64,000 nucleotides of DNA from Clostridia bacterium (GTDB taxonomy: Bacteria; Bacillota; Clostridia; UBA1212; UBA1255). The notes below the pieces were generated by a model, which searched no databases, was not told the origin of the DNA, and worked only from the letters and a program-made list of their open reading frames with translations. Where the stretch lies: positions 1 through 64,000 of the forward strand of contig JAFZSK010000011.1 in NCBI GenBank assembly GCA_017620915.1. Reading direction: 5' to 3'. This document shows, piece after piece, positions 1 to 64,000 of this stretch (position 1 is its first letter; each line of letters begins with the position of its first letter). Made by a program: the position numbers and the translations under genes.

Positions 1-2289
1 GGAACTGGTGATGACCTCCTGCGTATGCGTGCAGTTCGGACCCGCGAGGATATAGCGGCCTTCGGAGTCTTTGCCCGCATCGAGGCAGACTTTGAATTTC
101 TTGTGCTGGGTGCAGTACGCCCCCGGCTGGGTGCCGTCGCTGAAGATCTCATCGATGGCGCAGCCGCATTCCTTGCAGAGCGCCGTCGCCAGCTGGCGTG
201 ATTCGGCGCAGATCTGGACGGACTTGCCGGCGTTGCCCATGGACAACTGACGGATCGGCAGATCCTCGTGGATCTGCTGCATTATGACTTTCCACAGCAG
301 GTACGCCGCGCCTTTTTCTTCCGGCTGCATGCTCTTCTGGGACGGGTAGCCGTACCAGACCGCCGCGGTGTAGTAGCCCGTGTAGCCCACGAACCAGTAG
401 TCGTAGGAGTTGGTGGTGGTACCGGTCTTGCCCGCGGTGGGGACCTGTACGCCGTCCTTGTTGTAGAAGATCGCTTTGCGCGCGGTACCGCTGTAGTTGG
501 CGTCCATGACGGACGTCATCAGCGAGGTCATTATTGACGCGGTCTGGGCGTCCTGGTATACAACGTGGGATTCGGAGATGTTGTCGATCAGGATATTGCC
601 TTCGGAATCCAGCACCTTCGTAAACGTGATGGGTTTGTGGTATATACCGGTGCCGTTGGAGAAAGGCACGTACGCCGCGCACATTTCCATCGCGCACACG
701 CCGTTGGTAAGACCGCCCAGGGCAACGGAGATCTGCGTCTCGTTCGTGCGGTCAATGCCGGACTTCTTCAGATACTGCAGGCACATCGGTATGTGGTCCT
801 TGTACAGTTTGACGGCGGCAACGTTGCACGACACCGCCAGCGCCTGCCGCACCGAGATCGTGCCGCGGAAATAATTGTACGAGTTTCGGGGCCAGGGTTT
901 GTCCGGCGTGTCCGGATTCAAGAACACCTGCTCGTCCTCGATAGTCGTGGCGGTCGTGATGATATGCTGGTCGATCAGCGGCGCATACACCAGGATCGGT
1001 TTGATGGACGAACCGGGCTGACGGTGCGCGTTGGTGGCGTAGTTGTACGCCAGGTTGGTGGTCTTGGGGCCGTAGCCGCCGTACATAGCCTTAACCTGGC
1101 CGGTGTACTGGTCCATTATGACGATCGCCGCCTGAGCCATGTCGCTGGGCGCCGAGTACTGGTAGTTGACCGGGAAGTTCGCGTCGTTGTTGAACTCGCG
1201 GTCAACGATCGCCTGCATCTCGCGGTCCTGCGTCGTGTAGATGCGGATGCCGCCGCCGTAGATCATTTTGTTGGCTTCCGCCTTGCTGTAGCCGCGCTCC
1301 ATGAACGCGTCGCGCACGTCGGTGATCACGGCGTCAACGAAATAACTGAACCGCGCGTACGACGACCCGGCTTCGTATTCTTCGTTGAATACCAGCTTGG
1401 TCTGGATCGCCTCGATGTACTCTTCCTTGGTGATGCTGCCCAGTTCGAGCATCTTGTCCAGTATGGTGATCTGGCGTTTGTACCCGTTCTGGCGGCCCTG
1501 CGTAGTGTGGGGCGCGTATTTCGCCGGATTGTTGGTGATGCCGGCCAGGTACGCGCTTTCCGCCAGCGTCAGTTCTTCGACGTTCTTGCCGAAATACGCT
1601 TTGGCGGCAGACTGAACGCCGTAACAGTCGCGGCCCAGATAAATAATATTCAGATACTTTTCCAGTATCTCGTCTTTGCTGTAGTCGCGCTCCATCAGGT
1701 ATGCGCGCCACATTTCGGAGATCTTGCGCAGCACGCTCTGCTCGTCGTCGCCGGTGGCGTTCTTGATCAGCTGCTGCGTAATAGTGCTGCCGCCGTAATA
1801 ACCGAAGCCCGGCACCAGGTACGCCACCACCGCACTGGCAGAGCGCTTGACGTCAACGCCCTTGTGCGAATAGAACCGCTCGTCCTCGATGGCCACGACC
1901 GCGTCTTTCAGATACTGCGGCACCTGGTCGAGCGTCACCAGCACGCGGTTCACGTTGCCCGTGCCCTTGAGGGCAATGGGTTCTTCCAACCCCTCGTCGT
2001 TTATATACTTGACCGGCTCGCCGTCGGGGTAGTAGATGAACGAGGTCAACGACGCGGTCTCCAGTTGGATCTCCGTTACGGGCTCAGTGGTGCTGATGCA
2101 GGCGGTGGCCAGTCCGACCGCGGCGCCGGCGCCGACGCACACTACGATCAGCACCGCGATCAACGCCACTTTCAGCGCAACCCGGAATATGGACCATACC
2201 ACTTTAAGGAATATGACCACCGGATTTTTGTATTCGTACTGCGCCTCTTCGACGTTGCTGCGCTTAAAGCGCTTTTTGCTGCGGTTCAC
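1..2289 (-). CDS. Class A penicillin-binding protein (PBP1A-like), 3' end cut by window
   Basis: Bifunctional peptidoglycan synthase acting outside the membrane; 763 codons are visible and the C-terminus runs off the window. Seen: a basic N-terminus, one membrane segment (about 23-60), a GT51 glycosyltransferase domain with EDERFYSHKG (135-144) and GGSTITQQL (167-175), then a transpeptidase domain with the active-site SSIK (Ser427, Lys430), SCN (Ser487) and KTGT (Lys621). The start is a GTG; an in-frame TGA lies two codons upstream, so no longer start is possible, and the Shine-Dalgarno site is weak. A heptamer repeat fills the gap to the upstream DUF937 gene. Long open frames on the opposite strand are shadows. 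Confidence 0.96.
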   Translation of the reverse strand, partial: MNRSKKRFKRSNVEEAQYEYKNPVVIFLKVVWSIFRVALKVALIAVLIVVCVGAGAAVGLATACISTTEPVTEIQLETASLTSFIYYPDGEPVKYINDEGLEEPIALKGTGNVNRVLVTLDQVPQYLKDAVVAIEDERFYSHKGVDVKRSASAVVAYLVPGFGYYGGSTITQQLIKNATGDDEQSVLRKISEMWRAYLMERDYSKDEILEKYLNIIYLGRDCYGVQSAAKAYFGKNVEELTLAESAYLAGITNNPAKYAPHTTQGRQNGYKRQITILDKMLELGSITKEEYIEAIQTKLVFNEEYEAGSSYARFSYFVDAVITDVRDAFMERGYSKAEANKMIYGGGIRIYTTQDREMQAIVDREFNNDANFPVNYQYSAPSDMAQAAIVIMDQYTGQVKAMYGGYGPKTTNLAYNYATNAHRQPGSSIKPILVYAPLIDQHIITTATTIEDEQVFLNPDTPDKPWPRNSYNYFRGTISVRQALAVSCNVAAVKLYKDHIPMCLQYLKKSGIDRTNETQISVALGGLTNGVCAMEMCAAYVPFSNGTGIYHKPITFTKVLDSEGNILIDNISESHVVYQDAQTASIMTSLMTSVMDANYSGTARKAIFYNKDGVQVPTAGKTGTTTNSYDYWFVGYTGYYTAAVWYGYPSQKSMQPEEKGAAYLLWKVIMQQIHEDLPIRQLSMGNAGKSVQICAESRQLATALCKECGCAIDEIFSDGTQPGAYCTQHKKFKVCLDAGKDSEGRYILAGPNCTHTQEVITSS

Positions 2290-2298
2290 GACAATTCA

Positions 2299-2380
2299 GT
2301 TTTAAGTTATAAGTTTTAAGTGTTAAGTTGAGGTGTTAAGTATTAAATGTTAAGTGTTAAGTTTTAAGTGTTAAGTTAAG
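2299..2380. repeat. Heptamer tandem repeat, about 12 GTKTTAA-like units
   Basis: Degenerate 7-bp units (GTTTTAA, GTGTTAA, GTATTAA; two units are 6 bp) fill nearly all the space between the DUF937 stop and the PBP start. This is the 5' leader of the PBP gene. It is AT-rich, unlike its GC-rich flanks, and has no clear hairpin. Confidence 0.85.
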
Positions 2381-2381
2381 G

Positions 2382-3029
2382 TCATTTCTTGAGCAGACCC
2401 AGCAGCGAACCGAGAATGTTGCCGTCGTTGCTGTTGTTACTGCTGTTGCTGCCGGTTTTCTTCTTTTTCTTTTTGCCGGTAGTAGTCGTTGCGGTCGTGG
2501 AGGCAGTATTGGAGCTGCCGCTGACCAGGCCCAGCAGAAGGCTGGTGACGTCGGTGTTGCCCAGCAGGCTGCCCATCAGGCTGCCGATGCCGGACGCGTT
2601 GTTGGACTGGGCGTTGGAACCGGAGGACGCCTGTTGACCCAGAAGGCTCATCAGCAGCGGCGCGGCGCCGGACAATACGTTGTTCGCCTTCGTCTGGCTG
2701 ATCCCGGCTTCTTTCGCGGCGGTGCTGGCGGTCTTGCCGGCGGAACTGCCCAGCAGATGGCCGATGATCTTGGCGCCGTCGTCAAGGTCGATGCCGGACA
2801 TGAACGAGCTCAGATTCCGCGTGTCGTCTGCGGCATGATCCGAGAGCGCTTTGACAAAGCCGGAAGCCGTGTCTTTACTGTTGGCCTGCGACTGCGCACC
2901 TTTGAGCAGCGCCGGCAGCGCGGAGGTCAGCACGCTTTTTGTGCCCTTCTGCGTCGTGCCCGCCAGTTTGCTCAGCCCTTTAACTGTATCTTTGCTCATC
3001 ATTTGTTCCATTAAGCTGTTGATGTCCAT
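2382..3029 (-). CDS. DUF937 family protein
   Basis: DUF937 protein of 215 aa with unknown biochemical role. Residues 1-135 are the helical repeat domain typical of the family (SKLAGTTQKGTKSVLTSALP, then a Gly/Ser-rich ISQTKANNVLSGAAPLLMSLLGQ segment). After this come short LLG/GSLLG hydrophobic repeats, a Thr stretch, a Lys6 run near residue 185 and a Ser/Asn tail ending in a last GSLLGLL. No signal peptide. GGAGG sits 7 nt before the ATG. It lies in the same direction as the PBP gene and 92 bp upstream of it. Confidence 0.85.
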   Translation of the reverse strand: MDINSLMEQMMSKDTVKGLSKLAGTTQKGTKSVLTSALPALLKGAQSQANSKDTASGFVKALSDHAADDTRNLSSFMSGIDLDDGAKIIGHLLGSSAGKTASTAAKEAGISQTKANNVLSGAAPLLMSLLGQQASSGSNAQSNNASGIGSLMGSLLGNTDVTSLLLGLVSGSSNTASTTATTTTGKKKKKKTGSNSSNNSNDGNILGSLLGLLKK

Positions 3030-3236
3030 GTTTATGCCTCCGGTCTTTCGGTCAATTGCACTGATCTGTTTCGGAGTCCGCGTTCGGCCGCAAACTCCCG
3101 ATAATTATTGTACTCGCGCGCGACGAAATTGTCAAATTAGAGAATTAAGGAATTTACAAAACGGCGGGTTGCGGATATAATTGACAGCGAGAAGCACCGG
3201 CACCGTGTACGCCGGAGAAAGCGAGGCGCTCAAACG

Positions 3237-4163
3237 ATGGAACTGGATAAAGAGACACTCAGAGACGGGCTCAGGTATATTGTCGGCACGTGGGAGGCGG
3301 ATTTTATTGTCAGCTTTTTCTCGGACGATCTGGCGCACATCCCCGCGGCGGAGTTCAAAGATGACAAGGGCCACACTTTCACCGACCTGAAATTCACCTT
3401 TTACGAAGATCATACGCTCGTGGTGGAAACCGGTGCGGACAAGCCGGCGCAAAACGGCACATGGGAGCAGGCCGGCTATTCCGAGTACCGCTACGATATT
3501 GACGAATTTGAGCAGATACCCGACGGCTATTTCAAAGAATGCACGCAGACGCTGCAGGTCCAGGAGAATCACCTGGTGTTCGCGCTGGGCTTTCTGGCTG
3601 TGGCAATGAAAAAGATCGCCAAAGGCACGGTCACGGAAGAGCCGGCGGCGGACGTCAGCGCTTTCCCCTTCCCGGAGGACAACGCAGCTAATGCCATCGT
3701 GGGGCAATACCGCATCGCAAAAATGCTGGGCAGCGTAAGCGACCGGTTCGGTATGTTCTCGAAGGAGGAACTTGCCGCTGAGCAGGCGCGGCTCGCTGCC
3801 GAAGCCGAAAGCTCAGGCGAAGATGGCGAGGCCGGGTTTGACGATGATATGCTCGGCGCGTTTGACACCGTGATCGAATTCACGGCGGATCACCGTGTAT
3901 TGACCTGGATGAAACTGCCCGCAGGCGTCAGCGAAGAAGAGATCCGCGCCGCCATTGAAGCCGGGCAGATCTCCGAAGTGCGCGACGGCATGTTCACGGC
4001 GGAAGAATATGAATGGAAGGCCGCGGAAGGCAAGTTCTACTATAACACCGGCCGGGTCAACGAAATATTCGGTGAGGCCCAGTCGCCGTGGGCGGAATTG
4101 ACGCCCGATGACGCCGGACTGATCAAATTTGCCGGCGGAATGTACCTGATCGAACGTATTTGA
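3237..4163 (+). CDS. Orphan acidic protein with two lipocalin-like halves
   Basis: I do not recognise the family. The 308-aa product has no signal peptide or membrane segment. Two halves of similar layout can be seen: one opens with IVGTWEADF (about 14-22), the other with AIVGQYRIAKM (about 158-168). Each has alternating beta-type segments and ends near a Trp/Tyr-rich strand. An acidic Ala/Glu/Asp linker (about 180-205) separates sub-segments of the second half. The GTW opening and strand pattern suggest calycin-like beta barrels, which is only inference. It is first in a rightward run with the tautomerase (30 nt gap), carboxypeptidase and AAA-protease genes. Confidence 0.8.
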   Translation: MELDKETLRDGLRYIVGTWEADFIVSFFSDDLAHIPAAEFKDDKGHTFTDLKFTFYEDHTLVVETGADKPAQNGTWEQAGYSEYRYDIDEFEQIPDGYFKECTQTLQVQENHLVFALGFLAVAMKKIAKGTVTEEPAADVSAFPFPEDNAANAIVGQYRIAKMLGSVSDRFGMFSKEELAAEQARLAAEAESSGEDGEAGFDDDMLGAFDTVIEFTADHRVLTWMKLPAGVSEEEIRAAIEAGQISEVRDGMFTAEEYEWKAAEGKFYYNTGRVNEIFGEAQSPWAELTPDDAGLIKFAGGMYLIERI

Positions 4164-4193
4164 TCGCTAAGCAGCAAAACGGAGGGAAGCTGT

Positions 4194-4535
4194 ATGCCTT
4201 TTATTGACGCCCGAATCTCAAAAAAACTCACTGATGAGCAAAAAACTCAGCTGAAGACCGGTCTCGGCGGCATTATGTCGCTGATCGGCAAGCCCGAATC
4301 ATACACCATGATCTGCATCCAGGACGACTGCGCGCTGTATTTCGGCGGGCGCCGGCTCGAGGAGGGCGCGTATCTGGCGGTGGATATCCTTGGCAGCAAG
4401 AATCCGGACAATTCCGGCAAATTCACCGCGGCCGCCTGCAGCCTGCTGAATGAGCAGCTCGGTATTCCCGGGAACAACGTCTACGTGGAATACCGCCACA
4501 CGACCGACTGGGGCTGGAACGGCGGCAATTTCTGA
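4194..4535 (+). CDS. MIF-like tautomerase
   Basis: Member of the macrophage migration inhibitory factor/tautomerase superfamily, 113 aa, the usual length. Proline follows the initiator Met and would be the catalytic Pro1 after Met removal. The family pattern is visible throughout: a central SYTMICIQDD strand followed by FGG, and a C-terminal DWGWNGGNF that matches the GWNxxxF ending of MIF. Such enzymes tautomerise phenylpyruvate-like keto acids, but the true substrate here is unknown. An AACGGAGGGAAG ribosome site precedes the ATG. It lies 11 nt before the carboxypeptidase gene. Confidence 0.9.
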   Translation: MPFIDARISKKLTDEQKTQLKTGLGGIMSLIGKPESYTMICIQDDCALYFGGRRLEEGAYLAVDILGSKNPDNSGKFTAAACSLLNEQLGIPGNNVYVEYRHTTDWGWNGGNF

Positions 4536-4546
4536 CGGAGGGCAGC

Positions 4547-5584
4547 ATGAGATATCCGGAGTTTTTAAAGCCGGGCGGGACGATCGGATTCATTGCCCCC
4601 TCGTTCGGCTGTGCGACCGAACCGTACATAAGCTGTTTTAACGCGGCGCAGGAGCGGTTCCGGCGGGAGGGGTACGGTATTGTCCTCGGTCCCAACTGCT
4701 ACGCTTCCGACGGCTCGGGCAAAAGCAGCACTCCGCAGAACTGCGGCGCAGAGGTCAATAAACTGTTCACCTCCCCCGGAGCGGACGTACTGATCTCCTG
4801 CGGCGGCGGCGAGACGATGTGCGAGGACCTGCCTTTCATCGATTTTGACGCGCTCACGAAAGCCGCGCCGAAATGGTTCATGGGCTACTCGGACAACACC
4901 AACCTCACCTTCACACTTCCCGTCCTGTGCGATACAGCGGCAATATACGGCCCCAACGCCCCCGCCTTCGGCATGGCGCAACTGCATGAATCGCTCGAGG
5001 ATGCCTGGGCGCTGCTGCACGGCGAAAAACGCGAATTTCACAGCTACCCGCGCTGGGAGCGCGAGAGCCTCAAAACGCCGGAAGACCCGTTCGTACCCTA
5101 CGATCTCACCGAACTGACCCGGCTGCGCACCGTATCCGCTTCGGGAAGCGCGGATTACCCGGTGGAATTTTCCGGCCGGCTGATCGGCGGCTGTCTGGAC
5201 AGTCTGATCAACCTGGCCGGCACGCCCTACGGCAAAGCGCCGGAGTTCGCGGAAAGATATGCTTCCGACGGCATCATATGGTTCCTGGAATCGTGCGAAC
5301 TCACTACGATGGGCATCCGGCGCGCGCTGTGGCAGCTCGCTCAGGCGGGCTGGTTCCGCCACGTGCGCGGCTTCATTTTCGGAAGGCCCTTCATGATCGA
5401 CGACCGGTTCGGAGATGAGGGACCGGCGGACGCGGTACTCGCCGCATTGTCCGGGTTTGGCGTACCTATCGTACTCGACGCGGATATCGGCCACCTGCCG
5501 CCGGCAATGCCCATGGTCTCCGGCGCCCTTGCCCGGGTCCGGGCGGCGACCGGCATGCTTTCCATCGAATATTTTTTTGAGTGA
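4547..5584 (+). CDS. S66 family LD-carboxypeptidase / MccF-like peptidase
   Basis: Serine peptidase of family S66, 345 aa, close to family length. These enzymes remove the terminal D-Ala from L,D-tetrapeptides in cell-wall recycling, or (MccF type) cleave microcin C-like compounds. Seen: N-terminal GTIGFIAPS, ISCGGGE, the nucleophile motif FMGYSDNT (Ser near 117), a Glu in LESCE (near 240) and a His in DIGHLPPAMP (near 313), which complete the Ser-Glu-His set. There is no signal peptide, so it acts in the cytoplasm. GGAGGG precedes the ATG. Confidence 0.93.
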   Translation: MRYPEFLKPGGTIGFIAPSFGCATEPYISCFNAAQERFRREGYGIVLGPNCYASDGSGKSSTPQNCGAEVNKLFTSPGADVLISCGGGETMCEDLPFIDFDALTKAAPKWFMGYSDNTNLTFTLPVLCDTAAIYGPNAPAFGMAQLHESLEDAWALLHGEKREFHSYPRWERESLKTPEDPFVPYDLTELTRLRTVSASGSADYPVEFSGRLIGGCLDSLINLAGTPYGKAPEFAERYASDGIIWFLESCELTTMGIRRALWQLAQAGWFRHVRGFIFGRPFMIDDRFGDEGPADAVLAALSGFGVPIVLDADIGHLPPAMPMVSGALARVRAATGMLSIEYFFE

Positions 5585-5589
5585 AGACC

Positions 5590-5603
5590 GGGGTCTGTCC
5601 CCC
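5590..5603. repeat. Dispersed GGGGACAGACC repeat, intergenic copy
   Basis: GGGGTCTGTCCCCC six bases after the carboxypeptidase stop codon. It is the only clear copy left of 55 kb; the others cluster at 56-64 kb. Confidence 0.7.
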
Positions 5604-5643
5604 GTATAAATTCCTGTACAAATCGCAAAGGAAGATGTAAAAA

Positions 5644-8595
5644 ATGGCTGACAAAACGACGCCCGGAGCGGCGGATAAAGAGCAGACGAACACCGCGAGA
5701 CCTAAAAGCAGAAATGCCGGCAGGCGGATCGCGGATATCGACTGGAAGCTTTCCGAAGACTTCAGTGTGATACCCGCGCAGACCATGCGGGGCGTGAAGC
5801 TGTGTTCAGAAGCACTGGAGATAAAAGACGAACTGGACGAAGACGGAGATATCGTGATCACGTTCAACCGCCAGATGTGCGATTCGGATGAGTATCCGGC
5901 CAACGTGCACCACGACGACAATATATTCACCCAGCAGCCCGCCCGCAACCGCATCTGGATCAATCCCGAAAAGCCTTATTCGTTTTTCCTGCCCTGCACC
6001 ACGGTACTGCAGGGTACGGACGAGTCGGTGCGCCCCAGCTGGAACTGCAAGATCTGCAACCGGGGCATGCCGTGCCGGCCTGCGCTGGCCGCGTACTACA
6101 AGTACCTCATGCAGTACCACCCCGACGAATTCCGCCGGCAGCGGGAGGAGTATTTCAAGAACAAGGACGCCGTTGACGGCACGCTGAACCGCAAGCGGCC
6201 GCTGCCCGATCTGGTGTACGGCGCGGATGAATTGCCCGTGATGCCGTTTTCACGGATAAAAGATATCCGGGACGAAATTGACAACTACTCCTACGACGTG
6301 GGGTATTCGGGAGAGGCGGAGTTTCCGTTGTCCCTGACCTGCTTCGGCAGCGGCAGCAGATCTTCCGCCGGCCGCACGGACAACTGGCGCGCGCAGTCCC
6401 TCAACGCCTTCGTGGAAAACAGCCTGAACAACTCCGTGGCGCAGAAATACTCCACCGCGGACGCCGAAAAGATGCGCTACCTGCTGATTCTGAAACTGCT
6501 GGAGAACCCGGCCGAGTACGCGGCGTACGTGGAACGGGTCAAAAATACCGAGACCGGCGCGCCGGACATTCAGGGCGGCAGTTACTACGGATTCGTAGCG
6601 GGCAACGACCGCCAGGAAGTCGCGCGCAGAGTAAAACAGATCGCCGAAGCCATCCAGCTCAAATTCGCGATCCCCAACACATACAGTCAGTTTTCAGCCA
6701 TGGACCTGATGCAGAGCCTGGCCAAAGTGACCGATTACCCCCGCTACAATCCGATGGTGTACGAGAGCCTGCGCGACGATACAATCTACCTGATAACGGG
6801 CCTTTCGGAATTCACCAAAGCGTACCGCTCCGCCCCGAACGATTACGGAGATCCCGCGCGGCGCCAGGTGGAACATTTCCTGTACGAGATCTCCGAATTC
6901 AAGCTGCACCGCTTCATCCTTTTGGCGGGCACCGAGGACGCCGTGAACGACTTCCTGTCCCTCTCACCTTCGCTGCAGATCTTCTTCAACAACAACCGCG
7001 TTATCATCCAGGACAAAAACATCGACGAGATATTTGACATGTTCATCGAGCTGGTGCGCGACAAATTGCCCGAGCCGGTGCCGGAGGATGCCCGCGAGCA
7101 GTTTAAAGAATACTTCACGTTCAACATCAGCGCGTTCCCGTTCAAGAACCGGTCGCTGGCGGAGTACATTGCCAACTACATGATCCAGCAGAAAGCGTTC
7201 GCGTTCCCGCAGGACCTTTCGGGCGTAAAGCGCAAGAACTTCATGGAGGAACTGGATCAGCTGATCGGTCTGGAGAAGATCAAGGCCGCGGTCAAGCAGT
7301 TCTACGACTTCGCGCGCTACCGCCAGGCGGCACTGGACAACGGCATCAAGGTCAAAGCGGGCAATATGCATATGGTATTCACGGGCAATCCGGGCACCGG
7401 CAAAACGACCGTTGCCCGCCTTATCGCCCGCGCGCTGTACGATATCGGCATTCTCAAAGAAAACAAGCTGATCGAGTGCGAAAAGAAGGACCTGGTGGGC
7501 GAATACCTGGGCCAGACGGCGCCCAAGACTTACGCAATGATCGAAAAGGCGCTGGGCGGCGTGCTGTTTATCGACGAGGCGTATTCGCTGGCCACGGGCG
7601 ACCACGGCGGCAATTCATACAGCGAAGAAGCCGTGGCCACACTGGTCAAGGCCATGGAGGACAAAAAAGACAACCTGGTCATCATCTTTGCCGGCTACAA
7701 GGCCGAGATGGCGCGTTTCATCAATTCCAATCCGGGCATTGCCTCCCGCGTGGGCTACACCTTCCACTTCGAGGACTACACCGAGGACGAACTGGTGGAC
7801 ATGTTCTTCCTGAAGATGACCAAGAGCAAGCTGCGGGTTGACGAAGCCTGCCGCCCGAAGATCAAGCAGATCCTGCAGTATTTCCACAACGTGGAAAACC
7901 TGGGCAACGGCCGCTTCGTGGACAAACTCTACCAGCTCACGCTGCAGAAACGCTCCGCGCTGAACGACCCGGATCTGGCCCGGATCGACGAGCGCAGCAT
8001 CCCCGCCATCGAAGAGATCGTCGAATTCCTGCCTAACAACGAACTGATGATCCTGCCCGATGCCATTAGAGAGTCCGAAGGCCGCCGGGTCGCGCTGCAT
8101 GAATCCGGCCATGCGTTCATAGGGCGGCTCCTCAACGCGGGCGACGAGATCGTGCGCATCACCGTGGAAACCTCTGCGGGCGGTGTGCTGGGCTACGTGC
8201 AGAACAAGCCGCAGCCGCAATATCTGCGCACGCGCGAAGACTACGAAGATTCGATCTGCGTGCTGCTGGGCGGTCTGGCCGCCGAGGAAGTGTTCCTCGG
8301 GGAGTATTCCGACGGCGGTTCCTCCGATCTGCGGTCCGCGATCGATCTGGCCCGCCGCATGGTAGAGGACAACGGCATGTCCAGTCTCGGTTTTGCCGCT
8401 CTCTATTTGAAGGACAAGCCCGATGCTTCCGCTAATGTGATCTACACCGAAGTTGACAATATCATCCGCAGCCAGTTCGACCGGGCGCGGACGATCTTAA
8501 ACGAACACCGCGACGCGATCACCAGGCTGGCGGATCAGCTGTTTGAGAAGCGTACCGTTGACCGCGCCGAGATCGACAAACTGTTCGAGTCCTGA
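5644..8595 (+). CDS. Soluble AAA+ (CbbX/SpoVK-type) - M41 zinc protease fusion
   Basis: Predicted ATP-dependent protease, 983 aa. An N-terminal region of about 530 aa has no known family and includes a Cys cluster C135-x2-C138-x5-C144. Then comes a CbbX/SpoVK-type AAA+ module: GNPGTGKTT (581-589), VLFIDEAYS (640-648), and an NPGIASR sensor/arginine-finger region. The C-terminal part (about 800-983) is an FtsH-like M41 peptidase with HESGH (819-823) and the third zinc ligand probably Asp895 in SSDLRSAIDLARRMV. FtsH carries its peptidase on a different AAA clade and has N-terminal membrane helices; none are seen here, so this enzyme should be cytosolic. AAAGGAAG precedes the ATG. It follows the carboxypeptidase gene by 59 nt. 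Confidence 0.93.
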   Translation: MADKTTPGAADKEQTNTARPKSRNAGRRIADIDWKLSEDFSVIPAQTMRGVKLCSEALEIKDELDEDGDIVITFNRQMCDSDEYPANVHHDDNIFTQQPARNRIWINPEKPYSFFLPCTTVLQGTDESVRPSWNCKICNRGMPCRPALAAYYKYLMQYHPDEFRRQREEYFKNKDAVDGTLNRKRPLPDLVYGADELPVMPFSRIKDIRDEIDNYSYDVGYSGEAEFPLSLTCFGSGSRSSAGRTDNWRAQSLNAFVENSLNNSVAQKYSTADAEKMRYLLILKLLENPAEYAAYVERVKNTETGAPDIQGGSYYGFVAGNDRQEVARRVKQIAEAIQLKFAIPNTYSQFSAMDLMQSLAKVTDYPRYNPMVYESLRDDTIYLITGLSEFTKAYRSAPNDYGDPARRQVEHFLYEISEFKLHRFILLAGTEDAVNDFLSLSPSLQIFFNNNRVIIQDKNIDEIFDMFIELVRDKLPEPVPEDAREQFKEYFTFNISAFPFKNRSLAEYIANYMIQQKAFAFPQDLSGVKRKNFMEELDQLIGLEKIKAAVKQFYDFARYRQAALDNGIKVKAGNMHMVFTGNPGTGKTTVARLIARALYDIGILKENKLIECEKKDLVGEYLGQTAPKTYAMIEKALGGVLFIDEAYSLATGDHGGNSYSEEAVATLVKAMEDKKDNLVIIFAGYKAEMARFINSNPGIASRVGYTFHFEDYTEDELVDMFFLKMTKSKLRVDEACRPKIKQILQYFHNVENLGNGRFVDKLYQLTLQKRSALNDPDLARIDERSIPAIEEIVEFLPNNELMILPDAIRESEGRRVALHESGHAFIGRLLNAGDEIVRITVETSAGGVLGYVQNKPQPQYLRTREDYEDSICVLLGGLAAEEVFLGEYSDGGSSDLRSAIDLARRMVEDNGMSSLGFAALYLKDKPDASANVIYTEVDNIIRSQFDRARTILNEHRDAITRLADQLFEKRTVDRAEIDKLFES

Positions 8596-8639
8596 TTCCG
8601 GGCGCTGCGCGCAGGCGGCGCGCCTTATCGACCCATAGT

Positions 8640-10880
8640 TTACTGCCGTGCGTGCCTCTCCCAGGCGCGCACGCGCTGTTTCATGCCCTCCACATCCAGT
8701 ACGCCCAGCGCAAACCCTTTACGCACCAGTTCGGGCGGCACGAATTCATCGTATTTCTCAAACACCGGTACTTCTTTCGGGTACACCAGTTCCAGCGGAT
8801 CCCACTCCTGCGCCGCCTCGTCGCAAACGACCCGGTAAAACTCCGCTTCATCCGCCTGCATCGTAAACTGCATATAATACGGCCGCCCGGAAGTCAGCCC
8901 CTTCAAACCCAGCCGCTTGCCGCAGCGCTGCTTCAAAAACCGCTCCAGCGCCAGAAACGCATAGCTGCCCAGCCACGGGAACAGTGCCCACATTTTACCG
9001 CCGAGATGGATCAGCGGCTTCTCCGCCATGCCGGACTTCCCGAACAGATCCCGCGCCTCCGCCAGCCGGCAGGCTGCGTGGCGCATCAGGTACGGATATT
9101 GACGGTCTTCCTGCAGCACTCCGAACATTCGCTCCAGAATGCGCGTATGGATATCGCCGGCAACATCGCCGAAGTATGCGGGAATATTGCCCCGGACCAG
9201 CGTACAGTACACCTCACGCCGCTTGTGGTCAACTTCCTCCACCACCCAGACGCGGCCGGCAATGGCGATCTTGTCCCCTACCGGCGGCGGCTTGACGATC
9301 GTGCCGAGCTGCTCGGAACCGGAATGGACGGTGTATTCGACGTTGTCCTGGAACACCGCGTAGAAACGGTGGTCGCTCACCACGCGCTCACCCGCGAGTC
9401 CTACAATCAGGCCGCCGTTCTCCGTGCGCTGGATGTGATCAATCTCGATCAGGTGCCGCAGCAACAGCCGGTAATCTTCCTGCGTTATGCGTTTGAAACA
9501 GTTCAGTGTGAGCACCCGCGACGCCAGTTCCCCTGCCGTCATTTCACCGCAGGATGCCAGCGTGCTCATCGTCTGATGGTACAGCAGACTGTACGGGAGC
9601 CGGTCCGTGCGCGGCGGTTCCACGAACCGTTCTTCTATGTACAGCTGTACCAGCGCGATGCCCTGTATTAGATACCAGGGCACCGTGGCCGGCAGCAACG
9701 CCCGCGCCTCCTGATGCTCCTCCCGCATCACAAACCACATTTCCGACGGATCGCCGCGCCGGCCGGTGCGCCCCATGCGCTGCAGAAAACCGGAAACCGT
9801 AAACGGCGCATCGATCTGAAATGCGCGCTCCAGCCGCCCAATATCTATGCCCAGTTCCAGCGTAGCGGTGGCGCATACGCTCATGAGCGACTCGTCATCC
9901 TTCATCTCGTCTTCGGCGCTTTCCCGGTATGAGGCGGAAAGATTGCCGTGGTGGATCAGGAAGCGGTCGGGCTCGTGATTGACCTCGCAATACTGGCGGA
10001 GGCTCTGACACACGGACTCGCACTCTTCGCGGGAATTGGTGAATATCAGACACTTTTTGCCCTTCGTATGTTCAAAAATGTACCCGATGCCCGGATCCGC
10101 GGCGGGCGGCGCGCTGTCGGTGGCGGCTTCTTGCGGGAGTATCCCGCCGATATCCCCCTTGTCCTCGTCCGCCTGCGGCGCCGTATTATAAAAGTGCTCC
10201 ATGCCGAGGCGCCAGATCTCTTTACCGCCGTCGAAGCGCGGGATCACCGTGCCTCTCCCGCTGCCCGCGGCCAGGAATCTGCCGGCGGCTTCCGGGTCGC
10301 CGATGGTGGCGGACAATCCGATCCGTCTCGGCCTGCACCCCGCCAGCCGGCAGAGCCGTTCGATCAGGCAGAACGTCTGTAGTCCCCGGTCCGCGCGCAG
10401 CAGCGAGTGGATCTCGTCTATCACCACGAACCGCAGATCGCCGAACAGCGCCGGGATCTCCATATGCTTGTTGATCAGCAGCGATTCCAGCGACTCCGGC
10501 GTGATCTGCAGTATGCCGGTTGGCTTTTTAAGCAGTTTGCGTTTCTGAGACAGCGCCGCGTCGCCGTGCCAGCGCGTTACCGCGATGCCCTCCTCCGCGC
10601 ACAGTTCGCCCAGCCGTCCGAACTGGTCGTTGATCAGCGCTTTAAGCGGGGCAATGTACAGCACCCCCACGGTCTCGGACGGCTGCTCGTTCAGCAGCGT
10701 CAATATCGGAAAAAACGCGGCCTCGGTCTTGCCGGACGCGGTGGAGGCGGTCAACAGCACGTTGTCCTCCGTGCCGAATATCGCGTCTCCCGCGGCGTTC
10801 TGCACGGCCCGGAGGCTTTGCCACCCTGACCGGTAGATATAGTCCTGAATAAACGGCGCATAGCGTTCAAACACATTCAT
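8640..10880 (-). CDS. Lhr-like DEAD/DEAH-box superfamily 2 helicase
   Basis: SF2 nucleic-acid helicase of 746 aa, last gene of the lexA operon. All motifs are present: Walker A TASTASGKT (44-52), IAPLKALINDQ (76-86), DEIH (155-158), SAT (190-192), CLIFTNSREECE (277-288), ATATLELGIDIG (337-348) and QRMGRTGRRGD (367-377). Residues after 400 form the long extension seen in Lhr-like helicases and helicases encoded beside BrxD/DUF2791 ATPases. The start codon overlaps the stop of the ATPase gene (ATGA), so translation is probably coupled. It ends tail-to-tail with the AAA-protease gene, 44 bp apart. Role in damage response or phage defence is inferred from context. Confidence 0.94.
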   Translation of the reverse strand: MNVFERYAPFIQDYIYRSGWQSLRAVQNAAGDAIFGTEDNVLLTASTASGKTEAAFFPILTLLNEQPSETVGVLYIAPLKALINDQFGRLGELCAEEGIAVTRWHGDAALSQKRKLLKKPTGILQITPESLESLLINKHMEIPALFGDLRFVVIDEIHSLLRADRGLQTFCLIERLCRLAGCRPRRIGLSATIGDPEAAGRFLAAGSGRGTVIPRFDGGKEIWRLGMEHFYNTAPQADEDKGDIGGILPQEAATDSAPPAADPGIGYIFEHTKGKKCLIFTNSREECESVCQSLRQYCEVNHEPDRFLIHHGNLSASYRESAEDEMKDDESLMSVCATATLELGIDIGRLERAFQIDAPFTVSGFLQRMGRTGRRGDPSEMWFVMREEHQEARALLPATVPWYLIQGIALVQLYIEERFVEPPRTDRLPYSLLYHQTMSTLASCGEMTAGELASRVLTLNCFKRITQEDYRLLLRHLIEIDHIQRTENGGLIVGLAGERVVSDHRFYAVFQDNVEYTVHSGSEQLGTIVKPPPVGDKIAIAGRVWVVEEVDHKRREVYCTLVRGNIPAYFGDVAGDIHTRILERMFGVLQEDRQYPYLMRHAACRLAEARDLFGKSGMAEKPLIHLGGKMWALFPWLGSYAFLALERFLKQRCGKRLGLKGLTSGRPYYMQFTMQADEAEFYRVVCDEAAQEWDPLELVYPKEVPVFEKYDEFVPPELVRKGFALGVLDVEGMKQRVRAWERHARQ

Positions 10881-12205
10881 ATCGTAAACTCCGCGTATCC
10901 TGCCTCTGCCTCGTCAGAAACGGCCTCAGACTTCGCGTACGAAAACTCATCCGATTCCAGCAGGACGGTTATGTTCATGTTTGGATTCTGGTACAGCAGA
11001 TCCAGCAGTTCGATAAAGTCCCGTATTACTTCCCGCGGCGTGATGTTCTGATCCGCGCCGATGCGGCTGTACTCGATCCGGATGAAGCCGGTCAGTTCGT
11101 CCGTATTCACCGTGCGCGCATATCCGTACAGTCCCGCGTGCATGTCCGCCAGTTTCTCGCAGAGCACCAGCATCTCCTCCGCGGTGAGCGGCTCCAGCCG
11201 GATCACCGGCGCCAGCAGATCCCGCGCGCCGGGCTTAGAAAATCTGCCTTCCGCCAAGCGCGAGCGCAGCGCCTCGTAGCTGTATATGCCGCGGCGTTTG
11301 TCCTCGAGGGCCTGGGGCGTTGACCCCATGATGATGCCCAGGTAGCGCGCCTTGCCCTGCAGCGTGTCGTTGTACATCGTGAGCAGTTTTTCGTAATTGT
11401 ATTGACGCGTGACCGCGTTGGGGATCTTGTAGATGTTGACCAGCTCGTCCACCATGATCATGAGCCCCGCGTAGCCGGCTCCGCGGAAAAACGCGGCAAA
11501 CAGCTTCAGGTAGTCGTACCAGTCATCGTCGGATATGATAATGTTCACGCCCAGCGCCTCTTTCGCCTCGCTTTTGAGCGCGTATTCGCCGCGGAACCAG
11601 CGCACGACCCGAGCTTTCAGCTCGTCATCGCCGTTCACGTACGCCCGGTAATACATCGAAAGCAGCCGCGCGAATTCAAAGCCGTGCACCAGTTCACTGA
11701 CGGAGGCAGTCACCGCGTAGATCTTTTTATCTGTAGCCGCCGCAAGTCCGGGGTCGTCCGGGGACAATCCCGTCTCCTGCGCCGCCTCGCTCTGTACCAT
11801 ACTTATCCACCGGTCCAGCACCAGCGTCAACGCGCCGCCTTCGGGCTTCGTTTTAGTAGACAGATTGCCGATCAGCTCGCGGTACGTGGCGAGGCCCTGC
11901 CCTTTTGTCCCCTGCAGCCGCCGCTCCGGAGACAGGTCCGCGTCCGCCACGATGAATCCGCGGTCCATCACGTAATTCCGGATCGTCTGGAGCAGAAAGC
12001 TTTTGCCGCTGCCGTACCGTCCGACGATGAACCGGAACGACGCGCCGCCTTCCGCGATGATGTCAACGTCGTGCAGCAGCGCCTCTATCTCGTTCTTCCG
12101 CCCCACGGCGATATACGGCAGGCCGATGCGCGGCACCACGCCGCCCTTTAGTGAATTCAGTACCGTCTGCGCGATCCGCTTCGGCACTTTTTTATTCTCA
12201 TCCAT
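10877..12205 (-). CDS. BrxD-like (DUF2791) P-loop ATPase
   Basis: ATP-binding protein of 442 aa resembling the DUF2791/BrxD family, known from BREX phage-defence loci and from loci with TerB-N proteins. Seen: VGRYGSGKSF Walker A (61-70), the family signature DADLSPERRLQGTKGQGLA (88-106) and a Walker B LMIMVDELVN (248-257). A conserved GSTPQALEDKRRGIYSYEAL segment lies at 294-313. Its 3' end overlaps the helicase start by 4 bp and its start lies 4 nt after the TerB gene stop. Probably loads or regulates the helicase on DNA. Such proteins are often misnamed biotin carboxylase. Confidence 0.9.
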   Translation of the reverse strand: MDENKKVPKRIAQTVLNSLKGGVVPRIGLPYIAVGRKNEIEALLHDVDIIAEGGASFRFIVGRYGSGKSFLLQTIRNYVMDRGFIVADADLSPERRLQGTKGQGLATYRELIGNLSTKTKPEGGALTLVLDRWISMVQSEAAQETGLSPDDPGLAAATDKKIYAVTASVSELVHGFEFARLLSMYYRAYVNGDDELKARVVRWFRGEYALKSEAKEALGVNIIISDDDWYDYLKLFAAFFRGAGYAGLMIMVDELVNIYKIPNAVTRQYNYEKLLTMYNDTLQGKARYLGIIMGSTPQALEDKRRGIYSYEALRSRLAEGRFSKPGARDLLAPVIRLEPLTAEEMLVLCEKLADMHAGLYGYARTVNTDELTGFIRIEYSRIGADQNITPREVIRDFIELLDLLYQNPNMNITVLLESDEFSYAKSEAVSDEAEAGYAEFTI

Positions 12206-12209
12206 GTAT

Positions 12210-14144
12210 TTACCCTCCCGTTAAACGTTCAATATCTTCTCTGTAGTCTTCCACCAGCGACAGACGGTCGTCGTCGCAGATGATGACGTTGTCCCCGATC
12301 TCGTCCGCCAGCGCCTCATTCACGGCATCCGCCACCATCGACGGCATCAGCCGCTGCGCTTTAATATAATCACTTACATCCGTCCCGTCCAGCAGCAGCC
12401 GTAAAATGCGGAACTGCGTCTCATCCAGCGCAAGTCCGGCAGGGACAGCAACTCCACCGGCGGATACCTGCGTCAACTTGCCCGCTACGTCTGTCTCCGG
12501 TACCGCCTGCACCGTTTCCGGTGCGGTCAATTCCCGTTTTTCCTCCTCCGTAAGCAGCCGGTCCAGCGTCACATCCGCATCCGCGCGGATCTTTTCCAGT
12601 CCCGCGGGGTCGATCCGGATATTTTGCCGCGCGGCTTCGCGCATTGCCCGCTTGTCCGCTCCGAGCACGGCGTCAATAAACGGCTCCGCCCACGCCTCCT
12701 CCGGCCGGGCTGTGCCGGGATGACCGGCCTTCAGGTATTGCCGCAATTTCACGTCCGCGGCGTGCACGAACCCGCGCAGCCGGCTCAGTTTGAAATTGAC
12801 CTTTTCGTACGCCTCCGCGCGCCAGATGCCGCCCCGGCGCCGGTATATGCGGCACTCGTTCAGCACATAGTCCGTATTTTCATTCCTGTTCCGGTCCAGA
12901 TACACCGCGCTGGAAAGCGGATACCAGACCGCCTTGCGCCGCTCGCCGAAGCACGCGGTAAACAGATCCGTTTCGGAAAGCAGTTCCTTGTCCTCGATCC
13001 GGCAGTGCGCCGCCGCGTACCGCCATATTTCGCTGAACAGATGCGTGCCGCGCTCTTTATCGGCGGCAATGACCGGCGAAGCGGACAATTTCCTGCCGGC
13101 AAATACACACAGCGCGTCAAACACTTCCGTATCTGTGTGCTCATCCGGTTTTCGCATCACCGCCAGCGCCGCGTCGCGCTTCGGCTGTTCCGGATCCGCG
13201 AACGAAACGGTCAATTCCGGATCCAGTCCGTTCACCACCGCAAATTCGTACAGCCAGCGGTCAATATACCGGCGCATGTATTCGTTTCCGAACCCGGCAT
13301 CCAGATATCCGGCTTCGAATGCTTTTATCTTCTCTATACTTTCCTCCGGCGACGCCGCGCCGATCCCGTTCAGCAGTTCATATACGTACATATACGCCGC
13401 CGAAGCCGAGATATCGGTGTATTCCCCTTTCCGGACACGCGTACGCCACGCAAAATACCCGCGCAGCTGCCGGGTGTTCATATCGTGATACGTCGGATAA
13501 TAACAGAAAAACAATCCGCCGTCCCACGGCGCGTCATCTTCGTAGTCCTCCATAAACCGGCCCTGGCGGCAGAAATTCTGCGCCCGCATTTCCGGGCTCT
13601 CGCTGCCGTATTCGTACAGGCGGCGCATTTCCCGGATGCGTTCCGGTGCCGGATCTTTGGCGGCTGCCGGGACCCCGGCGCGACGCGGAAGTAAGGTGTC
13701 GGTGTATTGACCGGCCGGAACAGACAGACCGGCGCCCGCCGGATCATTGCCCGCCGCGTTCAACATTACGGGAACTGGATCCAGCACCAGTGTGCAGCCG
13801 TATTGTCCGTTAGCTGCCACCGCCCGATCAAACAGCGTATACACCACGTCCGGTTCGGTGCGCTCATCTAACGTGATCCCGACCCACTTTTTTCCGTACA
13901 TCCGGAACGGCGGCGACAGATACGGCCGCGAAAGTTCCGCGAGCGCGCCCTCACCGCACCTCAGATCGCAGCGATCCAGTTCTTCCCCGGTCGCCGGATC
14001 CCACTCCCGCATCAGATACGCGAGCATGACCCCGGTATCCGGATCGTTAAGCGTATAGAATAACCCGGGGTCGCTGTTCCACTTCTCCTGAAGTGCCATA
14101 TTATATTTATCCCGGGCATACGCCGCCAGTTCTTCCGGCCGCAC
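12210..14144 (-). CDS. TerB-N / TerB-C domain protein
   Basis: Large cytoplasmic protein (644 aa) with TerB-associated domains. Residues about 170-380 are a TerB-N domain (PTYHDMNTRQLRGYFAWRTR at 217-236, then YMYVYELLNGIG). Residues about 500-644 match TerB-C (AGLEKIRADADVTLDRLLTEEEK ending in a DDDRLSLVEDY strand-helix). Residues 1-160 are unassigned; the piece FRMYGKKWVGITLDE faintly recalls MmcQ/YjbR proteins. The central metal-binding TerB domain itself is not obvious. TerB-N/TerB-C proteins are predicted scaffolds of DNA-processing complexes, not tellurite resistance factors. It starts 33 nt after lexA and is followed 4 nt later by the BrxD-like ATPase gene. Confidence 0.88.
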   Translation of the reverse strand: MRPEELAAYARDKYNMALQEKWNSDPGLFYTLNDPDTGVMLAYLMREWDPATGEELDRCDLRCGEGALAELSRPYLSPPFRMYGKKWVGITLDERTEPDVVYTLFDRAVAANGQYGCTLVLDPVPVMLNAAGNDPAGAGLSVPAGQYTDTLLPRRAGVPAAAKDPAPERIREMRRLYEYGSESPEMRAQNFCRQGRFMEDYEDDAPWDGGLFFCYYPTYHDMNTRQLRGYFAWRTRVRKGEYTDISASAAYMYVYELLNGIGAASPEESIEKIKAFEAGYLDAGFGNEYMRRYIDRWLYEFAVVNGLDPELTVSFADPEQPKRDAALAVMRKPDEHTDTEVFDALCVFAGRKLSASPVIAADKERGTHLFSEIWRYAAAHCRIEDKELLSETDLFTACFGERRKAVWYPLSSAVYLDRNRNENTDYVLNECRIYRRRGGIWRAEAYEKVNFKLSRLRGFVHAADVKLRQYLKAGHPGTARPEEAWAEPFIDAVLGADKRAMREAARQNIRIDPAGLEKIRADADVTLDRLLTEEEKRELTAPETVQAVPETDVAGKLTQVSAGGVAVPAGLALDETQFRILRLLLDGTDVSDYIKAQRLMPSMVADAVNEALADEIGDNVIICDDDRLSLVEDYREDIERLTGG

Positions 14145-14177
14145 AGCGTCACCTCTCCTCCCGGACCGTACGGGCCG

Positions 14178-14771
14178 TCACAAGTCTTTTAATACTTTTA
14201 CCGCCACGCCCTGTATCTCGCACGCTTCCACATAAATATCACTGAGCCGCGGATTCTCCGGATGCAGCCGTATGCGGTGCCGCGCCGGTTCGGCGTAAAA
14301 ACGTTTGAGCGTAGCTTCGTTTTCGGTGAGGGCGACCACGATCTGACCATCCTCCGCGTAACTCTGCCGCCGGATCAGCACCAGGTCGCCGTCGTCGATG
14401 CCCGCACCGGTCATGGAATCGCCGTTCGCCCGCAGTATGAAATAATCGCCGCTGCCGAACAGCGCCACCGGGAGCCGCACGTACTCATCGATGTTCTCCT
14501 CCGCCAGCTTCGGGACGCCGCAGGCAACCTCCCCCAGCACCGGCACACGCACGGCCCGAGCGTCGGTGCGCATTGACGTTATGCTGCGCACGCCGGAGTA
14601 ATCGATCACCCCGTCCGCGCACAACTGCGTTATATATCTGTACGCCGTTGATTTCCCGACGCCAACGCCGTCCGCCACCTCCTGCATCGCGGGTGAATAG
14701 CCGTGTTTGTCAATATAATTGCACACGAACCGTTCGATCTCCGCCAGGAGGCTCTTGTCCTTGCTCCTCAT
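14178..14771 (-). CDS. lexA: LexA-type SOS repressor
   Basis: LexA repressor, 197 aa. The N-terminus (1-68) is a winged helix-turn-helix (SPAMQEVADGVGVGKSTAYRYITQL). The C-terminal S24 autoprotease has Ser119 in GDSM and Lys156 in ENEATLKRF, the same numbers as in the E. coli protein. The scissile bond is Cys84-Gly85 (EVACGVP) instead of the usual Ala-Gly; UmuD also uses Cys-Gly. AGGAGG lies 8 nt before the ATG. It is the first gene of a four-gene operon with the TerB, ATPase and helicase genes and has a palindrome resembling a Gram-positive LexA box in its own leader, so the operon is probably autoregulated and induced by DNA damage. It may also be the genome's only LexA. Confidence 0.93.
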   Translation of the reverse strand: MRSKDKSLLAEIERFVCNYIDKHGYSPAMQEVADGVGVGKSTAYRYITQLCADGVIDYSGVRSITSMRTDARAVRVPVLGEVACGVPKLAEENIDEYVRLPVALFGSGDYFILRANGDSMTGAGIDDGDLVLIRRQSYAEDGQIVVALTENEATLKRFYAEPARHRIRLHPENPRLSDIYVEACEIQGVAVKVLKDL

Positions 14772-14788
14772 ATACCCGTCCTCCTAAA

Positions 14789-14804
14789 TGAAACAAATGT
14801 TTCA
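14789..14804. promoter_or_regulatory. Putative LexA operator
   Basis: Perfect palindrome TGAAACAAATGTTTCA, with the AAC-N4-GTT core of Gram-positive LexA (Cheo) boxes. It starts about 11 nt after the -10 box of the lexA promoter and ends just before the AGGAGG site, so a bound repressor would cover the early transcribed region. Confidence 0.75.
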
Positions 14805-14815
14805 CTTACGATCGG

Positions 14816-14844
14816 ATCATACCACGCCCGGCAAAACGTGTCAA
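14816..14844 (-). promoter_or_regulatory. Sigma-A promoter of the lexA operon
   Basis: On the minus strand TTGACA (14844-14839), 17-bp spacer, TATGAT (14821-14816). One mismatch from consensus. No other promoter was seen inside the four-gene operon. Confidence 0.82.
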
Positions 14845-14860
14845 GTGAAAGATGTCATCA

Positions 14861-14889
14861 TTGAAAAAAACTCCCGGTTGTGGTATAAG
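14861..14889 (+). promoter_or_regulatory. Divergent sigma-A promoter for the aldolase gene
   Basis: TTGAAA (14861-14866), 17-bp spacer, TATAAG (14884-14889), back to back with the lexA promoter. Transcription would begin about 80 nt before the aldolase ATG. Confidence 0.7.
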
Positions 14890-14973
14890 GAAGCGGTTGT
14901 ACGTGCGGCGTCCGGATCTGTTCGCCCGCCCGCGCGAACCATTATCGCATTAACAGAAAGAACCTGATACATC

Positions 14974-15810
14974 ATGCTCACCAATCTGATCGACGTGCTT
15001 GCCAAAGCGCAACAAGGACATTACGCCGTGGGGCTGTTCAACGCCACGGATTCGGATATGCTGGAGGCGGTCATTGGCGCCGCTGAAGAGCTGTGTTCAC
15101 CGGTGATCGTCGGCACCGCGCAGGTGCTGCTCCCGTACGGAGAACTTAAATTAATTGCCCCCTCGATGATCGCCGCGGCCAAACGCGCCAGCGTGCCGGT
15201 GGTGGTGCATTTCGACCATGGATTGACCTTTGAGCGCTGCATTGAGGCGCTGAAGCTCGGGTTCACCAGCATCATGTACGACGGCTCGGCGGGCGCGGTA
15301 GCGGACAACCTGCGCGACACCGCGGAGATCGTTCGCATCTGCCACGCGTTCGGCGCCAGTGTCGAGGGCGAGATAGGGCACGTGGGACTGGCGGCCGCAG
15401 GCGACGGCGAGGTCAAAGACATGTACACCACGCCCGCAGAAGCTATTGAATTTGCGGAGGCCACGGGCGTGGACGCGCTGGCGATTGCCATCGGCACAGC
15501 CCACGGCGTGTACAAAGCCAAACCGAAACTGGATATTGACCGCCTGAAAGAGATCCGCGCGGTGCTGGACACGCCGCTGGTGCTGCACGGCGGTTCCGGT
15601 TTGTCGGACCAGGACTTCCGCAACACCATCGAAGCAGGCATCACGAAGGTCAACATCCACACCGACCTCTGCCTCGCCGGCCTGGCGGCAATGCGCGCCG
15701 GCATCGCCGAAGGGCTCGACTACCTGGCGCTGCGGCAGCGGAAAGTTGACGCCATCAAGGCGGAGGTCAAAAAGAAACTCGAACTGTTCGGCTGCGCGGG
15801 AAAAGGCTGA
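14974..15810 (+). CDS. Class II fructose-bisphosphate aldolase family protein
   Basis: Zinc-dependent class II aldolase, 278 aa, a TIM barrel that splits fructose-1,6-bisphosphate or a related ketose (tagatose- or other sugar-bisphosphate) into two trioses. Visible: HFDHG (79-83, catalytic Asp81 and zinc His82), EGEIGHVG (131-138), GTAHGVY (174-180, zinc His177) and LHGGSGL (204-210, zinc His205), followed by KVNIHTD. Exact substrate cannot be fixed from sequence. No strong Shine-Dalgarno site precedes the ATG (GAAAGAACC). It is followed by a lipoprotein gene on the same strand. Confidence 0.93.
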   Translation: MLTNLIDVLAKAQQGHYAVGLFNATDSDMLEAVIGAAEELCSPVIVGTAQVLLPYGELKLIAPSMIAAAKRASVPVVVHFDHGLTFERCIEALKLGFTSIMYDGSAGAVADNLRDTAEIVRICHAFGASVEGEIGHVGLAAAGDGEVKDMYTTPAEAIEFAEATGVDALAIAIGTAHGVYKAKPKLDIDRLKEIRAVLDTPLVLHGGSGLSDQDFRNTIEAGITKVNIHTDLCLAGLAAMRAGIAEGLDYLALRQRKVDAIKAEVKKKLELFGCAGKG

Positions 15811-15848
15811 TATTGTTAGAAAAAACGTTATATAAAGGAGTTTTGATC

Positions 15849-16796
15849 ATGAAAAGAAAAGTAATTGCTGTTATTGCCGCCGTTATTATGCTGGCGCTGT
15901 GCGCGTGCTCGAAAGCGGGCGGCCACGAGACCGTTAAACCGGGAACTTCTTCTGTCCCGAAAACTGCCGGACCGGACACATCCGGAAAAACTGCCGAGCC
16001 TTCGACACCTACTGAAGCCCCTGCGGATGCGCCTACTGCCGCCCCGGTGGAAGGCAGCGAAGGACTGGCGATCAAAGAATACAACGACCGGTGTATTATC
16101 ACCGGAATCGGTTCCTGCATGTTGACAGATATCGTCATCCCGTCCCACGTGAACGGCAAGCCGGTGGAAGCGATCGACGAATGCGCGTTCCAGGACAACA
16201 CGACTATTACCAGCGTTTTCATCCCTGGCACCGTCCAGACGATCGACGAAGACGCGTTCGCGGGCTGCACGAGTCTCGCTGCCGTCACGCTTTCCGATGG
16301 GCTCACAGGCATCAACGAGGGGGCGTTTTACGGCTGCACCGCGCTGAAGAGCATTACCATCCCCCAGACTGTAGCCGGAATCTCATCCTACGCGTTCCGT
16401 GGCTGCGGTCTGGAAGAAGTCACGCTGATCAGCTGCGTCGACCTGCGGAACAATGTTTTTTCCGACTGCGAAAAGCTGAGATCATTCGTCATTAAAAACG
16501 TCTACAACGGAAGCTATAAGATCATGAACAACGCCTTCGGCGGCTGCTACTCGCTGGAGGAACTGGTGCTTGCTCCCGGGCTCACCGAGATTGGGACTTG
16601 GAATTTCCCGGACGCCCCGAATCTGAAAACCGTATTTCTGCCCCGCTCCCTGAAATCGATCGGCGCGTGCACGTTCCTGCGTTCCGGCGTCGAGACCGTT
16701 TATTACGAAGGCAGCGAGGAAGAATGGAAAAATGTCGAGATCAAAGAACCGACGTTTACCCCGGAGGTCGTGTATAATTCCGTGTTCGGGGGCTAA
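15849..16796 (+). CDS. BspA-type leucine-rich-repeat lipoprotein
   Basis: Surface lipoprotein, 315 aa. The signal peptide ends in lipobox LALCAC. A Thr/Pro/Ala linker (about 24-68) is followed by LRR_5 (BspA-like) repeats from about residue 75, with the recurring pattern of a short strand, then AF..C, then a strand (ECAFQDNTTITSVFIPGT, EDAFAGCTSLAAVTLS, EGAFYGCTALKSITIP). The last unit ends in VYYEGSEEEWKNV, a typical BspA ending. Such repeats bind host or surface ligands. The start at 15849 is set by AAGGAG 8 nt upstream. It may be read from the aldolase promoter. Confidence 0.9.
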   Translation: MKRKVIAVIAAVIMLALCACSKAGGHETVKPGTSSVPKTAGPDTSGKTAEPSTPTEAPADAPTAAPVEGSEGLAIKEYNDRCIITGIGSCMLTDIVIPSHVNGKPVEAIDECAFQDNTTITSVFIPGTVQTIDEDAFAGCTSLAAVTLSDGLTGINEGAFYGCTALKSITIPQTVAGISSYAFRGCGLEEVTLISCVDLRNNVFSDCEKLRSFVIKNVYNGSYKIMNNAFGGCYSLEELVLAPGLTEIGTWNFPDAPNLKTVFLPRSLKSIGACTFLRSGVETVYYEGSEEEWKNVEIKEPTFTPEVVYNSVFGG

Positions 16797-16802
16797 GCAG
16801 CA

Positions 16803-17849
16803 TCAGTAGACTCGGGCATCAGCGTCAGAGGCCATAATAATCATTTCCGCCAGCGCAGAATCGATCAGCGAATTGCCATAAAAGGAAAAACTCACAGACC
16901 TTCCTACTTGATACAGGTCCTGCTGAACAGAAGAAAACACAAAAACGATCTCATAGGAATACTCGGCATCAACGACCGGATCGTCTTTGTAATCGACCAG
17001 TTTGAGAGAATACGCATTCACACCGAATTCGCCCGTATCCTGAGTGCTGTCTAACAATACTTCTAATTCGCCGGCGCCGAAACTGCCCTCGTCCGGTAAC
17101 GCGAGGCCCATTTTCGCGAGCACATCCGCAATCGAATCGCCGTAGCGGATCCCGAAAGGCAGCTCGAGACCTTCAAGCCCTATGTTGCTGCGCAGCCAGA
17201 GCACATTTGTGACGGCAATAATATTTGAATCAAACATTTTGCTCTGCTCCGCATGCAAAACTTGAATAAAATACTTGTCTCCCGTGTAATGCTGTTCTGT
17301 TGAAAAGTCCCCGCTCGGTTCATCAAAACTGCTCGATTCGTCGAATCCGCCCAGTTCTTTGAGCGTTTTTCCGCCCGATCCGAACCGCACGGCAAGGTCG
17401 TCAAGGCTGTCCGGATAAACGATATTGGAAAAACCATTGTCGCACATGAACGCGTCTATAGCATAGAGCAGTGTGCCTTCCGGCGGCGCTGTGGGTGTGT
17501 CCGTAGGCAGCGCTGTCGGCGTGTCCGTTGCCGCCGTAGTTGGGTCATCCGTAGCCGGAATAACATTCGTTTCCGCCGACGGTTCCGGAGTTGTTCCCAT
17601 ACCGACCGGGGCGTGGTCATGTCGCCTGTTATTGTTATTCGAAATGATCACCATTGCCGTTATTGCCGCGATCAACGCCACGGGTATGATAACAAGCGGC
17701 AGCAGGTTCCGGCCGCGGTTGTTGTCACCTGCGTTCCGTCCGGAGCTGTTTTTGGCAAACGACGCACCTGTTTCGGAGCGTGCCGCCAGCGCGGGATCAA
17801 TATCCTCGAATGCTTCGTATAAAATGTTATTGTCCAGCCTGTCGCTCAT
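16803..17849 (-). CDS. One-pass membrane protein paired with XRE/sigma-like regulator
   Basis: No known family. A cytoplasmic N-terminus of about 48 aa precedes one membrane helix (50-70), a Thr/Pro linker (about 88-125, TDTPTALPTDTPTAPPEG) and an extracellular domain of about 220 aa (126-348), mostly beta-type with one or two small helices. Its start overlaps the last 4 bases of the regulator gene, so the two are coupled. By layout it resembles an anti-sigma or sensor partner: short inner segment, one helix, outer sensing domain. The inner segment does not show a ZAS-type Cys/His motif, so direct anti-sigma function is only a guess. Confidence 0.85.
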   Translation of the reverse strand: MSDRLDNNILYEAFEDIDPALAARSETGASFAKNSSGRNAGDNNRGRNLLPLVIIPVALIAAITAMVIISNNNNRRHDHAPVGMGTTPEPSAETNVIPATDDPTTAATDTPTALPTDTPTAPPEGTLLYAIDAFMCDNGFSNIVYPDSLDDLAVRFGSGGKTLKELGGFDESSSFDEPSGDFSTEQHYTGDKYFIQVLHAEQSKMFDSNIIAVTNVLWLRSNIGLEGLELPFGIRYGDSIADVLAKMGLALPDEGSFGAGELEVLLDSTQDTGEFGVNAYSLKLVDYKDDPVVDAEYSYEIVFVFSSVQQDLYQVGRSVSFSFYGNSLIDSALAEMIIMASDADARVY

Positions 17850-18298
17850 TTTACGCGCTCCTTCAGATATTTCTTCAGCTTCCGGCGGCTCCGGGTCAAT
17901 ACCGATCGGACGTAGTTCCCGCCTACGCCGTACCGCGCGCCGATCTCAGCCGCTGTTTCGTGGAACCGGTACCGCCGCACGAATATGTCGCAGGTCCCGT
18001 CCGGCAGCGTCCGCAGAAAGCCGTTCAGCAGATCCGCCGCTTTTCTTCGGTCGCCGATCCCGCCTTCGGGCACACAGCTCGAGAGTTCCTCCATTATCAC
18101 GCTTTCTTCGCTGACAATGCTTCCGGCCGGTACGCCCAGCGCGTCGGCGATCTTTTCGACCATCCGGTAATCTGGCCGGCGTTCGCCGCTCTCCCATTTG
18201 CAAACCAGCTCCCGCGACACGAAAAGTTTTCCCGCCAGTTCCTGCTGGGTCAATCCTTTTTCTTTTCTGAATTCGGTGATCTTCGACCCGATGTCCAT
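17846..18298 (-). CDS. XRE helix-turn-helix / sigma-70 region 4-like hybrid regulator
   Basis: DNA-binding regulator of 150 aa. Residues 1-60 are a Cro/CI-type HTH (ITEFRKEKGLTQQELAGKLF then SRELVCKWESGERRPD). Residues about 80-150 look like sigma-70 region 4 (LLNGFLRTLPDGTCDIFVRRY, then TAAEIGARYGVGGNYVRSVL and a basic tail). There is no region 2, so it is not a full sigma factor. It overlaps the next gene, a one-pass membrane protein. A 19-bp palindrome lies 22 bp before its start, behind a TTGCCC-17-TATAAT promoter, suggesting autoregulation. Confidence 0.88.
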   Translation of the reverse strand: MDIGSKITEFRKEKGLTQQELAGKLFVSRELVCKWESGERRPDYRMVEKIADALGVPAGSIVSEESVIMEELSSCVPEGGIGDRRKAADLLNGFLRTLPDGTCDIFVRRYRFHETAAEIGARYGVGGNYVRSVLTRSRRKLKKYLKERVK

Positions 18299-18319
18299 CC
18301 TGTTTTATCCTTTAATGAA

Positions 18320-18338
18320 CGCTTTTTCCGAAAAAGCG
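18320..18338. promoter_or_regulatory. Putative operator of the XRE/sigma-like regulator
   Basis: Perfect 9-bp arms CGCTTTTTC / GAAAAAGCG around one central base, between the -10 box and the ATG. No T-run follows on either strand beyond the arms, so an operator is more likely than a terminator. Confidence 0.55.
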
Positions 18339-18377
18339 GATCGCGCGGTCTGACTTTTTCCCGCCTGCGGCAATACT

Positions 18378-18406
18378 ATTATATTTTGACTTCAGCACGC
18401 GGGCAA
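18378..18406 (-). promoter_or_regulatory. Sigma-A promoter of the XRE/sigma-like operon
   Basis: Minus strand TTGCCC (18406-18401), 17-bp spacer, TATAAT (18383-18378). It overlies the short gap after the C39-like gene. Confidence 0.7.
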
Positions 18407-18423
18407 GGTACAAAGCGCAACAA

Positions 18424-19113
18424 TTAATCAGGCCGGACCGTAAACACCGTGTTCTTTTCAATTATCCCGAACGCAAAACCGAGCTTCAGAAACAGCGGCA
18501 TTTTATCGTACGCCTCAAAACTTGTCCGTTCCAGAAACTCGTCAACGGTTATTTCTTCGATATATCCGTACGGATTGGCCACGGTGACCTTATCGTTCGG
18601 GATGTCAATGCCGGTGATCAGTGAATAATGCAGTGTCCATTCGTCTCCGTACTTTGCCGCCCATTCAAACGGGACGGGCACGCCTGCTGAAAGCTGATCG
18701 TATACCAGCTCGATCAGTTCCGTGTTTTTCAGATACTTGTGGATCTCTGTCGTGTACTCCGGAAACTGCTTATTCATTTCTTTGGCGAAGCTGCTGCCGG
18801 TAGACGTGACGACTTTGCCGTATTCCCGATACAGGCTTTCTTCCGTGATATCGCGGCCGCACCACGCAGAAAACATCTCAATTACAGCATAACCGCAGGA
18901 CACGTCCTGCTCTATCACCGTCACTCCATTGGCAGCCACCGGCGTATTGTACTTTTCATTGCTGTATATCGCAGAATAGTCATCCCGGATAGCGACTGTG
19001 CGGGCGTGAAGGACAATTAACGCGGCTATGACCGTGACCAGCAGCGCGCCGATCCCAGCCGCGGCCGCGATCAATAATATGCGGATTGATTTATTATTCT
19101 TATTGCTTGCCAT
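18424..19113 (-). CDS. Membrane-anchored C39-like cysteine peptidase family protein
   Basis: Single-pass protein of 229 aa with a membrane helix at 10-36 and an outer C39_2-type papain-like domain. Gln69 and Cys73 in EQDVSCGYA, His162 in WTLHYSLITG and Asn180 in VANPYG fit the oxyanion Gln, nucleophile, His and third residue of peptidase C39-like proteins. It could cleave peptides outside the cell or only bind them. Its first 14 bases overlap the end of the upstream surface-protein gene, so the two form an operon read from the promoter at 20.1 kb. Confidence 0.85.
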   Translation of the reverse strand: MASNKNNKSIRILLIAAAAGIGALLVTVIAALIVLHARTVAIRDDYSAIYSNEKYNTPVAANGVTVIEQDVSCGYAVIEMFSAWCGRDITEESLYREYGKVVTSTGSSFAKEMNKQFPEYTTEIHKYLKNTELIELVYDQLSAGVPVPFEWAAKYGDEWTLHYSLITGIDIPNDKVTVANPYGYIEEITVDEFLERTSFEAYDKMPLFLKLGFAFGIIEKNTVFTVRPD

Positions 19114-20011
19114 TTTTCTTCTTTATTACCAGCGCCACAACGACGGCAACGACGATCGCGGCAGCCACGCCGGCAACGATCCATATCCAGGCCTTGTTAG
19201 ACGAATCGGCGGTTTTGTCCGCAGGATCGGTATTGTCCGCCGGTTTTTCAGTGGCAGCCTGCGCGGTAGGGGCAGCGTTTTCCGTTACCTTCGGCTCTTC
19301 CGTAGGCTGAGGCGCGGCGGTAGGTTCGGCGGTGGCGGTCTTCTGTTCGGAAGGAAGTCCGTCAGGGTACTCTGTGTAGACTGCTTTCGTGACCTTCATC
19401 TCCGTCCAGGCGGCCTCGATACCGATGCAGCCCTCGTGAGCTTCCGGGTCGAAGTAGTCAACAGCCGTTTCGATGCCGTTGACCTTATAAACGATCTCCT
19501 CAAATGAAGCGGCGTATTCTATCACGATATTGAGGTGTGCCGGAACCGCGTCCAGCCCCTCGGGCAGCTCCATTTCGCTGTTTGCGACAATAAACACGCC
19601 GTCCCGGGTCTTAGGCAGCATCGTCAATCCGCCTCTCAAATACAGCCGGTTTTTTACCGCCTCATCGATCTCATCGTCTGCTTCCGGCACGCCCAGGCTG
19701 AACGAGTAATACAGCCAGCCCTCGCTCCAGACGTAATCATTGTCGATCACAGATAAGATGTCAACGTCATACTCCATCGTGAACGACACCGAACCGTCAA
19801 CGTATTTGTCCGATCTAACGAACACGGTATTGGTGGTCTGACCTGTATAAAGTCCGTCGTCACTCACCTGGAAAGTATGGCCGTCGTACGTTATTCCCTT
19901 CCAGTTGAGGTTCGTCTCAAAACCCGCAGCTTCCGGCGCTTCTTCGGCGCTCCCGATCAGGGGCAGGAATACTATTGCCAGGCAAAGGAGAATCGCTATG
20001 AGTTTTTTCAT
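19100..20011 (-). CDS. Surface protein with beta-sandwich domain and C-terminal membrane anchor
   Basis: 303 aa, function unknown. Signal peptide (1-22, MKKLIAILLCLAIVF then GSAEE), a beta-rich domain of about 190 aa that resembles concanavalin/LamG-like glycan-binding folds (SVSFTMEYDVD, IVIEYAASFEEIVYKVNGIE), a Thr/Glu/Ala/Pro linker (about 215-265) and a final hydrophobic helix with a KKKNGKQ tail. This layout of signal, sandwich, linker and anchor recurs elsewhere in the window. GGAGG lies 9 nt before the ATG at 20011; an ATG six bases earlier is too close to it. Confidence 0.85.
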   Translation of the reverse strand: MKKLIAILLCLAIVFLPLIGSAEEAPEAAGFETNLNWKGITYDGHTFQVSDDGLYTGQTTNTVFVRSDKYVDGSVSFTMEYDVDILSVIDNDYVWSEGWLYYSFSLGVPEADDEIDEAVKNRLYLRGGLTMLPKTRDGVFIVANSEMELPEGLDAVPAHLNIVIEYAASFEEIVYKVNGIETAVDYFDPEAHEGCIGIEAAWTEMKVTKAVYTEYPDGLPSEQKTATAEPTAAPQPTEEPKVTENAAPTAQAATEKPADNTDPADKTADSSNKAWIWIVAGVAAAIVVAVVVALVIKKKNGKQ

Positions 20012-20082
20012 AAACATTTACCTCCGGTTCCGCTTCATTCAGCGTCAGTATGCGTTCATTGCTTCCATGTTTTTCGAAGTCA

Positions 20083-20110
20083 ATTATAGCAATTTTACCC
20101 GATTAGTCAA
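20083..20110 (-). promoter_or_regulatory. Promoter of the surface-protein/C39-like operon
   Basis: Minus strand TTGACT (20110-20105), 16-bp spacer, TATAAT (20088-20083). Confidence 0.7.
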
Positions 20111-20124
20111 GCCGCGCGGCGCGG

Positions 20125-20153
20125 TTGCATTGCCGTTCCGATACAAGTATAAT
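20125..20153 (+). promoter_or_regulatory. Promoter of the multidomain lipoprotein gene
   Basis: TTGCAT (20125-20130), 17-bp spacer, TATAAT (20148-20153), divergent from the neighbouring minus-strand promoter and 37 nt before the ATG. Confidence 0.72.
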
Positions 20154-20189
20154 ATATGGTGAAAATTATTGAACGAGGGGAACAGTATA

Positions 20190-22685
20190 ATGCCGAGAAA
20201 AACTTTGCTTATCCTGTTGATACTGATCACCGTTATGATACCTGCCTCATGTGCCAAAAGAACTCCCCCGCCCCCGGTCGGCGAGACCGTAACGCCGCTC
20301 CCTTTTGAAGCGGAGCAGCTCGCTCCGGCGAACGTGGCCCGGGAAGGTTTTGCCATAGCATCATCTTCAAAATACGACAAAGGCTACTCGAATCTGTACA
20401 TTAACGACGGCGACCTGTCGCGCGGTTTTTCCACGCAATGGGATCAGAGCTATGACCCCGCCGCGCCGCACTATATACTGATCGATCTGGCCGGAACACA
20501 AACCGTCGAAGCTGTGAAACTGTACCCGCTCAAGGGCGACGAAGCCGGGTTTCCGGTGGATTTTGACATCCTGGTCTCGCTGGACAATGATAATTATACG
20601 AAAGTTGCCTCCGTTGATGGCGCTTCCGCAGATCAGGCCAAAAATGGCCTTGCGGTCAATTTTGATCCGGTCGAAGCCGCTTACGTTAAACTGGTGACCC
20701 GTAAGGCCGGCGTAGGTACAGGTAATAAAGGCGCATACCTCTCCCTTGCGGAATTTGAAGTAATTGCCGCCGTTACCACCGGCACGAACATGATCCTCAA
20801 CCGCAGCGACATCTGGCTCTACCGTGATCCGGACACGACGCAAAAGCTGGAAATCGTGTACTACCGGGACGGGAAATCAGTTGATTCAAATAAGAAGTTG
20901 TATTATTCCTCGGAAGATCCGTCGGTTGCCTCCGTTGACGCAACCGGACTTATCACCCCCGTATCCGTCGGAGAAACGGTGGTCTACGTTTACGATGATA
21001 CGAACCGGGCCGCCTGCCGCGTAACTGTAAAAGAAGAACAGAAGGACGAATTCCGGATCAGTGCCTTCTATCATTCCACTTTCGGTTCCCCCGAAACCTA
21101 CGTTAAAGGGCTGGAGATACTGAAAGGCGCCGGCGTCGAATATATCGAAGATACCCGTTTCTGCGACCGCGTCGGCAACAACATCACGATGTACATGATC
21201 TATCTGTGCAATAAACTCGGGCTCGCATACTCCGTCTGCGATCAGGAAGGCGGCGAAGGCGGCTTTCTGAAGATGAGCGATGAAAAGATCCTGTCCATCG
21301 TTGACAAATACAAAAACCGGGCAGGGCTGTACGGGCTCTACCTGTGCGATGAACCGCACGAAGAGTACACAAAGTATGCGGAAGTACACCGGCTGATCCA
21401 GGAATACGATCCGCATCTTATCCCCCACTTAAATCTGTTGCCCCCGTTCAATTTCGGCGGCACCGAAGAGTATTTCACCGAATATGCCGCAGTCGCCGGG
21501 GGCGCGCGCAGGATGCGGTTCCTGTCCTTCGATTTCTACCCGTTCCGTGTGGGCGGCACCTTCGTTGACAGCTTTTACGGATCCATCGATATGGTCCGCG
21601 AAGCCGGAGTAAAATACAACGCCGATACCGGATATTACCTGCAGAGCATGATCATCACCGGCTCGTATCCGCTGCTTTACGAGAAAGAACTGCGTTACAA
21701 CGCCTCCCTCGGTGCCGCGTACGGCATGAAGAACTATAAATGGTTCGTAGCACTGACACCCATCGGCAATGAAGGCGAAAGTTTCCAGACCGGACTTGTG
21801 GGACCCGATTTTGAACCGGCGGACAATTACGACGCAATAATCGCGGCAAACCGGATGATCAAAAATCTCGGCCGTTATCTCGGTGATTTCGACGCTATCG
21901 AGGTATATCACACTAAAAAAGGAAGCGGCGTGAAGAAAGTCCCTGATTCGTTCCTGCTAAAGTCCGAGGACAACAGCCAGGCGATATACACGCTTTACCG
22001 GGCAGGCGACGGTTCCGGCCGCCAGCACATTCTCATTACCAGCAAGAATTACAAAAAAAAGGATTCCGTAGTCCTAAAGTTTTCTCTCACAAAGGATGCG
22101 GGCGAACTCCGTATATACGACCCGCTGACCGATCAGGAATCTGCGCTCACCGCCGGTGAGAACGGGATTTTTTCGATCACGCTTGAGCCGGGAGGCTGCG
22201 CGTTGATATTGCTGCCGGAAGGAACAGACGCTTCTACGCCCTCCGAACCGAGCGACAATCTTGCTCTGGGCAAAGCGGTATTCGTCTCCTCCTCCCGCGC
22301 TTCATTCTGGGAAAAGGGCAATATCGGTACCCACTATCTTACCGACGGAAAACCCAACAAAGGCTACTGGATCTCCGATCGCGATGACAAAAACAGCGAG
22401 CTTCTGTTGGATCTGGGCGACGTTAATTCCGTCAGCCGGATCCTGCTTTACTGGCACTTTGATCTGGGTGACAAATTCTGCAAACAATTCACTGTTTTGG
22501 CTTCGGCGGACGGCGTGAATTATACGGAAGTTGCAAATGTGTCCACCGCGGTCCCCGCTGCAATGGACGAACCGTGCGTCTGCACTTTCGACCCGGTCAA
22601 TGCGCGCTACATCCGCATCCGGCTGCTGGACAACGGCTCCGGCAAAGGCTCCGGATTCGGCGAAATAGAGGTTTATAAATACTAA
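20190..22685 (+). CDS. Lipoprotein with two F5/8-type-C domains, a Big_2 domain and a glycosidase-like core
   Basis: Surface-bound, probably glycan-active lipoprotein of 831 aa. Lipobox MIPASC (Cys21). A first F5/8-type-C/CBM32-like domain (about 45-190, NVAREGFAIASSS, DLAGTQTVEAVKLYP) is followed by a bacterial Ig-like Big_2 domain (about 200-275, SSEDPSVASVDATGLITPVS), a central region of about 410 aa with GH42-like TIM-barrel character (GLYGLYLCDEPHEEY, acidic Asp-Glu pair), and a second F5/8C domain (about 695-831). The central fold has no firm family, so the substrate is unknown. GAGGGG 9 nt upstream fixes the start. The next gene is a PHP protein 22 nt downstream. Confidence 0.88.
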   Translation: MPRKTLLILLILITVMIPASCAKRTPPPPVGETVTPLPFEAEQLAPANVAREGFAIASSSKYDKGYSNLYINDGDLSRGFSTQWDQSYDPAAPHYILIDLAGTQTVEAVKLYPLKGDEAGFPVDFDILVSLDNDNYTKVASVDGASADQAKNGLAVNFDPVEAAYVKLVTRKAGVGTGNKGAYLSLAEFEVIAAVTTGTNMILNRSDIWLYRDPDTTQKLEIVYYRDGKSVDSNKKLYYSSEDPSVASVDATGLITPVSVGETVVYVYDDTNRAACRVTVKEEQKDEFRISAFYHSTFGSPETYVKGLEILKGAGVEYIEDTRFCDRVGNNITMYMIYLCNKLGLAYSVCDQEGGEGGFLKMSDEKILSIVDKYKNRAGLYGLYLCDEPHEEYTKYAEVHRLIQEYDPHLIPHLNLLPPFNFGGTEEYFTEYAAVAGGARRMRFLSFDFYPFRVGGTFVDSFYGSIDMVREAGVKYNADTGYYLQSMIITGSYPLLYEKELRYNASLGAAYGMKNYKWFVALTPIGNEGESFQTGLVGPDFEPADNYDAIIAANRMIKNLGRYLGDFDAIEVYHTKKGSGVKKVPDSFLLKSEDNSQAIYTLYRAGDGSGRQHILITSKNYKKKDSVVLKFSLTKDAGELRIYDPLTDQESALTAGENGIFSITLEPGGCALILLPEGTDASTPSEPSDNLALGKAVFVSSSRASFWEKGNIGTHYLTDGKPNKGYWISDRDDKNSELLLDLGDVNSVSRILLYWHFDLGDKFCKQFTVLASADGVNYTEVANVSTAVPAAMDEPCVCTFDPVNARYIRIRLLDNGSGKGSGFGEIEVYKY

Positions 22686-22707
22686 ACAATTATAAGGAGA
22701 CACTGAA

Positions 22708-23526
22708 ATGAAGCCGTACATCATCGATCAGGACCTGCATATCCATTCGCACCTTTCGTCGTGCTCATCCGATCCGGAGCAGACGCCCGCCCGCATACTT
22801 CAGTACGCGTTGAATACCGGGTTGACAACGATCTGCCTCACCGACCATTTCTGGGATCCTGCGGTCCCGGGCGCGTCGGACTGGTACAAGGTGCAGGATC
22901 TGGACCATATAAGAGAGTCGTTGCCCCTGCCGCAGGCGGAAACCGTCCGCTTCCTGTTCGGCTGCGAAACGGATATGGACAAGAATTTTACGATCGGCGT
23001 CAGCGACAAGACGCTTGAAGAGCTGGATTTTATTATAATCCCGACGACGCATATGCATATGCCGGGTTTTACGATCGATGCGGACGTCGGTTTTGACGCG
23101 GACGGTATAAAACGCCGCCGGGAATTATATATAAAACGGTTTGAAAAGGTGCTTTCCGCCGATCTGCCGTTTTACAAAGTCGGCATAGCGCATCTCACCT
23201 GCCCGCTCGCATGTATGCAGCCGAAAGACGGGATTCTGCAGCTGATCGACGGTATTCCGGACGAGACCTTCCGCGAGCTGTTCTCGACGGCGGCAAAAAA
23301 GGGACTCGGCATCGAGCTGAATTTCGGTGCGTTCAAGTATTCGGGCAAAGAGAAGGAGAGCGAATACCGGCCGTTCCGCATCGCGAAAGAATGCGGCTGC
23401 AAGTTCTATTTCGGCAGCGACGCCCACCATCCGCGCGACCTCGAACCCGCGATCCGCAATTTCCAAGAGATAATAAACACCCTGGGCCTCAGCGAAGACG
23501 AGAAGTTCCGCCCGGGCAAAGCGTAA
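22708..23526 (+). CDS. PHP-domain phosphoesterase (histidinol-phosphatase-like)
   Basis: Metal-dependent PHP-family hydrolase, 272 aa. Metal ligands appear in the usual places: DLHIHSHLS (9-17), LTDHFWD (44-50), GCETDMD (near 90), TTHMHMP (near 112), AHLTCPLA (near 164) and GSDAHHPRDL (near 232). The family includes histidinol phosphatase; no other his gene is nearby, so another phosphate ester is equally likely. AAGGAG precedes the ATG. It may be co-transcribed with the lipoprotein gene. Confidence 0.9.
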   Translation: MKPYIIDQDLHIHSHLSSCSSDPEQTPARILQYALNTGLTTICLTDHFWDPAVPGASDWYKVQDLDHIRESLPLPQAETVRFLFGCETDMDKNFTIGVSDKTLEELDFIIIPTTHMHMPGFTIDADVGFDADGIKRRRELYIKRFEKVLSADLPFYKVGIAHLTCPLACMQPKDGILQLIDGIPDETFRELFSTAAKKGLGIELNFGAFKYSGKEKESEYRPFRIAKECGCKFYFGSDAHHPRDLEPAIRNFQEIINTLGLSEDEKFRPGKA

Positions 23527-23534
23527 GATACTGA

Positions 23535-23954
23535 TCAGTCTTCCAGATCGGAGAGCATATCATAGGCCGTGTCATACCCGGCGTTGGCCGAACGCCTCAG
23601 CCAGGCCTTGGCCTCGTCTTTGTTCTGTTCAAAATCCTTTGTGAGGAGGATCTTGGCGACATTGTACATTGCCTCCGGAATATCCTGCTCCGCGGCCTTG
23701 AGGAACCATTTATACGCCTCTTCCAGATTCGGCTCGGTCCCCCTGCCGGACCAGTACATGAAGCCTAAAGTAAACTGCGAAATGGCGTCCCCGTGCTCCG
23801 ACGCCACCGTCAGATAGCGCAGCGCGCGGTCAAGATCCTGGGGTATGTTCCAGCCGTAATAGAACTCTTTCCCGAGAAACGCGCACATTTCCGGGTCGCC
23901 CTCTTCGCATAATTCGATGCAAGCCTTAAGTTTCTCTTCCATTGTAGGTTCCAT
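23535..23954 (-). CDS. Sel1-repeat (TPR-like) protein
   Basis: Small helical repeat protein, 139 aa, with three to four Sel1 units: DPEMCAFLGKEFYYG, AISQFTLGFMYWSGRG, IPEAMYNVAKILLTK and TAYDMLSDLED, each with the paired-helix A..LG..Y..G signature. Sel1 repeats mediate protein-protein contacts. No signal peptide. It lies tail-to-tail with the PHP gene, 8 bp apart. Confidence 0.9.
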   Translation of the reverse strand: MEPTMEEKLKACIELCEEGDPEMCAFLGKEFYYGWNIPQDLDRALRYLTVASEHGDAISQFTLGFMYWSGRGTEPNLEEAYKWFLKAAEQDIPEAMYNVAKILLTKDFEQNKDEAKAWLRRSANAGYDTAYDMLSDLED

Positions 23955-24042
23955 AGTATTGAGTCCCCCTTATTAATATGCGTTTTTTCAACTGCTAATG
24001 TACCATATCAACTGATTAAAATCAAGCTGCTGTATAATACTC

Positions 24043-24759
24043 CTATTCATCCGGATCCGGTTCTATATAGTTTGAGTCCCATTCGAATTTCTTTTTGCCA
24101 AACTGAATAAATTCAATATCCATTTTGTTCTTTTTATTCCTCTGCTCCGGAAACAGATCCATCCGGGAATAATACCAGTCGCGATAAACCAGCACGATCG
24201 ACGAAACGTTCGACAACACGTCATCCTTTATATTCAGATCCCAGACGCGCGGGTGTTTGTCGCTTCTCTTTTCAAGTCTGCGGTCCGCATTGAATTCGGC
24301 AATGATCGAAACATTATATTGTTCTGCCATCTTTACAAGAAATCGGGCAATTTCCGTCTGATCGAACACGTACTCGTTGTGAAAATATGAGCGTTCGCTC
24401 AAAATACGAACACTATCGACAAATATATATTTGACCGGAGTGTGCTTCCGCAAGTAACCCAATATTGTACTGAACTGTCCAAAACACATGCCGTCATCAT
24501 GGATCAGGTTTACAGTCGGGTGCTGACCGGCAAATCTCATCCATTGGCTCTCTTTCGCTCTCTGTTTACCGGATGCGTAATAGCTGTAACCATAATAGTT
24601 GGTGTAGTCAAGAATGAATAAAGCTATTTCGCCATTCTCCTTATGACTGTGCAAAAGGTCCTTGATCATGCTTTGGCAGAAAACGCTCTTCCCCATTGCC
24701 GGACGCCCCGCAACGATCGTCAGACCGCCTTCCTCAATTTCGATATTGTCAATTCTCAT
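24043..24759 (-). CDS. Stand-alone DnaB-C-like RecA-fold ATPase
   Basis: 238-aa ATPase matching only the C-terminal motor of DnaB replicative helicases. Walker A GRPAMGKS (18-25) is the DnaB form. A Walker B-like KYIFVDSVRIL lies at 110-120, and later SNVSSIVLVYRDWYY and KKNKMDIEFIQFGKKKFEWD recall the DnaB end, though the second is changed. The N-terminal domain and linker needed for the DnaB hexamer are absent. It could be a helper ATPase or a remnant of a mobile element; no replication or phage genes are adjacent. GGAG precedes the ATG. Confidence 0.8.
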   Translation of the reverse strand: MRIDNIEIEEGGLTIVAGRPAMGKSVFCQSMIKDLLHSHKENGEIALFILDYTNYYGYSYYASGKQRAKESQWMRFAGQHPTVNLIHDDGMCFGQFSTILGYLRKHTPVKYIFVDSVRILSERSYFHNEYVFDQTEIARFLVKMAEQYNVSIIAEFNADRRLEKRSDKHPRVWDLNIKDDVLSNVSSIVLVYRDWYYSRMDLFPEQRNKKNKMDIEFIQFGKKKFEWDSNYIEPDPDE

Positions 24760-24853
24760 TACAGTTCTCCTTTTGATGATCTATTAGCAGCTGTATTGCT
24801 TACCGGATTGTGCCGTTTCAATTATACGATCAGCCGCGTACCAAATACGGTAC

Positions 24854-24886
24854 ACAAAAAAGACCGGGTTTTTGTTATCAACCCGG
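24854..24886 (-). terminator. Rho-independent terminator of the hydrolase operon
   Basis: Minus strand: 7-bp stem CCGGGTT/AACCCGG with a 9-nt loop, then TCTTTTTTG. It follows the stop codon of the last gene of the leftward operon by 46 bp. Confidence 0.8.
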
Positions 24887-24932
24887 CCGGCAATATTATA
24901 TTAGTCTTTATACCTTGACGGAATCGGATCTG

Positions 24933-25370
24933 TCATGTCTTTGGCTGGCGGTTCTGCTTTTCGGAATCGAAGATCGCCACCGCCAGGTCAGTCATCTCCC
25001 GCCCCCACAGCTCCCCGGTTTTCTGTACCTCTGCCCACGGACAGAGCGAGGCATAGTTATCGTCAAGCGCGATATCATACGAACCGTTACGGTCGCTTAC
25101 GCTTTTATACAGGTGCCTGCCCGTTCCTATCAACTCATGGGCGTCCCGGCGTTTCATGCCCTTGGTTTTCAGGTTGCTGAAGATCTCTGCGTTGATCTCA
25201 TAGAGGTCATAGTATCCGGCCCAAAAGGTTTCGGCGGTATAAAGCGCTTTTTCGCTGTCATAGCAGGCCTTCCAGCCCGCGCCCGTCTTAAAACGAAGCG
25301 CGCCTTCCGCGAATTCCGCCGGAAGTCTTATGCGTTTTTTCTTCTTATTATTCCTTGATATTTTTGACAT
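24933..25370 (-). CDS. Hypothetical basic protein
   Basis: Unrecognised 145-aa cytoplasmic protein. It begins with a strongly basic stretch (KISRNNKKKKRIRLP) followed by an alpha/beta-type region with aromatic-rich segments (ETFWAGYYDLYEINAEIF, NYASLCPWAEVQKTGELWG). No signal, membrane helix or known motif. Third gene of a leftward operon, 22 nt after the MBL-fold gene, and followed by a strong terminator. Confidence 0.75.
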   Translation of the reverse strand: MSKISRNNKKKKRIRLPAEFAEGALRFKTGAGWKACYDSEKALYTAETFWAGYYDLYEINAEIFSNLKTKGMKRRDAHELIGTGRHLYKSVSDRNGSYDIALDDNYASLCPWAEVQKTGELWGREMTDLAVAIFDSEKQNRQPKT

Positions 25371-25392
25371 TGACCGGCCTCTTCCGCGATTT

Positions 25393-25974
25393 TCAACTTA
25401 TGATCTTCTCAGGTCTGTGGGAAGAAAGGATCCTTTTCGGCCGGAAAGATAATATTCGATCCCAGTCGTCTTTCAGTTTACTATTCTCCCCGTATGCTTC
25501 TATGTATTCAAATGGTTCCAGATCACCGGCAAGGCAGTCACCGTCATCCAGCACTAAAACAACACTGTCACCGCTGTGGCTTGGTGTGTGTACGATCTCG
25601 CCTGAGATACCCAACTGCGCCAGGAAGGCGCGGCTTGCTTTGCAGGAAATAAGCGTTGCCCGCGTCTCATCTATCGGCGTATACGGGAGCTTATCTCGCG
25701 CGAAAATATTGTCCGCACCGTGCACGAAGGGCTTTTGCGCATCGATCAGCAGGAGTTTGACGCCTTGCTCCATAAGCTCGTTTATCAGCCCCATATGATC
25801 GGGGTGATAGTGCGTTGCCATTACATATTCTATGTCTTTTACCCTGATGCCGTTATGCTTCAGCGCTTTATAGAACGCCGGCATAGTTCCGGCATGATCC
25901 GTGTCGACAAGCAGCCCGCCAAGATCGCCTTGTATGAAAAACGTATTCGTGTTTCCGTATTTAAGTTTGATCAT
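25393..25974 (-). CDS. MBL-fold metallo-hydrolase
   Basis: Metallo-beta-lactamase-fold enzyme, 193 aa. The dinuclear zinc signature THYHPDH (His55, His57, Asp59, His60) is present, with HTPSHSGDS supplying the next His, AGDLEPF the bridging Asp and SSHRPEK the final His. Members hydrolyse thioesters, lactones or phosphoesters; substrate unknown. Starts 4 nt after the alpha/beta-hydrolase stop, so the two are surely co-transcribed. Confidence 0.92.
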   Translation of the reverse strand: MIKLKYGNTNTFFIQGDLGGLLVDTDHAGTMPAFYKALKHNGIRVKDIEYVMATHYHPDHMGLINELMEQGVKLLLIDAQKPFVHGADNIFARDKLPYTPIDETRATLISCKASRAFLAQLGISGEIVHTPSHSGDSVVLVLDDGDCLAGDLEPFEYIEAYGENSKLKDDWDRILSFRPKRILSSHRPEKIIS

Positions 25975-25978
25975 TTAT

Positions 25979-26908
25979 TCACGCTTTAATAAAAGAAATT
26001 ATCTCATCCCACACGGCGGGGTCCTGCTCTGTCATACGCCCGATTGGTTTATCGGAGAAATACTCCTTCCGGGCCTCGGGCGTTTCCAGCTGTTTCTCCG
26101 CTATCCGGCGGTAATATTCTCCGATCCAGGCGTTCATTGTCCCCAGCGCCTCGGAAGTATATTGCGGGTTGTGCTTTTTGCCCTCCACCGTCACGACGCG
26201 CAGGTTCGGATTGTCCAGTTTCAAAACCTTGCCGGCGTTGTATTTGTAATTGACCATGGGATCGTCCGTGGAATGGAACCACAATATCTTGTCCGGCGTG
26301 GAGGCAAGATAGTCCAGGTTGTCCAGGGCACCGTAGCGCGGGTCAAGCTTCTTTTCGAACCGTCTGACGCGGTTGGCCAGTAACCGGAGTTTGACGAAGC
26401 CCATCATCTCGTCCGCGATGCTGACGAATCCGGAAATGATCACCGCTCTTTTAACCGAATCGTTCAGGTGGGCAATATTCAGCGCCGTATATCCGCCCAG
26501 CGAGTGACCGACAGGAATGAGCTCCGCTTCCGGGCGCAGCAATTCGGTCAATTCGACCGCGTCCCGGGTGGGCGCGTTGACGGAGTCCATCTTCTCTCCC
26601 CCGGAGCTGCCGCAGCCCGTATAATCCAGCGTCAATACCCGTAACCCCGCCCTGCAGATCGTCTCTATCTCGGCCAGATAAGCGGTGTGGCCCGGACCCA
26701 TGCCCGGGCAAAACAATATGAGCTTGCCCGCGTCGTATCCCGGGTAGCAATAACTGAAATAACGGATGGACACCCCGGCGGAATTGTTGAAATAACCTGG
26801 CTCGCAAAGAAGGCCCGGAAAATCCTCGGGGCAATAATACGGTATCGCCTCGTCCTTGTCGTACCGCTTCAGGAAATTCTTTTCATACATTTTGCTGATC
26901 AGGCCCAT
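25979..26908 (-). CDS. Alpha/beta hydrolase
   Basis: Serine hydrolase of the alpha/beta fold, 309 aa, soluble. Oxyanion-side LILFCPGMGPGH (63-74), nucleophile elbow GHSLGGY (Ser136), Asp in STDDPMV and His in EGKKHNPQY. A lid segment lies between strand 6 and the Asp (KLRLLANRVRRFEKKLDPRYG). Resembles serine aminopeptidase S33/lipase-like enzymes. First gene of a three-gene leftward operon with the MBL protein and a hypothetical protein. Confidence 0.9.
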   Translation of the reverse strand: MGLISKMYEKNFLKRYDKDEAIPYYCPEDFPGLLCEPGYFNNSAGVSIRYFSYCYPGYDAGKLILFCPGMGPGHTAYLAEIETICRAGLRVLTLDYTGCGSSGGEKMDSVNAPTRDAVELTELLRPEAELIPVGHSLGGYTALNIAHLNDSVKRAVIISGFVSIADEMMGFVKLRLLANRVRRFEKKLDPRYGALDNLDYLASTPDKILWFHSTDDPMVNYKYNAGKVLKLDNPNLRVVTVEGKKHNPQYTSEALGTMNAWIGEYYRRIAEKQLETPEARKEYFSDKPIGRMTEQDPAVWDEIISFIKA

Positions 26909-27044
26909 AGAACGTCACTCCTGCTTGAATTGCAAGATTATTATACTGTTCCGCCCGGGACAATTCAAGAACATAAGGCGGTTCTTTCCGTCCTTCTTTG
27001 CGCTTCCTCTCTCATTTCACGGATTAAAATAATAAGTTCCGGAT

Positions 27045-28115
27045 TCAGATCGCCACGCAGTGGTTGAGGCCTCTAGTCAGGTCGGATCGGGCACGCTGCG
27101 CGTCGAAACCCACCAGCTTTATGCCTTTGTCCACCGTATTCTGATAAATGATCTCCATATCGTTAAGGTGAGGTTGAGTCATATTTACCACCGACAGCGA
27201 TGGCGCCCCGCACAGAGATCTGATATAGTGATCGCCCCTGCCGCAGAAATGCATGCCTCCGCCGCCGAAGCGGTCCAGCAGCATCCGGTCGTAGGGGACG
27301 CAGAATTCGTCGTACAGCTCCGGCGAGAGATTCATTGCGCTGTCACAGCGCAGCATGATGCTGCCCTTGTGCCAGACGTTGCCCCAGTGGGGGTTTATGT
27401 CCGGCCGCGGCGGGTAAAGTTTCTGCCACTCCTCCATAAAACTGATGTAGGACCGGGTCAACAGCCCCAGTACGTCGTGGACAGTTTCCGGTTCGTCTGC
27501 GATCTGGTAGAACATTTCTTCGCCGAACAGCAGTTCGCAGTTGTCGATCGGCCCCTGTATATCAGGGTGGTAGACCTGCACATATCTGGATATTTTGGGG
27601 TAATGCGCGAATATTTCCTTCACAAATTCGCCGAAGCCGAACACCTTCGCACCCAGCCCCGCGCGGTTGTCCGGAATGCCTCTGTCGAGGAGCTTTTGCA
27701 TTGCCCCTTCGCCTGTGAGCGCGCGGGTTATGGGCAATGTATTTGTTTTGTACGGCATGATGTACACTTCGGCGCCGAACAGCGAAGTGCCGATGCAGGA
27801 GCCGTAATTGGCCCGGATGGCGAGGCTCATGGATCTTTCACGGTTGCGGTCGTTGTCGTCAAGGGCGTAGGATACTCCGAGCAGCTGCGAATACAGCATG
27901 CTGTCGTAGTCGGCCATGGCGTCGTTGATCATCATGCTTTTCCGCCCGACTGTCGTCAATGTCAGTTTTTTGCGCTTCGGAGCGAATATGTCTCCTTCGA
28001 ACCGGTCAAACAGGAAGTCCCACCACTGGTCAACAAAATCTTCTTCGGTCTCCGGGTCTATCCTCCGCTCTATATCTTCGAGAAGGTCGATCGTTTTTTG
28101 TGTCAGCTTCATCAT
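27045..28115 (-). CDS. URO-D (uroporphyrinogen decarboxylase)-like protein
   Basis: Protein of 356 aa (355 if the adjacent second ATG is used, which has better spacing to AAAGGTG). C-terminal parts fit the URO-D fold used by uroporphyrinogen decarboxylase and by corrinoid methyltransferases: a decorated TIM barrel with GIPDNRAGLGAKVFGFGEF, GSIMLRCDSAMNLSPELYDEF, GGGMHFCGRGDHYIRSL. HFCGRG matches the HxCG zinc motif of MtaA/MtbA-like methyltransferases, but no corrinoid protein is encoded nearby. Sugar-locus neighbours suggest a non-haem role; substrate unknown. Confidence 0.82.
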   Translation of the reverse strand: MMKLTQKTIDLLEDIERRIDPETEEDFVDQWWDFLFDRFEGDIFAPKRKKLTLTTVGRKSMMINDAMADYDSMLYSQLLGVSYALDDNDRNRERSMSLAIRANYGSCIGTSLFGAEVYIMPYKTNTLPITRALTGEGAMQKLLDRGIPDNRAGLGAKVFGFGEFVKEIFAHYPKISRYVQVYHPDIQGPIDNCELLFGEEMFYQIADEPETVHDVLGLLTRSYISFMEEWQKLYPPRPDINPHWGNVWHKGSIMLRCDSAMNLSPELYDEFCVPYDRMLLDRFGGGGMHFCGRGDHYIRSLCGAPSLSVVNMTQPHLNDMEIIYQNTVDKGIKLVGFDAQRARSDLTRGLNHCVAI

Positions 28116-28161
28116 TCACCTTTAACTCTGCCGCAGGGATCCCGCGAGCACTTGTTTTTTC

Positions 28162-30462
28162 TTATCCGATCTGACTCTGCATCCATGTCAGATGGGCGGC
28201 CATCCATGTATTAAAGTCGTTTCGCATCGCGGAGAGCGTCCGGTATGATCCTGACTGGTAACGGGTGCTCTCCAGCTGATAGAGTTTGTTGTATGCGGCC
28301 TCATTGATCTTATCCAGATCGGCGTTGACGGCAGCGGTCACTTTATCATAGGTATTGCGGAACAGTTCGGCGTATGCCTTTGCGAATTCCGGCTTCCGGG
28401 AAAGCTGCGGAAAGTAGAAGTGCGAGCCGTCCCTGTGGATATTGGCAAAAGAATCAATATTCCATTTCCATGAGTCAAAGTCCCAGTTCGGTCCCATGAC
28501 GAGCTTGCTGTTCTCGGTGGAATCCTTTTTCCACATAAAGAGGTTGTTACCTCCGGAGTCCAGGAGACACATGTAGTCCGCTACCAGGACCCACGAAACG
28601 AAGGAATCCAGATCGATATAGTCAAGGTATGAGCTGTCGTTTCGGGAGAGAGCTCTCTCCAGTTCGGTCATGTAGTTTTTAATGTATTTGTAGGCGTCGG
28701 AATTTGCGTCGATATCATCGGTATCCGGATATTTGAAGGTGTACTTCATCACGAAGTTCACAGACGATGGAGTTGTGAAGTATAGCGGCTCGTTCCACCA
28801 GTAGGCGTCAAATTCGATGACAAATCCGTCATCTTCCACCGGGCAGCGCCACCTGGCGTCCCCTTTTCCGGTCCCTTGCTTGACGCATTCCGAGAGTATG
28901 TAAATTCCCCGGTAATCGCCGTTGACGTATAGAGAAACGTAGGTATAATCCGGCGACCAGGGCGTACCGACAACGTCCGCGATCGCGTCACCGGCAACGC
29001 GGTAAATATCCGTTCCGTAATTGAGCAGGAGCCATTCTTTGTCGGCATAGGACTTTCCGTCCGACGGGCGGTCAATAAACGGTGCCAGAAGATCGCTCTT
29101 CTTTTTCAGCTTGATCTTGTAAGGTTTCTTTATGCCGTAGGCGCTGGTATTGCCGCGGATCTTCATCTTCGCGCCTTGATACTGTTCCTCCTCGGAACAG
29201 TTTTGCGAGGAGTCGTAAACAACGTTGTCGGAGGCATCGTAGATCTTCACGATGCTGTTCTCCCAAGTCGCATTCGTGATGCCGGCGCCAATATTTCCGG
29301 GCGGCGGAGTTACATATTCGCAAGTCGGCCAGACATAGTCTTCGGTCGTGATCTCCACGCGCGGGAAGTCAACGCTTCTCGCATCGGGTACGTAGCAGGC
29401 ACTGAAACTGACTGAACTCCCGATCTGCTCATAGCCGTAGCATTTCAGCTTGACCGTGAACACGTCGTTCTTCGTGAGCTTCATTATATCGCATTCGCCA
29501 ATCTCACCGTCATATGTTTTGGAGATAGTGCCTGCTCCGCCGGTAACGGTGACCTCCACGTAACGGAGCGGCTCTTCCTCCGCTTCTGTCCAGGTGACGA
29601 TCAGCCGGCCGCTGTCCGATATACCGTAACCGTATGACCCCAGGAGCGTTTTTCCGTTTGACGCGTTCGCCATTGCCCCGGACGATGCCGTTACTTTAAT
29701 GTTGCTGTTCACTCCCCGGATAATATAAATATCCCGTCCCAGATCCTCGATTTGCGCGTATGATCCTTCGACGTTCACCGATGAGATCAGATAACCCTTT
29801 TTAGGTTTCAGACAAAGCCAAAGATTCCCGTTCTCACGAGTCGGTTCCCCGCCGGGCGAATCAGATGTATAGAAGATGTCCGACAGACCGTCCGGAAGCT
29901 CCTTCCCTTCGGTATAAAGAGACGGGACGATGCGCGAGTCGGTTTTGACTGTACAAATATAGGCGTTTTTTTCATAATACTCCCGGGTCCCCGGTTCGGG
30001 TTCCTTCGTCGGATCCGGAGTAGACGGCACCGCTGTAGGGGTCGGAGTCTTGGCGGGGACCGGTGTCCCGGTAGGAGACGGTGTCCCGGTAGGGGCCGGG
30101 GCTTCGGTGGGAGTCGGGACTTCTGTGGAACGCGGGGTCTCGGTGGGAGTCGGGACTTCGGTGGGTGTCGGGGTTTCGGCAGGGGTCGGAACTGCGGTGG
30201 GAGTCGGGGCTTCGGTGGGAGCCGTGGTTTCGGCGGGAGTCTGGACTTCGGCGGGTGCGGAAGGCGCTTCACTGAACGTTGGTTCCTCGCTCGCGGAGAG
30301 TTCTTCACCGGCTATGTCAACAATGTCCGAGGGATCGGGGAAAGGAGATGAAGAAATCCCGTTTTTCGGTCCGCAGGCAACAAGAGTCATAAGGGTCATC
30401 CAAATTGCCAACCCCAAGCATAAGCATCTCTTATATTTTGTTCGTATTCGAAGGGTTCTCAT
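28162..30462 (-). CDS. CotH-kinase-domain lipoprotein with long Thr/Pro linker
   Basis: Surface lipoprotein, 766 aa. Lipobox LMTLVAC (Cys30), a Thr/Pro/Glu linker of about 80 aa (PTPTEVPTPTETP type), beta domains (about 150-390), then a CotH kinase-like domain (about 390-766) with MKIRGNTSAYGIKKPYKIKL, KEWLLLNYGTD, YVNGDYRGIYILSE and GPNWDFDSW. CotH proteins phosphorylate secreted proteins or act in surface and cellulosome-type glycan systems; its name does not prove sporulation here. GGGAG lies 9 nt before the ATG at 30462. The linker is also a DNA repeat (about 30000-30260). Confidence 0.9.
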   Translation of the reverse strand: MRTLRIRTKYKRCLCLGLAIWMTLMTLVACGPKNGISSSPFPDPSDIVDIAGEELSASEEPTFSEAPSAPAEVQTPAETTAPTEAPTPTAVPTPAETPTPTEVPTPTETPRSTEVPTPTEAPAPTGTPSPTGTPVPAKTPTPTAVPSTPDPTKEPEPGTREYYEKNAYICTVKTDSRIVPSLYTEGKELPDGLSDIFYTSDSPGGEPTRENGNLWLCLKPKKGYLISSVNVEGSYAQIEDLGRDIYIIRGVNSNIKVTASSGAMANASNGKTLLGSYGYGISDSGRLIVTWTEAEEEPLRYVEVTVTGGAGTISKTYDGEIGECDIMKLTKNDVFTVKLKCYGYEQIGSSVSFSACYVPDARSVDFPRVEITTEDYVWPTCEYVTPPPGNIGAGITNATWENSIVKIYDASDNVVYDSSQNCSEEEQYQGAKMKIRGNTSAYGIKKPYKIKLKKKSDLLAPFIDRPSDGKSYADKEWLLLNYGTDIYRVAGDAIADVVGTPWSPDYTYVSLYVNGDYRGIYILSECVKQGTGKGDARWRCPVEDDGFVIEFDAYWWNEPLYFTTPSSVNFVMKYTFKYPDTDDIDANSDAYKYIKNYMTELERALSRNDSSYLDYIDLDSFVSWVLVADYMCLLDSGGNNLFMWKKDSTENSKLVMGPNWDFDSWKWNIDSFANIHRDGSHFYFPQLSRKPEFAKAYAELFRNTYDKVTAAVNADLDKINEAAYNKLYQLESTRYQSGSYRTLSAMRNDFNTWMAAHLTWMQSQIG

Positions 30463-30547
30463 AGGCAATTTCTCCCGGTAAAGTTGAACTCTCATGCATT
30501 CATTATATTTGAACAGAAGGGAAAAATCAATTTGTTTAGTAGTTATT

Positions 30548-30571
30548 CCGACAAACCGGATTTTTATCGAG
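30548..30571 (+). repeat. 26-bp module site A
   Basis: CCGACAAA-CCGGAT-TTTTATCGA; the right arm has an extra T. It overlaps the TAA stop of the HicB/DinB-like gene at its 3' side. Confidence 0.6.
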
Positions 30572-31271
30572 CAAACCCAAAAAAATCAGGAATAATCTCT
30601 GCTCCGAATGTCCGTATTCCCATTCTGTACATTGCTTTGGCGTGAATTCTGTCATGCCATATGAAACGTCTCAATACTTTTCGCACAGACCATTGCTCGC
30701 CGTAGCTGCCCGTTACGGTATCAAGCGACAAATATCCCGCGATGTTTTCAAGTGTTTCAAATCCCCTTGCTCTACAGGAAAAGATGGTTCCTTCGTTATC
30801 CGATTTAACACCGATTTCAGAAAAATAGTATTCGTTGACATTTTTTGTGTGCTGGTACATTTCTTCCGCGGTGCGAGGAACAGAACCGTAAAATGTCTTG
30901 CGCCAAGGAAGCGTGCTCTTGTGTTTATCCGGAAATGAACTGTAAAGCATATGAAAATCATTTGCAGATTTCAAAGCCAACAATTTAAGATATCGGTATT
31001 CTTCAACCGTCAGAGGACTTTCTTCTGTTGTAAACAAAACATCACTATCAGCATCTTTGATTTGCAGATCTGATTTCTTCTCCTGAACGATTTCAATTTC
31101 GTAATCATCAGGCGGCGTTTCGCCTTTCCAAAGTTGAAATCGCCGTATTTCTTCCGGCATTTTTAATAATGCTTCTTCTTTAGATGCGCCTCTTGTAAAA
31201 GCACCCGGATAAGTGTTCACGTAAAGAATGGTATCATAACCATTATGCTCCCACACGCAGCCAATTCTCAT
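30564..31271 (-). CDS. HicB-like N-terminal / DinB-like C-terminal fusion protein
   Basis: 235-aa protein, cytoplasmic. Residues 1-60 look like a HicB-type strand-helix fold (MRIGCVWEHNGYDTILYVNT, GAFTRGASKEEALLKMPEEI). The remainder is helical and ends in WSVRKVLRRFIWHDRIHAKAMYRMG, which fits the C-terminal helices of DinB/YfiT-like metal-binding bundles. One His pair (HDRIH) is seen, but the classic three-His set is incomplete. The ATG at 31271 is preceded by GGAGG, which sits at the end of module site B. Function unknown. Confidence 0.85.
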   Translation of the reverse strand: MRIGCVWEHNGYDTILYVNTYPGAFTRGASKEEALLKMPEEIRRFQLWKGETPPDDYEIEIVQEKKSDLQIKDADSDVLFTTEESPLTVEEYRYLKLLALKSANDFHMLYSSFPDKHKSTLPWRKTFYGSVPRTAEEMYQHTKNVNEYYFSEIGVKSDNEGTIFSCRARGFETLENIAGYLSLDTVTGSYGEQWSVRKVLRRFIWHDRIHAKAMYRMGIRTFGAEIIPDFFGFAR

Positions 31272-31282
31272 TTTTACCTCCA

Positions 31283-31306
31283 AAGATCCCGGTTTATTGA
31301 GATCAG
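31283..31306 (-). repeat. 26-bp module site B
   Basis: Minus strand CTCAATAAA-CCGGGA-TCTTTGG, merging into the GGAGG ribosome site of the HicB/DinB-like gene and covering the stop of the GNAT gene. Opposite orientation to site A. Confidence 0.55.
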
Positions 31307-32181
31307 AGATCCTTTTCGACAATGTAGTAACTGTGCCTTTTAGGCAGATCGGACAATACGCCGGCAATCTTATAGCCGTTCTTTAAAAAGAAATCGATGT
31401 TCCAGTCATATACTTCTTCAGCGATCAATTTGGTCGCTCCGTTTTCTTTTGCTTTCTTTTCAAAGTGTTTTAAGAGCAAACTTCCCAGGCCTTGATCACG
31501 ATGATCTTCATTGACCCATATTTTCCAGATCCAGCCGTCGTCAGTTCCGGATACACCCGCCATTATGGCGGCAACGACGTTGCCGTTTTCATCGATCAGC
31601 TTTCGGTTGATCTTAATGTAATCGTGTTTGGGCTTGAGAAAAGGCAGATTATACTCATCCAGCTTATTGTCGATATACTCGCTGTCTGCTTCGTTTCCGT
31701 CCGCTATTTCATAGCCGATCGGTTTGCACGGCCTTTTGGTTTGAGCATTGTCAAGCCGTTTAAATAATGAATAATCCTCGAATCCGGCATGATCATGATT
31801 GACCGTTCCGAAAACGGTATATCCATGCTTTAGATAAAAAGGCTTGGCCTGAAAATCTGCGGTATCCAGATAAGAAAGATAGCAGCCCCTGCCTTTTCCC
31901 GCTTCTTCCACCGCCTGTAAAAGGTTCGAGCCCAGTTCCCGCAGACGGTATTTTTCGTCCACCCACATAACGTCAACGAACAGACAACCCCATTGATAAA
32001 TGAATGCGATGCAGCCGGCAATTATGTTGCCGTCTTCATCTGTTATCTTTTTACAGATCATCTCCTCTTCATCCTTAAAGCCGTCTGCCGCAGGCACAAT
32101 TTTGAAATAATGCTCATAAACAAGATCAATTATACGCGCAGAATCTTTACGTGCGCTTCTTCTTAGTTTGAACTTTTCCAT
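31303..32181 (-). CDS. Double GNAT-domain acetyltransferase (copy 1)
   Basis: 292 aa with two GNAT folds in tandem (about 1-135 and 140-292). The acetyl-CoA loop is seen as RLRELGSNLLQ in the first and RDQGLGSLLLKHFE in the second (the second matches the R/Q-xx-G-x-G/A consensus). Each half ends with a K.GY strand (YLKHGYTVFG, FLKNGYKIAG). Substrate unknown. Paralogue of the gene at 32466-33335, with the same domain order. Confidence 0.9.
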   Translation of the reverse strand: MEKFKLRRSARKDSARIIDLVYEHYFKIVPAADGFKDEEEMICKKITDEDGNIIAGCIAFIYQWGCLFVDVMWVDEKYRLRELGSNLLQAVEEAGKGRGCYLSYLDTADFQAKPFYLKHGYTVFGTVNHDHAGFEDYSLFKRLDNAQTKRPCKPIGYEIADGNEADSEYIDNKLDEYNLPFLKPKHDYIKINRKLIDENGNVVAAIMAGVSGTDDGWIWKIWVNEDHRDQGLGSLLLKHFEKKAKENGATKLIAEEVYDWNIDFFLKNGYKIAGVLSDLPKRHSYYIVEKDL

Positions 32182-32207
32182 ATTGATATTTCCTTTCGAA
32201 TTTACTT

Positions 32208-32273
32208 AAGTGACTTTATAAACTGAAATCAGGGCTGAAGCCCCGGAAACAGTTGGTAATAATCCAGTCACTT
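32208..32273. other. Nested inverted-repeat element
   Basis: Three nested arm pairs: AAGTGACT/AGTCACTT (32208-32215 and 32266-32273), AACTG/CAGTT (32221-32225 and 32250-32254) and GGGCT/AGCCC (32232-32236 and 32239-32243). It lies between the first GNAT gene and the small gene, whose stop codon it includes. Confidence 0.55.
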
Positions 32274-32426
32274 ATGATTCCCGAACAGATCATCCCGGTA
32301 CGCATCCAGATATTCGATGCAATATTCGTCTATGCCAAGGAGCGCCTCCGCGGCGTATACTCCGCCCATCATATCGCGGCTTAAAGGATCCAGTATCGCA
32401 CTGTCCATTTCTTCGTTTTTCCCCAT
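32268..32426 (-). CDS. Small hypothetical protein, 52 aa
   Basis: Short acidic helical protein, no family recognised; it begins MGKNEEMDSAILDPLSRDMM and ends in a YRDDLFGNHK tail. It has an ATG, a GAGG 6-10 nt upstream and lies in the gap between the two GNAT genes in the same direction. Its leader is module site C. Real coding status is not certain. Confidence 0.5.
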   Translation of the reverse strand: MGKNEEMDSAILDPLSRDMMGGVYAAEALLGIDEYCIEYLDAYRDDLFGNHK

Positions 32427-32436
32427 CCGTTTTACC

Positions 32437-32463
32437 TCACTAAACCGGAATTTGCCGATGTTT
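32437..32463 (+). repeat. 26-bp module site C
   Basis: CACTAAA-CCGGAA-TTTGCCGATG, just beyond the 3' end of the second GNAT gene and directly upstream of the small gene. Confidence 0.6.
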
Positions 32464-32465
32464 TT

Positions 32466-33335
32466 TCAGAGGGACTTTTCCATGCAGTACATTGTATGCC
32501 CTTTCGGATAATCTTCAAGCACGCCCGTTACTCTTTCATAGCCGTTCTTTTTGAAAAATCCCACATTCCAATCATATGCTTCAATAAACACAACAGCAAC
32601 ACCGTTTTCCTTTAACTCCTGCTCTAACTCGCCAAGAAGCTGAGAGCCGATCCCTTGATTGCGGTACTTTTCTTCCACCCAAAGGGCATCGATATCTGTG
32701 CCGTTCCAACCATCAATACCACCGACAAACCCGGCAATGATACATCCGTTTTCGTCCACGATTTTTTTTCTCAGCGAGATGTATTCATGCTCATGAGGCG
32801 CAACGGTACTGTCATATTCGCGCAATTTGCTGGAAAGGATTTCTGCATCCTTTTCGTTACCACGCTTGATTTCGTATTGTTGGCAATCTAACGGCATATA
32901 TTCCGCGGAAGGTCGGTCAAGCCGTTTTGTGAGCATATAGTGTTCATGACCCTTCGGCACATCTGTCATCGTGTCGTTCAGCATATAACCATGTTTGTCG
33001 TAAAACGCTTTTGCCTGCCAGTCAAAGGTTCCGACCATTGCGAGATAGCAACCTTGTTCCCTTGCTTTACGTTCAGCCTCCCGCATCAGTGCAGAGGCCA
33101 TACCCTGTCTGCGAAACGCTTCTTCCACCCACAGATCATAGATTGATGCAGTCCTCAGAGCGTCTACAGACAAAATGCATCCGCCAAGGAGGTTTCCACT
33201 TTCGTCGGTGACTATATAAACAAACTCTTCTTCCTCCGCTTCTTCAGGTTGTGCAATTGTGTTGAAAGCATTTTCCACTTGTTCTTCAATATACTCCATA
33301 TCGTCTTCTGAACAAGGTATCATTTCAAATTTCAT
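32466..33335 (-). CDS. Double GNAT-domain acetyltransferase (copy 2)
   Basis: 289 aa, two GNAT domains. CoA-binding loops are FRRQGMASALMREAE in domain one and YRNQGIGSQLLGELE in domain two. Domain ends are FYDKHGYMLNDT and FFKKNGYERVTG. Shares layout and many short stretches with copy 1 (DWQAKAFYDKHGY against DFQAKPFYLKHGY), so it is a duplicate. The ATG at 33335 has AAGGAG 9 nt upstream, directly after module site D. Function unknown. Confidence 0.9.
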   Translation of the reverse strand: MKFEMIPCSEDDMEYIEEQVENAFNTIAQPEEAEEEEFVYIVTDESGNLLGGCILSVDALRTASIYDLWVEEAFRRQGMASALMREAERKAREQGCYLAMVGTFDWQAKAFYDKHGYMLNDTMTDVPKGHEHYMLTKRLDRPSAEYMPLDCQQYEIKRGNEKDAEILSSKLREYDSTVAPHEHEYISLRKKIVDENGCIIAGFVGGIDGWNGTDIDALWVEEKYRNQGIGSQLLGELEQELKENGVAVVFIEAYDWNVGFFKKNGYERVTGVLEDYPKGHTMYCMEKSL

Positions 33336-33348
33336 TTCTGTTTCTCCT

Positions 33349-33373
33349 TCACAAATCCCGATTTGTCGATATG
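33349..33373 (-). repeat. 26-bp module site D
   Basis: Minus strand ATATCGACAAA-TCGGGA-TTTGTG, running into the AAGGAG ribosome site of the second GNAT gene. Inverted relative to site C. Confidence 0.65.
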
Positions 33374-33404
33374 ATTCTATCACACCGGGCAAAGCTTTTC
33401 TACT

Positions 33405-33436
33405 GAAAACGGGGCTGGAATGTTGCTTCCAACCCC
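33405..33436 (-). terminator. Probable terminator of the AraC/GyrI-like gene
   Basis: Strong stem GGGGCTGGAA/TTCCAACCCC (one mismatch) followed on the minus strand by CGTTTTC. The T-run is short. The 33437-33586 stretch has a second hairpin (GAGGCA/TGCCTC, 33523-33538) and no gene that I can support. Confidence 0.5.
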
Positions 33437-33586
33437 GCAGATGGAGGAGAGGATTGGATTCCTCGCCTGCGGGTCGGATTTTTGGCGTACAGAATCGCCT
33501 GTGTGCCCTTCAAATCGATCGGGAGGCATAGTTGCCTCTCCGAACCGGAATGGCACGTAAAACGCGTTTTTGAGTGGATTAAAAGA

Positions 33587-33610
33587 CCTCGACAAACCGG
33601 GATATGTAAA
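33587..33610 (+). repeat. 26-bp module site E
   Basis: CTCGACAAA-CCGGGA-TATGTAAAT; the left arm is intact, the right arm decayed. Lies 14 bp after the stop of the AraC/GyrI-like gene. Confidence 0.55.
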
Positions 33611-33623
33611 TCTGTACGGATCT

Positions 33624-34517
33624 TTATTCTTTCTTTTTTACAGGAACCCAGACCGCGCTGCGGTAGTCGGGATCGGTCTTTTCTCCGTTTATGCAATCAT
33701 ACCACTCAACATTTGCATTGCCGCAAAGCTCGTACTCCGGGTTTCCCGGCAGCCATTCCCGGAAGATCTGCGTGTTCACGCTTTGGAGCGCCTCCGGGAT
33801 CGGACCGATGCAGTTGAACACGGCCCAGTCGCTTCTTGGAAATTCATAGACGACCATTCCTTCCGGCACATCTCCGCCCGTGTATTTGCCGGCAACGAGA
33901 TACCGGAACTTTCCGCCGTCGATATCGTCGATACAGACGCCGTATTCCCCGATGCAGTTATCTACCAATGCCTGCTCATAGGGATTTGCCGGAGTATTAC
34001 CGGCATACACGTTGTAAGCATATTTTTCACAGATCTCATCCCAGAACTTCGGGATCTCAGCGTAAGCGGTTTCATTGTCAAATACTTTCTGAAAGCCGAT
34101 GACCTTAAACGGGAATATCGGTGTGATTTTGTAGTCCATCTGATTACCTCCATGAACGGACAGTTTGATCGTCAAGGGAAGGAACGTGTTGATCGCCGCA
34201 CCGCCGCGAACCTGTGACGGCGCCCGGCCGTGGAACCGTGAGAAAGCCTTTGTAAAACTTTCCGGCGTTTCATATCCGTACCGGAATGCAATGTCGATCA
34301 CTTTGTCATCCGTCTCCCTCAGATCCACCGCCGCCAGATACAGCCTTCTGTTTCTGATATACTCTCCGATACCGTATCCGGTCAAGAGAGAAAAGCCCTT
34401 CTGAAGAAAGAATGGGGAAAAATACACCTGATCCGCCACGTCCTGCACACTGATATCGTCGGTCAGATGTTTTTCAATATAATCGATTGCAGTACGAACA
34501 CAGGTAAGCCACTCCAT
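33624..34517 (-). CDS. AraC-family regulator with GyrI-like effector domain
   Basis: Transcription factor of 297 aa. Residues 1-110 form the AraC two-HTH domain (DISVQDVADQVYFSPFFLQKGF, then KVIDIAFRYGYETPESFTKAFSR). Residues about 125-297 are a GyrI/Rob-type ligand-binding domain (FPFKVIGFQKVF, YGVCIDDIDGGKFRYLVAG, YEFPRSDWAVFNCIGPIPEAL). Such pairs sense lipophilic or drug-like ligands, as in Rob and BmrR relatives. There is no adjacent efflux gene. AGGAGG precedes the ATG. Confidence 0.93.
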   Translation of the reverse strand: MEWLTCVRTAIDYIEKHLTDDISVQDVADQVYFSPFFLQKGFSLLTGYGIGEYIRNRRLYLAAVDLRETDDKVIDIAFRYGYETPESFTKAFSRFHGRAPSQVRGGAAINTFLPLTIKLSVHGGNQMDYKITPIFPFKVIGFQKVFDNETAYAEIPKFWDEICEKYAYNVYAGNTPANPYEQALVDNCIGEYGVCIDDIDGGKFRYLVAGKYTGGDVPEGMVVYEFPRSDWAVFNCIGPIPEALQSVNTQIFREWLPGNPEYELCGNANVEWYDCINGEKTDPDYRSAVWVPVKKKE

Positions 34518-34630
34518 CTGTCGATCCTCCTTTTTCTGACAAGATCATTATATCACTAAAAGCGATAAATGTCCTGTCATTTACTGCTCAGATCTGTCCC
34601 GCGAATACCGGCTTGCCGGAATCATTTTTA

Positions 34631-34655
34631 TTCCTACAAACTGGAATTTATCTAA
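34631..34655 (+). repeat. 26-bp module site F
   Basis: CTACAAA-CTGGAA-TTTATCTAA, a weaker copy, 30 bp beyond the stop of the SUKH-like gene. Confidence 0.45.
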
Positions 34656-34684
34656 CCGCACCAAAAGAGTTGTTAGCATAAGAA

Positions 34685-35197
34685 CTAATTTACTTCATTA
34701 TCGCATTCCACGAAGTCCGGCGTTCCGGCAAAAATGAACTCACTGCATAAATACTCGAAAAGATTGCCGAAATAATTAACTCTACCGCCGTAGTCGGGTA
34801 GAATCGCGATCAGACTTCCGTCTGGTTTGATCCAAATAATGTCGTAGTAATAGTATCCGCCTGTCGCTACAGGAACGGTATCCGGACCAAACTTATCTCT
34901 CGTGTCAGGATCGTACCAGTACTGCAAAGCCTCCTCAGACGAATCAAAACCATCAATCAAGTCGAGCGTACAAACAAACCGGAAATCGATGCGGTTCTTG
35001 CTCCGAGTGGAAAAGCGACAATGATCAAGCACACCGTCCCACTCGCGGCAGAATTTCTCCGCCGCTTCGGTGTAAGGCACGCCTGCATTGCGATAACGCT
35101 TCACGAACTTATCGTGATCGTATTCATAAGCCCTGTGCGCTTTAGCAAATTCCACCATCGCGGCGATTCGTTCTTCTAACGTCCCGGTGAGTTCCAT
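34685..35197 (-). CDS. SUKH-3-like protein
   Basis: 170-aa protein that probably belongs to the SUKH superfamily (immunity/Smi1-related fold). Evidence is pattern-level: GVPYTEAAEKFCREWDGVLD near the N-terminus, then DTVPVATGGYYYYDIIWIKPDGSLIAILPD, an NYFGNLFEYL helix and a FVECD ending. No toxin gene is adjacent, so an immunity function cannot be shown. The DUF434 gene lies 6 nt upstream in the same direction. Confidence 0.75.
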   Translation of the reverse strand: MELTGTLEERIAAMVEFAKAHRAYEYDHDKFVKRYRNAGVPYTEAAEKFCREWDGVLDHCRFSTRSKNRIDFRFVCTLDLIDGFDSSEEALQYWYDPDTRDKFGPDTVPVATGGYYYYDIIWIKPDGSLIAILPDYGGRVNYFGNLFEYLCSEFIFAGTPDFVECDNEVN

Positions 35198-35203
35198 ATA
35201 GTT

Positions 35204-35905
35204 TTACTCCTTCTCCCACACACAAAACGTTTTAGCGCAGTGCTTTTGAACGCATATCTTTATCAGGTTGAACCAGCAGATACAGTGATCGAGGATGATC
35301 GAATCGGTCGTGATCACGTTATTCTTGTCCCACAGCGTCGAATCGACGGCTTTCAGTATCTGAATATCGAGATCGAACGGATATTCTTCGCCGATCTCGG
35401 CGAGCAGCGTTTTCAGCCTCCCGGAATTCGACACCGGCTCGTCGAGCAGGACACGCGCGGTTTTGACATTTTGCTCTTTCAGCGTATCGAACAGCGCGTG
35501 AACGGCTTTCTCAGTCTCTGGGATAATACGATACGTACCGCGCAGGGCGGCAAGATCGCGTACCGTACCATCCATACATTCAAACAGGATCGAATCGGAA
35601 AACATAACTTCAAGCGTTATCACCGTGTTGAAGCCGTCTATCCAAACTTCCGAGCCTTCAAGAGAGGTTTTCTCTTTTGCTTTTCTTGTTTTCAGCTGTT
35701 CATTGGAGGCAACGCTACGCGCGATCGCAAGCCTCTGACGCTCGGACAATACGAAATGATTGCCGACAAACGTCGACGCCTGCTTCAAGTCGTATCCCTC
35801 GTTCAACAGGTAACAGATATGCCGCGATGCGGTTTTCATTGTCTTTATTGCCGCCGGAGAAAAGTATCTTTCATCCTCCGGCACATATCCGCGCTTTGCG
35901 TTCAT
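35204..35905 (-). CDS. DUF434 family protein
   Basis: 233-aa DUF434 protein. Family marks: YVPEDERYFSPAAIKTM, YLLNEGYDLKQASTFVGNHF, LSERQRLAIARS (about 57-68), an acidic core VWIDGFNTVITLEV, DGTVRDLAALRGTYR, LLDEPVSNSGRLK and VITTDSIILDHCICWFNL. The Asp/Asn set suggests a PIN/Toprim-like nuclease or nucleotide-binding core; biochemical role unknown. AAAGGAG lies 10 nt before the ATG at 35905. Probably cotranscribed with the SUKH-like gene (6 nt gap). Confidence 0.9.
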   Translation of the reverse strand: MNAKRGYVPEDERYFSPAAIKTMKTASRHICYLLNEGYDLKQASTFVGNHFVLSERQRLAIARSVASNEQLKTRKAKEKTSLEGSEVWIDGFNTVITLEVMFSDSILFECMDGTVRDLAALRGTYRIIPETEKAVHALFDTLKEQNVKTARVLLDEPVSNSGRLKTLLAEIGEEYPFDLDIQILKAVDSTLWDKNNVITTDSIILDHCICWFNLIKICVQKHCAKTFCVWEKE

Positions 35906-35930
35906 TCGCCTTCTCCTTTCCTGCGCTTTA

Positions 35931-35957
35931 TCCCGACAAACCGGAATTTGTTGATCA
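35931..35957 (+). repeat. 26-bp module site G
   Basis: CCCGACAAA-CCGGAA-TTTGTTGATCAG between the DUF434 start and the MGMT-like gene stop. Confidence 0.68.
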
Positions 35958-35966
35958 GATGCGAAT

Positions 35967-36500
35967 TTATAACGCAGTGCCGTTTTTCGGCACATAGAAA
36001 CCGCTAATATCAATACTTTCCATTTCCAGAAGTTTCATTTTCTTTTCTATACCGCCGGCATATCCAGTAAGATTTCCGTTTGCTCCGACAACACGGTGGC
36101 ATGGGATGATGAGAGATATGGAATTATGCCCGACTGCTCCGCCGACCGCCTGAGCTGACATCCGCGTAATACCTGTGTCTTTAGCAAGCTTCTCGGCAAT
36201 CTCTCCGTAAGTCATAGTATTTCCGTATGGGATATTTAGCATGATTTTCCAGACCGACTTACGAAATTCTGTCGTTTTCATATTAATCGGTGGTGTGAAA
36301 CCGGGTTCCTTACCGCTGAAATAGATATCAAGCCACTTATCCGTCTGTCTGAAAACGAGCAGTTCCTTTTCTTCACAATCGGAGTCCAATGTATCTGCAA
36401 AATACTTCTGGCCGTCAAACCAAAGCCCGATCAGATGATCACCGTCAGAAGCTTCAGTTATCCCGCCGAGCGGTGAATCATAGTGATGCGTATATTCCAT
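35967..36500 (-). CDS. Methylated-DNA--[protein]-cysteine S-methyltransferase (Ogt/MGMT-like)
   Basis: Suicide repair protein that takes the alkyl group from O6-alkylguanine, 177 aa, normal for Ogt. PCHRVVG holds the acceptor Cys; GAVGHNSISLIIPCHR is the classic context, preceded by SVWKIMLNIPYGNTMTYGEIA (DNA-binding HTH with the arginine-finger region RMSAQAVGGAV). N-terminal alpha/beta domain is present (1-75). The ATG at 36500 has GGAGG upstream; an in-frame earlier ATG would remove it. Confidence 0.95.
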   Translation of the reverse strand: MEYTHHYDSPLGGITEASDGDHLIGLWFDGQKYFADTLDSDCEEKELLVFRQTDKWLDIYFSGKEPGFTPPINMKTTEFRKSVWKIMLNIPYGNTMTYGEIAEKLAKDTGITRMSAQAVGGAVGHNSISLIIPCHRVVGANGNLTGYAGGIEKKMKLLEMESIDISGFYVPKNGTAL

Positions 36501-36518
36501 AGTCAGAATTTCTCCTCC

Positions 36519-36541
36519 GCAAATCCCAGTTTGTCGAGCTC
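36519..36541 (-). repeat. 26-bp module site H
   Basis: Minus strand CTCGACAAA-CTGGGA-TTTGCG, running into GGAGGAG of the MGMT-like gene. Inverted relative to site G. Confidence 0.65.
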
Positions 36542-36543
36542 TT

Positions 36544-36890
36544 AGCCCGATATTATTATACCATTTTTGCCCCATAATTCAATGAACCCTAACACAATTC
36601 TGTCACATTAGCGGATATTATATCCGTTACGTTTGAATGACTTTTTCCATATGTCATTAGAAAAACAGAGTACTTATTGAAGTGCCCAAAAGCATTGTAA
36701 CATATAGCTTTTGTGACACTTTTTATCCTCCATTTCTTTACATTTGGAGGTCTCAGAATCCCCTCACTTTTCGGACTAATTCTAATGTGATTCTAATGTC
36801 ATTTTTGTACGCTCATTAGATATTTGGCTTATTCCGGCAAAACAAGCATAAGTATATCTCTTTCCAAAGCCCAGATCACGATAAAATCGC
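36544..36890. other. AT-rich intergenic region with repeated CATTAG motifs
   Basis: No gene can be supported here. It holds CATTAG/CTAATG hexamers (36606, 36655, 36782, 36793, 36814) and a CCTCCA/TGGAGG inverted repeat near 36730-36750. Base composition is lower in GC than both flanks. Similar GCTCATTAGATA sequence recurs at 54.95 kb. Confidence 0.5.
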
Positions 36891-36918
36891 GAATTCCGTG
36901 ATTATAATCACGAAATTC
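36891..36918. promoter_or_regulatory. Long palindrome upstream of a small gene
   Basis: The 16-bp core CGTGATTATAATCACG (36897-36912) is a perfect palindrome; flanking GAATT/AATTC extend it with one mismatched pair. Extra half-sites ATCACG (36875) and CCGTGA (36928) flank it. Likely an operator or promoter overlap, 108 bp before the small gene at 37026. Confidence 0.55.
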
Positions 36919-37025
36919 TTAAAAAATCCGTGAAATTGTCTCTGGACTTTGTTCTGTTTCTGTTTATATTGTTGTTGCCAACGCAAAACCGCGGCGGCGG
37001 CAATACTAAAACAGAGGTGAGTAAT

Positions 37026-37181
37026 ATGAAACCAGTTGACCCGGCCGAGTACACAAAAATACTAAACGATAGTCCAGTGGCAATGATGGCAAAAGAAGCC
37101 GCAGTGATCGGGCGCGAATACAGGATCCCGAAGACGGAGTTGCTCGCGTTTATCAGCGGAAACTCATCTGCCGAAGAGTGA
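37026..37181 (+). CDS. Small hypothetical protein, 51 aa
   Basis: Short protein MKPVDPAEYTKILND..., helical, with a Ser/Ala/Glu tail and no known family. AGAGGTG lies 7 nt before the ATG. An in-frame GTG at 36930 would give 83 aa but has no ribosome site. It precedes the isomerase gene in the same direction. Confidence 0.5.
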   Translation: MKPVDPAEYTKILNDSPVAMMAKEAAVIGREYRIPKTELLAFISGNSSAEE

Positions 37182-37331
37182 GCAAAAAAGGCCCGAAAAA
37201 AGAGAATTTGCAGTTCGCTTTCTCGCTATCTTGTGCTAAAATAGGTAGCGCAAGAGTTCGCTGAAAGCGAAGGTTCGAAATTTGTCGGGCGGGGACAATG
37301 CCCGTTCAGCGAGCTTAAGGAGACGTAATAA

Positions 37332-38129
37332 ATGACCGGAATATCGATCCCGTTCAATGGAATATATGACGAAGAGGCAATGGAAGAGTTCCTTCCGGCA
37401 CTGAGGCAAGCGAAAGATCTCGGTGCCGAAAGCATCGAAATACGCAACGTCAGACCAGAATACGATCCGAAAGAAGTCGCGAAAGCGGTTGACTATTTCA
37501 CAGATTTCGGCTTCCAGATCTCGGTGCACGGAGCGATGATGTCGCCCGAAACCGCGGTCGAAGACGTTTTCGCACCGCTCTCGGAGATTCTTCCCGGGCT
37601 GAAACAGAAATCGCTCAACATAACCGTGCACCCGTTCGATGGGGACAATACGGCGGCGCTGACGAGGCTTTCCGATCATATAATCAAAAACCGCCTTCCG
37701 GTCACGATAGCGCTGGAAAACAATCGCCTTATGCCCGATGGAAGTCAGGGCGACTGCGCGGAATACATCCTAGACGCCGTGAAAAAGACGGACAGACCGA
37801 ACGTCGGCATCTGCTTCGATCTCGGACACTATCTTTATTTCGTACTGAAAAACCATCCCGAAAAACCGGATATGCTGCCATCAAAAGAGTTTTACAGCCG
37901 TGTCATCCACACCCATATTCACGCGCTGCGCGGTCACAGCACGCATTATCCATTGACTGAAGAGTATTATATGCCACTGGCGGAATACCTCGCCCCGCTC
38001 GCGCCATCCTTTTCCGGGATCTTCAATCTGGAACTTAGTTTTAACAAATTTGCCGACTCCATGTCGCCCGCCGATGCGCTCGCGGTTTCGATGAAATCTC
38101 TTCGTGCAGCATTGTCCGCACTCAGCTGA
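37332..38129 (+). CDS. Sugar phosphate isomerase/epimerase-like TIM barrel
   Basis: AP-endonuclease-2/xylose-isomerase-like barrel, 265 aa. Metal-site pattern is present: VHGAMMSPE, TIALENN (Glu), GICFDLGHY (Asp, His), VIHTHIHALRG and FNLELSFN (Glu). Likely converts a keto or phospho-sugar or polyol, in keeping with the adjacent glycan locus, but the substrate is unknown. AAGGAG precedes the ATG by 10 nt. It ends 1 bp before the convergent lipoprotein gene. Confidence 0.9.
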   Translation: MTGISIPFNGIYDEEAMEEFLPALRQAKDLGAESIEIRNVRPEYDPKEVAKAVDYFTDFGFQISVHGAMMSPETAVEDVFAPLSEILPGLKQKSLNITVHPFDGDNTAALTRLSDHIIKNRLPVTIALENNRLMPDGSQGDCAEYILDAVKKTDRPNVGICFDLGHYLYFVLKNHPEKPDMLPSKEFYSRVIHTHIHALRGHSTHYPLTEEYYMPLAEYLAPLAPSFSGIFNLELSFNKFADSMSPADALAVSMKSLRAALSALS

Positions 38130-38130
38130 A

Positions 38131-40140
38131 TTATGCTTTCTTCTTTTTCTTCGAAGCAGCAGTCACGGCAGCAACACCTGCTGCCGCAGCCAGCACACCA
38201 CCGGTGATCGCGGGAATTATCCAGCCGTTTTTCTTCTTGGAAGCGGCATCATCCGATTCGTGAGATTCTGTTGCCTCCGGTGTTCCCGGCGCCCCGGTGG
38301 GTTCCTCAGCCGGTTTCGGCGCCAGTTCCGGCAATTCCTGCGTACAGATATACATATCGTGGACTGTCACCAGGAAGTACGACGGTTCGTCGCCGTTCAC
38401 ATCGAAACCTACGGCAGTGAAAATCGGGTCGTCGTTGACGAAGATCGATTTTGACCATTTGCCGTGATCGCAGAAGATCGCCGAAGGCATAAACAGATAG
38501 CCGTCAAAACCCTCGGGGATGCCGTAACTGTAGCGGCCGTTATTTTGTGCAAGTTCCGCAGCGGGTTCGTTGATCACGCTGACCGTACCGTCAGTCCCAA
38601 CCAGATACAGATCCAGACCCATCTTGCCCATGTAGGCGTGGTCGTGACCGGGCGTATCAGGCTGGAAACAGAACCATACGTCACCGTCGCTCTTGTTGGT
38701 CAAGGATAGGACAACGTACTTCGCTCCGGTCAGTTTACCCTCCTCCTTGAGCATCGGTGCTGTTATACCGTAGCGGTCAACGCAGCTCGCGGCATTCTCC
38801 TCGCTCAGCACTATATCGCCGTCAATGATCTCGCATTCACCGTATTCCCACGGATCGACAACAGACTCGTCAAAAGTTTCTACCAGCCTGAGCTGTACCT
38901 TTTTGTCTTCATAGTCGATTTCCGTATTTCCGGTCAGAATAACCACGTCTTTGACCGACATATCCAGATCGTAATTTCCCGGAAGCTCAATGCCCATGTA
39001 CATACCGTTTATGTACAGATTCTCCCACTTGGCGTTTTTCATATAGCCGGCGTTTTTCGCTTCGCTAAGAGCGCGCCGTATGAGCGGCAGAAGTTCCACG
39101 TCGATGTCTTTCCATTCGTTGAATATCATCTGACCGGTGCTGTCGTAGAAATTGTTGTCTTCGCTGTAAAAATTTGAAGAGGCAATATTGAAGATCCACT
39201 TTCCGGTAGCAGAATCCTTACTGCCCACATCCGGGAAACTCATTTCGGAAACGAAGGCCTCGCGGTTGTCGAATACAGGAAGACCGAACCACAACATATC
39301 GGTATAGCGCCCGGTCGTCTCGTCGTAATTGGCCACGAAGAGGTAGAACATGAATATGGCTGAGTGAAGCGCAGGGTCCGCTGTTCCATTCGTATTGTCC
39401 GCAAAGGCATTGAGCCGGGCGCTGAGCTTGACCCTGACTGAATCATGCTCCGAGATCTTCGTCTCAGGCATCGGAAGATCCATAGTCTGTTCGAGCAGCA
39501 GATGCGGCCATTCCTGCCCCTCTTCCCGGTTTGGCTGTGTATAGCATTCGGAGCCCTTCAAGGCGAGCCGTATCTCCCCTTCCACAGTATTCACTTCAAC
39601 TGTTTTGGATTGGTTGTCATACTTGTAAACGCCGTTTCCTTCATCCGTAAACCGGTAATTGAAGGTCTGCTCGCCGTTTTTGATCTCATAAGTCGTGTTT
39701 TCCTTGTCGTGGAACGGATATCGGGAAGCCCACTGGCACAGATTCCAGGCCGGGGTTTGTCCCTCGCGCCCGTGATCAAATATGACCATCGGATCGTACA
39801 TATCCATTTCCGGGAAAGATTCGATCGGATCTGAGTAGATCGGTCTTCCGAGGCCTCTTACTACAAACCCTTGTGCAAAAGTCCGGTCACGCAATATTGA
39901 GATCTCATTCCGGTTCATTTTGTTCTCCTCTTTATCCGTTTCGATCGAAGTCGGCTCAAACGATGCGGGCGTATCTATATCGGGCGCTGCGGTGCTGTCA
40001 TCGGTGGGCAACGTTGCCAACGGTGCATCTGTTTTATTTTCCGTAAGGGTCGATCCGGACAGGCAGCCTGCCAGCAGCGAGAAACACAACAGTAACGCAG
40101 TAAAAGCAATATTTATTTTTATACTCTTTATACGCTCCAT
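38131..40140 (-). CDS. Surface lipoprotein, orphan N-terminal domain plus duplicated C-terminal module
   Basis: 669 aa. Lipobox LLAGC (near 26), a Thr/Asp/Ala linker, then an orphan domain (about 80-430) with glycan-binding-like or hydrolase-like beta character. It begins RNEISILRDRTFAQGFVVRG and includes FYLFVANYDETTGRYTDMLW. From about residue 435 the protein repeats, with about 85 percent identity, the C-terminal module of the protein at 49162-50841 (CEIIDGDIVLSEENAASCVD, GYGIPEGFDGYLFMPS). It ends with a membrane helix and KKKKKA. Last gene of the six-gene leftward operon. GGAGA 9 nt upstream. Confidence 0.88.
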   Translation of the reverse strand: MERIKSIKINIAFTALLLCFSLLAGCLSGSTLTENKTDAPLATLPTDDSTAAPDIDTPASFEPTSIETDKEENKMNRNEISILRDRTFAQGFVVRGLGRPIYSDPIESFPEMDMYDPMVIFDHGREGQTPAWNLCQWASRYPFHDKENTTYEIKNGEQTFNYRFTDEGNGVYKYDNQSKTVEVNTVEGEIRLALKGSECYTQPNREEGQEWPHLLLEQTMDLPMPETKISEHDSVRVKLSARLNAFADNTNGTADPALHSAIFMFYLFVANYDETTGRYTDMLWFGLPVFDNREAFVSEMSFPDVGSKDSATGKWIFNIASSNFYSEDNNFYDSTGQMIFNEWKDIDVELLPLIRRALSEAKNAGYMKNAKWENLYINGMYMGIELPGNYDLDMSVKDVVILTGNTEIDYEDKKVQLRLVETFDESVVDPWEYGECEIIDGDIVLSEENAASCVDRYGITAPMLKEEGKLTGAKYVVLSLTNKSDGDVWFCFQPDTPGHDHAYMGKMGLDLYLVGTDGTVSVINEPAAELAQNNGRYSYGIPEGFDGYLFMPSAIFCDHGKWSKSIFVNDDPIFTAVGFDVNGDEPSYFLVTVHDMYICTQELPELAPKPAEEPTGAPGTPEATESHESDDAASKKKNGWIIPAITGGVLAAAAGVAAVTAASKKKKKA

Positions 40141-40191
40141 TTCATTATCTCCGCGTCGTACCCCGTTTTCGTTTCGTCTTTCGCGTCTCGA

Positions 40192-41754
40192 TCATTCAAA
40201 AAACGCTTTCTCAATTTCCATGCAGATATGATGGTAGATAGGCAGATGCAATTCCTGAACCTTATAGGTTTCGGTTTCGGGTGCGCAAATACAAATATCA
40301 GCTATTCCCTTTAACTTACCGCCCGACTGTCCGGTAAGGGCAATAACAGTAAGCCCCAGTCCCTTTGCCACCTGAGCGGCGGCAACACAGTTTTTCGAAT
40401 TGCCCGACGTACTGATGCACATCAGCACATCGTTCTTTCGCCCGAGCCCCATCAAACACTGCGCATAGACCAGTTCGGAGTCAACGTCGTTGCAAAAGGC
40501 AGTATTCAGTCCCGCGAAACTCGGCAGAGAGATCGCCGGAACCGCCCTTTGCAGCTTTGCCAGAACCTCATCCGTAAGCTCCGGATTGTATTTCTTCATT
40601 TGCGCCTTTTGTGCTTCGCTCAACGCTCTTTTCGACAAAAAGCCTTTCATCAGTTCGCCGACAATATGCTCGCAGTCGGCACAGCTGCCGCCGTTTCCAC
40701 ACAGCAGTAATTTGCCCTCATTTTGGAAAGCGGAAATGATGATTTTTGTCGCTGTTTCGATCTCAGCCCGGCAGCTGTTTAGCACCGGATAATGCGTAAA
40801 TAAATCATCCGTGTTTTGTTCTTCCAGCAAGGCAACTCCTATAGCGGCATGATCACCGAAGGACTCTCCGAGCTTTGCAGGTACGACCCGGCAAACTCCG
40901 GCGGAGATCGGCAGTGCTTCACGGTCGATAACTTCTTTAGTATATTGCCACAGCAGATTTTGAGAGCGGGTGAAAATACTGCCGATGACGATGCATTCGG
41001 GGTTTAAAATATCGATCAGCACGGACAATCCCTGGCCCAGTTTTTCGCCGCAGGTTTTATACACTTCGATCGCTGTTGCATCGCCGTTGTCGGCGGCAAT
41101 CGAAATGGTTTTGGCATTGACCTCATCAGCGGCATACATCGGAACGATGCCGTTTTTAAGGGCCTGATCCAAATACTGTTTTCCCAGCTGTGCCAGACCG
41201 CCGCCGCTGCAAAAGCCTTCAAACGAACCGCTTTTACCGTATCCCACCGGACCGTCTTTTTCAATGCGGATATGCCCGACTTCACCGGCGTTGTCGTTAG
41301 TGCCGGAATACAGGCGTCCGTCCAAAATAAGGCCGGCGCCGAGCCCCGTACCGAAGGTCAAAAATATCATGTTTTTTGTACCCTTGCCGGCGCCGAATTT
41401 CCATTCAGCCAAGGCACAGGCATTCGCATCATTTTGCAGATGTACCGGCACACCGAAATGGTTTTTGATCTGTAGGGCGATCGGCACACAGTCCCAGCCG
41501 GGCAGATTCGGGGGCCCTAAGATCAGTCCCCTGCTCGAGTCCAGCGGTCCGCCGCAGGAAATACCGATGGATTCGGGATGCTTTCCACCGCAGACCTTAT
41601 CAGCCAGAGCTATCAGACGGTCTATCATCTCCCCCGGGCTGATGTTTAGATCAGTTGGTGCTTTTTCTTTGGCGGTAATGGTTATACCGTCTGGAGTCTT
41701 TTCTGCTGTTACTACGGCACATTTTGTGCCGCCGATATCGAAACCTAATATCAT
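40192..41754 (-). CDS. ROK-family sugar kinase fused to SIS (GmhA-like) isomerase domain
   Basis: 520-aa fusion. Residues 1-305 are a ROK kinase: DIGGTK (5-10), SIGISCGGPLD, the catalytic LQNDANACALAEW and FLTFGTGLGAGLIL. The usual zinc motif (CxCGxxGCxE) is replaced by VGYGKSGSFEG, so the zinc Cys are absent. Residues about 320-520 are a SIS domain of phosphoheptose-isomerase type: LLCGNGGSCADCEHIVGEL and STSGNSKNCVAAAQ. Both activities on one chain imply phosphorylation and then isomerisation of one sugar. It sits between a GH38 gene (21 nt) and a surface lipoprotein gene in the glycan operon, so mannose or a related sugar is a fair guess. Confidence 0.92.
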   Translation of the reverse strand: MILGFDIGGTKCAVVTAEKTPDGITITAKEKAPTDLNISPGEMIDRLIALADKVCGGKHPESIGISCGGPLDSSRGLILGPPNLPGWDCVPIALQIKNHFGVPVHLQNDANACALAEWKFGAGKGTKNMIFLTFGTGLGAGLILDGRLYSGTNDNAGEVGHIRIEKDGPVGYGKSGSFEGFCSGGGLAQLGKQYLDQALKNGIVPMYAADEVNAKTISIAADNGDATAIEVYKTCGEKLGQGLSVLIDILNPECIVIGSIFTRSQNLLWQYTKEVIDREALPISAGVCRVVPAKLGESFGDHAAIGVALLEEQNTDDLFTHYPVLNSCRAEIETATKIIISAFQNEGKLLLCGNGGSCADCEHIVGELMKGFLSKRALSEAQKAQMKKYNPELTDEVLAKLQRAVPAISLPSFAGLNTAFCNDVDSELVYAQCLMGLGRKNDVLMCISTSGNSKNCVAAAQVAKGLGLTVIALTGQSGGKLKGIADICICAPETETYKVQELHLPIYHHICMEIEKAFFE

Positions 41755-41775
41755 ATCACAAACCCATTCCGTCTT

Positions 41776-44256
41776 TCAGAACTGTTTTATTTCGTCGATC
41801 AACGTGATCTCTTGGAGCATATTATCATTAACTCGATACGTTTTCAACTCATAATTTCCGAAATCGATTTCTTCTTTGACATTAAATGCATCAAGCTTGA
41901 TTTCAGCACAAACCGGTTTGTCAAGGGTATTAAACAAATGCATGATATAACCGTTCCCGTCCTCTGCCTTCTTGAGCGCGTCAAGGCGGACATTCTTGAT
42001 CTCGAAGTTTTTGAAATTGCTTTTCCCTTCGCCACCGGGAAAGTACGAAATTGCGACCGGTGCCTCGTTGATGTATTGTGCAGCCTTATCGGTTTCGATC
42101 AAAACGTTTTCTTTGTCCCCTGCCAGCACCCTGAATCTGAACTCGCTCTCATTTTGATCCATCCGGTGGTGGAAGCAGGGATCTTCCATCAGCATTCTGT
42201 CACCGATATCATGGCAGGAATATGCCGGTGAACGCAAAAGACTCAATCGTATCCCGCCCTTATCCGTATCTAAGCCGTAACAGGTTTGGTTGATCACCGC
42301 CAACGCCCGGTCGTTTTCACAAGCCATGACCCATTTGTGGGCGACCTGCTCATAATCTTTATTTAACGGTTTCACCCCGAACATATCTTCGCCCGCGTAC
42401 TGAGGAGCGTCAAAAGAATTCGGTATATTCAGTTTTAACAGGGTATCCTTCTCGTTCCAGTAAAGCGTAAGTTTGATTTCAAACGCTTTTGAATGATTTG
42501 AAAAAACGTACACCAGTCTGGCTCTCGAAGTTTTGAAGCCCAATAACACTTCGACCAGAGTGCGTACTTCGCCCGAATCGATGACATTAATCGGACAGAT
42601 CTCCTTTTCATTTGTCCCCGCAAAAACGGCAGCTTCTTTTCTGCTAAGCGGTTTAAACTTTCCTAACAGTTTGCCATGATAAAGCGTTTCTCTGAGCCGC
42701 CACGGGTTCGGACAATCCTCATAAACAAGCAGCTCACCCAAGCCATGAGCAGCATAATTCCGACCGTTTACAACATATTCGGTAATGCTGCCCGTAGACG
42801 GATCCAGGACGACTTTCATATAACCGTTTTCAAATACAAACGGATCAACCTGTGATATGGCTTTAACGGTGCGGGGATTGTCGTCAACGATTCGCAGTTT
42901 GCAATCAAAACGGTTTGCGGACATTGGCTTCAATGTACCGTGGAACGAGATCTTCTTGTGCCAGTCAAGAGGCATATTGCTGCCTTCTTTTTCCATTTGC
43001 GAAGGAAGCGGCCTGTCCCCGTCATACACTGTGGCGACCGTATAGTTATTGTCCCAGTTTTGATTTTGAAGCATGTATTCACACTCGAAATCATCTGTGA
43101 TCTCATAAGGATGCGGATTGACAATGATGATCGGGATATCTGTGCCGGTTGCCCGAGGCTGGTCTGCACTGAGCGCGAAAAACGCCTTGGCTATTATTTG
43201 TTCGCATATCTCCAATCCGTGATCCAGTTTTTGGATCGTATCTTTTTCCGCGCTGCGGATCATTGTCCCCGGCAAAGAATCGTGAAATTCCGAGAACATA
43301 AGATCTTCATACGCTTCATAGATCTTTTCGCCCGGATAAGCCATCAAACCGTTTTTTTCACAAAGCGCTGAAAGCTTTTCCGAAACCGCCAGCCTGCCTT
43401 CAAGTTTTCTATGAAGCGCTTTGATCGAGTGCATTGACGTAATACTTCCGACGTTTACGGGATTTAAATCTTCATACCACAAAGGAAGATCAGCTTTTTC
43501 GATTTCGTTGACGTATTGTTCCGGAGTGGAATGCATGACCTTACTCTTATCAGAAACACGCTCTATCAGTTCATTAATTGCAATTATGTCTCTTCTGGAA
43601 GGACCGCCCCCATGGTTTCCAACTCCCCAGCACATAAGATACGCTTTATCCTCGGTATGTGAGTTTACATACTGTTCAACGGCTTTGCCCGCAGTGCCGA
43701 GCAGTGTATTGTATCCCCAGTCAAAATGGTGCGTTAGTATTTTGCTGCCGTCATAACCGACCCAAAGGAAATTCTGCCCGTCAATACCTTCGGGGATCCC
43801 TGTATCCGGTGTCGGTCTTAAATATAAATATGCATCATACCCGCACTTGGCCAGGATCTGAACAAGGCCTCTGGAATGGCCGAAAGAATCAACGTTGACT
43901 GCCGCGTTGGGGCTGACGCCGAATTTATCTCTGAAATATTTCTGTCCGTATATGATTTGGCGAACTATGGATTCACCGCTGGGCATATTGCAATCCGGCT
44001 GCAGATACCAGCCGCCCATAATGTGCCATTTGCCTGCCTGAACGAGCTTTTGAATGCGCTTGAACAAGGGCGGATCGTACTCTTCTATCCATTGGTACAG
44101 CATGGCTTCGTTGTGATTGAAAACGAAATTGTCGAATTCCTCACAGAACTCTGCTGCAACTCTGAACGTCGAAAGAACCGTTGCTAATCCTTCATCCCAT
44201 TTCCATTGCCACACAGGGTCAATATGCGCATTACATATTAAATGCAGTCTGTTCAT
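41776..44256 (-). CDS. GH38 alpha-mannosidase
   Basis: Glycoside hydrolase family 38, 826 aa, no signal peptide, so it acts inside the cell. The zinc-site HID (11-13) and NVDSFGHS with nucleophile Asp123 are clear; a second His-rich zone lies at THHFDWG and GNHGGGPSRRD. The C-terminal beta domains (from about 480) end with the YRV..N strand. It should trim alpha-linked mannose from imported oligosaccharides. GAGGAG lies 8 nt before the ATG at 44256 and 16 nt separate it from the GH78 gene, so translation is nearly coupled. Confidence 0.95.
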   Translation of the reverse strand: MNRLHLICNAHIDPVWQWKWDEGLATVLSTFRVAAEFCEEFDNFVFNHNEAMLYQWIEEYDPPLFKRIQKLVQAGKWHIMGGWYLQPDCNMPSGESIVRQIIYGQKYFRDKFGVSPNAAVNVDSFGHSRGLVQILAKCGYDAYLYLRPTPDTGIPEGIDGQNFLWVGYDGSKILTHHFDWGYNTLLGTAGKAVEQYVNSHTEDKAYLMCWGVGNHGGGPSRRDIIAINELIERVSDKSKVMHSTPEQYVNEIEKADLPLWYEDLNPVNVGSITSMHSIKALHRKLEGRLAVSEKLSALCEKNGLMAYPGEKIYEAYEDLMFSEFHDSLPGTMIRSAEKDTIQKLDHGLEICEQIIAKAFFALSADQPRATGTDIPIIIVNPHPYEITDDFECEYMLQNQNWDNNYTVATVYDGDRPLPSQMEKEGSNMPLDWHKKISFHGTLKPMSANRFDCKLRIVDDNPRTVKAISQVDPFVFENGYMKVVLDPSTGSITEYVVNGRNYAAHGLGELLVYEDCPNPWRLRETLYHGKLLGKFKPLSRKEAAVFAGTNEKEICPINVIDSGEVRTLVEVLLGFKTSRARLVYVFSNHSKAFEIKLTLYWNEKDTLLKLNIPNSFDAPQYAGEDMFGVKPLNKDYEQVAHKWVMACENDRALAVINQTCYGLDTDKGGIRLSLLRSPAYSCHDIGDRMLMEDPCFHHRMDQNESEFRFRVLAGDKENVLIETDKAAQYINEAPVAISYFPGGEGKSNFKNFEIKNVRLDALKKAEDGNGYIMHLFNTLDKPVCAEIKLDAFNVKEEIDFGNYELKTYRVNDNMLQEITLIDEIKQF

Positions 44257-44272
44257 ATAATAAACTCCTCGC

Positions 44273-46834
44273 TTAGGATTCCTTTTCAAAAACATAAAAA
44301 CCGCTGCCTAACTTTTCGCAATGATCTCCAAAGTATAAGGTCGCAGTAACACCAAAAGGAATATTAATATACAGATACGTTTTACCGAAATGTTTTACCC
44401 ATCTGACTGACAGTTCGCCTTTTATTGTCTGCAATGAAGCGTTTGCGCTTAATAGTTTTTTGGGGAAATACGGCTTGATGTCAACTGTGTCATACGCCGC
44501 CGAAGTGGGTTTGATCCCGCAGATATATGCATAGAACCAATACCCTATAGCACCGTACATCGGATGATTATGGGAATTCATCGACGACGTCTTTTTGAAT
44601 TCAAATCTTTCCCAGACAGTAGTCGCTTCCAGCTGAAGCATATATCCAAAAGAAGGATATTCCTCTCTTGTTATAACCTCCCATGCATCGTCAATATATC
44701 CATATTCGGCAAGCATGTCCATCATATAACGGGTGTTCAGATTCCCGGTCGTTATACGATAGTCACACTTAACGAGATCATCTCTCAGCTGTGCAGCCGC
44801 CAGTTTTCTCTTGTTCTCCGGAATAATACCAAGCCATAACGCAAAGCTTTGACTCCCCTGAGAACCGGTGCACATTTTACCCGTATTATCGTCCCACCAT
44901 TTGTCCAAAATGGCTGCTTTTATTCGTTCCGCGAGCTCGCGGTACTTTATTTCGTCCTCTGTTTTGCCGAGCAACTTTGCGAATCTCGACATTGTCATTG
45001 CGTCAAAATAGTAATACCCGCTGGACATAAACAGACCGGGCGTTACTATTGACTCGGCACCTTCATCACCGCCGAGACAGGCATATCCGGGGCCGGCCCA
45101 GTCGCCGTAATAAGAATAATTAACAAGATAGTTTTCAGAATGATCTCCGAGACATTTCACCCATCCGGCATACATATCATACGCACGCTGCAATATTTCA
45201 AGATTGCCCGTATGGAGATAGCACTGAAGTCCGGCTACGATTGGTGAAGCGCAAACCGGATCGGCCGGTCTGTTTCCCCACAAATAAGGCGCCGTACAAG
45301 TGATAGCACCGTTTTCATCCTGGGTATCTATGACGTCTTGAATGATTTTGGGCATCATTCTGCCGATGTCAAAATTATAGGGTGTTTCCTCAAAGCGCAC
45401 TGTAGCGTCATTCATCCAGCCCATGCGCTCATCTCTTTGCGGACAATCGGTAAATAATCCATGAATATTGGATTTTTCCGTTTGAAGAACCAGTTTATGA
45501 ATACTGTTAACGAGACCACTTCCGCAGAAAAATCTGCTCTCCGACTGAATATCCGAATACACACTTACGGCGACAATGTCATCCTTATCTAGCATAGATA
45601 GCCCGGAAATTTGGGCATATCTGAAGCCGTGATAAGTGAAGAGCGGCTGCCAGATTTTTAAGTCTCTTTCGTCCCCGGATGCGATGTAAACATCTGTGCT
45701 GGCAGCATTACGATATGTCGCCATATACAGCAGGCTGTCTTCATTAATAAACTCGGAATGGGTTATTGATATCCGTTGCCCTTTTTTCAGGTTTTCCGGG
45801 AGCTTGATTCTGGTGATTCCGGCCATGTTTTGACCGAAGTCAACAACATATGTATTCTCGTTCACCTGATTTGTAGTGACCGGTCTATATACTTCCTGCT
45901 CAACGATCGGTTCGGCTGTCATTATCCGAGAAACGCCGCCGGGGCTTTGTACAACACTTACTTTCTCAAAAGATTTTTCGTCACATTCGATACGGTTCCA
46001 ATCATTTAAAGCATAGTTGGCATCGTATGTTTCGCCGTTAAATATATTGTTCTTAACGATTGCTCCGTAGCTCCATTTCCAGGAAGGATCCGTCTCTATC
46101 CTGTCAACGGTTCCGTCTTCGTAATAAATATTGAGCAGTGCAGAAAGTTGCGGAACTCCCGCAAATCTCACTTTTTGATCCGGTCCGGAGCTATTCGCCG
46201 GGAAGACTATACCGTTTCTTCTCCAGCCCTCGCCGATCACGATTCCGATACAGTTTTCCCCCTCGGTGATCTTATCGGCAACCTCCGGTTCCATAACATA
46301 ATAGCAGTCTTTGGAGTAATCGGAAAATAATGGGTCAAGAACTGTATTGCTCACCGCCACGCCATTGATGTACAGCTTATGATAACCTAAGCCGCAGGCA
46401 TACAACACCGCGCGGCTTATTGTTTTATTGACCGTAAACTTCTTTCTGAAATATAACGCCTTTTCTTCTTCGGCCGCTTCAGGGGCGATCCAGCGCAAAG
46501 ACTTGAAATCAGTGCCGGCAACATAAAAATATTCTTCTTTTGAAGTTCCCCATTCGTCCCGGTTATCTAAAACAGTTATTTCTACATACAGTTTGCAATC
46601 GCACGGCAGTTCGACGTTCTCCAATTTATATTCCTGTTTAGCGGACTCGATCACGCCGGAATCAAAAACAATATCCTTTCCGTTTTTGATTTTCAATACG
46701 AACGCTTTTTGAAAACCGTCCTTATAATCGGCTTTTACAGCCCATGAAAACACCGGAAGGCTTTCCGTAATACGGTATCGCTCGGTCTTTTTCAAAGGGC
46801 TGTAATTCATGTATATTCCAGTAATTTTATTCAT
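44273..46834 (-). CDS. GH78 alpha-L-rhamnosidase
   Basis: Glycoside hydrolase family 78, 853 aa, no signal peptide. Two N-terminal beta domains (1-300, rhamnosidase N- and concanavalin-like) are followed by the (alpha/alpha)6 barrel. DCPQRDERMGWMNDA (463-477) carries the general acid, probably Glu469, and the later half ends with a beta sandwich (FPKKLLSANASLQTIKGELS). It should release L-rhamnose from imported oligosaccharides. Second enzyme gene of the glycan operon, after the esterase. Confidence 0.95.
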   Translation of the reverse strand: MNKITGIYMNYSPLKKTERYRITESLPVFSWAVKADYKDGFQKAFVLKIKNGKDIVFDSGVIESAKQEYKLENVELPCDCKLYVEITVLDNRDEWGTSKEEYFYVAGTDFKSLRWIAPEAAEEEKALYFRKKFTVNKTISRAVLYACGLGYHKLYINGVAVSNTVLDPLFSDYSKDCYYVMEPEVADKITEGENCIGIVIGEGWRRNGIVFPANSSGPDQKVRFAGVPQLSALLNIYYEDGTVDRIETDPSWKWSYGAIVKNNIFNGETYDANYALNDWNRIECDEKSFEKVSVVQSPGGVSRIMTAEPIVEQEVYRPVTTNQVNENTYVVDFGQNMAGITRIKLPENLKKGQRISITHSEFINEDSLLYMATYRNAASTDVYIASGDERDLKIWQPLFTYHGFRYAQISGLSMLDKDDIVAVSVYSDIQSESRFFCGSGLVNSIHKLVLQTEKSNIHGLFTDCPQRDERMGWMNDATVRFEETPYNFDIGRMMPKIIQDVIDTQDENGAITCTAPYLWGNRPADPVCASPIVAGLQCYLHTGNLEILQRAYDMYAGWVKCLGDHSENYLVNYSYYGDWAGPGYACLGGDEGAESIVTPGLFMSSGYYYFDAMTMSRFAKLLGKTEDEIKYRELAERIKAAILDKWWDDNTGKMCTGSQGSQSFALWLGIIPENKRKLAAAQLRDDLVKCDYRITTGNLNTRYMMDMLAEYGYIDDAWEVITREEYPSFGYMLQLEATTVWERFEFKKTSSMNSHNHPMYGAIGYWFYAYICGIKPTSAAYDTVDIKPYFPKKLLSANASLQTIKGELSVRWVKHFGKTYLYINIPFGVTATLYFGDHCEKLGSGFYVFEKES

Positions 46835-46879
46835 CTCTATTCTCCAATGAAAAGGCAGGTGTCTGTCTCCAACTCGTTT

Positions 46880-49036
46880 TTAATTAACCAGACTGATCAG
46901 CGGTGATGCCGTGATATAGCTCGTTGCTCTGCAGCGTACGGACAGTTCGATGTAGTAATTGACCGCGTCATCGGGCAGGTGCACGGAGACGGTGTCGCCA
47001 TTGATCTCGCACTTGACATAGTGCCACTCCTGATCGATGGTGTCCTGACCGCTGAGATGCAGGCGGCCGTTCGGCGAGTAGCTTAGCGGGGCGTCAATGT
47101 AGCACACCCGCGCGTTTACTTCCGCGGCGTCGTCAGGCAGTGTTATCTGGAACGAAATGTCGCGGCCTTCGCCCGGCAGCGTTTTGAACGTTGCAAGGGG
47201 CTCGCCTCCCTTGACGGCCCAGTCAGCGAAACGGTTTATCTCCGGCCGGCTCCAGCCTTCTATATGCCCGTGGCTCCAGTTCTGGATCACAGAAAGCACA
47301 CTGCCCTGCACGTCCAGGCAGGACTTGCTGTTGGAGTTGATCGAGAAACAGTTATCGTTGGCCCAGCACAACCAGAGCACCTTTGTTTTGACCTCTTTCA
47401 GTTTCAGCGAAGGCTCCCAGAGTTCGCGCGTGCCCGCGGAATTGAAATTGTTCTTCATCCAGGAGTGCGCTTCGTTCAGGTAGCCGCTGCCGTACACAGG
47501 AATTGCGAACGCGAAGCGCGGGTCGTAGCCAATGGCTATAGACGTGATCACGCCGCCCCAGGAGATGCCGGTCAGTCCGACTTTTTCGGCGTCAACGCGC
47601 GAGTCCGCCCGCAGCAGGCTGTTCGCCAGGATCGTCTGCGCCACGGCGTGGTACATCCACATGCGGTCTACTCTACCTGTGGACGAGTTCATTCCATCGT
47701 TGTCCGGAGGCATTATGCGCGGATCGGAGGACAATACGTCTTTCGGTACGCTCCGGGTCCAGGACGCGGCACCGTAAAAATCAGTGATACCTTGAGCGGC
47801 TGGGAAGTAGCCGGTGTTGCCCACCGCGATGGCCGCGTAGCCACGATCGTTCCACAGTTTTACCCAATTGGGATACGCGTATCCGCCGCCGCCATGCTGC
47901 AGCACGATGGCGGGCACTTTATTGTCCGCGCTCGCGCCTTCGGGGAAACCGATGTACGCGAATACCTTAGTAGCCTTGCCGCCGAAGCTGACGCCGTCGA
48001 GCCAGATCGCTTTCACATTTGGATAGCCTGCAGGATCGTATTCTGGACAGTACTGAAACGTGGCTTCTTTGTTCAATAATTCGGAAAACATATAGTCGAG
48101 CTCCTCATTTTTGGTGGCAAAGGTCTGCTGATCCGGCTGCTCGCCGTGCGAGCCGGAGCCGCCCGGTCGGAGTTCTCCCACGGGGCTGTCGGAGATGCAC
48201 AACGCGTCGAGCATGTACCGATCACCATCGGATACAACATTTGGCCGCGCGTCGATCTTCAGGTAATTTACTTTGGCAAGATCAGTGATGCCTTCGTAAT
48301 TGTTCCATGGTATCAGTTCGCTGAGAGGCAACGCTACATATCCTTCAAAACCATCAGGGATACGGACAGAGGAATCGTCTCCGGCGTCTGATGTGTCGTT
48401 GCCCGTGTCGCATTCTATCACTTCGCCGCTCACATCTGTGACGATCGCGTTGGAGGTGTCAATATAGCTCCGCTTACTTCCGCCGCCCGTGCCGAGGCAG
48501 AAAGTAAGACCTACGCTGGTGATATCAGGTGTAACGACCCAGATCCGCAGGTAGTACTCCGGCCGTGCTTCTTTAAATACATTCAGCCGCTTGCCCGTGA
48601 GTTCAAACGCCTGGCACCAGGTGGACGCAGAAAGTGTGTTGACCAACGCAAGCCCTTCCTGGGCGTACTCCTCCTCAAAAGAGAACTCCGGATGCGTGAT
48701 GCCGAAATAACTGAGGTCGAGGGGGCCAAGTTCCTTTATTGGATCTGAGATCCCGTTAAAGTCTTCGATCGTCAGCGTGACCGTGGAAGGATCAGGCACC
48801 GGTGTCGGTTTCGGCGTCGGAGTCAAAGTCGGAGTCGGAGTAGACTCTGCTGTAGCCGTTGCTATGTCGGTAGCTGTTGCCGTGTTGATTACTTCAGCGG
48901 TATTATTTGACACGGGATCTATCCCCGTACTGCAACCGAAAAGCGCTGCCGGCAGCATAAGCACGGCCACTAGCGCGGATAGTCTTCTGCACGCTCTGTT
49001 CCGTCTTTTAGATCTTTCTCCTGTCAACTTATTCAT
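46880..49036 (-). CDS. Lipoprotein acetyl-esterase-like alpha/beta hydrolase
   Basis: Surface lipoprotein of 718 aa. Lipobox ALFGC (Cys35), a Thr/Pro linker (about 50-85), a beta-sandwich domain with RIPDGFEGYVALPLSELIPWN that resembles part of the module in the two surface proteins of this locus, and then an alpha/beta hydrolase (about 270-620) with GLTGISWGGVI (Ser in GISWGG), an IVLQHGGGG oxyanion region and NWSHGHIEGW as a likely His. Probable carbohydrate esterase (AXE1 or dienelactone-hydrolase-like). GGAGG lies 8 nt before the ATG at 49036. Confidence 0.9.
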   Translation of the reverse strand: MNKLTGERSKRRNRACRRLSALVAVLMLPAALFGCSTGIDPVSNNTAEVINTATATDIATATAESTPTPTLTPTPKPTPVPDPSTVTLTIEDFNGISDPIKELGPLDLSYFGITHPEFSFEEEYAQEGLALVNTLSASTWCQAFELTGKRLNVFKEARPEYYLRIWVVTPDITSVGLTFCLGTGGGSKRSYIDTSNAIVTDVSGEVIECDTGNDTSDAGDDSSVRIPDGFEGYVALPLSELIPWNNYEGITDLAKVNYLKIDARPNVVSDGDRYMLDALCISDSPVGELRPGGSGSHGEQPDQQTFATKNEELDYMFSELLNKEATFQYCPEYDPAGYPNVKAIWLDGVSFGGKATKVFAYIGFPEGASADNKVPAIVLQHGGGGYAYPNWVKLWNDRGYAAIAVGNTGYFPAAQGITDFYGAASWTRSVPKDVLSSDPRIMPPDNDGMNSSTGRVDRMWMYHAVAQTILANSLLRADSRVDAEKVGLTGISWGGVITSIAIGYDPRFAFAIPVYGSGYLNEAHSWMKNNFNSAGTRELWEPSLKLKEVKTKVLWLCWANDNCFSINSNSKSCLDVQGSVLSVIQNWSHGHIEGWSRPEINRFADWAVKGGEPLATFKTLPGEGRDISFQITLPDDAAEVNARVCYIDAPLSYSPNGRLHLSGQDTIDQEWHYVKCEINGDTVSVHLPDDAVNYYIELSVRCRATSYITASPLISLVN

Positions 49037-49113
49037 TCCATGTTCCTCCGTAAGGTCCATCTTCGACTGCGATGCCAATTTAGAAGCATACAGCTATGAT
49101 ATAGAGCAATGGC

Positions 49114-49137
49114 CGCGATCCGTTTTTAAAGATCGCG
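49114..49137. other. Stem-loop between the surface-protein and esterase genes
   Basis: CGCGATC/GATCGCG, 10-nt loop, in the 125-bp gap between the first and second operon genes. No T-run follows, so it may be a processing site or partial attenuator instead of a terminator. Confidence 0.45.
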
Positions 49138-49161
49138 ACCTTTGCGGTTCTGTCCTATTAT

Positions 49162-50841
49162 TTATGCTTTCTTCTTTTTCTTTGATGCAGCAGCGACTGC
49201 AACTATAATTGCCGCCACAACAACCACGCCGCCGATGATCACGGGAATCAGCCAGCCGTTGTTCTTCTTGGGAGCAGGCTCCTCTGATTTGGAATCATCT
49301 GTTGTCTTCGGCTCCTCGGTAACGACCGGTGCGTCCGTAGGTGCCTCGGTAGGTTCCGCCGTGGGAACTTCTGTAGGTACTTCGGTGGGAGCCTCAGTTG
49401 GGGCCTCTGTCGATTTCGGCGCGATCTCCGGCAACTCCTGCGTGCATATATACATATCGTGGACCGTCACTAAGAAGAAAGACGGTTCATCACCGTTCAC
49501 ATCGAAGCCTACTGCCGTGAAAACCGGATCGTCGTTGGTGAAGATCGGTGTTGACCAATCTCCGTGATCGCAGAAGATCGATGACGGCATGAACAGGTAG
49601 CCGTCGAAGCCCTCGGGTATGCCGTAGCCGTAGCGGCCGTTATTTTGCGAGGTCTCTGCAGCGGGCTCGTCGATTACGCTGACCGTGCCGTCAAGCCCGA
49701 CCAGATACAGTTCCAGATCCATCTCACCGCCCATGTAGGCATGTTCGTAGCCAGGTGTATCAGGCTGGAAACAGAACCAGACTTCGCCGTCGCTCTTGTT
49801 GGTCAATGAGAGGACAACATACTTCGCCCCGGTAAGTGTTCCGGCGGCTTTAAGCATCGGCGCGGTAATACCGTAGCGGTCAACGCAGCTCGCAGCATAC
49901 TCCTCGCTCAGAATTACATCACCATCTATGATCTCGCATACGCCGTAGTCCCACGGACTGACAACGGAATCATTAAAATTCTCTACCAGCTTGATCTGCA
50001 CTTGTTTGTCTCCGTATTTGATGTCGGAGATTACCTCTTCGGGGGTCGACGTGGGTGCTTCAGTCGGAACCGTCGTGGGCGCTTCAGTCGGAACCGTATC
50101 GCCCGAGTCGCCGTTGATCAAATATTCAGATATTAAAACCTTTAACGGCTTTCCCCAAGAAGATTCTACGCTTTGGTCAATTTCAGGAGTTAAGAGCAAG
50201 AAGCAGGCTTCGGGGTTAAACGACGCTGACAAATCATCAAAATTAACGGTAAAAGAGTCAATATTTGTTCCGTCTTTATCGAGGTATACTTTAACTGTTG
50301 AAGCCGTATCATTATAGTCCGATATTCTGACAGAGTAAGTATGTGTAAGATAATCTGTGCCGTCAACAATTGTGTATCTGCCGTTGCCTATATTTGCAGC
50401 ATCACCTGCTCTTGAATGTACAGTTGTATCAGCAACCAATGCGGTTTGAGTATCTTTAAAAAGGATTCTGAACCCATCGCCATATCCGCTTAATGGATAG
50501 TCATCATCTGTAGCCATAAAGCTTAAACTAAAACCGCCGCCAATTCCCATTTCTATAATTTGGAATGAGATTTTAGTATCTATTGTAATATCAATAGGTT
50601 CAGAATATGCTCTTGATTGCTGTGGCTGTCTATCTTTTACCATAAATATCATTTCTTCGCCGGATGAATTTACAGTAGTGTTGACCCTGCCCTTTTGAGC
50701 ATCCCACTTACCGGAAACGAAATGTGAATCTTCATCAAAAGTATATTCGCTCTCTTCAGCGAAAGCGATTCTGATGTTACATAATGTTAGACATGCGACT
50801 AATATGGCTAACAAGGGAACAAGTAGTTTTCTGCGTTTCAT
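49162..50841 (-). CDS. Surface protein, concanavalin-like domain plus duplicated C-terminal module
   Basis: 559 aa, first gene of the glycan operon. Signal peptide (1-28, ending AFAEE), then a concanavalin/LamG-like sandwich (about 40-245) with SGKWDAQKGRVN, KISFQIIEMGIGGGFSLSF. A Thr/Pro linker (about 250-275) is followed by the C-terminal module also found in the lipoprotein at 38131-40140 (about 280-490), a second Glu/Pro/Thr linker and a membrane anchor with KKKKKA. Likely binds the glycan substrate at the cell surface. AAGGAGG precedes the ATG. Confidence 0.9.
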   Translation of the reverse strand: MKRRKLLVPLLAILVACLTLCNIRIAFAEESEYTFDEDSHFVSGKWDAQKGRVNTTVNSSGEEMIFMVKDRQPQQSRAYSEPIDITIDTKISFQIIEMGIGGGFSLSFMATDDDYPLSGYGDGFRILFKDTQTALVADTTVHSRAGDAANIGNGRYTIVDGTDYLTHTYSVRISDYNDTASTVKVYLDKDGTNIDSFTVNFDDLSASFNPEACFLLLTPEIDQSVESSWGKPLKVLISEYLINGDSGDTVPTEAPTTVPTEAPTSTPEEVISDIKYGDKQVQIKLVENFNDSVVSPWDYGVCEIIDGDVILSEEYAASCVDRYGITAPMLKAAGTLTGAKYVVLSLTNKSDGEVWFCFQPDTPGYEHAYMGGEMDLELYLVGLDGTVSVIDEPAAETSQNNGRYGYGIPEGFDGYLFMPSSIFCDHGDWSTPIFTNDDPVFTAVGFDVNGDEPSFFLVTVHDMYICTQELPEIAPKSTEAPTEAPTEVPTEVPTAEPTEAPTDAPVVTEEPKTTDDSKSEEPAPKKNNGWLIPVIIGGVVVVAAIIVAVAAASKKKKKA

Positions 50842-50861
50842 AATTATCCTCCTTCATAAAC

Positions 50862-50887
50862 ATTACAATGTTTCAAAACATTGTAAT
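50862..50887. promoter_or_regulatory. Putative operator of the GntR/LacI-hybrid regulator
   Basis: Perfect inverted repeat with 12-bp arms ATTACAATGTTT/AAACATTGTAAT and 2-bp centre, inside the transcribed leader of the glycan operon, between its -10 box and the ribosome site. Half-site AAACATTGTAAT also occurs alone at 50987-50998, nearer the divergent regulator gene. Confidence 0.75.
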
Positions 50888-50903
50888 ATTTAATGTTTAT
50901 TCT

Positions 50904-50932
50904 ATTATATCAAACGGCGAAAGCAATGTCAA
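50904..50932 (-). promoter_or_regulatory. Consensus sigma-A promoter of the glycan operon
   Basis: Minus strand TTGACA (50932-50927), 17-bp spacer, TATAAT (50909-50904): no mismatch from consensus. Being so strong it probably needs tight repression from the operator next to it. Confidence 0.88.
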
Positions 50933-50986
50933 CAGCTTAAAATCGGCTTTTTTTACATAAATATGGTTGATTTTGGGCGAAAATAT

Positions 50987-50998
50987 AAACATTGTAAT
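50987..50998. promoter_or_regulatory. Lone half-site of the glycan-operon operator
   Basis: Exact copy of AAACATTGTAAT, about 100 bp from the full palindrome, about 55 bp upstream of the operon -35 box. Looping between the two is possible. Confidence 0.5.
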
Positions 50999-51143
50999 AT
51001 TATTATTTTTGCACTTCTTATTCCTTGCCCGGTCTGTCTCTCCTCGCAGAAGCATCTTTTGGCTCCCGGATAATCTCAGATCGGTTAAAAAATAGGAATA
51101 ATAGGATAATAAGTTAGTAATAATAAGATAATATGCCAATTTG

Positions 51144-51172
51144 TTGACATAAAGGAGGATGACGTTTATAAT
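51144..51172 (+). promoter_or_regulatory. Consensus sigma-A promoter of the regulator gene
   Basis: TTGACA (51144-51149), 17-bp spacer, TATAAT (51167-51172). The promoter lies across an apparent AAAGGAGG, showing that the ATG at 51159 is not the true start. Confidence 0.82.
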
Positions 51173-51260
51173 AACAACCGAGATGCTGATAAAACAAATG
51201 TTTAAGCACTCAAAAACCGAGGAATCGGGCAAAATCATTTTTTTATTATGCGAGGTTGTT

Positions 51261-52370
51261 ATGGCAAAATATCACGAAATATATATGGCTATCTCAAGAG
51301 ATATTGACAATAAGATTCTGACTCCGGGCGATCTGCTGCCCACGGAACAGGAGTATGCTGAAAAGTATAACGTAAGCATAACCACCGTTCGGCACGCATT
51401 GGACATGCTCGTAAACGAAAACAAAATAACCAGAACGGCTGGAAAAGGAAGTTTTGTAAAAGATTCTCAAATCATAACTGAAAAGAAAAAAATCGGTCTT
51501 GTAATGCCTACCAGTTCAGAATTTTTCGGCAGGAAGATTTCTAAGGGGATCCAGTCCTTCTGCAAAGAAAACAACCTTATACCTATTATATCCAGTACTT
51601 ATAAGACACAATCCGAAGAAGCGGAAGAGCTGCAATATATGCTTTCGCTGGGTATTTCGGGCATCATCATTATGCCAATGAACGGCGAACTGTATAATTC
51701 CGCCTTTACTTCCGAAAGCCTTCAAAATATGCCGCTTGTTATGGTCGACCGCTATCTTCCCGGTTTACCTTATACCTATGTTTGCACAGATAATTTCAAT
51801 GCTTCTAAAGATCTGGTGAACTATCTGTTTGCTAAAGGACACAGTAAAATCGCTTTTATCGGTTCATTCATTTCCAACACCGCACTGGAAGAACGAATCA
51901 AAGGTTTTATGTACGCATTTGCCCACAGCGAAGACCGTGCTTATCACGAAAAGTATGTTTGCAGAAAATTAAACTCTTCTGACACCAATCAGCTGTATGA
52001 CAACATTGCCATGTTAACAGATCTGTTTACCACTTATAACGAAATAACTGCTGCCGTTGCTGAAAACTACGAATGTGCCAACCTGATTCAACTCGCTTTA
52101 AAAATGTGCGGCAAGGATCTGAGCAATTTTGAGATCGTGTGTTTTGACGGTGGGACCAACAGCGCGCTTGAATTATTAAACGGCTCATTTTATACGCACA
52201 TCCTGCAGGATGAATATACGATCGGATATAAAGCTGCCGAACTGCTTTTACAGCAAATCAATAATCCCAAGGAAAGCATTCCGCATGTTACCGTTCCCTA
52301 TCAGCTGATTAAAAAAGAAGATGTCGAACAGACCGTATCTGCTTTTTTAAAAAACGGTGAATTGAAATGA
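51261..52370 (+). CDS. GntR-HTH / LacI-type sugar-binding hybrid repressor (AraR-like)
   Basis: 369 aa. Residues 1-70 are a GntR winged helix (ISRDIDNKILTPGDLLPTEQ, VSITTVRHALDMLVNENKI, AGKGSFV). The rest is a periplasmic-binding-fold sugar-sensing domain of LacI type (IGLVMPTSSEFFGRKISKGI, GIIIMPMNGE, VMVDRYLPG, GHSKIAFIGS, TVPYQLI). It resembles AraR of Bacillus. The start at 51261 is preferred since the longer frame would begin inside the promoter. It shares an intergenic region with the glycan operon and probably represses it. Overlaps the glycerate kinase gene by 4 bp. Confidence 0.92.
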   Translation: MAKYHEIYMAISRDIDNKILTPGDLLPTEQEYAEKYNVSITTVRHALDMLVNENKITRTAGKGSFVKDSQIITEKKKIGLVMPTSSEFFGRKISKGIQSFCKENNLIPIISSTYKTQSEEAEELQYMLSLGISGIIIMPMNGELYNSAFTSESLQNMPLVMVDRYLPGLPYTYVCTDNFNASKDLVNYLFAKGHSKIAFIGSFISNTALEERIKGFMYAFAHSEDRAYHEKYVCRKLNSSDTNQLYDNIAMLTDLFTTYNEITAAVAENYECANLIQLALKMCGKDLSNFEIVCFDGGTNSALELLNGSFYTHILQDEYTIGYKAAELLLQQINNPKESIPHVTVPYQLIKKEDVEQTVSAFLKNGELK

Positions 52371-53512
52371 AAGTAGCAGTTGCTATTGACTCTTTCAAGG
52401 GGAGTCTGTCTTCCGTACAGGCCGGCGAAGCCGTTCGAAAAGCCATATTAAGAGTTGACCCTGACGCAACAGTATACGTGCTGCCCCTGGCAGACGGAGG
52501 CGAAGGAACCGTGGAGGCACTTTGCTCCGGGTCAGGCGGGCAAATTGTTGTCACACAGGTTACCGGGCCGTTGGGAGCGCCGGTGACAGCCCGATTCGGA
52601 ATTTTGCCGGATAAAGTTACGGCTGTGATCGAGATGGCGTCAGCTGCGGGAATTACCCTGGTGCCTTCAGAAATGCGAGACCCTATGGTCACCACTACTT
52701 ATGGAGTGGGTGAATTGATTCGGGAGGCAATTCACCGCGGTTGCCGCCGCTTTCTGATAGGCATTGGCGGAAGCGCCACCAACGACGGCGGTGTTGGAAT
52801 GCTGCAGGCACTTGGGTTTGATTTTACAGACGAGGAAGGACGATCCATCACGTTTGGAGCTGCCGGTTTGGAAAAGCTGCACAGTATATCAAATAAAAAT
52901 GCATTGCCCGCGCTGCAAAATTGCCAGTTTCGCATTGCCTGCGACGTAGGCAATCCATTGTGCGGCAAGAACGGCTGCAGTGCAGTATTCAGTCTCCAAA
53001 AAGGAGCCTCGCCGGGAGACGTTCCCAAAATGGACAAGTGGTTGTCCAACTATGCCGCCATAGCATCAGCAATAAATCCAGATGCAGATCCTGACGCACC
53101 CGGAGCGGGGGCTGCCGGAGGATCAGGCTTCGCATTCATGACTTTTACCAACGCAAAACTGGAATCCGGCGTGCAGCTCGTTATTAATGAGGCCAATTTA
53201 GAAGAGTATATCCGAGAAGCGGATATCGTGGTCACCGGCGAGGGACGCCTTGACGGACAAACCGTTATGGGAAAGGCGCCTGTTGGAATCGCTTCCCTTG
53301 CAAAGAAATACGGCAAACGCGTCATTGCCTTCTCCGGCTGTGTTTCGGATGACGCTATCTTATGTAACGATTACGGGATCGATGCCTTTTTCCCGATCCT
53401 GCGAAACATCTGCACTCTCGAGGAGGCTCTTGACTCGGAATATGCAGCGCACAATTTAGCGGAAACCGCATACCAGGTGTTCAGGCTTTTGAACAGTAAT
53501 AGTAAGAAATAA
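52367..53512 (+). CDS. Glycerate kinase
   Basis: Glycerate kinase of the GarK/GlxK family, 381 aa, which phosphorylates D-glycerate (to 2- or 3-phosphoglycerate, depending on subtype). Family motifs are seen: AIDSFKGSLSS, VLPLADGGEGTVE, GIGGSATNDGGVGMLQALG, GAGAAGGSGFAF and VVTGEGRLDGQT. The ATG overlaps the regulator stop (ATGA), so it is coupled to the regulator. Glycerate can arise from sugar-acid breakdown, consistent with the locus. Confidence 0.95.
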   Translation: MKVAVAIDSFKGSLSSVQAGEAVRKAILRVDPDATVYVLPLADGGEGTVEALCSGSGGQIVVTQVTGPLGAPVTARFGILPDKVTAVIEMASAAGITLVPSEMRDPMVTTTYGVGELIREAIHRGCRRFLIGIGGSATNDGGVGMLQALGFDFTDEEGRSITFGAAGLEKLHSISNKNALPALQNCQFRIACDVGNPLCGKNGCSAVFSLQKGASPGDVPKMDKWLSNYAAIASAINPDADPDAPGAGAAGGSGFAFMTFTNAKLESGVQLVINEANLEEYIREADIVVTGEGRLDGQTVMGKAPVGIASLAKKYGKRVIAFSGCVSDDAILCNDYGIDAFFPILRNICTLEEALDSEYAAHNLAETAYQVFRLLNSNSKK

Positions 53513-53681
53513 GATACTCCGTGATCGCTCGCAAAGGCAAACATACGCAACTCATTCCGCTTTTATATTCCGCTTCGAACAAAAACCGATTAATAACGCA
53601 TAAAAAAGCAAGAAAGAAGGCGTTGATATTAAACTAACGGGTAGCGAATTCAGGCAGTACGTCCATATCTCCACTCGGAAG

Positions 53682-54173
53682 ATGAAGTACCTAATGGATA
53701 ACAACATTGTCCCGCACTTGAATACAGGCCAGACAACACACAAGTACGACATAAAGAAATCCGATGCGGACGAGTTCCTTCGTAAAGTAAAGTGCGATCC
53801 ATCTTTTATGGCAGAAAGCAAAGGGCTGTTCTCGTCTCGATATGAACACCCAAAACGTTTCGAACCGCTTAGTGCCGATAAAGAGCGAGAAACGAAGCGA
53901 GACCTTAATGAGAAGTATTCACATGCTGTGTCATATTTTACTTACTTATGGCGAGATCAACCCGATATACTCCGCGCAACAGCTGCGGCGGATCTCATCG
54001 GAGCCAATCGCCAATATATTCGGCGTAAACAAGAATCAGATGAATTGAATGTAGTAATGATCAAGGGAACATTAATGTTATCCAAGCGTGAACTGATCCG
54101 GTTTGTCTGTACGAAGAAACATATCTTCAATCCGCCGACTATTAAACTGAAAGAGCTAATCGCTCAGATTTAG
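53682..54173 (+). pseudogene. Excisionase/MerR-like HTH protein gene, probably 5' frameshifted
   Basis: Open frame of 163 aa from ATG 53682. The reading frame is already open 45 nt upstream (GSEFRQYVHISTRKMKYLMD continues into it) with an in-frame TAA at 53634. One G fewer at 53638-53641 would join DIKLTG upstream, but no start codon precedes it. The domain with an ISTRKMKYLMDNNIVPH helix pair looks like an excisionase/helix-turn-helix DNA-binding domain; the C-terminal half is helical and basic. Probably decayed, or read from 53682. Opposite-strand overlap is a shadow. Confidence 0.5.
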
Positions 54174-54212
54174 AAATCTACCTCGAAAAAATAGCGGTTA
54201 CTTCGTAGGTAT

Positions 54213-54245
54213 AAAAACGGACTTGGCTAGAATTAGTCAAGTCCG
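54213..54245 (-). terminator. Rho-independent terminator of the small lipoprotein gene
   Basis: On the minus strand a 12-bp stem (CGGACTTG... / ...CAAGTCCG, with one G-T pair and a 4-nt loop), then TTTTTATACC. Confidence 0.78.
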
Positions 54246-54270
54246 AAACAGTTGTTGCGAAAAAGAATCA

Positions 54271-54296
54271 TCTCGACAAACCGGAATTTGTCGTTC
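54271..54296 (+). repeat. 26-bp module site I
   Basis: TCTCGACAAA-CCGGAA-TTTGTCGTTC, best copy of the set, 20 bp after the small lipoprotein stop. Confidence 0.7.
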
Positions 54297-54316
54297 AAAT
54301 ACTCCGGTTTTTGCAA

Positions 54317-54718
54317 CTAAGAAACCAATTCTTCAAAGCGGCTTGCTTCCTCGTAAGTCATTTTATACCACGAACCGTTTTCGGTCTTAATGAACATGTT
54401 TCCAAAGTGATATATCGTAAGGCTGGTTCCGTCTTCATATTCCAGAGTAATGACCCATGTCATTCCATCATAATCAGCCGGATTCTCAGGATAATCATCG
54501 ATTAAATGCAATTGTGAAATATAGTCAATAATGGATTGCGCCCTATCTCCGGTGAAGGAATAGCTGTGGCCTTCAGGCCGCGATGATACAGATATCTTTC
54601 GAACAGGGCCTTCCTTAAGCAAAGTTCCGCCTTTTGCGACAGTGATCGAGCATGCAGTCATTGTAAGCAAGCATAAAGCAATCATAACCACAACCACTAA
54701 TTTACTAATCCGTCTCAT
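54317..54718 (-). CDS. Small lipoprotein, single-gene module
   Basis: 133 aa. Signal peptide with lipobox LTMTAC (near 23). The mature part is a small alpha/beta domain (EGHSYSFTGDRAQSIIDYI, WVITLEYEDGTSLTIYHFG) of unknown role. The gene is flanked on both sides by 26-bp module sites, 18 kb from the main set. GAGGAG lies 10 nt before the ATG. Confidence 0.85.
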   Translation of the reverse strand: MRRISKLVVVVMIALCLLTMTACSITVAKGGTLLKEGPVRKISVSSRPEGHSYSFTGDRAQSIIDYISQLHLIDDYPENPADYDGMTWVITLEYEDGTSLTIYHFGNMFIKTENGSWYKMTYEEASRFEELVS

Positions 54719-54748
54719 ATAGAAATCTCCTCGTTCAGATAACTACTC

Positions 54749-54772
54749 GGCAAATCCCAGTTTGTCGAGATC
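54749..54772 (-). repeat. 26-bp module site J
   Basis: Minus strand ATCTCGACAAA-CTGGGA-TTTGCC, upstream of the small lipoprotein gene, inverted relative to site I. Confidence 0.68.
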
Positions 54773-54782
54773 TTTTACTTAA

Positions 54783-54816
54783 GAAAAACCGCTCCAGATT
54801 ACCATCCAAAGCGGTT
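54783..54816 (-). terminator. Terminator of the tRNA-Ser gene
   Basis: Stem ACCGCT/AGCGGT then TTTTTC on the minus strand, just after the tRNA 3' end. Confidence 0.75.
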
Positions 54817-54824
54817 ATTTTCAG

Positions 54825-54908
54825 CGGAGAGGATGGGATTCGAACCCATGTGGCTGACGCCAAACGGTTTTCAAGACCGCCTCGTTATGACCCCTTCGAT
54901 ACCTCTCC
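54825..54908 (-). tRNA. tRNA-Ser (anticodon UGA)
   Basis: Class II tRNA of 84 nt including discriminator G. Acceptor GGAGAGG/CCTCTCC, anticodon loop CTTGAAA with TGA at 54871-54873, a long variable arm with stem TGGC/GCCA, and T-arm ATGGGTTCGAATCCCAT. CCA is not encoded. Confidence 0.95.
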
Positions 54909-55030
54909 GTATGTGTTTTCAAGCCTGTTTTTGCTTGAAAAGTTTTTGTCAGCTCATTAGATAACTCATTAGAATTGAGCTTTTTTAGAAGATTTGCGAG
55001 CTTTTCAAATCTCCGTTTTCCTCGCGTTTT

Positions 55031-55060
55031 CGGCGTTTTTCGCCGTTTTTCGCCGTTTTT
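55031..55060. repeat. Three tandem 10-bp CGCCGTTTTT units
   Basis: CGGCGTTTTT, then CGCCGTTTTT twice, between the two tRNA copies. Could form a weak hairpin with a T-run; no gene on the plus strand ends just before it. Confidence 0.55.
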
Positions 55061-55085
55061 CATAAGAGGCGCTTCCACTCAAATG

Positions 55086-55131
55086 AACGGTTTTCAAGAC
55101 CGCCTCGTTATGACCGCTTCGATACCTCTCC
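55086..55131 (-). other. Partial duplicate of tRNA-Ser (5' half)
   Basis: 46 bp equal to 54863-54908 with one mismatch. Contains the acceptor 5' strand, D arm and whole anticodon arm, but no variable or T arm. A CCTCTT on the far side could weakly pair with the acceptor, hinting at a decayed tRNA rather than a clean att site. Confidence 0.8.
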
Positions 55132-55289
55132 GCGGAGCAAGGCGGATTGTACAATATGTGCCCGGTTTTGTCAAGCGGAAAGTAGGGTGCGGCAGGTAAC
55201 TGTGGAAAAACTGCGGGCATTGTGATAATATATTATAGGCTTTGCGGGGCGGGAGCAATTGACGCCGGAACAGAGCGGGAGAGGTTAAT

Positions 55290-56063
55290 ATGATCGTCAA
55301 CTACCACACACATTCGTACCATTGCCACCATGCGGCGGGAACGCCGGAGGAGTATGTTGTCACCGCGATAAAAAACGGACTGGAGGAGCTCGGGTTCTCG
55401 GACCATGTGCCTTATCCGTTTTCGAACGGCCACCGCTCGGGGTTCCGGATGGAGGTCGAAGAGACCGGTACGTATGTGGACGAGATCCTGGAGCTGAAGG
55501 CGAAGTACGCGGGGCAACTGAAGATCTACGTGGGGTACGAGGCGGAGTACTACCCGGCGGAGTTTGAGGCGATGCTGCGAAATATCGGAAAGTATCCGGT
55601 GGATTATCTGATCTGCGGGCAGCATTTTTCGCGCAACGAGTACGATGGATACTATAACGGAGGCGCCACGGAGGAGCGGGAGAAGTTGGCGGAGTACGTG
55701 GATCAGTTGACGGCGGCGATGCAGACCGGGCTGTACACGTATATTGCCCACCCGGATCTGTTCAATTTCCGCGGCGACCCGGGCGTGTACCGCGAGGAGG
55801 TGCTGCGGTTGTGCGAGGCGTCGATCAAGTACGATGTGCCGCTGGAGTACAACTGCCTGGGCATGGAGGGCGGCCGCCATTATCCCCGGCCGGATTTCTG
55901 GCGGCTGGTGGCGGAGAGCGGGGCGTCAACTGTGATAGGCTCCGACGCCCACCAACCCGACCGCACGGGCGACCCCGTAAGCGCCTCGCGCGCGGCCCGC
56001 GAACTGGCCGGATTCGGCATCGTGCCGGGGGACAGACCTCGGTTGCGCAAGCCGGTCTTGTGA
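55290..56063 (+). CDS. PHP-domain histidinol-phosphatase-like phosphoesterase
   Basis: 257 aa, PHP superfamily (HisK-like). Metal ligands: NYHTHSYHCHHA (4-15), FSDHVPYP (36-43), GYEAEYYP (Glu), ICGQHF, IAHPDLFNF and GSDAHQPDR. It hydrolyses a small phosphate ester, possibly histidinol phosphate; no his genes are near. A GGGGACAGACCT repeat codes PGDRP eight residues from the end. GAGAGG precedes the ATG. First of three rightward genes. Confidence 0.92.
   Translation: MIVNYHTHSYHCHHAAGTPEEYVVTAIKNGLEELGFSDHVPYPFSNGHRSGFRMEVEETGTYVDEILELKAKYAGQLKIYVGYEAEYYPAEFEAMLRNIGKYPVDYLICGQHFSRNEYDGYYNGGATEEREKLAEYVDQLTAAMQTGLYTYIAHPDLFNFRGDPGVYREEVLRLCEASIKYDVPLEYNCLGMEGGRHYPRPDFWRLVAESGASTVIGSDAHQPDRTGDPVSASRAARELAGFGIVPGDRPRLRKPVL
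56027..56039. repeat. Dispersed GGGGACAGACC repeat, copy in PHP gene
   Basis: In frame as G247-D248-R249-P250, just before the C-terminus of the PHP protein. Confidence 0.75.
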
Positions 56064-56076
56064 GAAACACGCGGTT

Positions 56077-57807
56077 ATGATCTGCAATATTCGTATTAAA
56101 ATATCTGAATTAAACGCTACGAGCGGCGAGTTTTCTACGGATCAGCCGGAGTTTTTTGAGGTGCTGCGCCGGAGGCTGGCGCGGGAGCTCGATCGGGAGC
56201 GCCTGGCGGCGCCCGGGAAGCAGTCTGCCGAGGCGTTAACTCCGGCGGATGTCCGGATACTCCACCGAAGCCTAGATTTTCGCGCCGGACGGGAGCCTGC
56301 CCTGGAGCTCAGCGTTAGCATGAAAGACGGCGTGAACGGCAACGTGAAGGGGGACAGACCTGTTTCCGTGAGCACGGCAAAGTCGTTTATTTATGCCGAC
56401 AGTCAGGGTCTTGCACCGCGCATGGACGAACGGAGGCCGGTGGTCGTGGGGTTCGGACCGGCAGGGATGTTTTGCGCGTTGACGCTGGCGCAGGCCGGGC
56501 TCAGGCCGGTGGTGCTGGAGCGGGGCGAGGATATTGACGGCCGTGCGGCGAGTGTGAAAAAGTTCTGGAAAACGGGCGAATTGGCCTCCGACAGCAACGT
56601 ACAGTTCGGCGAAGGCGGGGCGGGTGCGTTTTCGGATGGAAAATTGACCACGCTGGTGAAGGAAAAGCACCGCACCGGGCGGAAAGTGCTGGAATCTTTC
56701 GTGGAATTCGGGGCGCCGGAGGACATTTTGATCGACGCGTACCCGCATATCGGCACGGATCTGCTGCGCGGCGTGGTCAAAAACCTGCGAAATGAGGTCG
56801 TGCGGCTGGGCGGCAGCGTGCTTTTCGGGGCAAAATTGTGCGGTCTGGAGCGGAACGGGGGCAATATCACCGGCATTACGTACGCGCAGGGCGGCAATTT
56901 AGTGTCGCTCCCCGCAGACATCGTTTTCCTGGCGATCGGCCACAGCGCGCGGGACACGTTTGAGCTGCTGACGAAGGAGGGCATTGAGCTGTCGGCTAAA
57001 CCCCTGGCGGCGGGCTTCCGGATCGAGCACCCGCAGGAGCTCATCAACGCGCGCCAGTACGGCCGGTACGCTCCCCTGCTCGCCCGCCGCTGGCCCGCCA
57101 TATACAAGCTCGCGCACCACGGCGCGTTCACGTTCTGCATGTGTCCGGGCGGGTTCGTTGTCAACGCCTCCTCCGAGCCCGGCGGCCTGGTCACCAACGG
57201 CATGAGCTACAGCCGCCGCGACGGGCGCAACGCCAACAGCGCCGTGCTGGCGGACATTGTCCCCGCGGACTACCTGCCCTGGGCCCAGTACCCCGGCGAC
57301 CCGCTGGCGGGCATGCGTTTCCAGCGCGCGGTCGAGCAGGCGGCGTTCAGGCTCACCGGCGGCAGCGGGCGGCTCCCCCGCCAGACCCTGGGCGACTTCG
57401 CAAACGCGCGAGGCATTGCGGCAACTGCTTCTCTGCAGACCGCGTTTCAGAGGTCTGTCCCCTGTATGAACGGGTTTGAGACGCAGGTCAAAGGCGGTTC
57501 GGCGGAGGCAGACATGAGCGGGTTGTACCCGGACTTCGTTGCCACCAAAATTCTGGAGGGCATAGCGCATTTTGACCGCGTCATACCGGGTTTCGGGCAC
57601 CCGGGGGCAATATTGACCGGCCCTGAAACGCGCTCTTCATCGCCAGTGCGTATTGACCGCGATCCCGACACGCTGGAGAGCGTCAACTGCCCCGGCCTCT
57701 ACCCCGTCGGCGAAGGCGCCGGCTACGCGGGGGGCATCACATCCGCAGCCATCGACGGCATCCGTGCCGCGGAAAAATATATGCAAAAACGAGAGAGGAA
57801 CAGCTAA
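56077..57807 (+). CDS. FAD-dependent dehydrogenase (COG2509-like)
   Basis: Flavoprotein of 576 aa, cytoplasmic. An N-terminal domain (1-110) of the family is followed by the Rossmann start VVVGFGPAGMFCALTLAQAG (FAD-binding, about 125-144). Later GEGGAGAFSDGKLTT, FLAIGHSARDTFELL, AGFRIEHPQELIN and the flavin-binding end PVGEGAGYAGGITSAAIDGIRAA. Family function is not settled. Two repeat copies add KGDRP (91-95) and QRSVPC (458-463). It is followed at once by the GDPD gene (stop then ATG, no gap). Confidence 0.9.
   Translation: MICNIRIKISELNATSGEFSTDQPEFFEVLRRRLARELDRERLAAPGKQSAEALTPADVRILHRSLDFRAGREPALELSVSMKDGVNGNVKGDRPVSVSTAKSFIYADSQGLAPRMDERRPVVVGFGPAGMFCALTLAQAGLRPVVLERGEDIDGRAASVKKFWKTGELASDSNVQFGEGGAGAFSDGKLTTLVKEKHRTGRKVLESFVEFGAPEDILIDAYPHIGTDLLRGVVKNLRNEVVRLGGSVLFGAKLCGLERNGGNITGITYAQGGNLVSLPADIVFLAIGHSARDTFELLTKEGIELSAKPLAAGFRIEHPQELINARQYGRYAPLLARRWPAIYKLAHHGAFTFCMCPGGFVVNASSEPGGLVTNGMSYSRRDGRNANSAVLADIVPADYLPWAQYPGDPLAGMRFQRAVEQAAFRLTGGSGRLPRQTLGDFANARGIAATASLQTAFQRSVPCMNGFETQVKGGSAEADMSGLYPDFVATKILEGIAHFDRVIPGFGHPGAILTGPETRSSSPVRIDRDPDTLESVNCPGLYPVGEGAGYAGGITSAAIDGIRAAEKYMQKRERNS
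56349..56361. repeat. Dispersed GGGGACAGACC repeat, copy 1 in FAD gene
   Basis: Codes G92-D93-R94-P95 between two halves of the N-terminal domain. Confidence 0.75.
57451..57463. repeat. Dispersed GGGGACAGACC repeat, copy 2 in FAD gene
   Basis: Opposite orientation; codes R459-S460-V461-P462. Confidence 0.72.
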
Positions 57808-60549
57808 ATGGACCGTTTAAATCGTTCAGTTTGTACAAATCGGGCAAATCGCAAAAACCACCGTATAAAAAAACCGGTGTCCGTACTCGCCTCTATCCCG
57901 GCCTTCGTACTGGCCTCGGCGCTGTTAATACAGGGGACGGACCTGTTTCGTGACCCGTTTCAGGGGCGGCTGCGGGCCGCGGAGCAGACGGGCATGATCA
58001 TCGGCGCGGAGCTGTACAGCGAAGACTTCGAAGGAGTTGCCGACGGCGAACTGCCCGAAGGCTGGACGCTCAGCCCGACGCTCAAAAACGGCGGCAGCGC
58101 CGAAGTGAAAGACGGCAAGCTGATCATTGACGCCGGAACGGTGGAGCTGGGCAAAGTGCTGATGCCGGAGGCGTTGTCCGCAAACGGCAACTACGCCATC
58201 GAAGCCGATGTGACCTTCCTCTCGAGCCGCGATGCCTCGCGCTGGATGTCCCTCGTAGCGCGCCAGCAGACCTCCGACCAGGACTACTACCACATGTGCG
58301 TGCGCCGCACCACCACCGCCTCCAACGGCGTGGAATTTGCGGTCCGCTCGGCGTCCGGATGGAACGTGCTCACCACCGCGTCGGCGAAAAAAGATCTCGG
58401 ACTGGACCGCGAGGTGCACCTCAAAATGTGCATCGCGGACAACTGGGTTTACGAGTATGTGGACGGCAAGGAAGTGCTGGCGGGCGAGTTCCTGGACGGC
58501 ATTCGCAACGCGTTTGCCACCGGCGGCGTGGGGATCCAGGCGAACTATTCGAAGATCAGCGTTGACAACGTGAAGGTCTCCGAATGCAGGTTTGTCCCCG
58601 ATCTCGACGCGGTGGCGGACAAGCAGTACATCAGCCACGACTTCCTCAAAACACAGGTGATCTCCGCGGCGGCGACCATTGCCGAAGCCGACTCGCTCGC
58701 CACCCTCGACCGCCTGACCGGCCCGGAACAGAGGCCCGAAAACATCCTCCTCTACGTCGACGGCGGCGGCAATGTCACCTCCCCCGACGGATCCGCCGTG
58801 CTGGGCACGCTGGATGAGATCACGGACAAAGTGTTCCGCATGATGATCCCGGTCTTCGTTGTCAACTCAAGCGACGCCGCGGACGCCCTGTCGCAGTTCC
58901 TCAAGGAAAAAAAGCTGGTGGACTGCATGGTCATGTCCGCGGATCCCGCGCTGGTGGCCGCGGTGCGCAAAGTCAACACCAAGATCGGCGGCGTAATTGA
59001 CTACACCGCGGAGTTTTATACGGGGGACAGACCTGCTTCCGATATTGAAGACACACTGCAGTTTATCATTGAGACTACCAACGCCAACAGCGCGAAGACG
59101 GCGCTGATAAGCGCGGACATTGCCCGCAAGGCCAACGTGGAGTACCTGCAGCACCGCCTGATCACCGTCTGGGTCAAAGAAGCCGCCGGCCCCGATGAGG
59201 ACGCCCTGCTGCACGACGCCATATTGAGCGGCGCCAACGGCATTGTCACCGACACCCCCGAAAAACTGATCAGCGCCTACGATTTTTACAAAAACGAAAT
59301 GGCGGTACTGGTGCGCAACCCGCTGGTGATCGGCCATCGCGGATTGCCCTCCTCCGCCCCCGAAAACACCATCGAGAGCGCGAAGGAAGCCGTGGCGGCG
59401 GGCGTTGACTGCATCGAGCTGGACGTGCGTCTCTCTTCCGACGGCGAGATCTACATCTACCACGACAACGATCTGAGTTCGCTCACCACCGGCTCCGGCA
59501 CGGTCAACAGCCACACCGCCGCCGAACTCGATAAACTCAAAGTGCTGCGCTCGGGCTCGTACGGCACTTTCAAAAAATACTCCGAGGTCAAGCTCCCGTC
59601 GCTGCGCGAATTCTTCGAGGCGCTCAAAGACGACGACGTGATGTTTTTCATCGAGATCAAAGAAGAAACCGGCAATATCTCCCAGAAAGTCGCGGATATG
59701 GTACAGGAATTCGGTCTGACCCGCCGCTGCTGCATGATCACGTTCCTGTCGTCCCAGGTCAAAGCGTTCCACCAGGCGCTCCCCGGCATGTCTACAGGGC
59801 AGCTCATGGGCACGCCCTCGGGCAAACAGTACGAGACCGTCGTAAAGAACATCATCGCCCAGATCGCACCCGAGAACGCTACCTTCAACGCCAGCGGCGT
59901 CAACGACACCAAGCTCGTCCGCGCCCTCATGTACCGCGGCATCACAGCCTGGCCCTGGACGTACAGCAACGCCACTACGGGCGACGCGTACCTTCTCGGC
60001 GTCGGCGGCATCACCACCGACTACTGCAATGTCGTCTCACACGTGCCGGTGCGCATCGATATCGGCGAAAAGTACGATTATACGCTGAATCCCACCGACT
60101 CCAAAACGGGGTCTGTCCCCTTTCATCCTGTGGTGTACAGCCGCATGGGCGTCGAAAAAGCGGACAAATTGTACACCGCGCCGGAGCCGGTGATCCTGGA
60201 AGGTGCCGAACATGTGAAGGTCGAGGGCAACACGATCCACGCGTTCAGCGACGGTACCGTGCGGCTGGTGTACCGGCTGCGGACATCATTGACGCCGGAC
60301 CGCGAACCGGACAATCTGTTCTCTGAATTTACTATTTACACTCAGGTGATAACGCTGCACATCGACTCGACGGCCGAGCCGGAAGCGATCGACGATCCGG
60401 GCAGCCGGAAACAAGAACGCTCACGTTCCGGAAACCGGGCCATTGAAGTCGGTGTGGTCTGCGGGATTGCCGGTGTGGTAATTGCCGCCTGCTGCGTCGC
60501 GCTGGCCGCGTACGGCAAGAAGAAAAACAACGTAGACCAGGGCCGCTGA
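57808..60549 (+). CDS. Surface glycerophosphodiester phosphodiesterase with two GDPD barrels
   Basis: 913 aa, surface-anchored. Signal segment (22-42), then a LamG-like sandwich (about 65-260, YSEDFEGVADGELPEGW), a first GDPD-like barrel (about 310-500) that lacks the HRG motif, and a complete GDPD (about 510-760) with IGHRGLPSSAPENTIESAK, IELDVRLSSDGEIYIYHDND and FIEIKEE. A C-terminal membrane helix (about 875-900) ends the protein. The second barrel should cleave glycerophosphodiesters such as teichoic-acid or lipid parts. Four repeat copies lie inside it. Its 3' end overlaps the convergent CPBP gene by 129 bp. Confidence 0.9.
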   Translation: MDRLNRSVCTNRANRKNHRIKKPVSVLASIPAFVLASALLIQGTDLFRDPFQGRLRAAEQTGMIIGAELYSEDFEGVADGELPEGWTLSPTLKNGGSAEVKDGKLIIDAGTVELGKVLMPEALSANGNYAIEADVTFLSSRDASRWMSLVARQQTSDQDYYHMCVRRTTTASNGVEFAVRSASGWNVLTTASAKKDLGLDREVHLKMCIADNWVYEYVDGKEVLAGEFLDGIRNAFATGGVGIQANYSKISVDNVKVSECRFVPDLDAVADKQYISHDFLKTQVISAAATIAEADSLATLDRLTGPEQRPENILLYVDGGGNVTSPDGSAVLGTLDEITDKVFRMMIPVFVVNSSDAADALSQFLKEKKLVDCMVMSADPALVAAVRKVNTKIGGVIDYTAEFYTGDRPASDIEDTLQFIIETTNANSAKTALISADIARKANVEYLQHRLITVWVKEAAGPDEDALLHDAILSGANGIVTDTPEKLISAYDFYKNEMAVLVRNPLVIGHRGLPSSAPENTIESAKEAVAAGVDCIELDVRLSSDGEIYIYHDNDLSSLTTGSGTVNSHTAAELDKLKVLRSGSYGTFKKYSEVKLPSLREFFEALKDDDVMFFIEIKEETGNISQKVADMVQEFGLTRRCCMITFLSSQVKAFHQALPGMSTGQLMGTPSGKQYETVVKNIIAQIAPENATFNASGVNDTKLVRALMYRGITAWPWTYSNATTGDAYLLGVGGITTDYCNVVSHVPVRIDIGEKYDYTLNPTDSKTGSVPFHPVVYSRMGVEKADKLYTAPEPVILEGAEHVKVEGNTIHAFSDGTVRLVYRLRTSLTPDREPDNLFSEFTIYTQVITLHIDSTAEPEAIDDPGSRKQERSRSGNRAIEVGVVCGIAGVVIAACCVALAAYGKKKNNVDQGR
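57932..57944. repeat. Dispersed GGGGACAGACC repeat, copy 1 in GDPD gene
   Basis: Variant GGGGACGGACCT; codes Q42-G43-T44-D45, at the end of the signal segment. Confidence 0.65.
58589..58600. repeat. Dispersed GGGGACAGACC repeat, copy 2 in GDPD gene
   Basis: Variant AGGTTTGTCCCC; codes R261-F262-V263-P264 between the LamG-like and first GDPD domains. Confidence 0.55.
59022..59034. repeat. Dispersed GGGGACAGACC repeat, copy 3 in GDPD gene
   Basis: Codes G406-D407-R408-P409 in the degenerate first GDPD barrel. Confidence 0.75.
60108..60120. repeat. Dispersed GGGGACAGACC repeat, copy 4 in GDPD gene
   Basis: Opposite orientation; codes G768-S769-V770-P771 after the second GDPD barrel. Confidence 0.72.
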
Positions 60550-61434
60550 GATCGCGAGGAATACAGCCCCCCCGACCGCGGTACTTACTGTATTACTGAA
60601 TATCAATACCAGCAGCGCGGACAACAGCCACGAACTGTTGAAGCCCATATGCATCGCGACCGGCCCCCATACGGTGCCGGTCATTTCGTATATTGCCACC
60701 AGCAGCACCGAGAAGAGTGCGGTGTAGATGCCCTGCAGGATGTTGCCGTGGTAGATGCCGAATACGACCGAAACTACCGCTCCGGCGATCAGCATGGCGG
60801 TGCGGCGTCTGCCCGGGATCGCGTCCCGGAGCGAGGTGTAAAAAATTCCGCGGAACAGCAGTTCTTCCACCAGCGGCGCAATGACCGAGGTGGCAAACAA
60901 CGCCAGCAGGATGCTGCCCTGCATTACGGCGCTGACGCTTTCTTCGTTGGCTTCCAGCCAGGATTCCGGGATCGGAATGAGTTCGATCAGCGCCACAAAG
61001 CCGGCATTGAACGCCAATCCCGCCGCAAAACACACCGCCAGCACCCCCACCGCGCGGCCGCCTCTAAGGCGCTCCGGCAGTTTGAGGATCCGCGCCATCT
61101 GCCAGCGGCCCTTTTTATATGTGAGGAACAGGATCAGCAGAGTGATCCCCAGCATCAACAAGCCGCTGATTATAAAGATCTCCGCCGCGTGCTGCATATA
61201 GATCCCGGTCACGTGCTCAGTCAGTGTTTCAGAATCGGCCAGCTGAGGATCCACCGCCACCGCCATCGCGGTCAATATGACCATAAACAACAGCGACACG
61301 CCCAGCTGGACCAGCATGTAGCCGACCAGAAACGCCGCTGAGACAGCGAGGGCAATCAGTATTTTCTTGCCCGCAGATTTCTTTTTCTGCGGAACATTTT
61401 GCGTTGGAACGCTTTGCACAGGAACATCTTGCAT
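60421..61434 (-). CDS. CPBP/CAAX-type intramembrane metalloprotease
   Basis: About eight membrane helices, 337 aa. Motifs of the CPBP/Abi family: EELLFRGIFY (EExxxR, catalytic Glu pair), FGIYHGN (His) and HMGFNSS (second His with Asn). These proteases handle prenylated proteins or bacteriocin self-immunity. The N-terminus has VPxQ repeats (DVPVQSVPTQNVPQ). The start at 61434 has GAGG 9 nt upstream, and that GAGG lies in a dispersed repeat; an upstream GTG (61449) would add MRSVP. It is third in a leftward run after SSB and DUF368 genes. Its last 129 bp overlap the end of the GDPD gene. Confidence 0.9.
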   Translation of the reverse strand: MQDVPVQSVPTQNVPQKKKSAGKKILIALAVSAAFLVGYMLVQLGVSLLFMVILTAMAVAVDPQLADSETLTEHVTGIYMQHAAEIFIISGLLMLGITLLILFLTYKKGRWQMARILKLPERLRGGRAVGVLAVCFAAGLAFNAGFVALIELIPIPESWLEANEESVSAVMQGSILLALFATSVIAPLVEELLFRGIFYTSLRDAIPGRRRTAMLIAGAVVSVVFGIYHGNILQGIYTALFSVLLVAIYEMTGTVWGPVAMHMGFNSSWLLSALLVLIFSNTVSTAVGGAVFLAISAALVYVVFLLAVRGQRDAAGGNYHTGNPADHTDFNGPVSGT

Positions 61435-61446
61435 GGGGACAGACCT
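61435..61446. repeat. Dispersed GGGGACAGACC repeat before the CPBP gene
   Basis: GGGGACAGACCT on the plus strand ends right at the ATG and supplies the GAGG ribosome site. Confidence 0.7.
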
Positions 61447-61467
61447 CACAATTAACTCATAATTAAC

Positions 61468-62457
61468 TCATATTTTTGAGGAAAAGTACGACGCGGCGAT
61501 GCCGGCGGCCAGCGTGACAAGGCCGATAATGATGCCAGCGAAACCGATTGACAGCGCCGGGAGATTAAGGCTGATCAGGAGGGCGAGTATTGACCCCGCC
61601 AGCAGTCCCAGAATGCCGTAATACGTGCCGGACTTAAACTTTTTGAACAGGAGCTGAATGATCTTGGCGATGGTAAATATGCCCGCGATGATGCCGAGCC
61701 CCAGCGGGAGCGCGCAGAGAGCTGCTTTCAGCATTGTCCCCGGTTCGTGGAAGGACGTGAGTCCCGAGATGATCGCCAGCATGTCGTCGTACAGGCCGAG
61801 CAGCAGGAGCACGAGCGAGCCGCTGACGCCGGGGACCACCATTGCCCCCGCGCTGACCACGCCGCCGATGAACAGTTTCAGTATCATTCCAACGCTGAGC
61901 GTCGGCAGTCCGCCGGCAACGACCTGGTCTGTCCCCTGTGTGAAATACGTCTGGACGATGGCGAGCGCCACGACCGCGAGGGCGCAGATGACGAACGGGA
62001 TCAGGTAGAGGTTGCGGTATTTGCTGTCGCTGTTCGCTTTTTTAAGGATCAGCGGCACGGAACCTATCACGAGGCCGACGAAGAACAGCCCCGTCTGCAG
62101 CGGGAACTTCGCCAGCGCAAAGCCGATCAGCTTGCTGAAGGCAACGACGCCCGCCACCAGCCCCAGCCCCACGGGGATGAGGAATTTCAGGTTTTTGACG
62201 AACTTTTTGAAGAGGGTGTTGATGGCCTCGATCAGGGGGTCGAAGATGCCGGTGACAACGGCGATGGTACCGCCGCTCACGCCCGGGATTATGTTGGCAA
62301 CACCCACCACGATGCCCTTAACGAACAATATCAGTGCCTCAACGAGGCCGCTGCGCTTTTTCTTCGGTTCGGCAGCCGGCTCGGCGGTAAACTCGGCGGC
62401 GGGTTCGACGGAAGGTTCGGCGGCAAGGTCAATGACGGTATCGTTAAGCTCAGCCAT
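61468..62457 (-). CDS. DUF368 (PopT-like) polyprenyl-phosphate transporter
   Basis: Membrane protein of 329 aa with about ten helices. DUF368 members translocate undecaprenyl phosphate back across the membrane. The two halves each carry a family motif: ANIIPGVSGGTIAVVTG (about 54-70) and AMVVPGVSGSLVLLLLG (about 204-220). A cytoplasmic Glu/Pro/Ala tail (about 12-36) precedes the first helix. A dispersed repeat adds TQGTDQ in a loop. It overlaps the end of the SSB gene by 8 bp. Confidence 0.93.
   Translation of the reverse strand: MAELNDTVIDLAAEPSVEPAAEFTAEPAAEPKKKRSGLVEALILFVKGIVVGVANIIPGVSGGTIAVVTGIFDPLIEAINTLFKKFVKNLKFLIPVGLGLVAGVVAFSKLIGFALAKFPLQTGLFFVGLVIGSVPLILKKANSDSKYRNLYLIPFVICALAVVALAIVQTYFTQGTDQVVAGGLPTLSVGMILKLFIGGVVSAGAMVVPGVSGSLVLLLLGLYDDMLAIISGLTSFHEPGTMLKAALCALPLGLGIIAGIFTIAKIIQLLFKKFKSGTYYGILGLLAGSILALLISLNLPALSIGFAGIIIGLVTLAAGIAASYFSSKI
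61926..61937. repeat. Dispersed GGGGACAGACC repeat in the DUF368 gene
   Basis: Codes QGTDQ, about residues 174-178, in a loop between helices. Confidence 0.65.
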
Positions 62458-63163
62458 TGCCGCTACCCTCCGTGCCGCGCGGCGCCGCGCCTGTGTTCAC
62501 CGTGCTGCCCGCCTCCGCCGGAACAGAGGTCTGTCCCCCGTCCAGCAGCTCGATTTTTGACACCGAGACTTCGTACGCGGTACGCTCGACTGCGGTGCCG
62601 TCCGGGTAGCGCTTCTGATAGACGCGGCTCTGCATGCGGCCAATGACCTTGACGTGGTCGCCGACCTTGCGCTTGCCGCAGAAGCGGGCGTTGCGGCCCC
62701 AGCAGATGCAGGGCAGATAATCGGATTTATTGTAGGAGCGGTTGACCGCCAGCAGAAAGTCGGAGATCTCGCGGTTGAAGGGCGTTGTCCGGTATACCGG
62801 CGGCTTACAGATGAAGCCGTTCATCTCGACCGAGTCGACGTCTGTCTCCGGCACCGCGTCCGGAAAGCGTATTTCCTGCACGAACAGTGTGAGCGTGAGC
62901 TTGACCTGTCCCCCGGCTAACACCGAGTTGTACGACCGGAACTGGCCGTCGAGGGCCACGAATCTGCCCTTCTTCAGCTCGCCGATATCGATCAGCCGGT
63001 CCGACACCGTGGCCGGTATCAGGTCAAAACTGTCGCTGAGCCGCCGCGTGCGGACAATAAAACTGTAGAACCCCTCGCCGTACACTTCATGGCTGAACAC
63101 GGGCTCGCTCTCCACGGTCCCGGTCAATTGTGCAATGTTGTTCTCACTTTGATTTCCCGTCAT
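62450..63163 (-). CDS. Single-stranded DNA-binding protein with two OB folds
   Basis: 237 aa, cytoplasmic. Two SSB-type OB folds: about 5-105 (NIAQLTGTVESEPVFSHEVYG, FYSFIVRTRRLS, GRFVALDGQF) and about 115-210 (VEMNGFICKPPVYRTTPFNR, LPCICWGRNARFCGKRKVGD, HVKVIGRMQSRVYQKRYPD). A Gly/Ser/Thr tail follows. Tandem-fold SSBs of this sort occur in clostridia. Start at 63163 has GGGAG 7 nt upstream. The tail contains a dispersed repeat (GGQTS). Confidence 0.88.
   Translation of the reverse strand: MTGNQSENNIAQLTGTVESEPVFSHEVYGEGFYSFIVRTRRLSDSFDLIPATVSDRLIDIGELKKGRFVALDGQFRSYNSVLAGGQVKLTLTLFVQEIRFPDAVPETDVDSVEMNGFICKPPVYRTTPFNREISDFLLAVNRSYNKSDYLPCICWGRNARFCGKRKVGDHVKVIGRMQSRVYQKRYPDGTAVERTAYEVSVSKIELLDGGQTSVPAEAGSTVNTGAAPRGTEGSGNG
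62527..62539. repeat. Dispersed GGGGACAGACC repeat in the SSB gene
   Basis: Codes G-G-Q-T-S (about 209-213) at the end of the second OB fold. Confidence 0.72.
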
Positions 63164-63203
63164 ACCTAAACTCCCTTCGGAGGCTTTTCCTTTGGCGTTG
63201 TAC

Positions 63204-63240
63204 GGGGGACAGACCCTGTTTTGAACAGGGGGACAGACCC
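63204..63240. repeat. Paired GGGGACAGACC repeat upstream of SSB
   Basis: Two direct copies, GGGGGACAGACCC at 63204 and 63228, separated by 11 bp. They lie in the SSB leader and could form part of its mRNA structure. Confidence 0.75.
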
Positions 63241-63273
63241 GCGTCAACGCAAGTTGACAAAAAGTCATTTTAT

Positions 63274-63302
63274 ATTATACATAAAGGCGCCGCGTGTTGC
63301 AA
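63274..63302 (-). promoter_or_regulatory. Promoter of the SSB-DUF368-CPBP operon
   Basis: Minus strand TTGCAA (63302-63297), 17-bp spacer, TATAAT (63279-63274). The leader then contains the paired repeat. Confidence 0.68.
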
Positions 63303-63319
63303 GTGCCACCCTTTTCCAT

Positions 63320-63349
63320 TTGCTCTTCCGGCAGCGTTGAGAGTATAAT
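63320..63349 (+). promoter_or_regulatory. Probable promoter of the last PHP gene
   Basis: TTGCTC (63320-63325), 18-bp spacer, TATAAT (63344-63349). An alternative, TTGACA at 63254 with TATACA, overlaps the SSB promoter. Confidence 0.55.
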
Positions 63350-63405
63350 TGACTGTGAAAAAGCGGAAGCACGAAAAAGCCCCGCAAAACAGGAGGCGGC
63401 AATTC

Positions 63406-64000
63406 ATGACCCATCCCGAAAAAAAGCTCGCCCGCAGATACGACACGCCTGGGAGGTGTGCGGAATTCACAGATCTTGTTTACATGGACGCCGGCGTGAC
63501 CGGAGCGGATCTGAAACGCGCGGAACAGAGGTTTGTCCCCGGTCCGCCCGCGTACAACGCGTACATCGGCGAACTGCACGGGCACAGCACGTTGTCCGAC
63601 GGGGGCGTCGACATCGATACCTATTTCAGGAATCTGCGGAGTCGAGGCATTGACTTCGGCGCGCTCAGCGACCACGACCACGGCGGCGTTGGCCGCCCAA
63701 CGCTCTGGTCCGGCGCCCCGTCCAAATGGGAACTGATCAACCGGAAAGCCGCGGAATACGACGAACCCGGCAAATTCACGGTCATCCCGGCGTACGAGCG
63801 CGACTCGTACCCGTATTACAACAATCTCGTCGTTTATTACGGCACGCGGAACGGCGAAATGATCCGCGGCGTGCGGGACGGCGAGTTCACCGAGGGCGAA
63901 CTGCAGCAGGCGCTCGCACGGGACGACGTGATACTGGTGCCCCATGACACGTATATGTTTTCGGCGGGCGTTGACTTCCGGCGCATTCCGGAAGGTCTGT
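63406..64000 (+). CDS. PHP-domain protein, 3' end cut by window
   Basis: 198 codons visible. AGGAGG lies 9 nt before the ATG. Metal ligands of a PHP/DUF3604-type enzyme: GELHGHSTLSDGG (55-67), LSDHDHGG (87-94) and VIPAYERD (Glu), with VPHDTYMF further on. An N-terminal strap of about 50 aa precedes the barrel and contains the repeat-coded RFVP (42-45). Not closely similar to the other two PHP proteins in the window. Its 3' part is outside. Confidence 0.85.
   Translation, partial: MTHPEKKLARRYDTPGRCAEFTDLVYMDAGVTGADLKRAEQRFVPGPPAYNAYIGELHGHSTLSDGGVDIDTYFRNLRSRGIDFGALSDHDHGGVGRPTLWSGAPSKWELINRKAAEYDEPGKFTVIPAYERDSYPYYNNLVVYYGTRNGEMIRGVRDGEFTEGELQQALARDDVILVPHDTYMFSAGVDFRRIPEGL
63529..63540. 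repeat. Dispersed GGGGACAGACC repeat in last PHP gene
   Basis: Variant AGGTTTGTCCCC; codes R42-F43-V44-P45. A further AGGTCTGT begins at 63993 and may be another copy cut by the window end. Confidence 0.55.

Follow-up and report, generated by a model that had tools for sequence, protein, structure and literature searches.

A predicted CbbX/SpoVK-motor M41 protease encoded alongside ordinary FtsH in a rumen Clostridia bacterium

The window, which is the whole stretch of DNA analysed here (64,000 nucleotides; positions 1 to 64,000 of contig JAFZSK010000011.1), comes from a rumen Clostridia bacterium that encodes a predicted CbbX/SpoVK-motor M41 protease alongside ordinary FtsH. The gene of this protein is intact, starts with ATG and has a Shine-Dalgarno-like AGGAAG 5′ of the start. 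It lies between an S66 LD-carboxypeptidase gene and a Shango-like gene trio, with these features:

4547..5584, + strand: S66 LD-carboxypeptidase gene (Pfam), 59 bp upstream of the fusion gene on the same strand
5644..8595, + strand: complete fusion gene, 983 aa (ORF, Pfam, NCBIfam); Cys4 module, pseudo-AAA, CbbX-type AAA+ and M41 metallopeptidase, in that order
5740..6171, + strand: Cys4 module, residues 33-176, with C79, C135, C138 and C144 (family HMM match over 33-176)
6184..6573, + strand: residues 181-310, the least conserved stretch (highest dN/dS, 0.13-0.27)
6574..7233, + strand: degenerate CbbX-type AAA domain, residues 311-530 (hhalign; strand/helix order of the model)
7234..8013, + strand: active-type CbbX/SpoVK-clade AAA+ domain, residues 531-790 (NCBIfam, PDB match, tree, motifs, fold)
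8065..8583, + strand: M41 peptidase domain, residues 808-980 (Pfam, alignment), with HESGH at 819-823 (nt 8098-8112) and the third ligand D895 (nt 8326-8328)
8640..14144, − strand: Shango-like trio (PADLOC), convergent with the fusion gene; SngC 8640-10880, SngB 10877-12205, SngA 12210-14144

The 983-aa protein joins two domains that carry different family assignments. Pfam places an AAA domain at residues 577-688 (E 1e-17) and Peptidase_M41 at 808-980 (E 5e-33). NCBIfam assigns residues 529-767 to SpoVK (4e-75), EccA (7e-59) and CbbX (3e-57), and its FtsH model (FtsH_fam) aligns to residues 808-977 only. Sequence relatives in the PDB are CbbX for residues 526-789 and AFG3L2/FtsH for about 807-981. 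The original prediction, a peptidase with HESGH behind a CbbX-type ATPase, is thus borne out by Pfam, NCBIfam and the AAA tree alike. It had also noted the absence of a membrane helix, and none is found in the 983-aa protein, whose top 19-residue Kyte-Doolittle mean is 1.22. The same fusion recurs in all 7 of the genus genomes and in many MAGs obtained independently from other families, which rules out a chimeric assembly or frameshift artefact. Since the host genome also has ordinary FtsH genes, the protein is an additional one; it may well be listed in databases as a plain AAA family ATPase.

The motor retains a full set of catalytic motifs: Walker A GNPGTGKT at 581 (581-588), Walker B D644-E645, a pore-loop-like EYLG at 620 (Y-L-G 621-623), sensor-1 G684-Y685, N696, the Arg finger R702 and sensor-2 R757. 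According to PMC10659427, members of the SpoVK/CbbX/EccA clade share a sensor-1 GY, an Asn conserved four residues before the first Arg finger and, within sensor 2, a second Arg finger. These signatures are present here, with N696 lying six residues before R702 as against four in that paper, an offset that reflects either different counting or another Asn. Grouping of the AAA part with FtsH, set beforehand as the test of the prediction, was not seen: a tree built from 43 AAA domains puts the family and single CbbX/SpoVK domains on one side and FtsH on the other with an SH-aLRT of 100. Profile comparison with hhalign agrees, giving the motor 1e-87 against CbbX versus 1.5e-12 against FtsH AAA. 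As judged from these sequence comparisons, the AAA ancestry is that of the CbbX/SpoVK clade. The score against the SpoVK equivalog TIGR02881, 252 bits, falls below the curated cut-off of 423 bits, and the protein is therefore classed as SpoVK-like, not as SpoVK.

The AlphaFold model has a mean pLDDT of 62.9, with high confidence for the active AAA domain and low confidence outside it; the N-terminus and parts of M41 fall below 50. Over residues 530-796, CbbX is the best solved fold match (Z 22.9, 262 residues), and FtsH chains align structurally across both motor and peptidase (530-982). For the low-pLDDT N-terminus, a fold search with the whole model is uninformative.

In the peptidase domain, the zinc ligands (HESGH and D895) are conserved in all aligned fused relatives. 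A GMS motif is also conserved across the family and reads GMG in one member, L079. A quick M41 tree sets the family apart from 45 FtsH M41 domains (SH-aLRT 98), and a more careful tree unites 22 fusion proteins with support of 92/93, a grouping that leaves out L165, whose M41 sits on an HSP100-like protein. Both trees make a single origin likely for the M41 part of the fusions. L079 (G347) has a very long branch in the M41 tree and may have a separate origin.

The front of the protein, 530 residues long, was originally described as unknown apart from a cluster of C135, C138 and C144. That cluster exists and is conserved, and C79 completes a set of four. The four cysteines are the only invariant columns of the module in alignment A4; across 43 aligned modules, three of them occur in 43/43 and the first in 38/43, the other five being gapped at that position. 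The alignment could pair C118 in place of C135, and the CxxC spacing in relatives favours C135-C138. Among 147 Clostridia genomes the module is confined to this protein family, and its matches in Pfam and the PDB are at chance level. It is probably a metal site, which may hold zinc, and a site of substrate or partner recognition. Most relatives carry the module twice, and the 983-aa protein carries it once in recognisable form. Residues 181-310 possibly represent a decayed second Cys module, given that relatives have two modules at this place and that the order of secondary structure is similar.

Residues 311-530, by contrast with the Cys module, can no longer be called unknown. They match the family's own AAA domains (hhalign P 6e-7) and a single CbbX (4.6e-6), whereas FtsH AAA, reversed and unrelated profiles used as controls give P 0.23 or worse. 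A separate model of this region has the strand/helix order of an AAA domain, and its best match is CbbX, with a modest Z (6.8) and a Foldseek E of 0.4. The region carries VAGNDRQEVARR in place of Walker A, YLITGLSE for Walker B and LSPSLQIFFNN for the Arg-finger region, so that neither the P-loop nor the acidic pair of Walker B nor the Arg finger survives. The earlier description of the front thus stands for the Cys module, which is without a Pfam or PDB relative, and falls for the degenerate CbbX-type AAA at about 311-530.

The fusion is fixed in some groups of Clostridia and patchy elsewhere. It occurs in all seven genomes of the host genus; five relatives are 70-72% identical, and the closest relative is 88-92% identical with its gene split over two contigs. 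In a second genus of the same order it is found in 6/6 genomes with two active AAA domains, one of the six copies having a premature stop and one lying on a short contig. In another Clostridia order, that of G095, 11 of 143 genomes carry it, and the number of active AAA domains ranges from one to three. A class sample of 391 genomes yielded the fusion in 8 genomes of 4 genera, and a phylum sample of 398 genomes yielded it in the window only. The one-, two- and three-motor forms are conserved, and all of them end in M41. Selection is purifying throughout: dN/dS comes to about 0.05-0.13, whether taken over the entire protein or separately over its pseudo-AAA, AAA and M41 domains. In a search for Spo0A_C domains, made to look for a link to sporulation, the host genome gave only a weak match of 77 bits, and some other hosts gave about 150-160.

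Beyond the host phylum, sampling took in one genome-contig scan together with collections of phages, plasmids and viruses. A viral home for the fusion was rejected, relatives being absent from the viral contigs searched, and so was a plasmid home: 0 plasmid records cover 80% of the motor plus M41 query, and plasmid matches concern mainly the motor part. Two phage records match both the motor and M41 halves at 27-28% identity.

Two related proteins have the multi-domain form without M41. One (L074:4626-7307, 893 aa) has two active CbbX-type AAA domains, and the other (L080:5834-8485, 883 aa) has a pseudo-AAA and one active CbbX-type AAA. Their domain content marks them as chaperone-type siblings of the CbbX-M41 family.

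The protein shares distinct features with each of several known systems. Like FtsH, AFG3L2 and YME1, it has an M41 domain with HExGH plus Asp, its motor lies directly before the peptidase in one chain, and FtsH structures align across residues 530-982. Unlike them, it has a non-FtsH motor, lacks a membrane helix and carries a Cys4 module and a pseudo-AAA in front, and the M41 domains of its family stand apart from FtsH M41 in trees. It resembles SpoVK, CbbX and EccA in AAA sequence, tree position, fold and clade signatures, but its AAA domain is fused to a peptidase in the same ORF (M41 808-980). In the clade survey by Delerue and colleagues, evidence for peptidase fusions or associations was not found (PMC10659427). 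The search of Pfam, NCBIfam, PADLOC, the PDB and the open-licence literature turned up no characterised close family, a finding that the original prediction had named as one that would refute it. A fusion of M41 with a SpoVK/CbbX motor likewise has no description that we found in the open-licence literature, and could be described elsewhere. The protein appears to be a protein-degrading machine, driven by ATP, of a kind not described before.

Type II AAA+ proteins such as Pex1/6 are two-ring machines in which one ring is weak or inactive. The 983-aa protein similarly has a degenerate first AAA followed by an active one, although it belongs to another clade and is fused to a peptidase. A further parallel is an engineered YME1L whose membrane span is replaced by a hexameric coiled coil (PMC5095350). 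Both would be soluble AAA-M41 machines with a substitute assembly element; here, however, a natural pseudo-AAA ring would be the substitute, and the motor comes from a different clade. In YME1L the membrane spans drive the formation of hexamers, and once they are removed assembly fails unless a different hexamer-former is supplied (PMC5095350), which implies that an M41 protease in soluble form requires an element of this kind. By this analogy, the extra AAA ring would be a natural candidate for the role.

We consider it probable that the protein is a soluble, cytosolic ATP-dependent zinc metalloprotease that acts as a six-copy ring on dedicated substrates. Six copies would assemble into a ring machine, and the N-terminal Cys4 module would take hold of certain substrates, or of an adaptor. 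The degenerate AAA would form a non-hydrolysing ring that serves assembly in place of the membrane helices of FtsH; this role is a guess. The active CbbX-type ring would then unfold the bound chain and, by way of the aromatic EYLG pore loop, thread it into the M41 chamber, to be cut at a catalytic zinc held by HESGH and D895. The dedicated clients of CbbX, SpoVK and EccA suggest by analogy that the substrate set may be narrow. With somewhat less assurance, we favour a broader reading, in which a new class of Clostridia cytosolic AAA+ proteases has its M41 domain fed by a stack of CbbX-type rings, between one and three in number, that lies beneath an inactive AAA ring and a Cys4 substrate-recognition module of its own. 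This class would be the first known degradative line within a clade of motors regarded as chaperones only.

The protein might instead be mainly an unfoldase or chaperone, like CbbX or SpoVK, that serves a single client enzyme, such as one of cell-wall synthesis, and uses M41 rarely or to clear failed clients. The characterised clade members are dedicated chaperones (PMC10659427), and CbbX, SpoVK and EccA remodel rather than degrade, which speaks against a protease. Three close siblings (L078, L080 and L074) lack M41, a two-motor member lies downstream of a mraY-ftsW-murG-like run, and a SepF-like gene is found near the fusion in three genus members. Yet no fused member departs from the zinc ligands and dN/dS is as low in M41 as elsewhere in the protein, which argues that peptidase activity is selected, and gene neighbourhoods vary by family. 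We therefore regard a mainly chaperone function as unlikely. Less plausible still is a cytosolic protease for general quality control, one that has a broad range of substrates and duplicates Lon or Clp: the gene stands alone with no conserved partner and its motor and peptidase are intact, but its spread is patchy (two genera have it throughout, and most of the Clostridia sampled lack it) and its elaborate N-terminal module is private, both of which point to specialised clients. Least credible is an anti-phage protease working with the Shango-type SngA-SngB-SngC, whose trio directly adjoins the gene in convergent orientation, also in the closest relative; other genus members have the fusion gene elsewhere and without Shango, 7/7 genus genomes carry the fusion, unlike a mobile defence gene, and PADLOC gives weak AAA matches only, with no covering model.

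The neighbourhoods themselves bear this out. The trio, encoding a helicase (SngC), a BrxC/D-like ATPase (SngB) and a TerB protein (SngA), adjoins the fusion gene in the window and in the closest relative, G028, and in none of the other genus members examined; we judge it to be no part of the fusion system, and a Shango or defence function is largely ruled out because the adjacency is not conserved. A LexA-like regulator gene lies just upstream of the trio (14178-14771), and the same four genes occur in G028. The S66 gene may be co-transcribed with the fusion gene, and as a direct neighbour it is conserved no further than the closest relative. No conserved neighbour of the fusion is common across families. 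The two-motor member mentioned above (L009:5798-10949) lies directly downstream of its mraY-ftsW-murG-like run, as read from the sequence. SpoVK is reported to act on MurG (PMC10659427), which draws attention to this murG-like gene; its position beside the L009 member is local.

Nearly all known M41 peptidases are membrane proteases of the FtsH type, and what is known of CbbX/SpoVK/EccA motors is confined to dedicated chaperones that are reported to lack peptidase links. A soluble fusion indicates that M41 and a CbbX-type motor can be recombined, and offers a naturally soluble M41 machine for structural and mechanistic work. It makes testable whether CbbX-type rings can unfold proteins and feed a protease. 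The series of one-, two- and three-ring forms lets ring stacking be studied as a natural experiment, and the Cys4 module adds a new candidate domain for substrate recognition.

Other M41 carriers were also encountered. A 666-aa protein in G816 (L165:3391-5391, + strand) is a second non-FtsH carrier, combining an HSP100/ClpA-D1-like AAA (AAA_lid_9) with an M41 domain bearing HEAGH (Pfam 1.4e-22); it is encoded directly downstream of an M41-less Cys4/CbbX member. Another M41 architecture, from the same order, is a 1011-aa protein in G013 (L169:65-3100, + strand) with AAA_2 (Clp-type), a second AAA with GPPGTGKT and a diverged M41 (HEAGH). Two 459-aa AAA-M41 proteins with a diverged AAA (L166:1524-2900 in G009 and L167:1314-2690 in G014, both + strand) leave no room for N-terminal membrane helices and are apparently soluble FtsH-like proteases.
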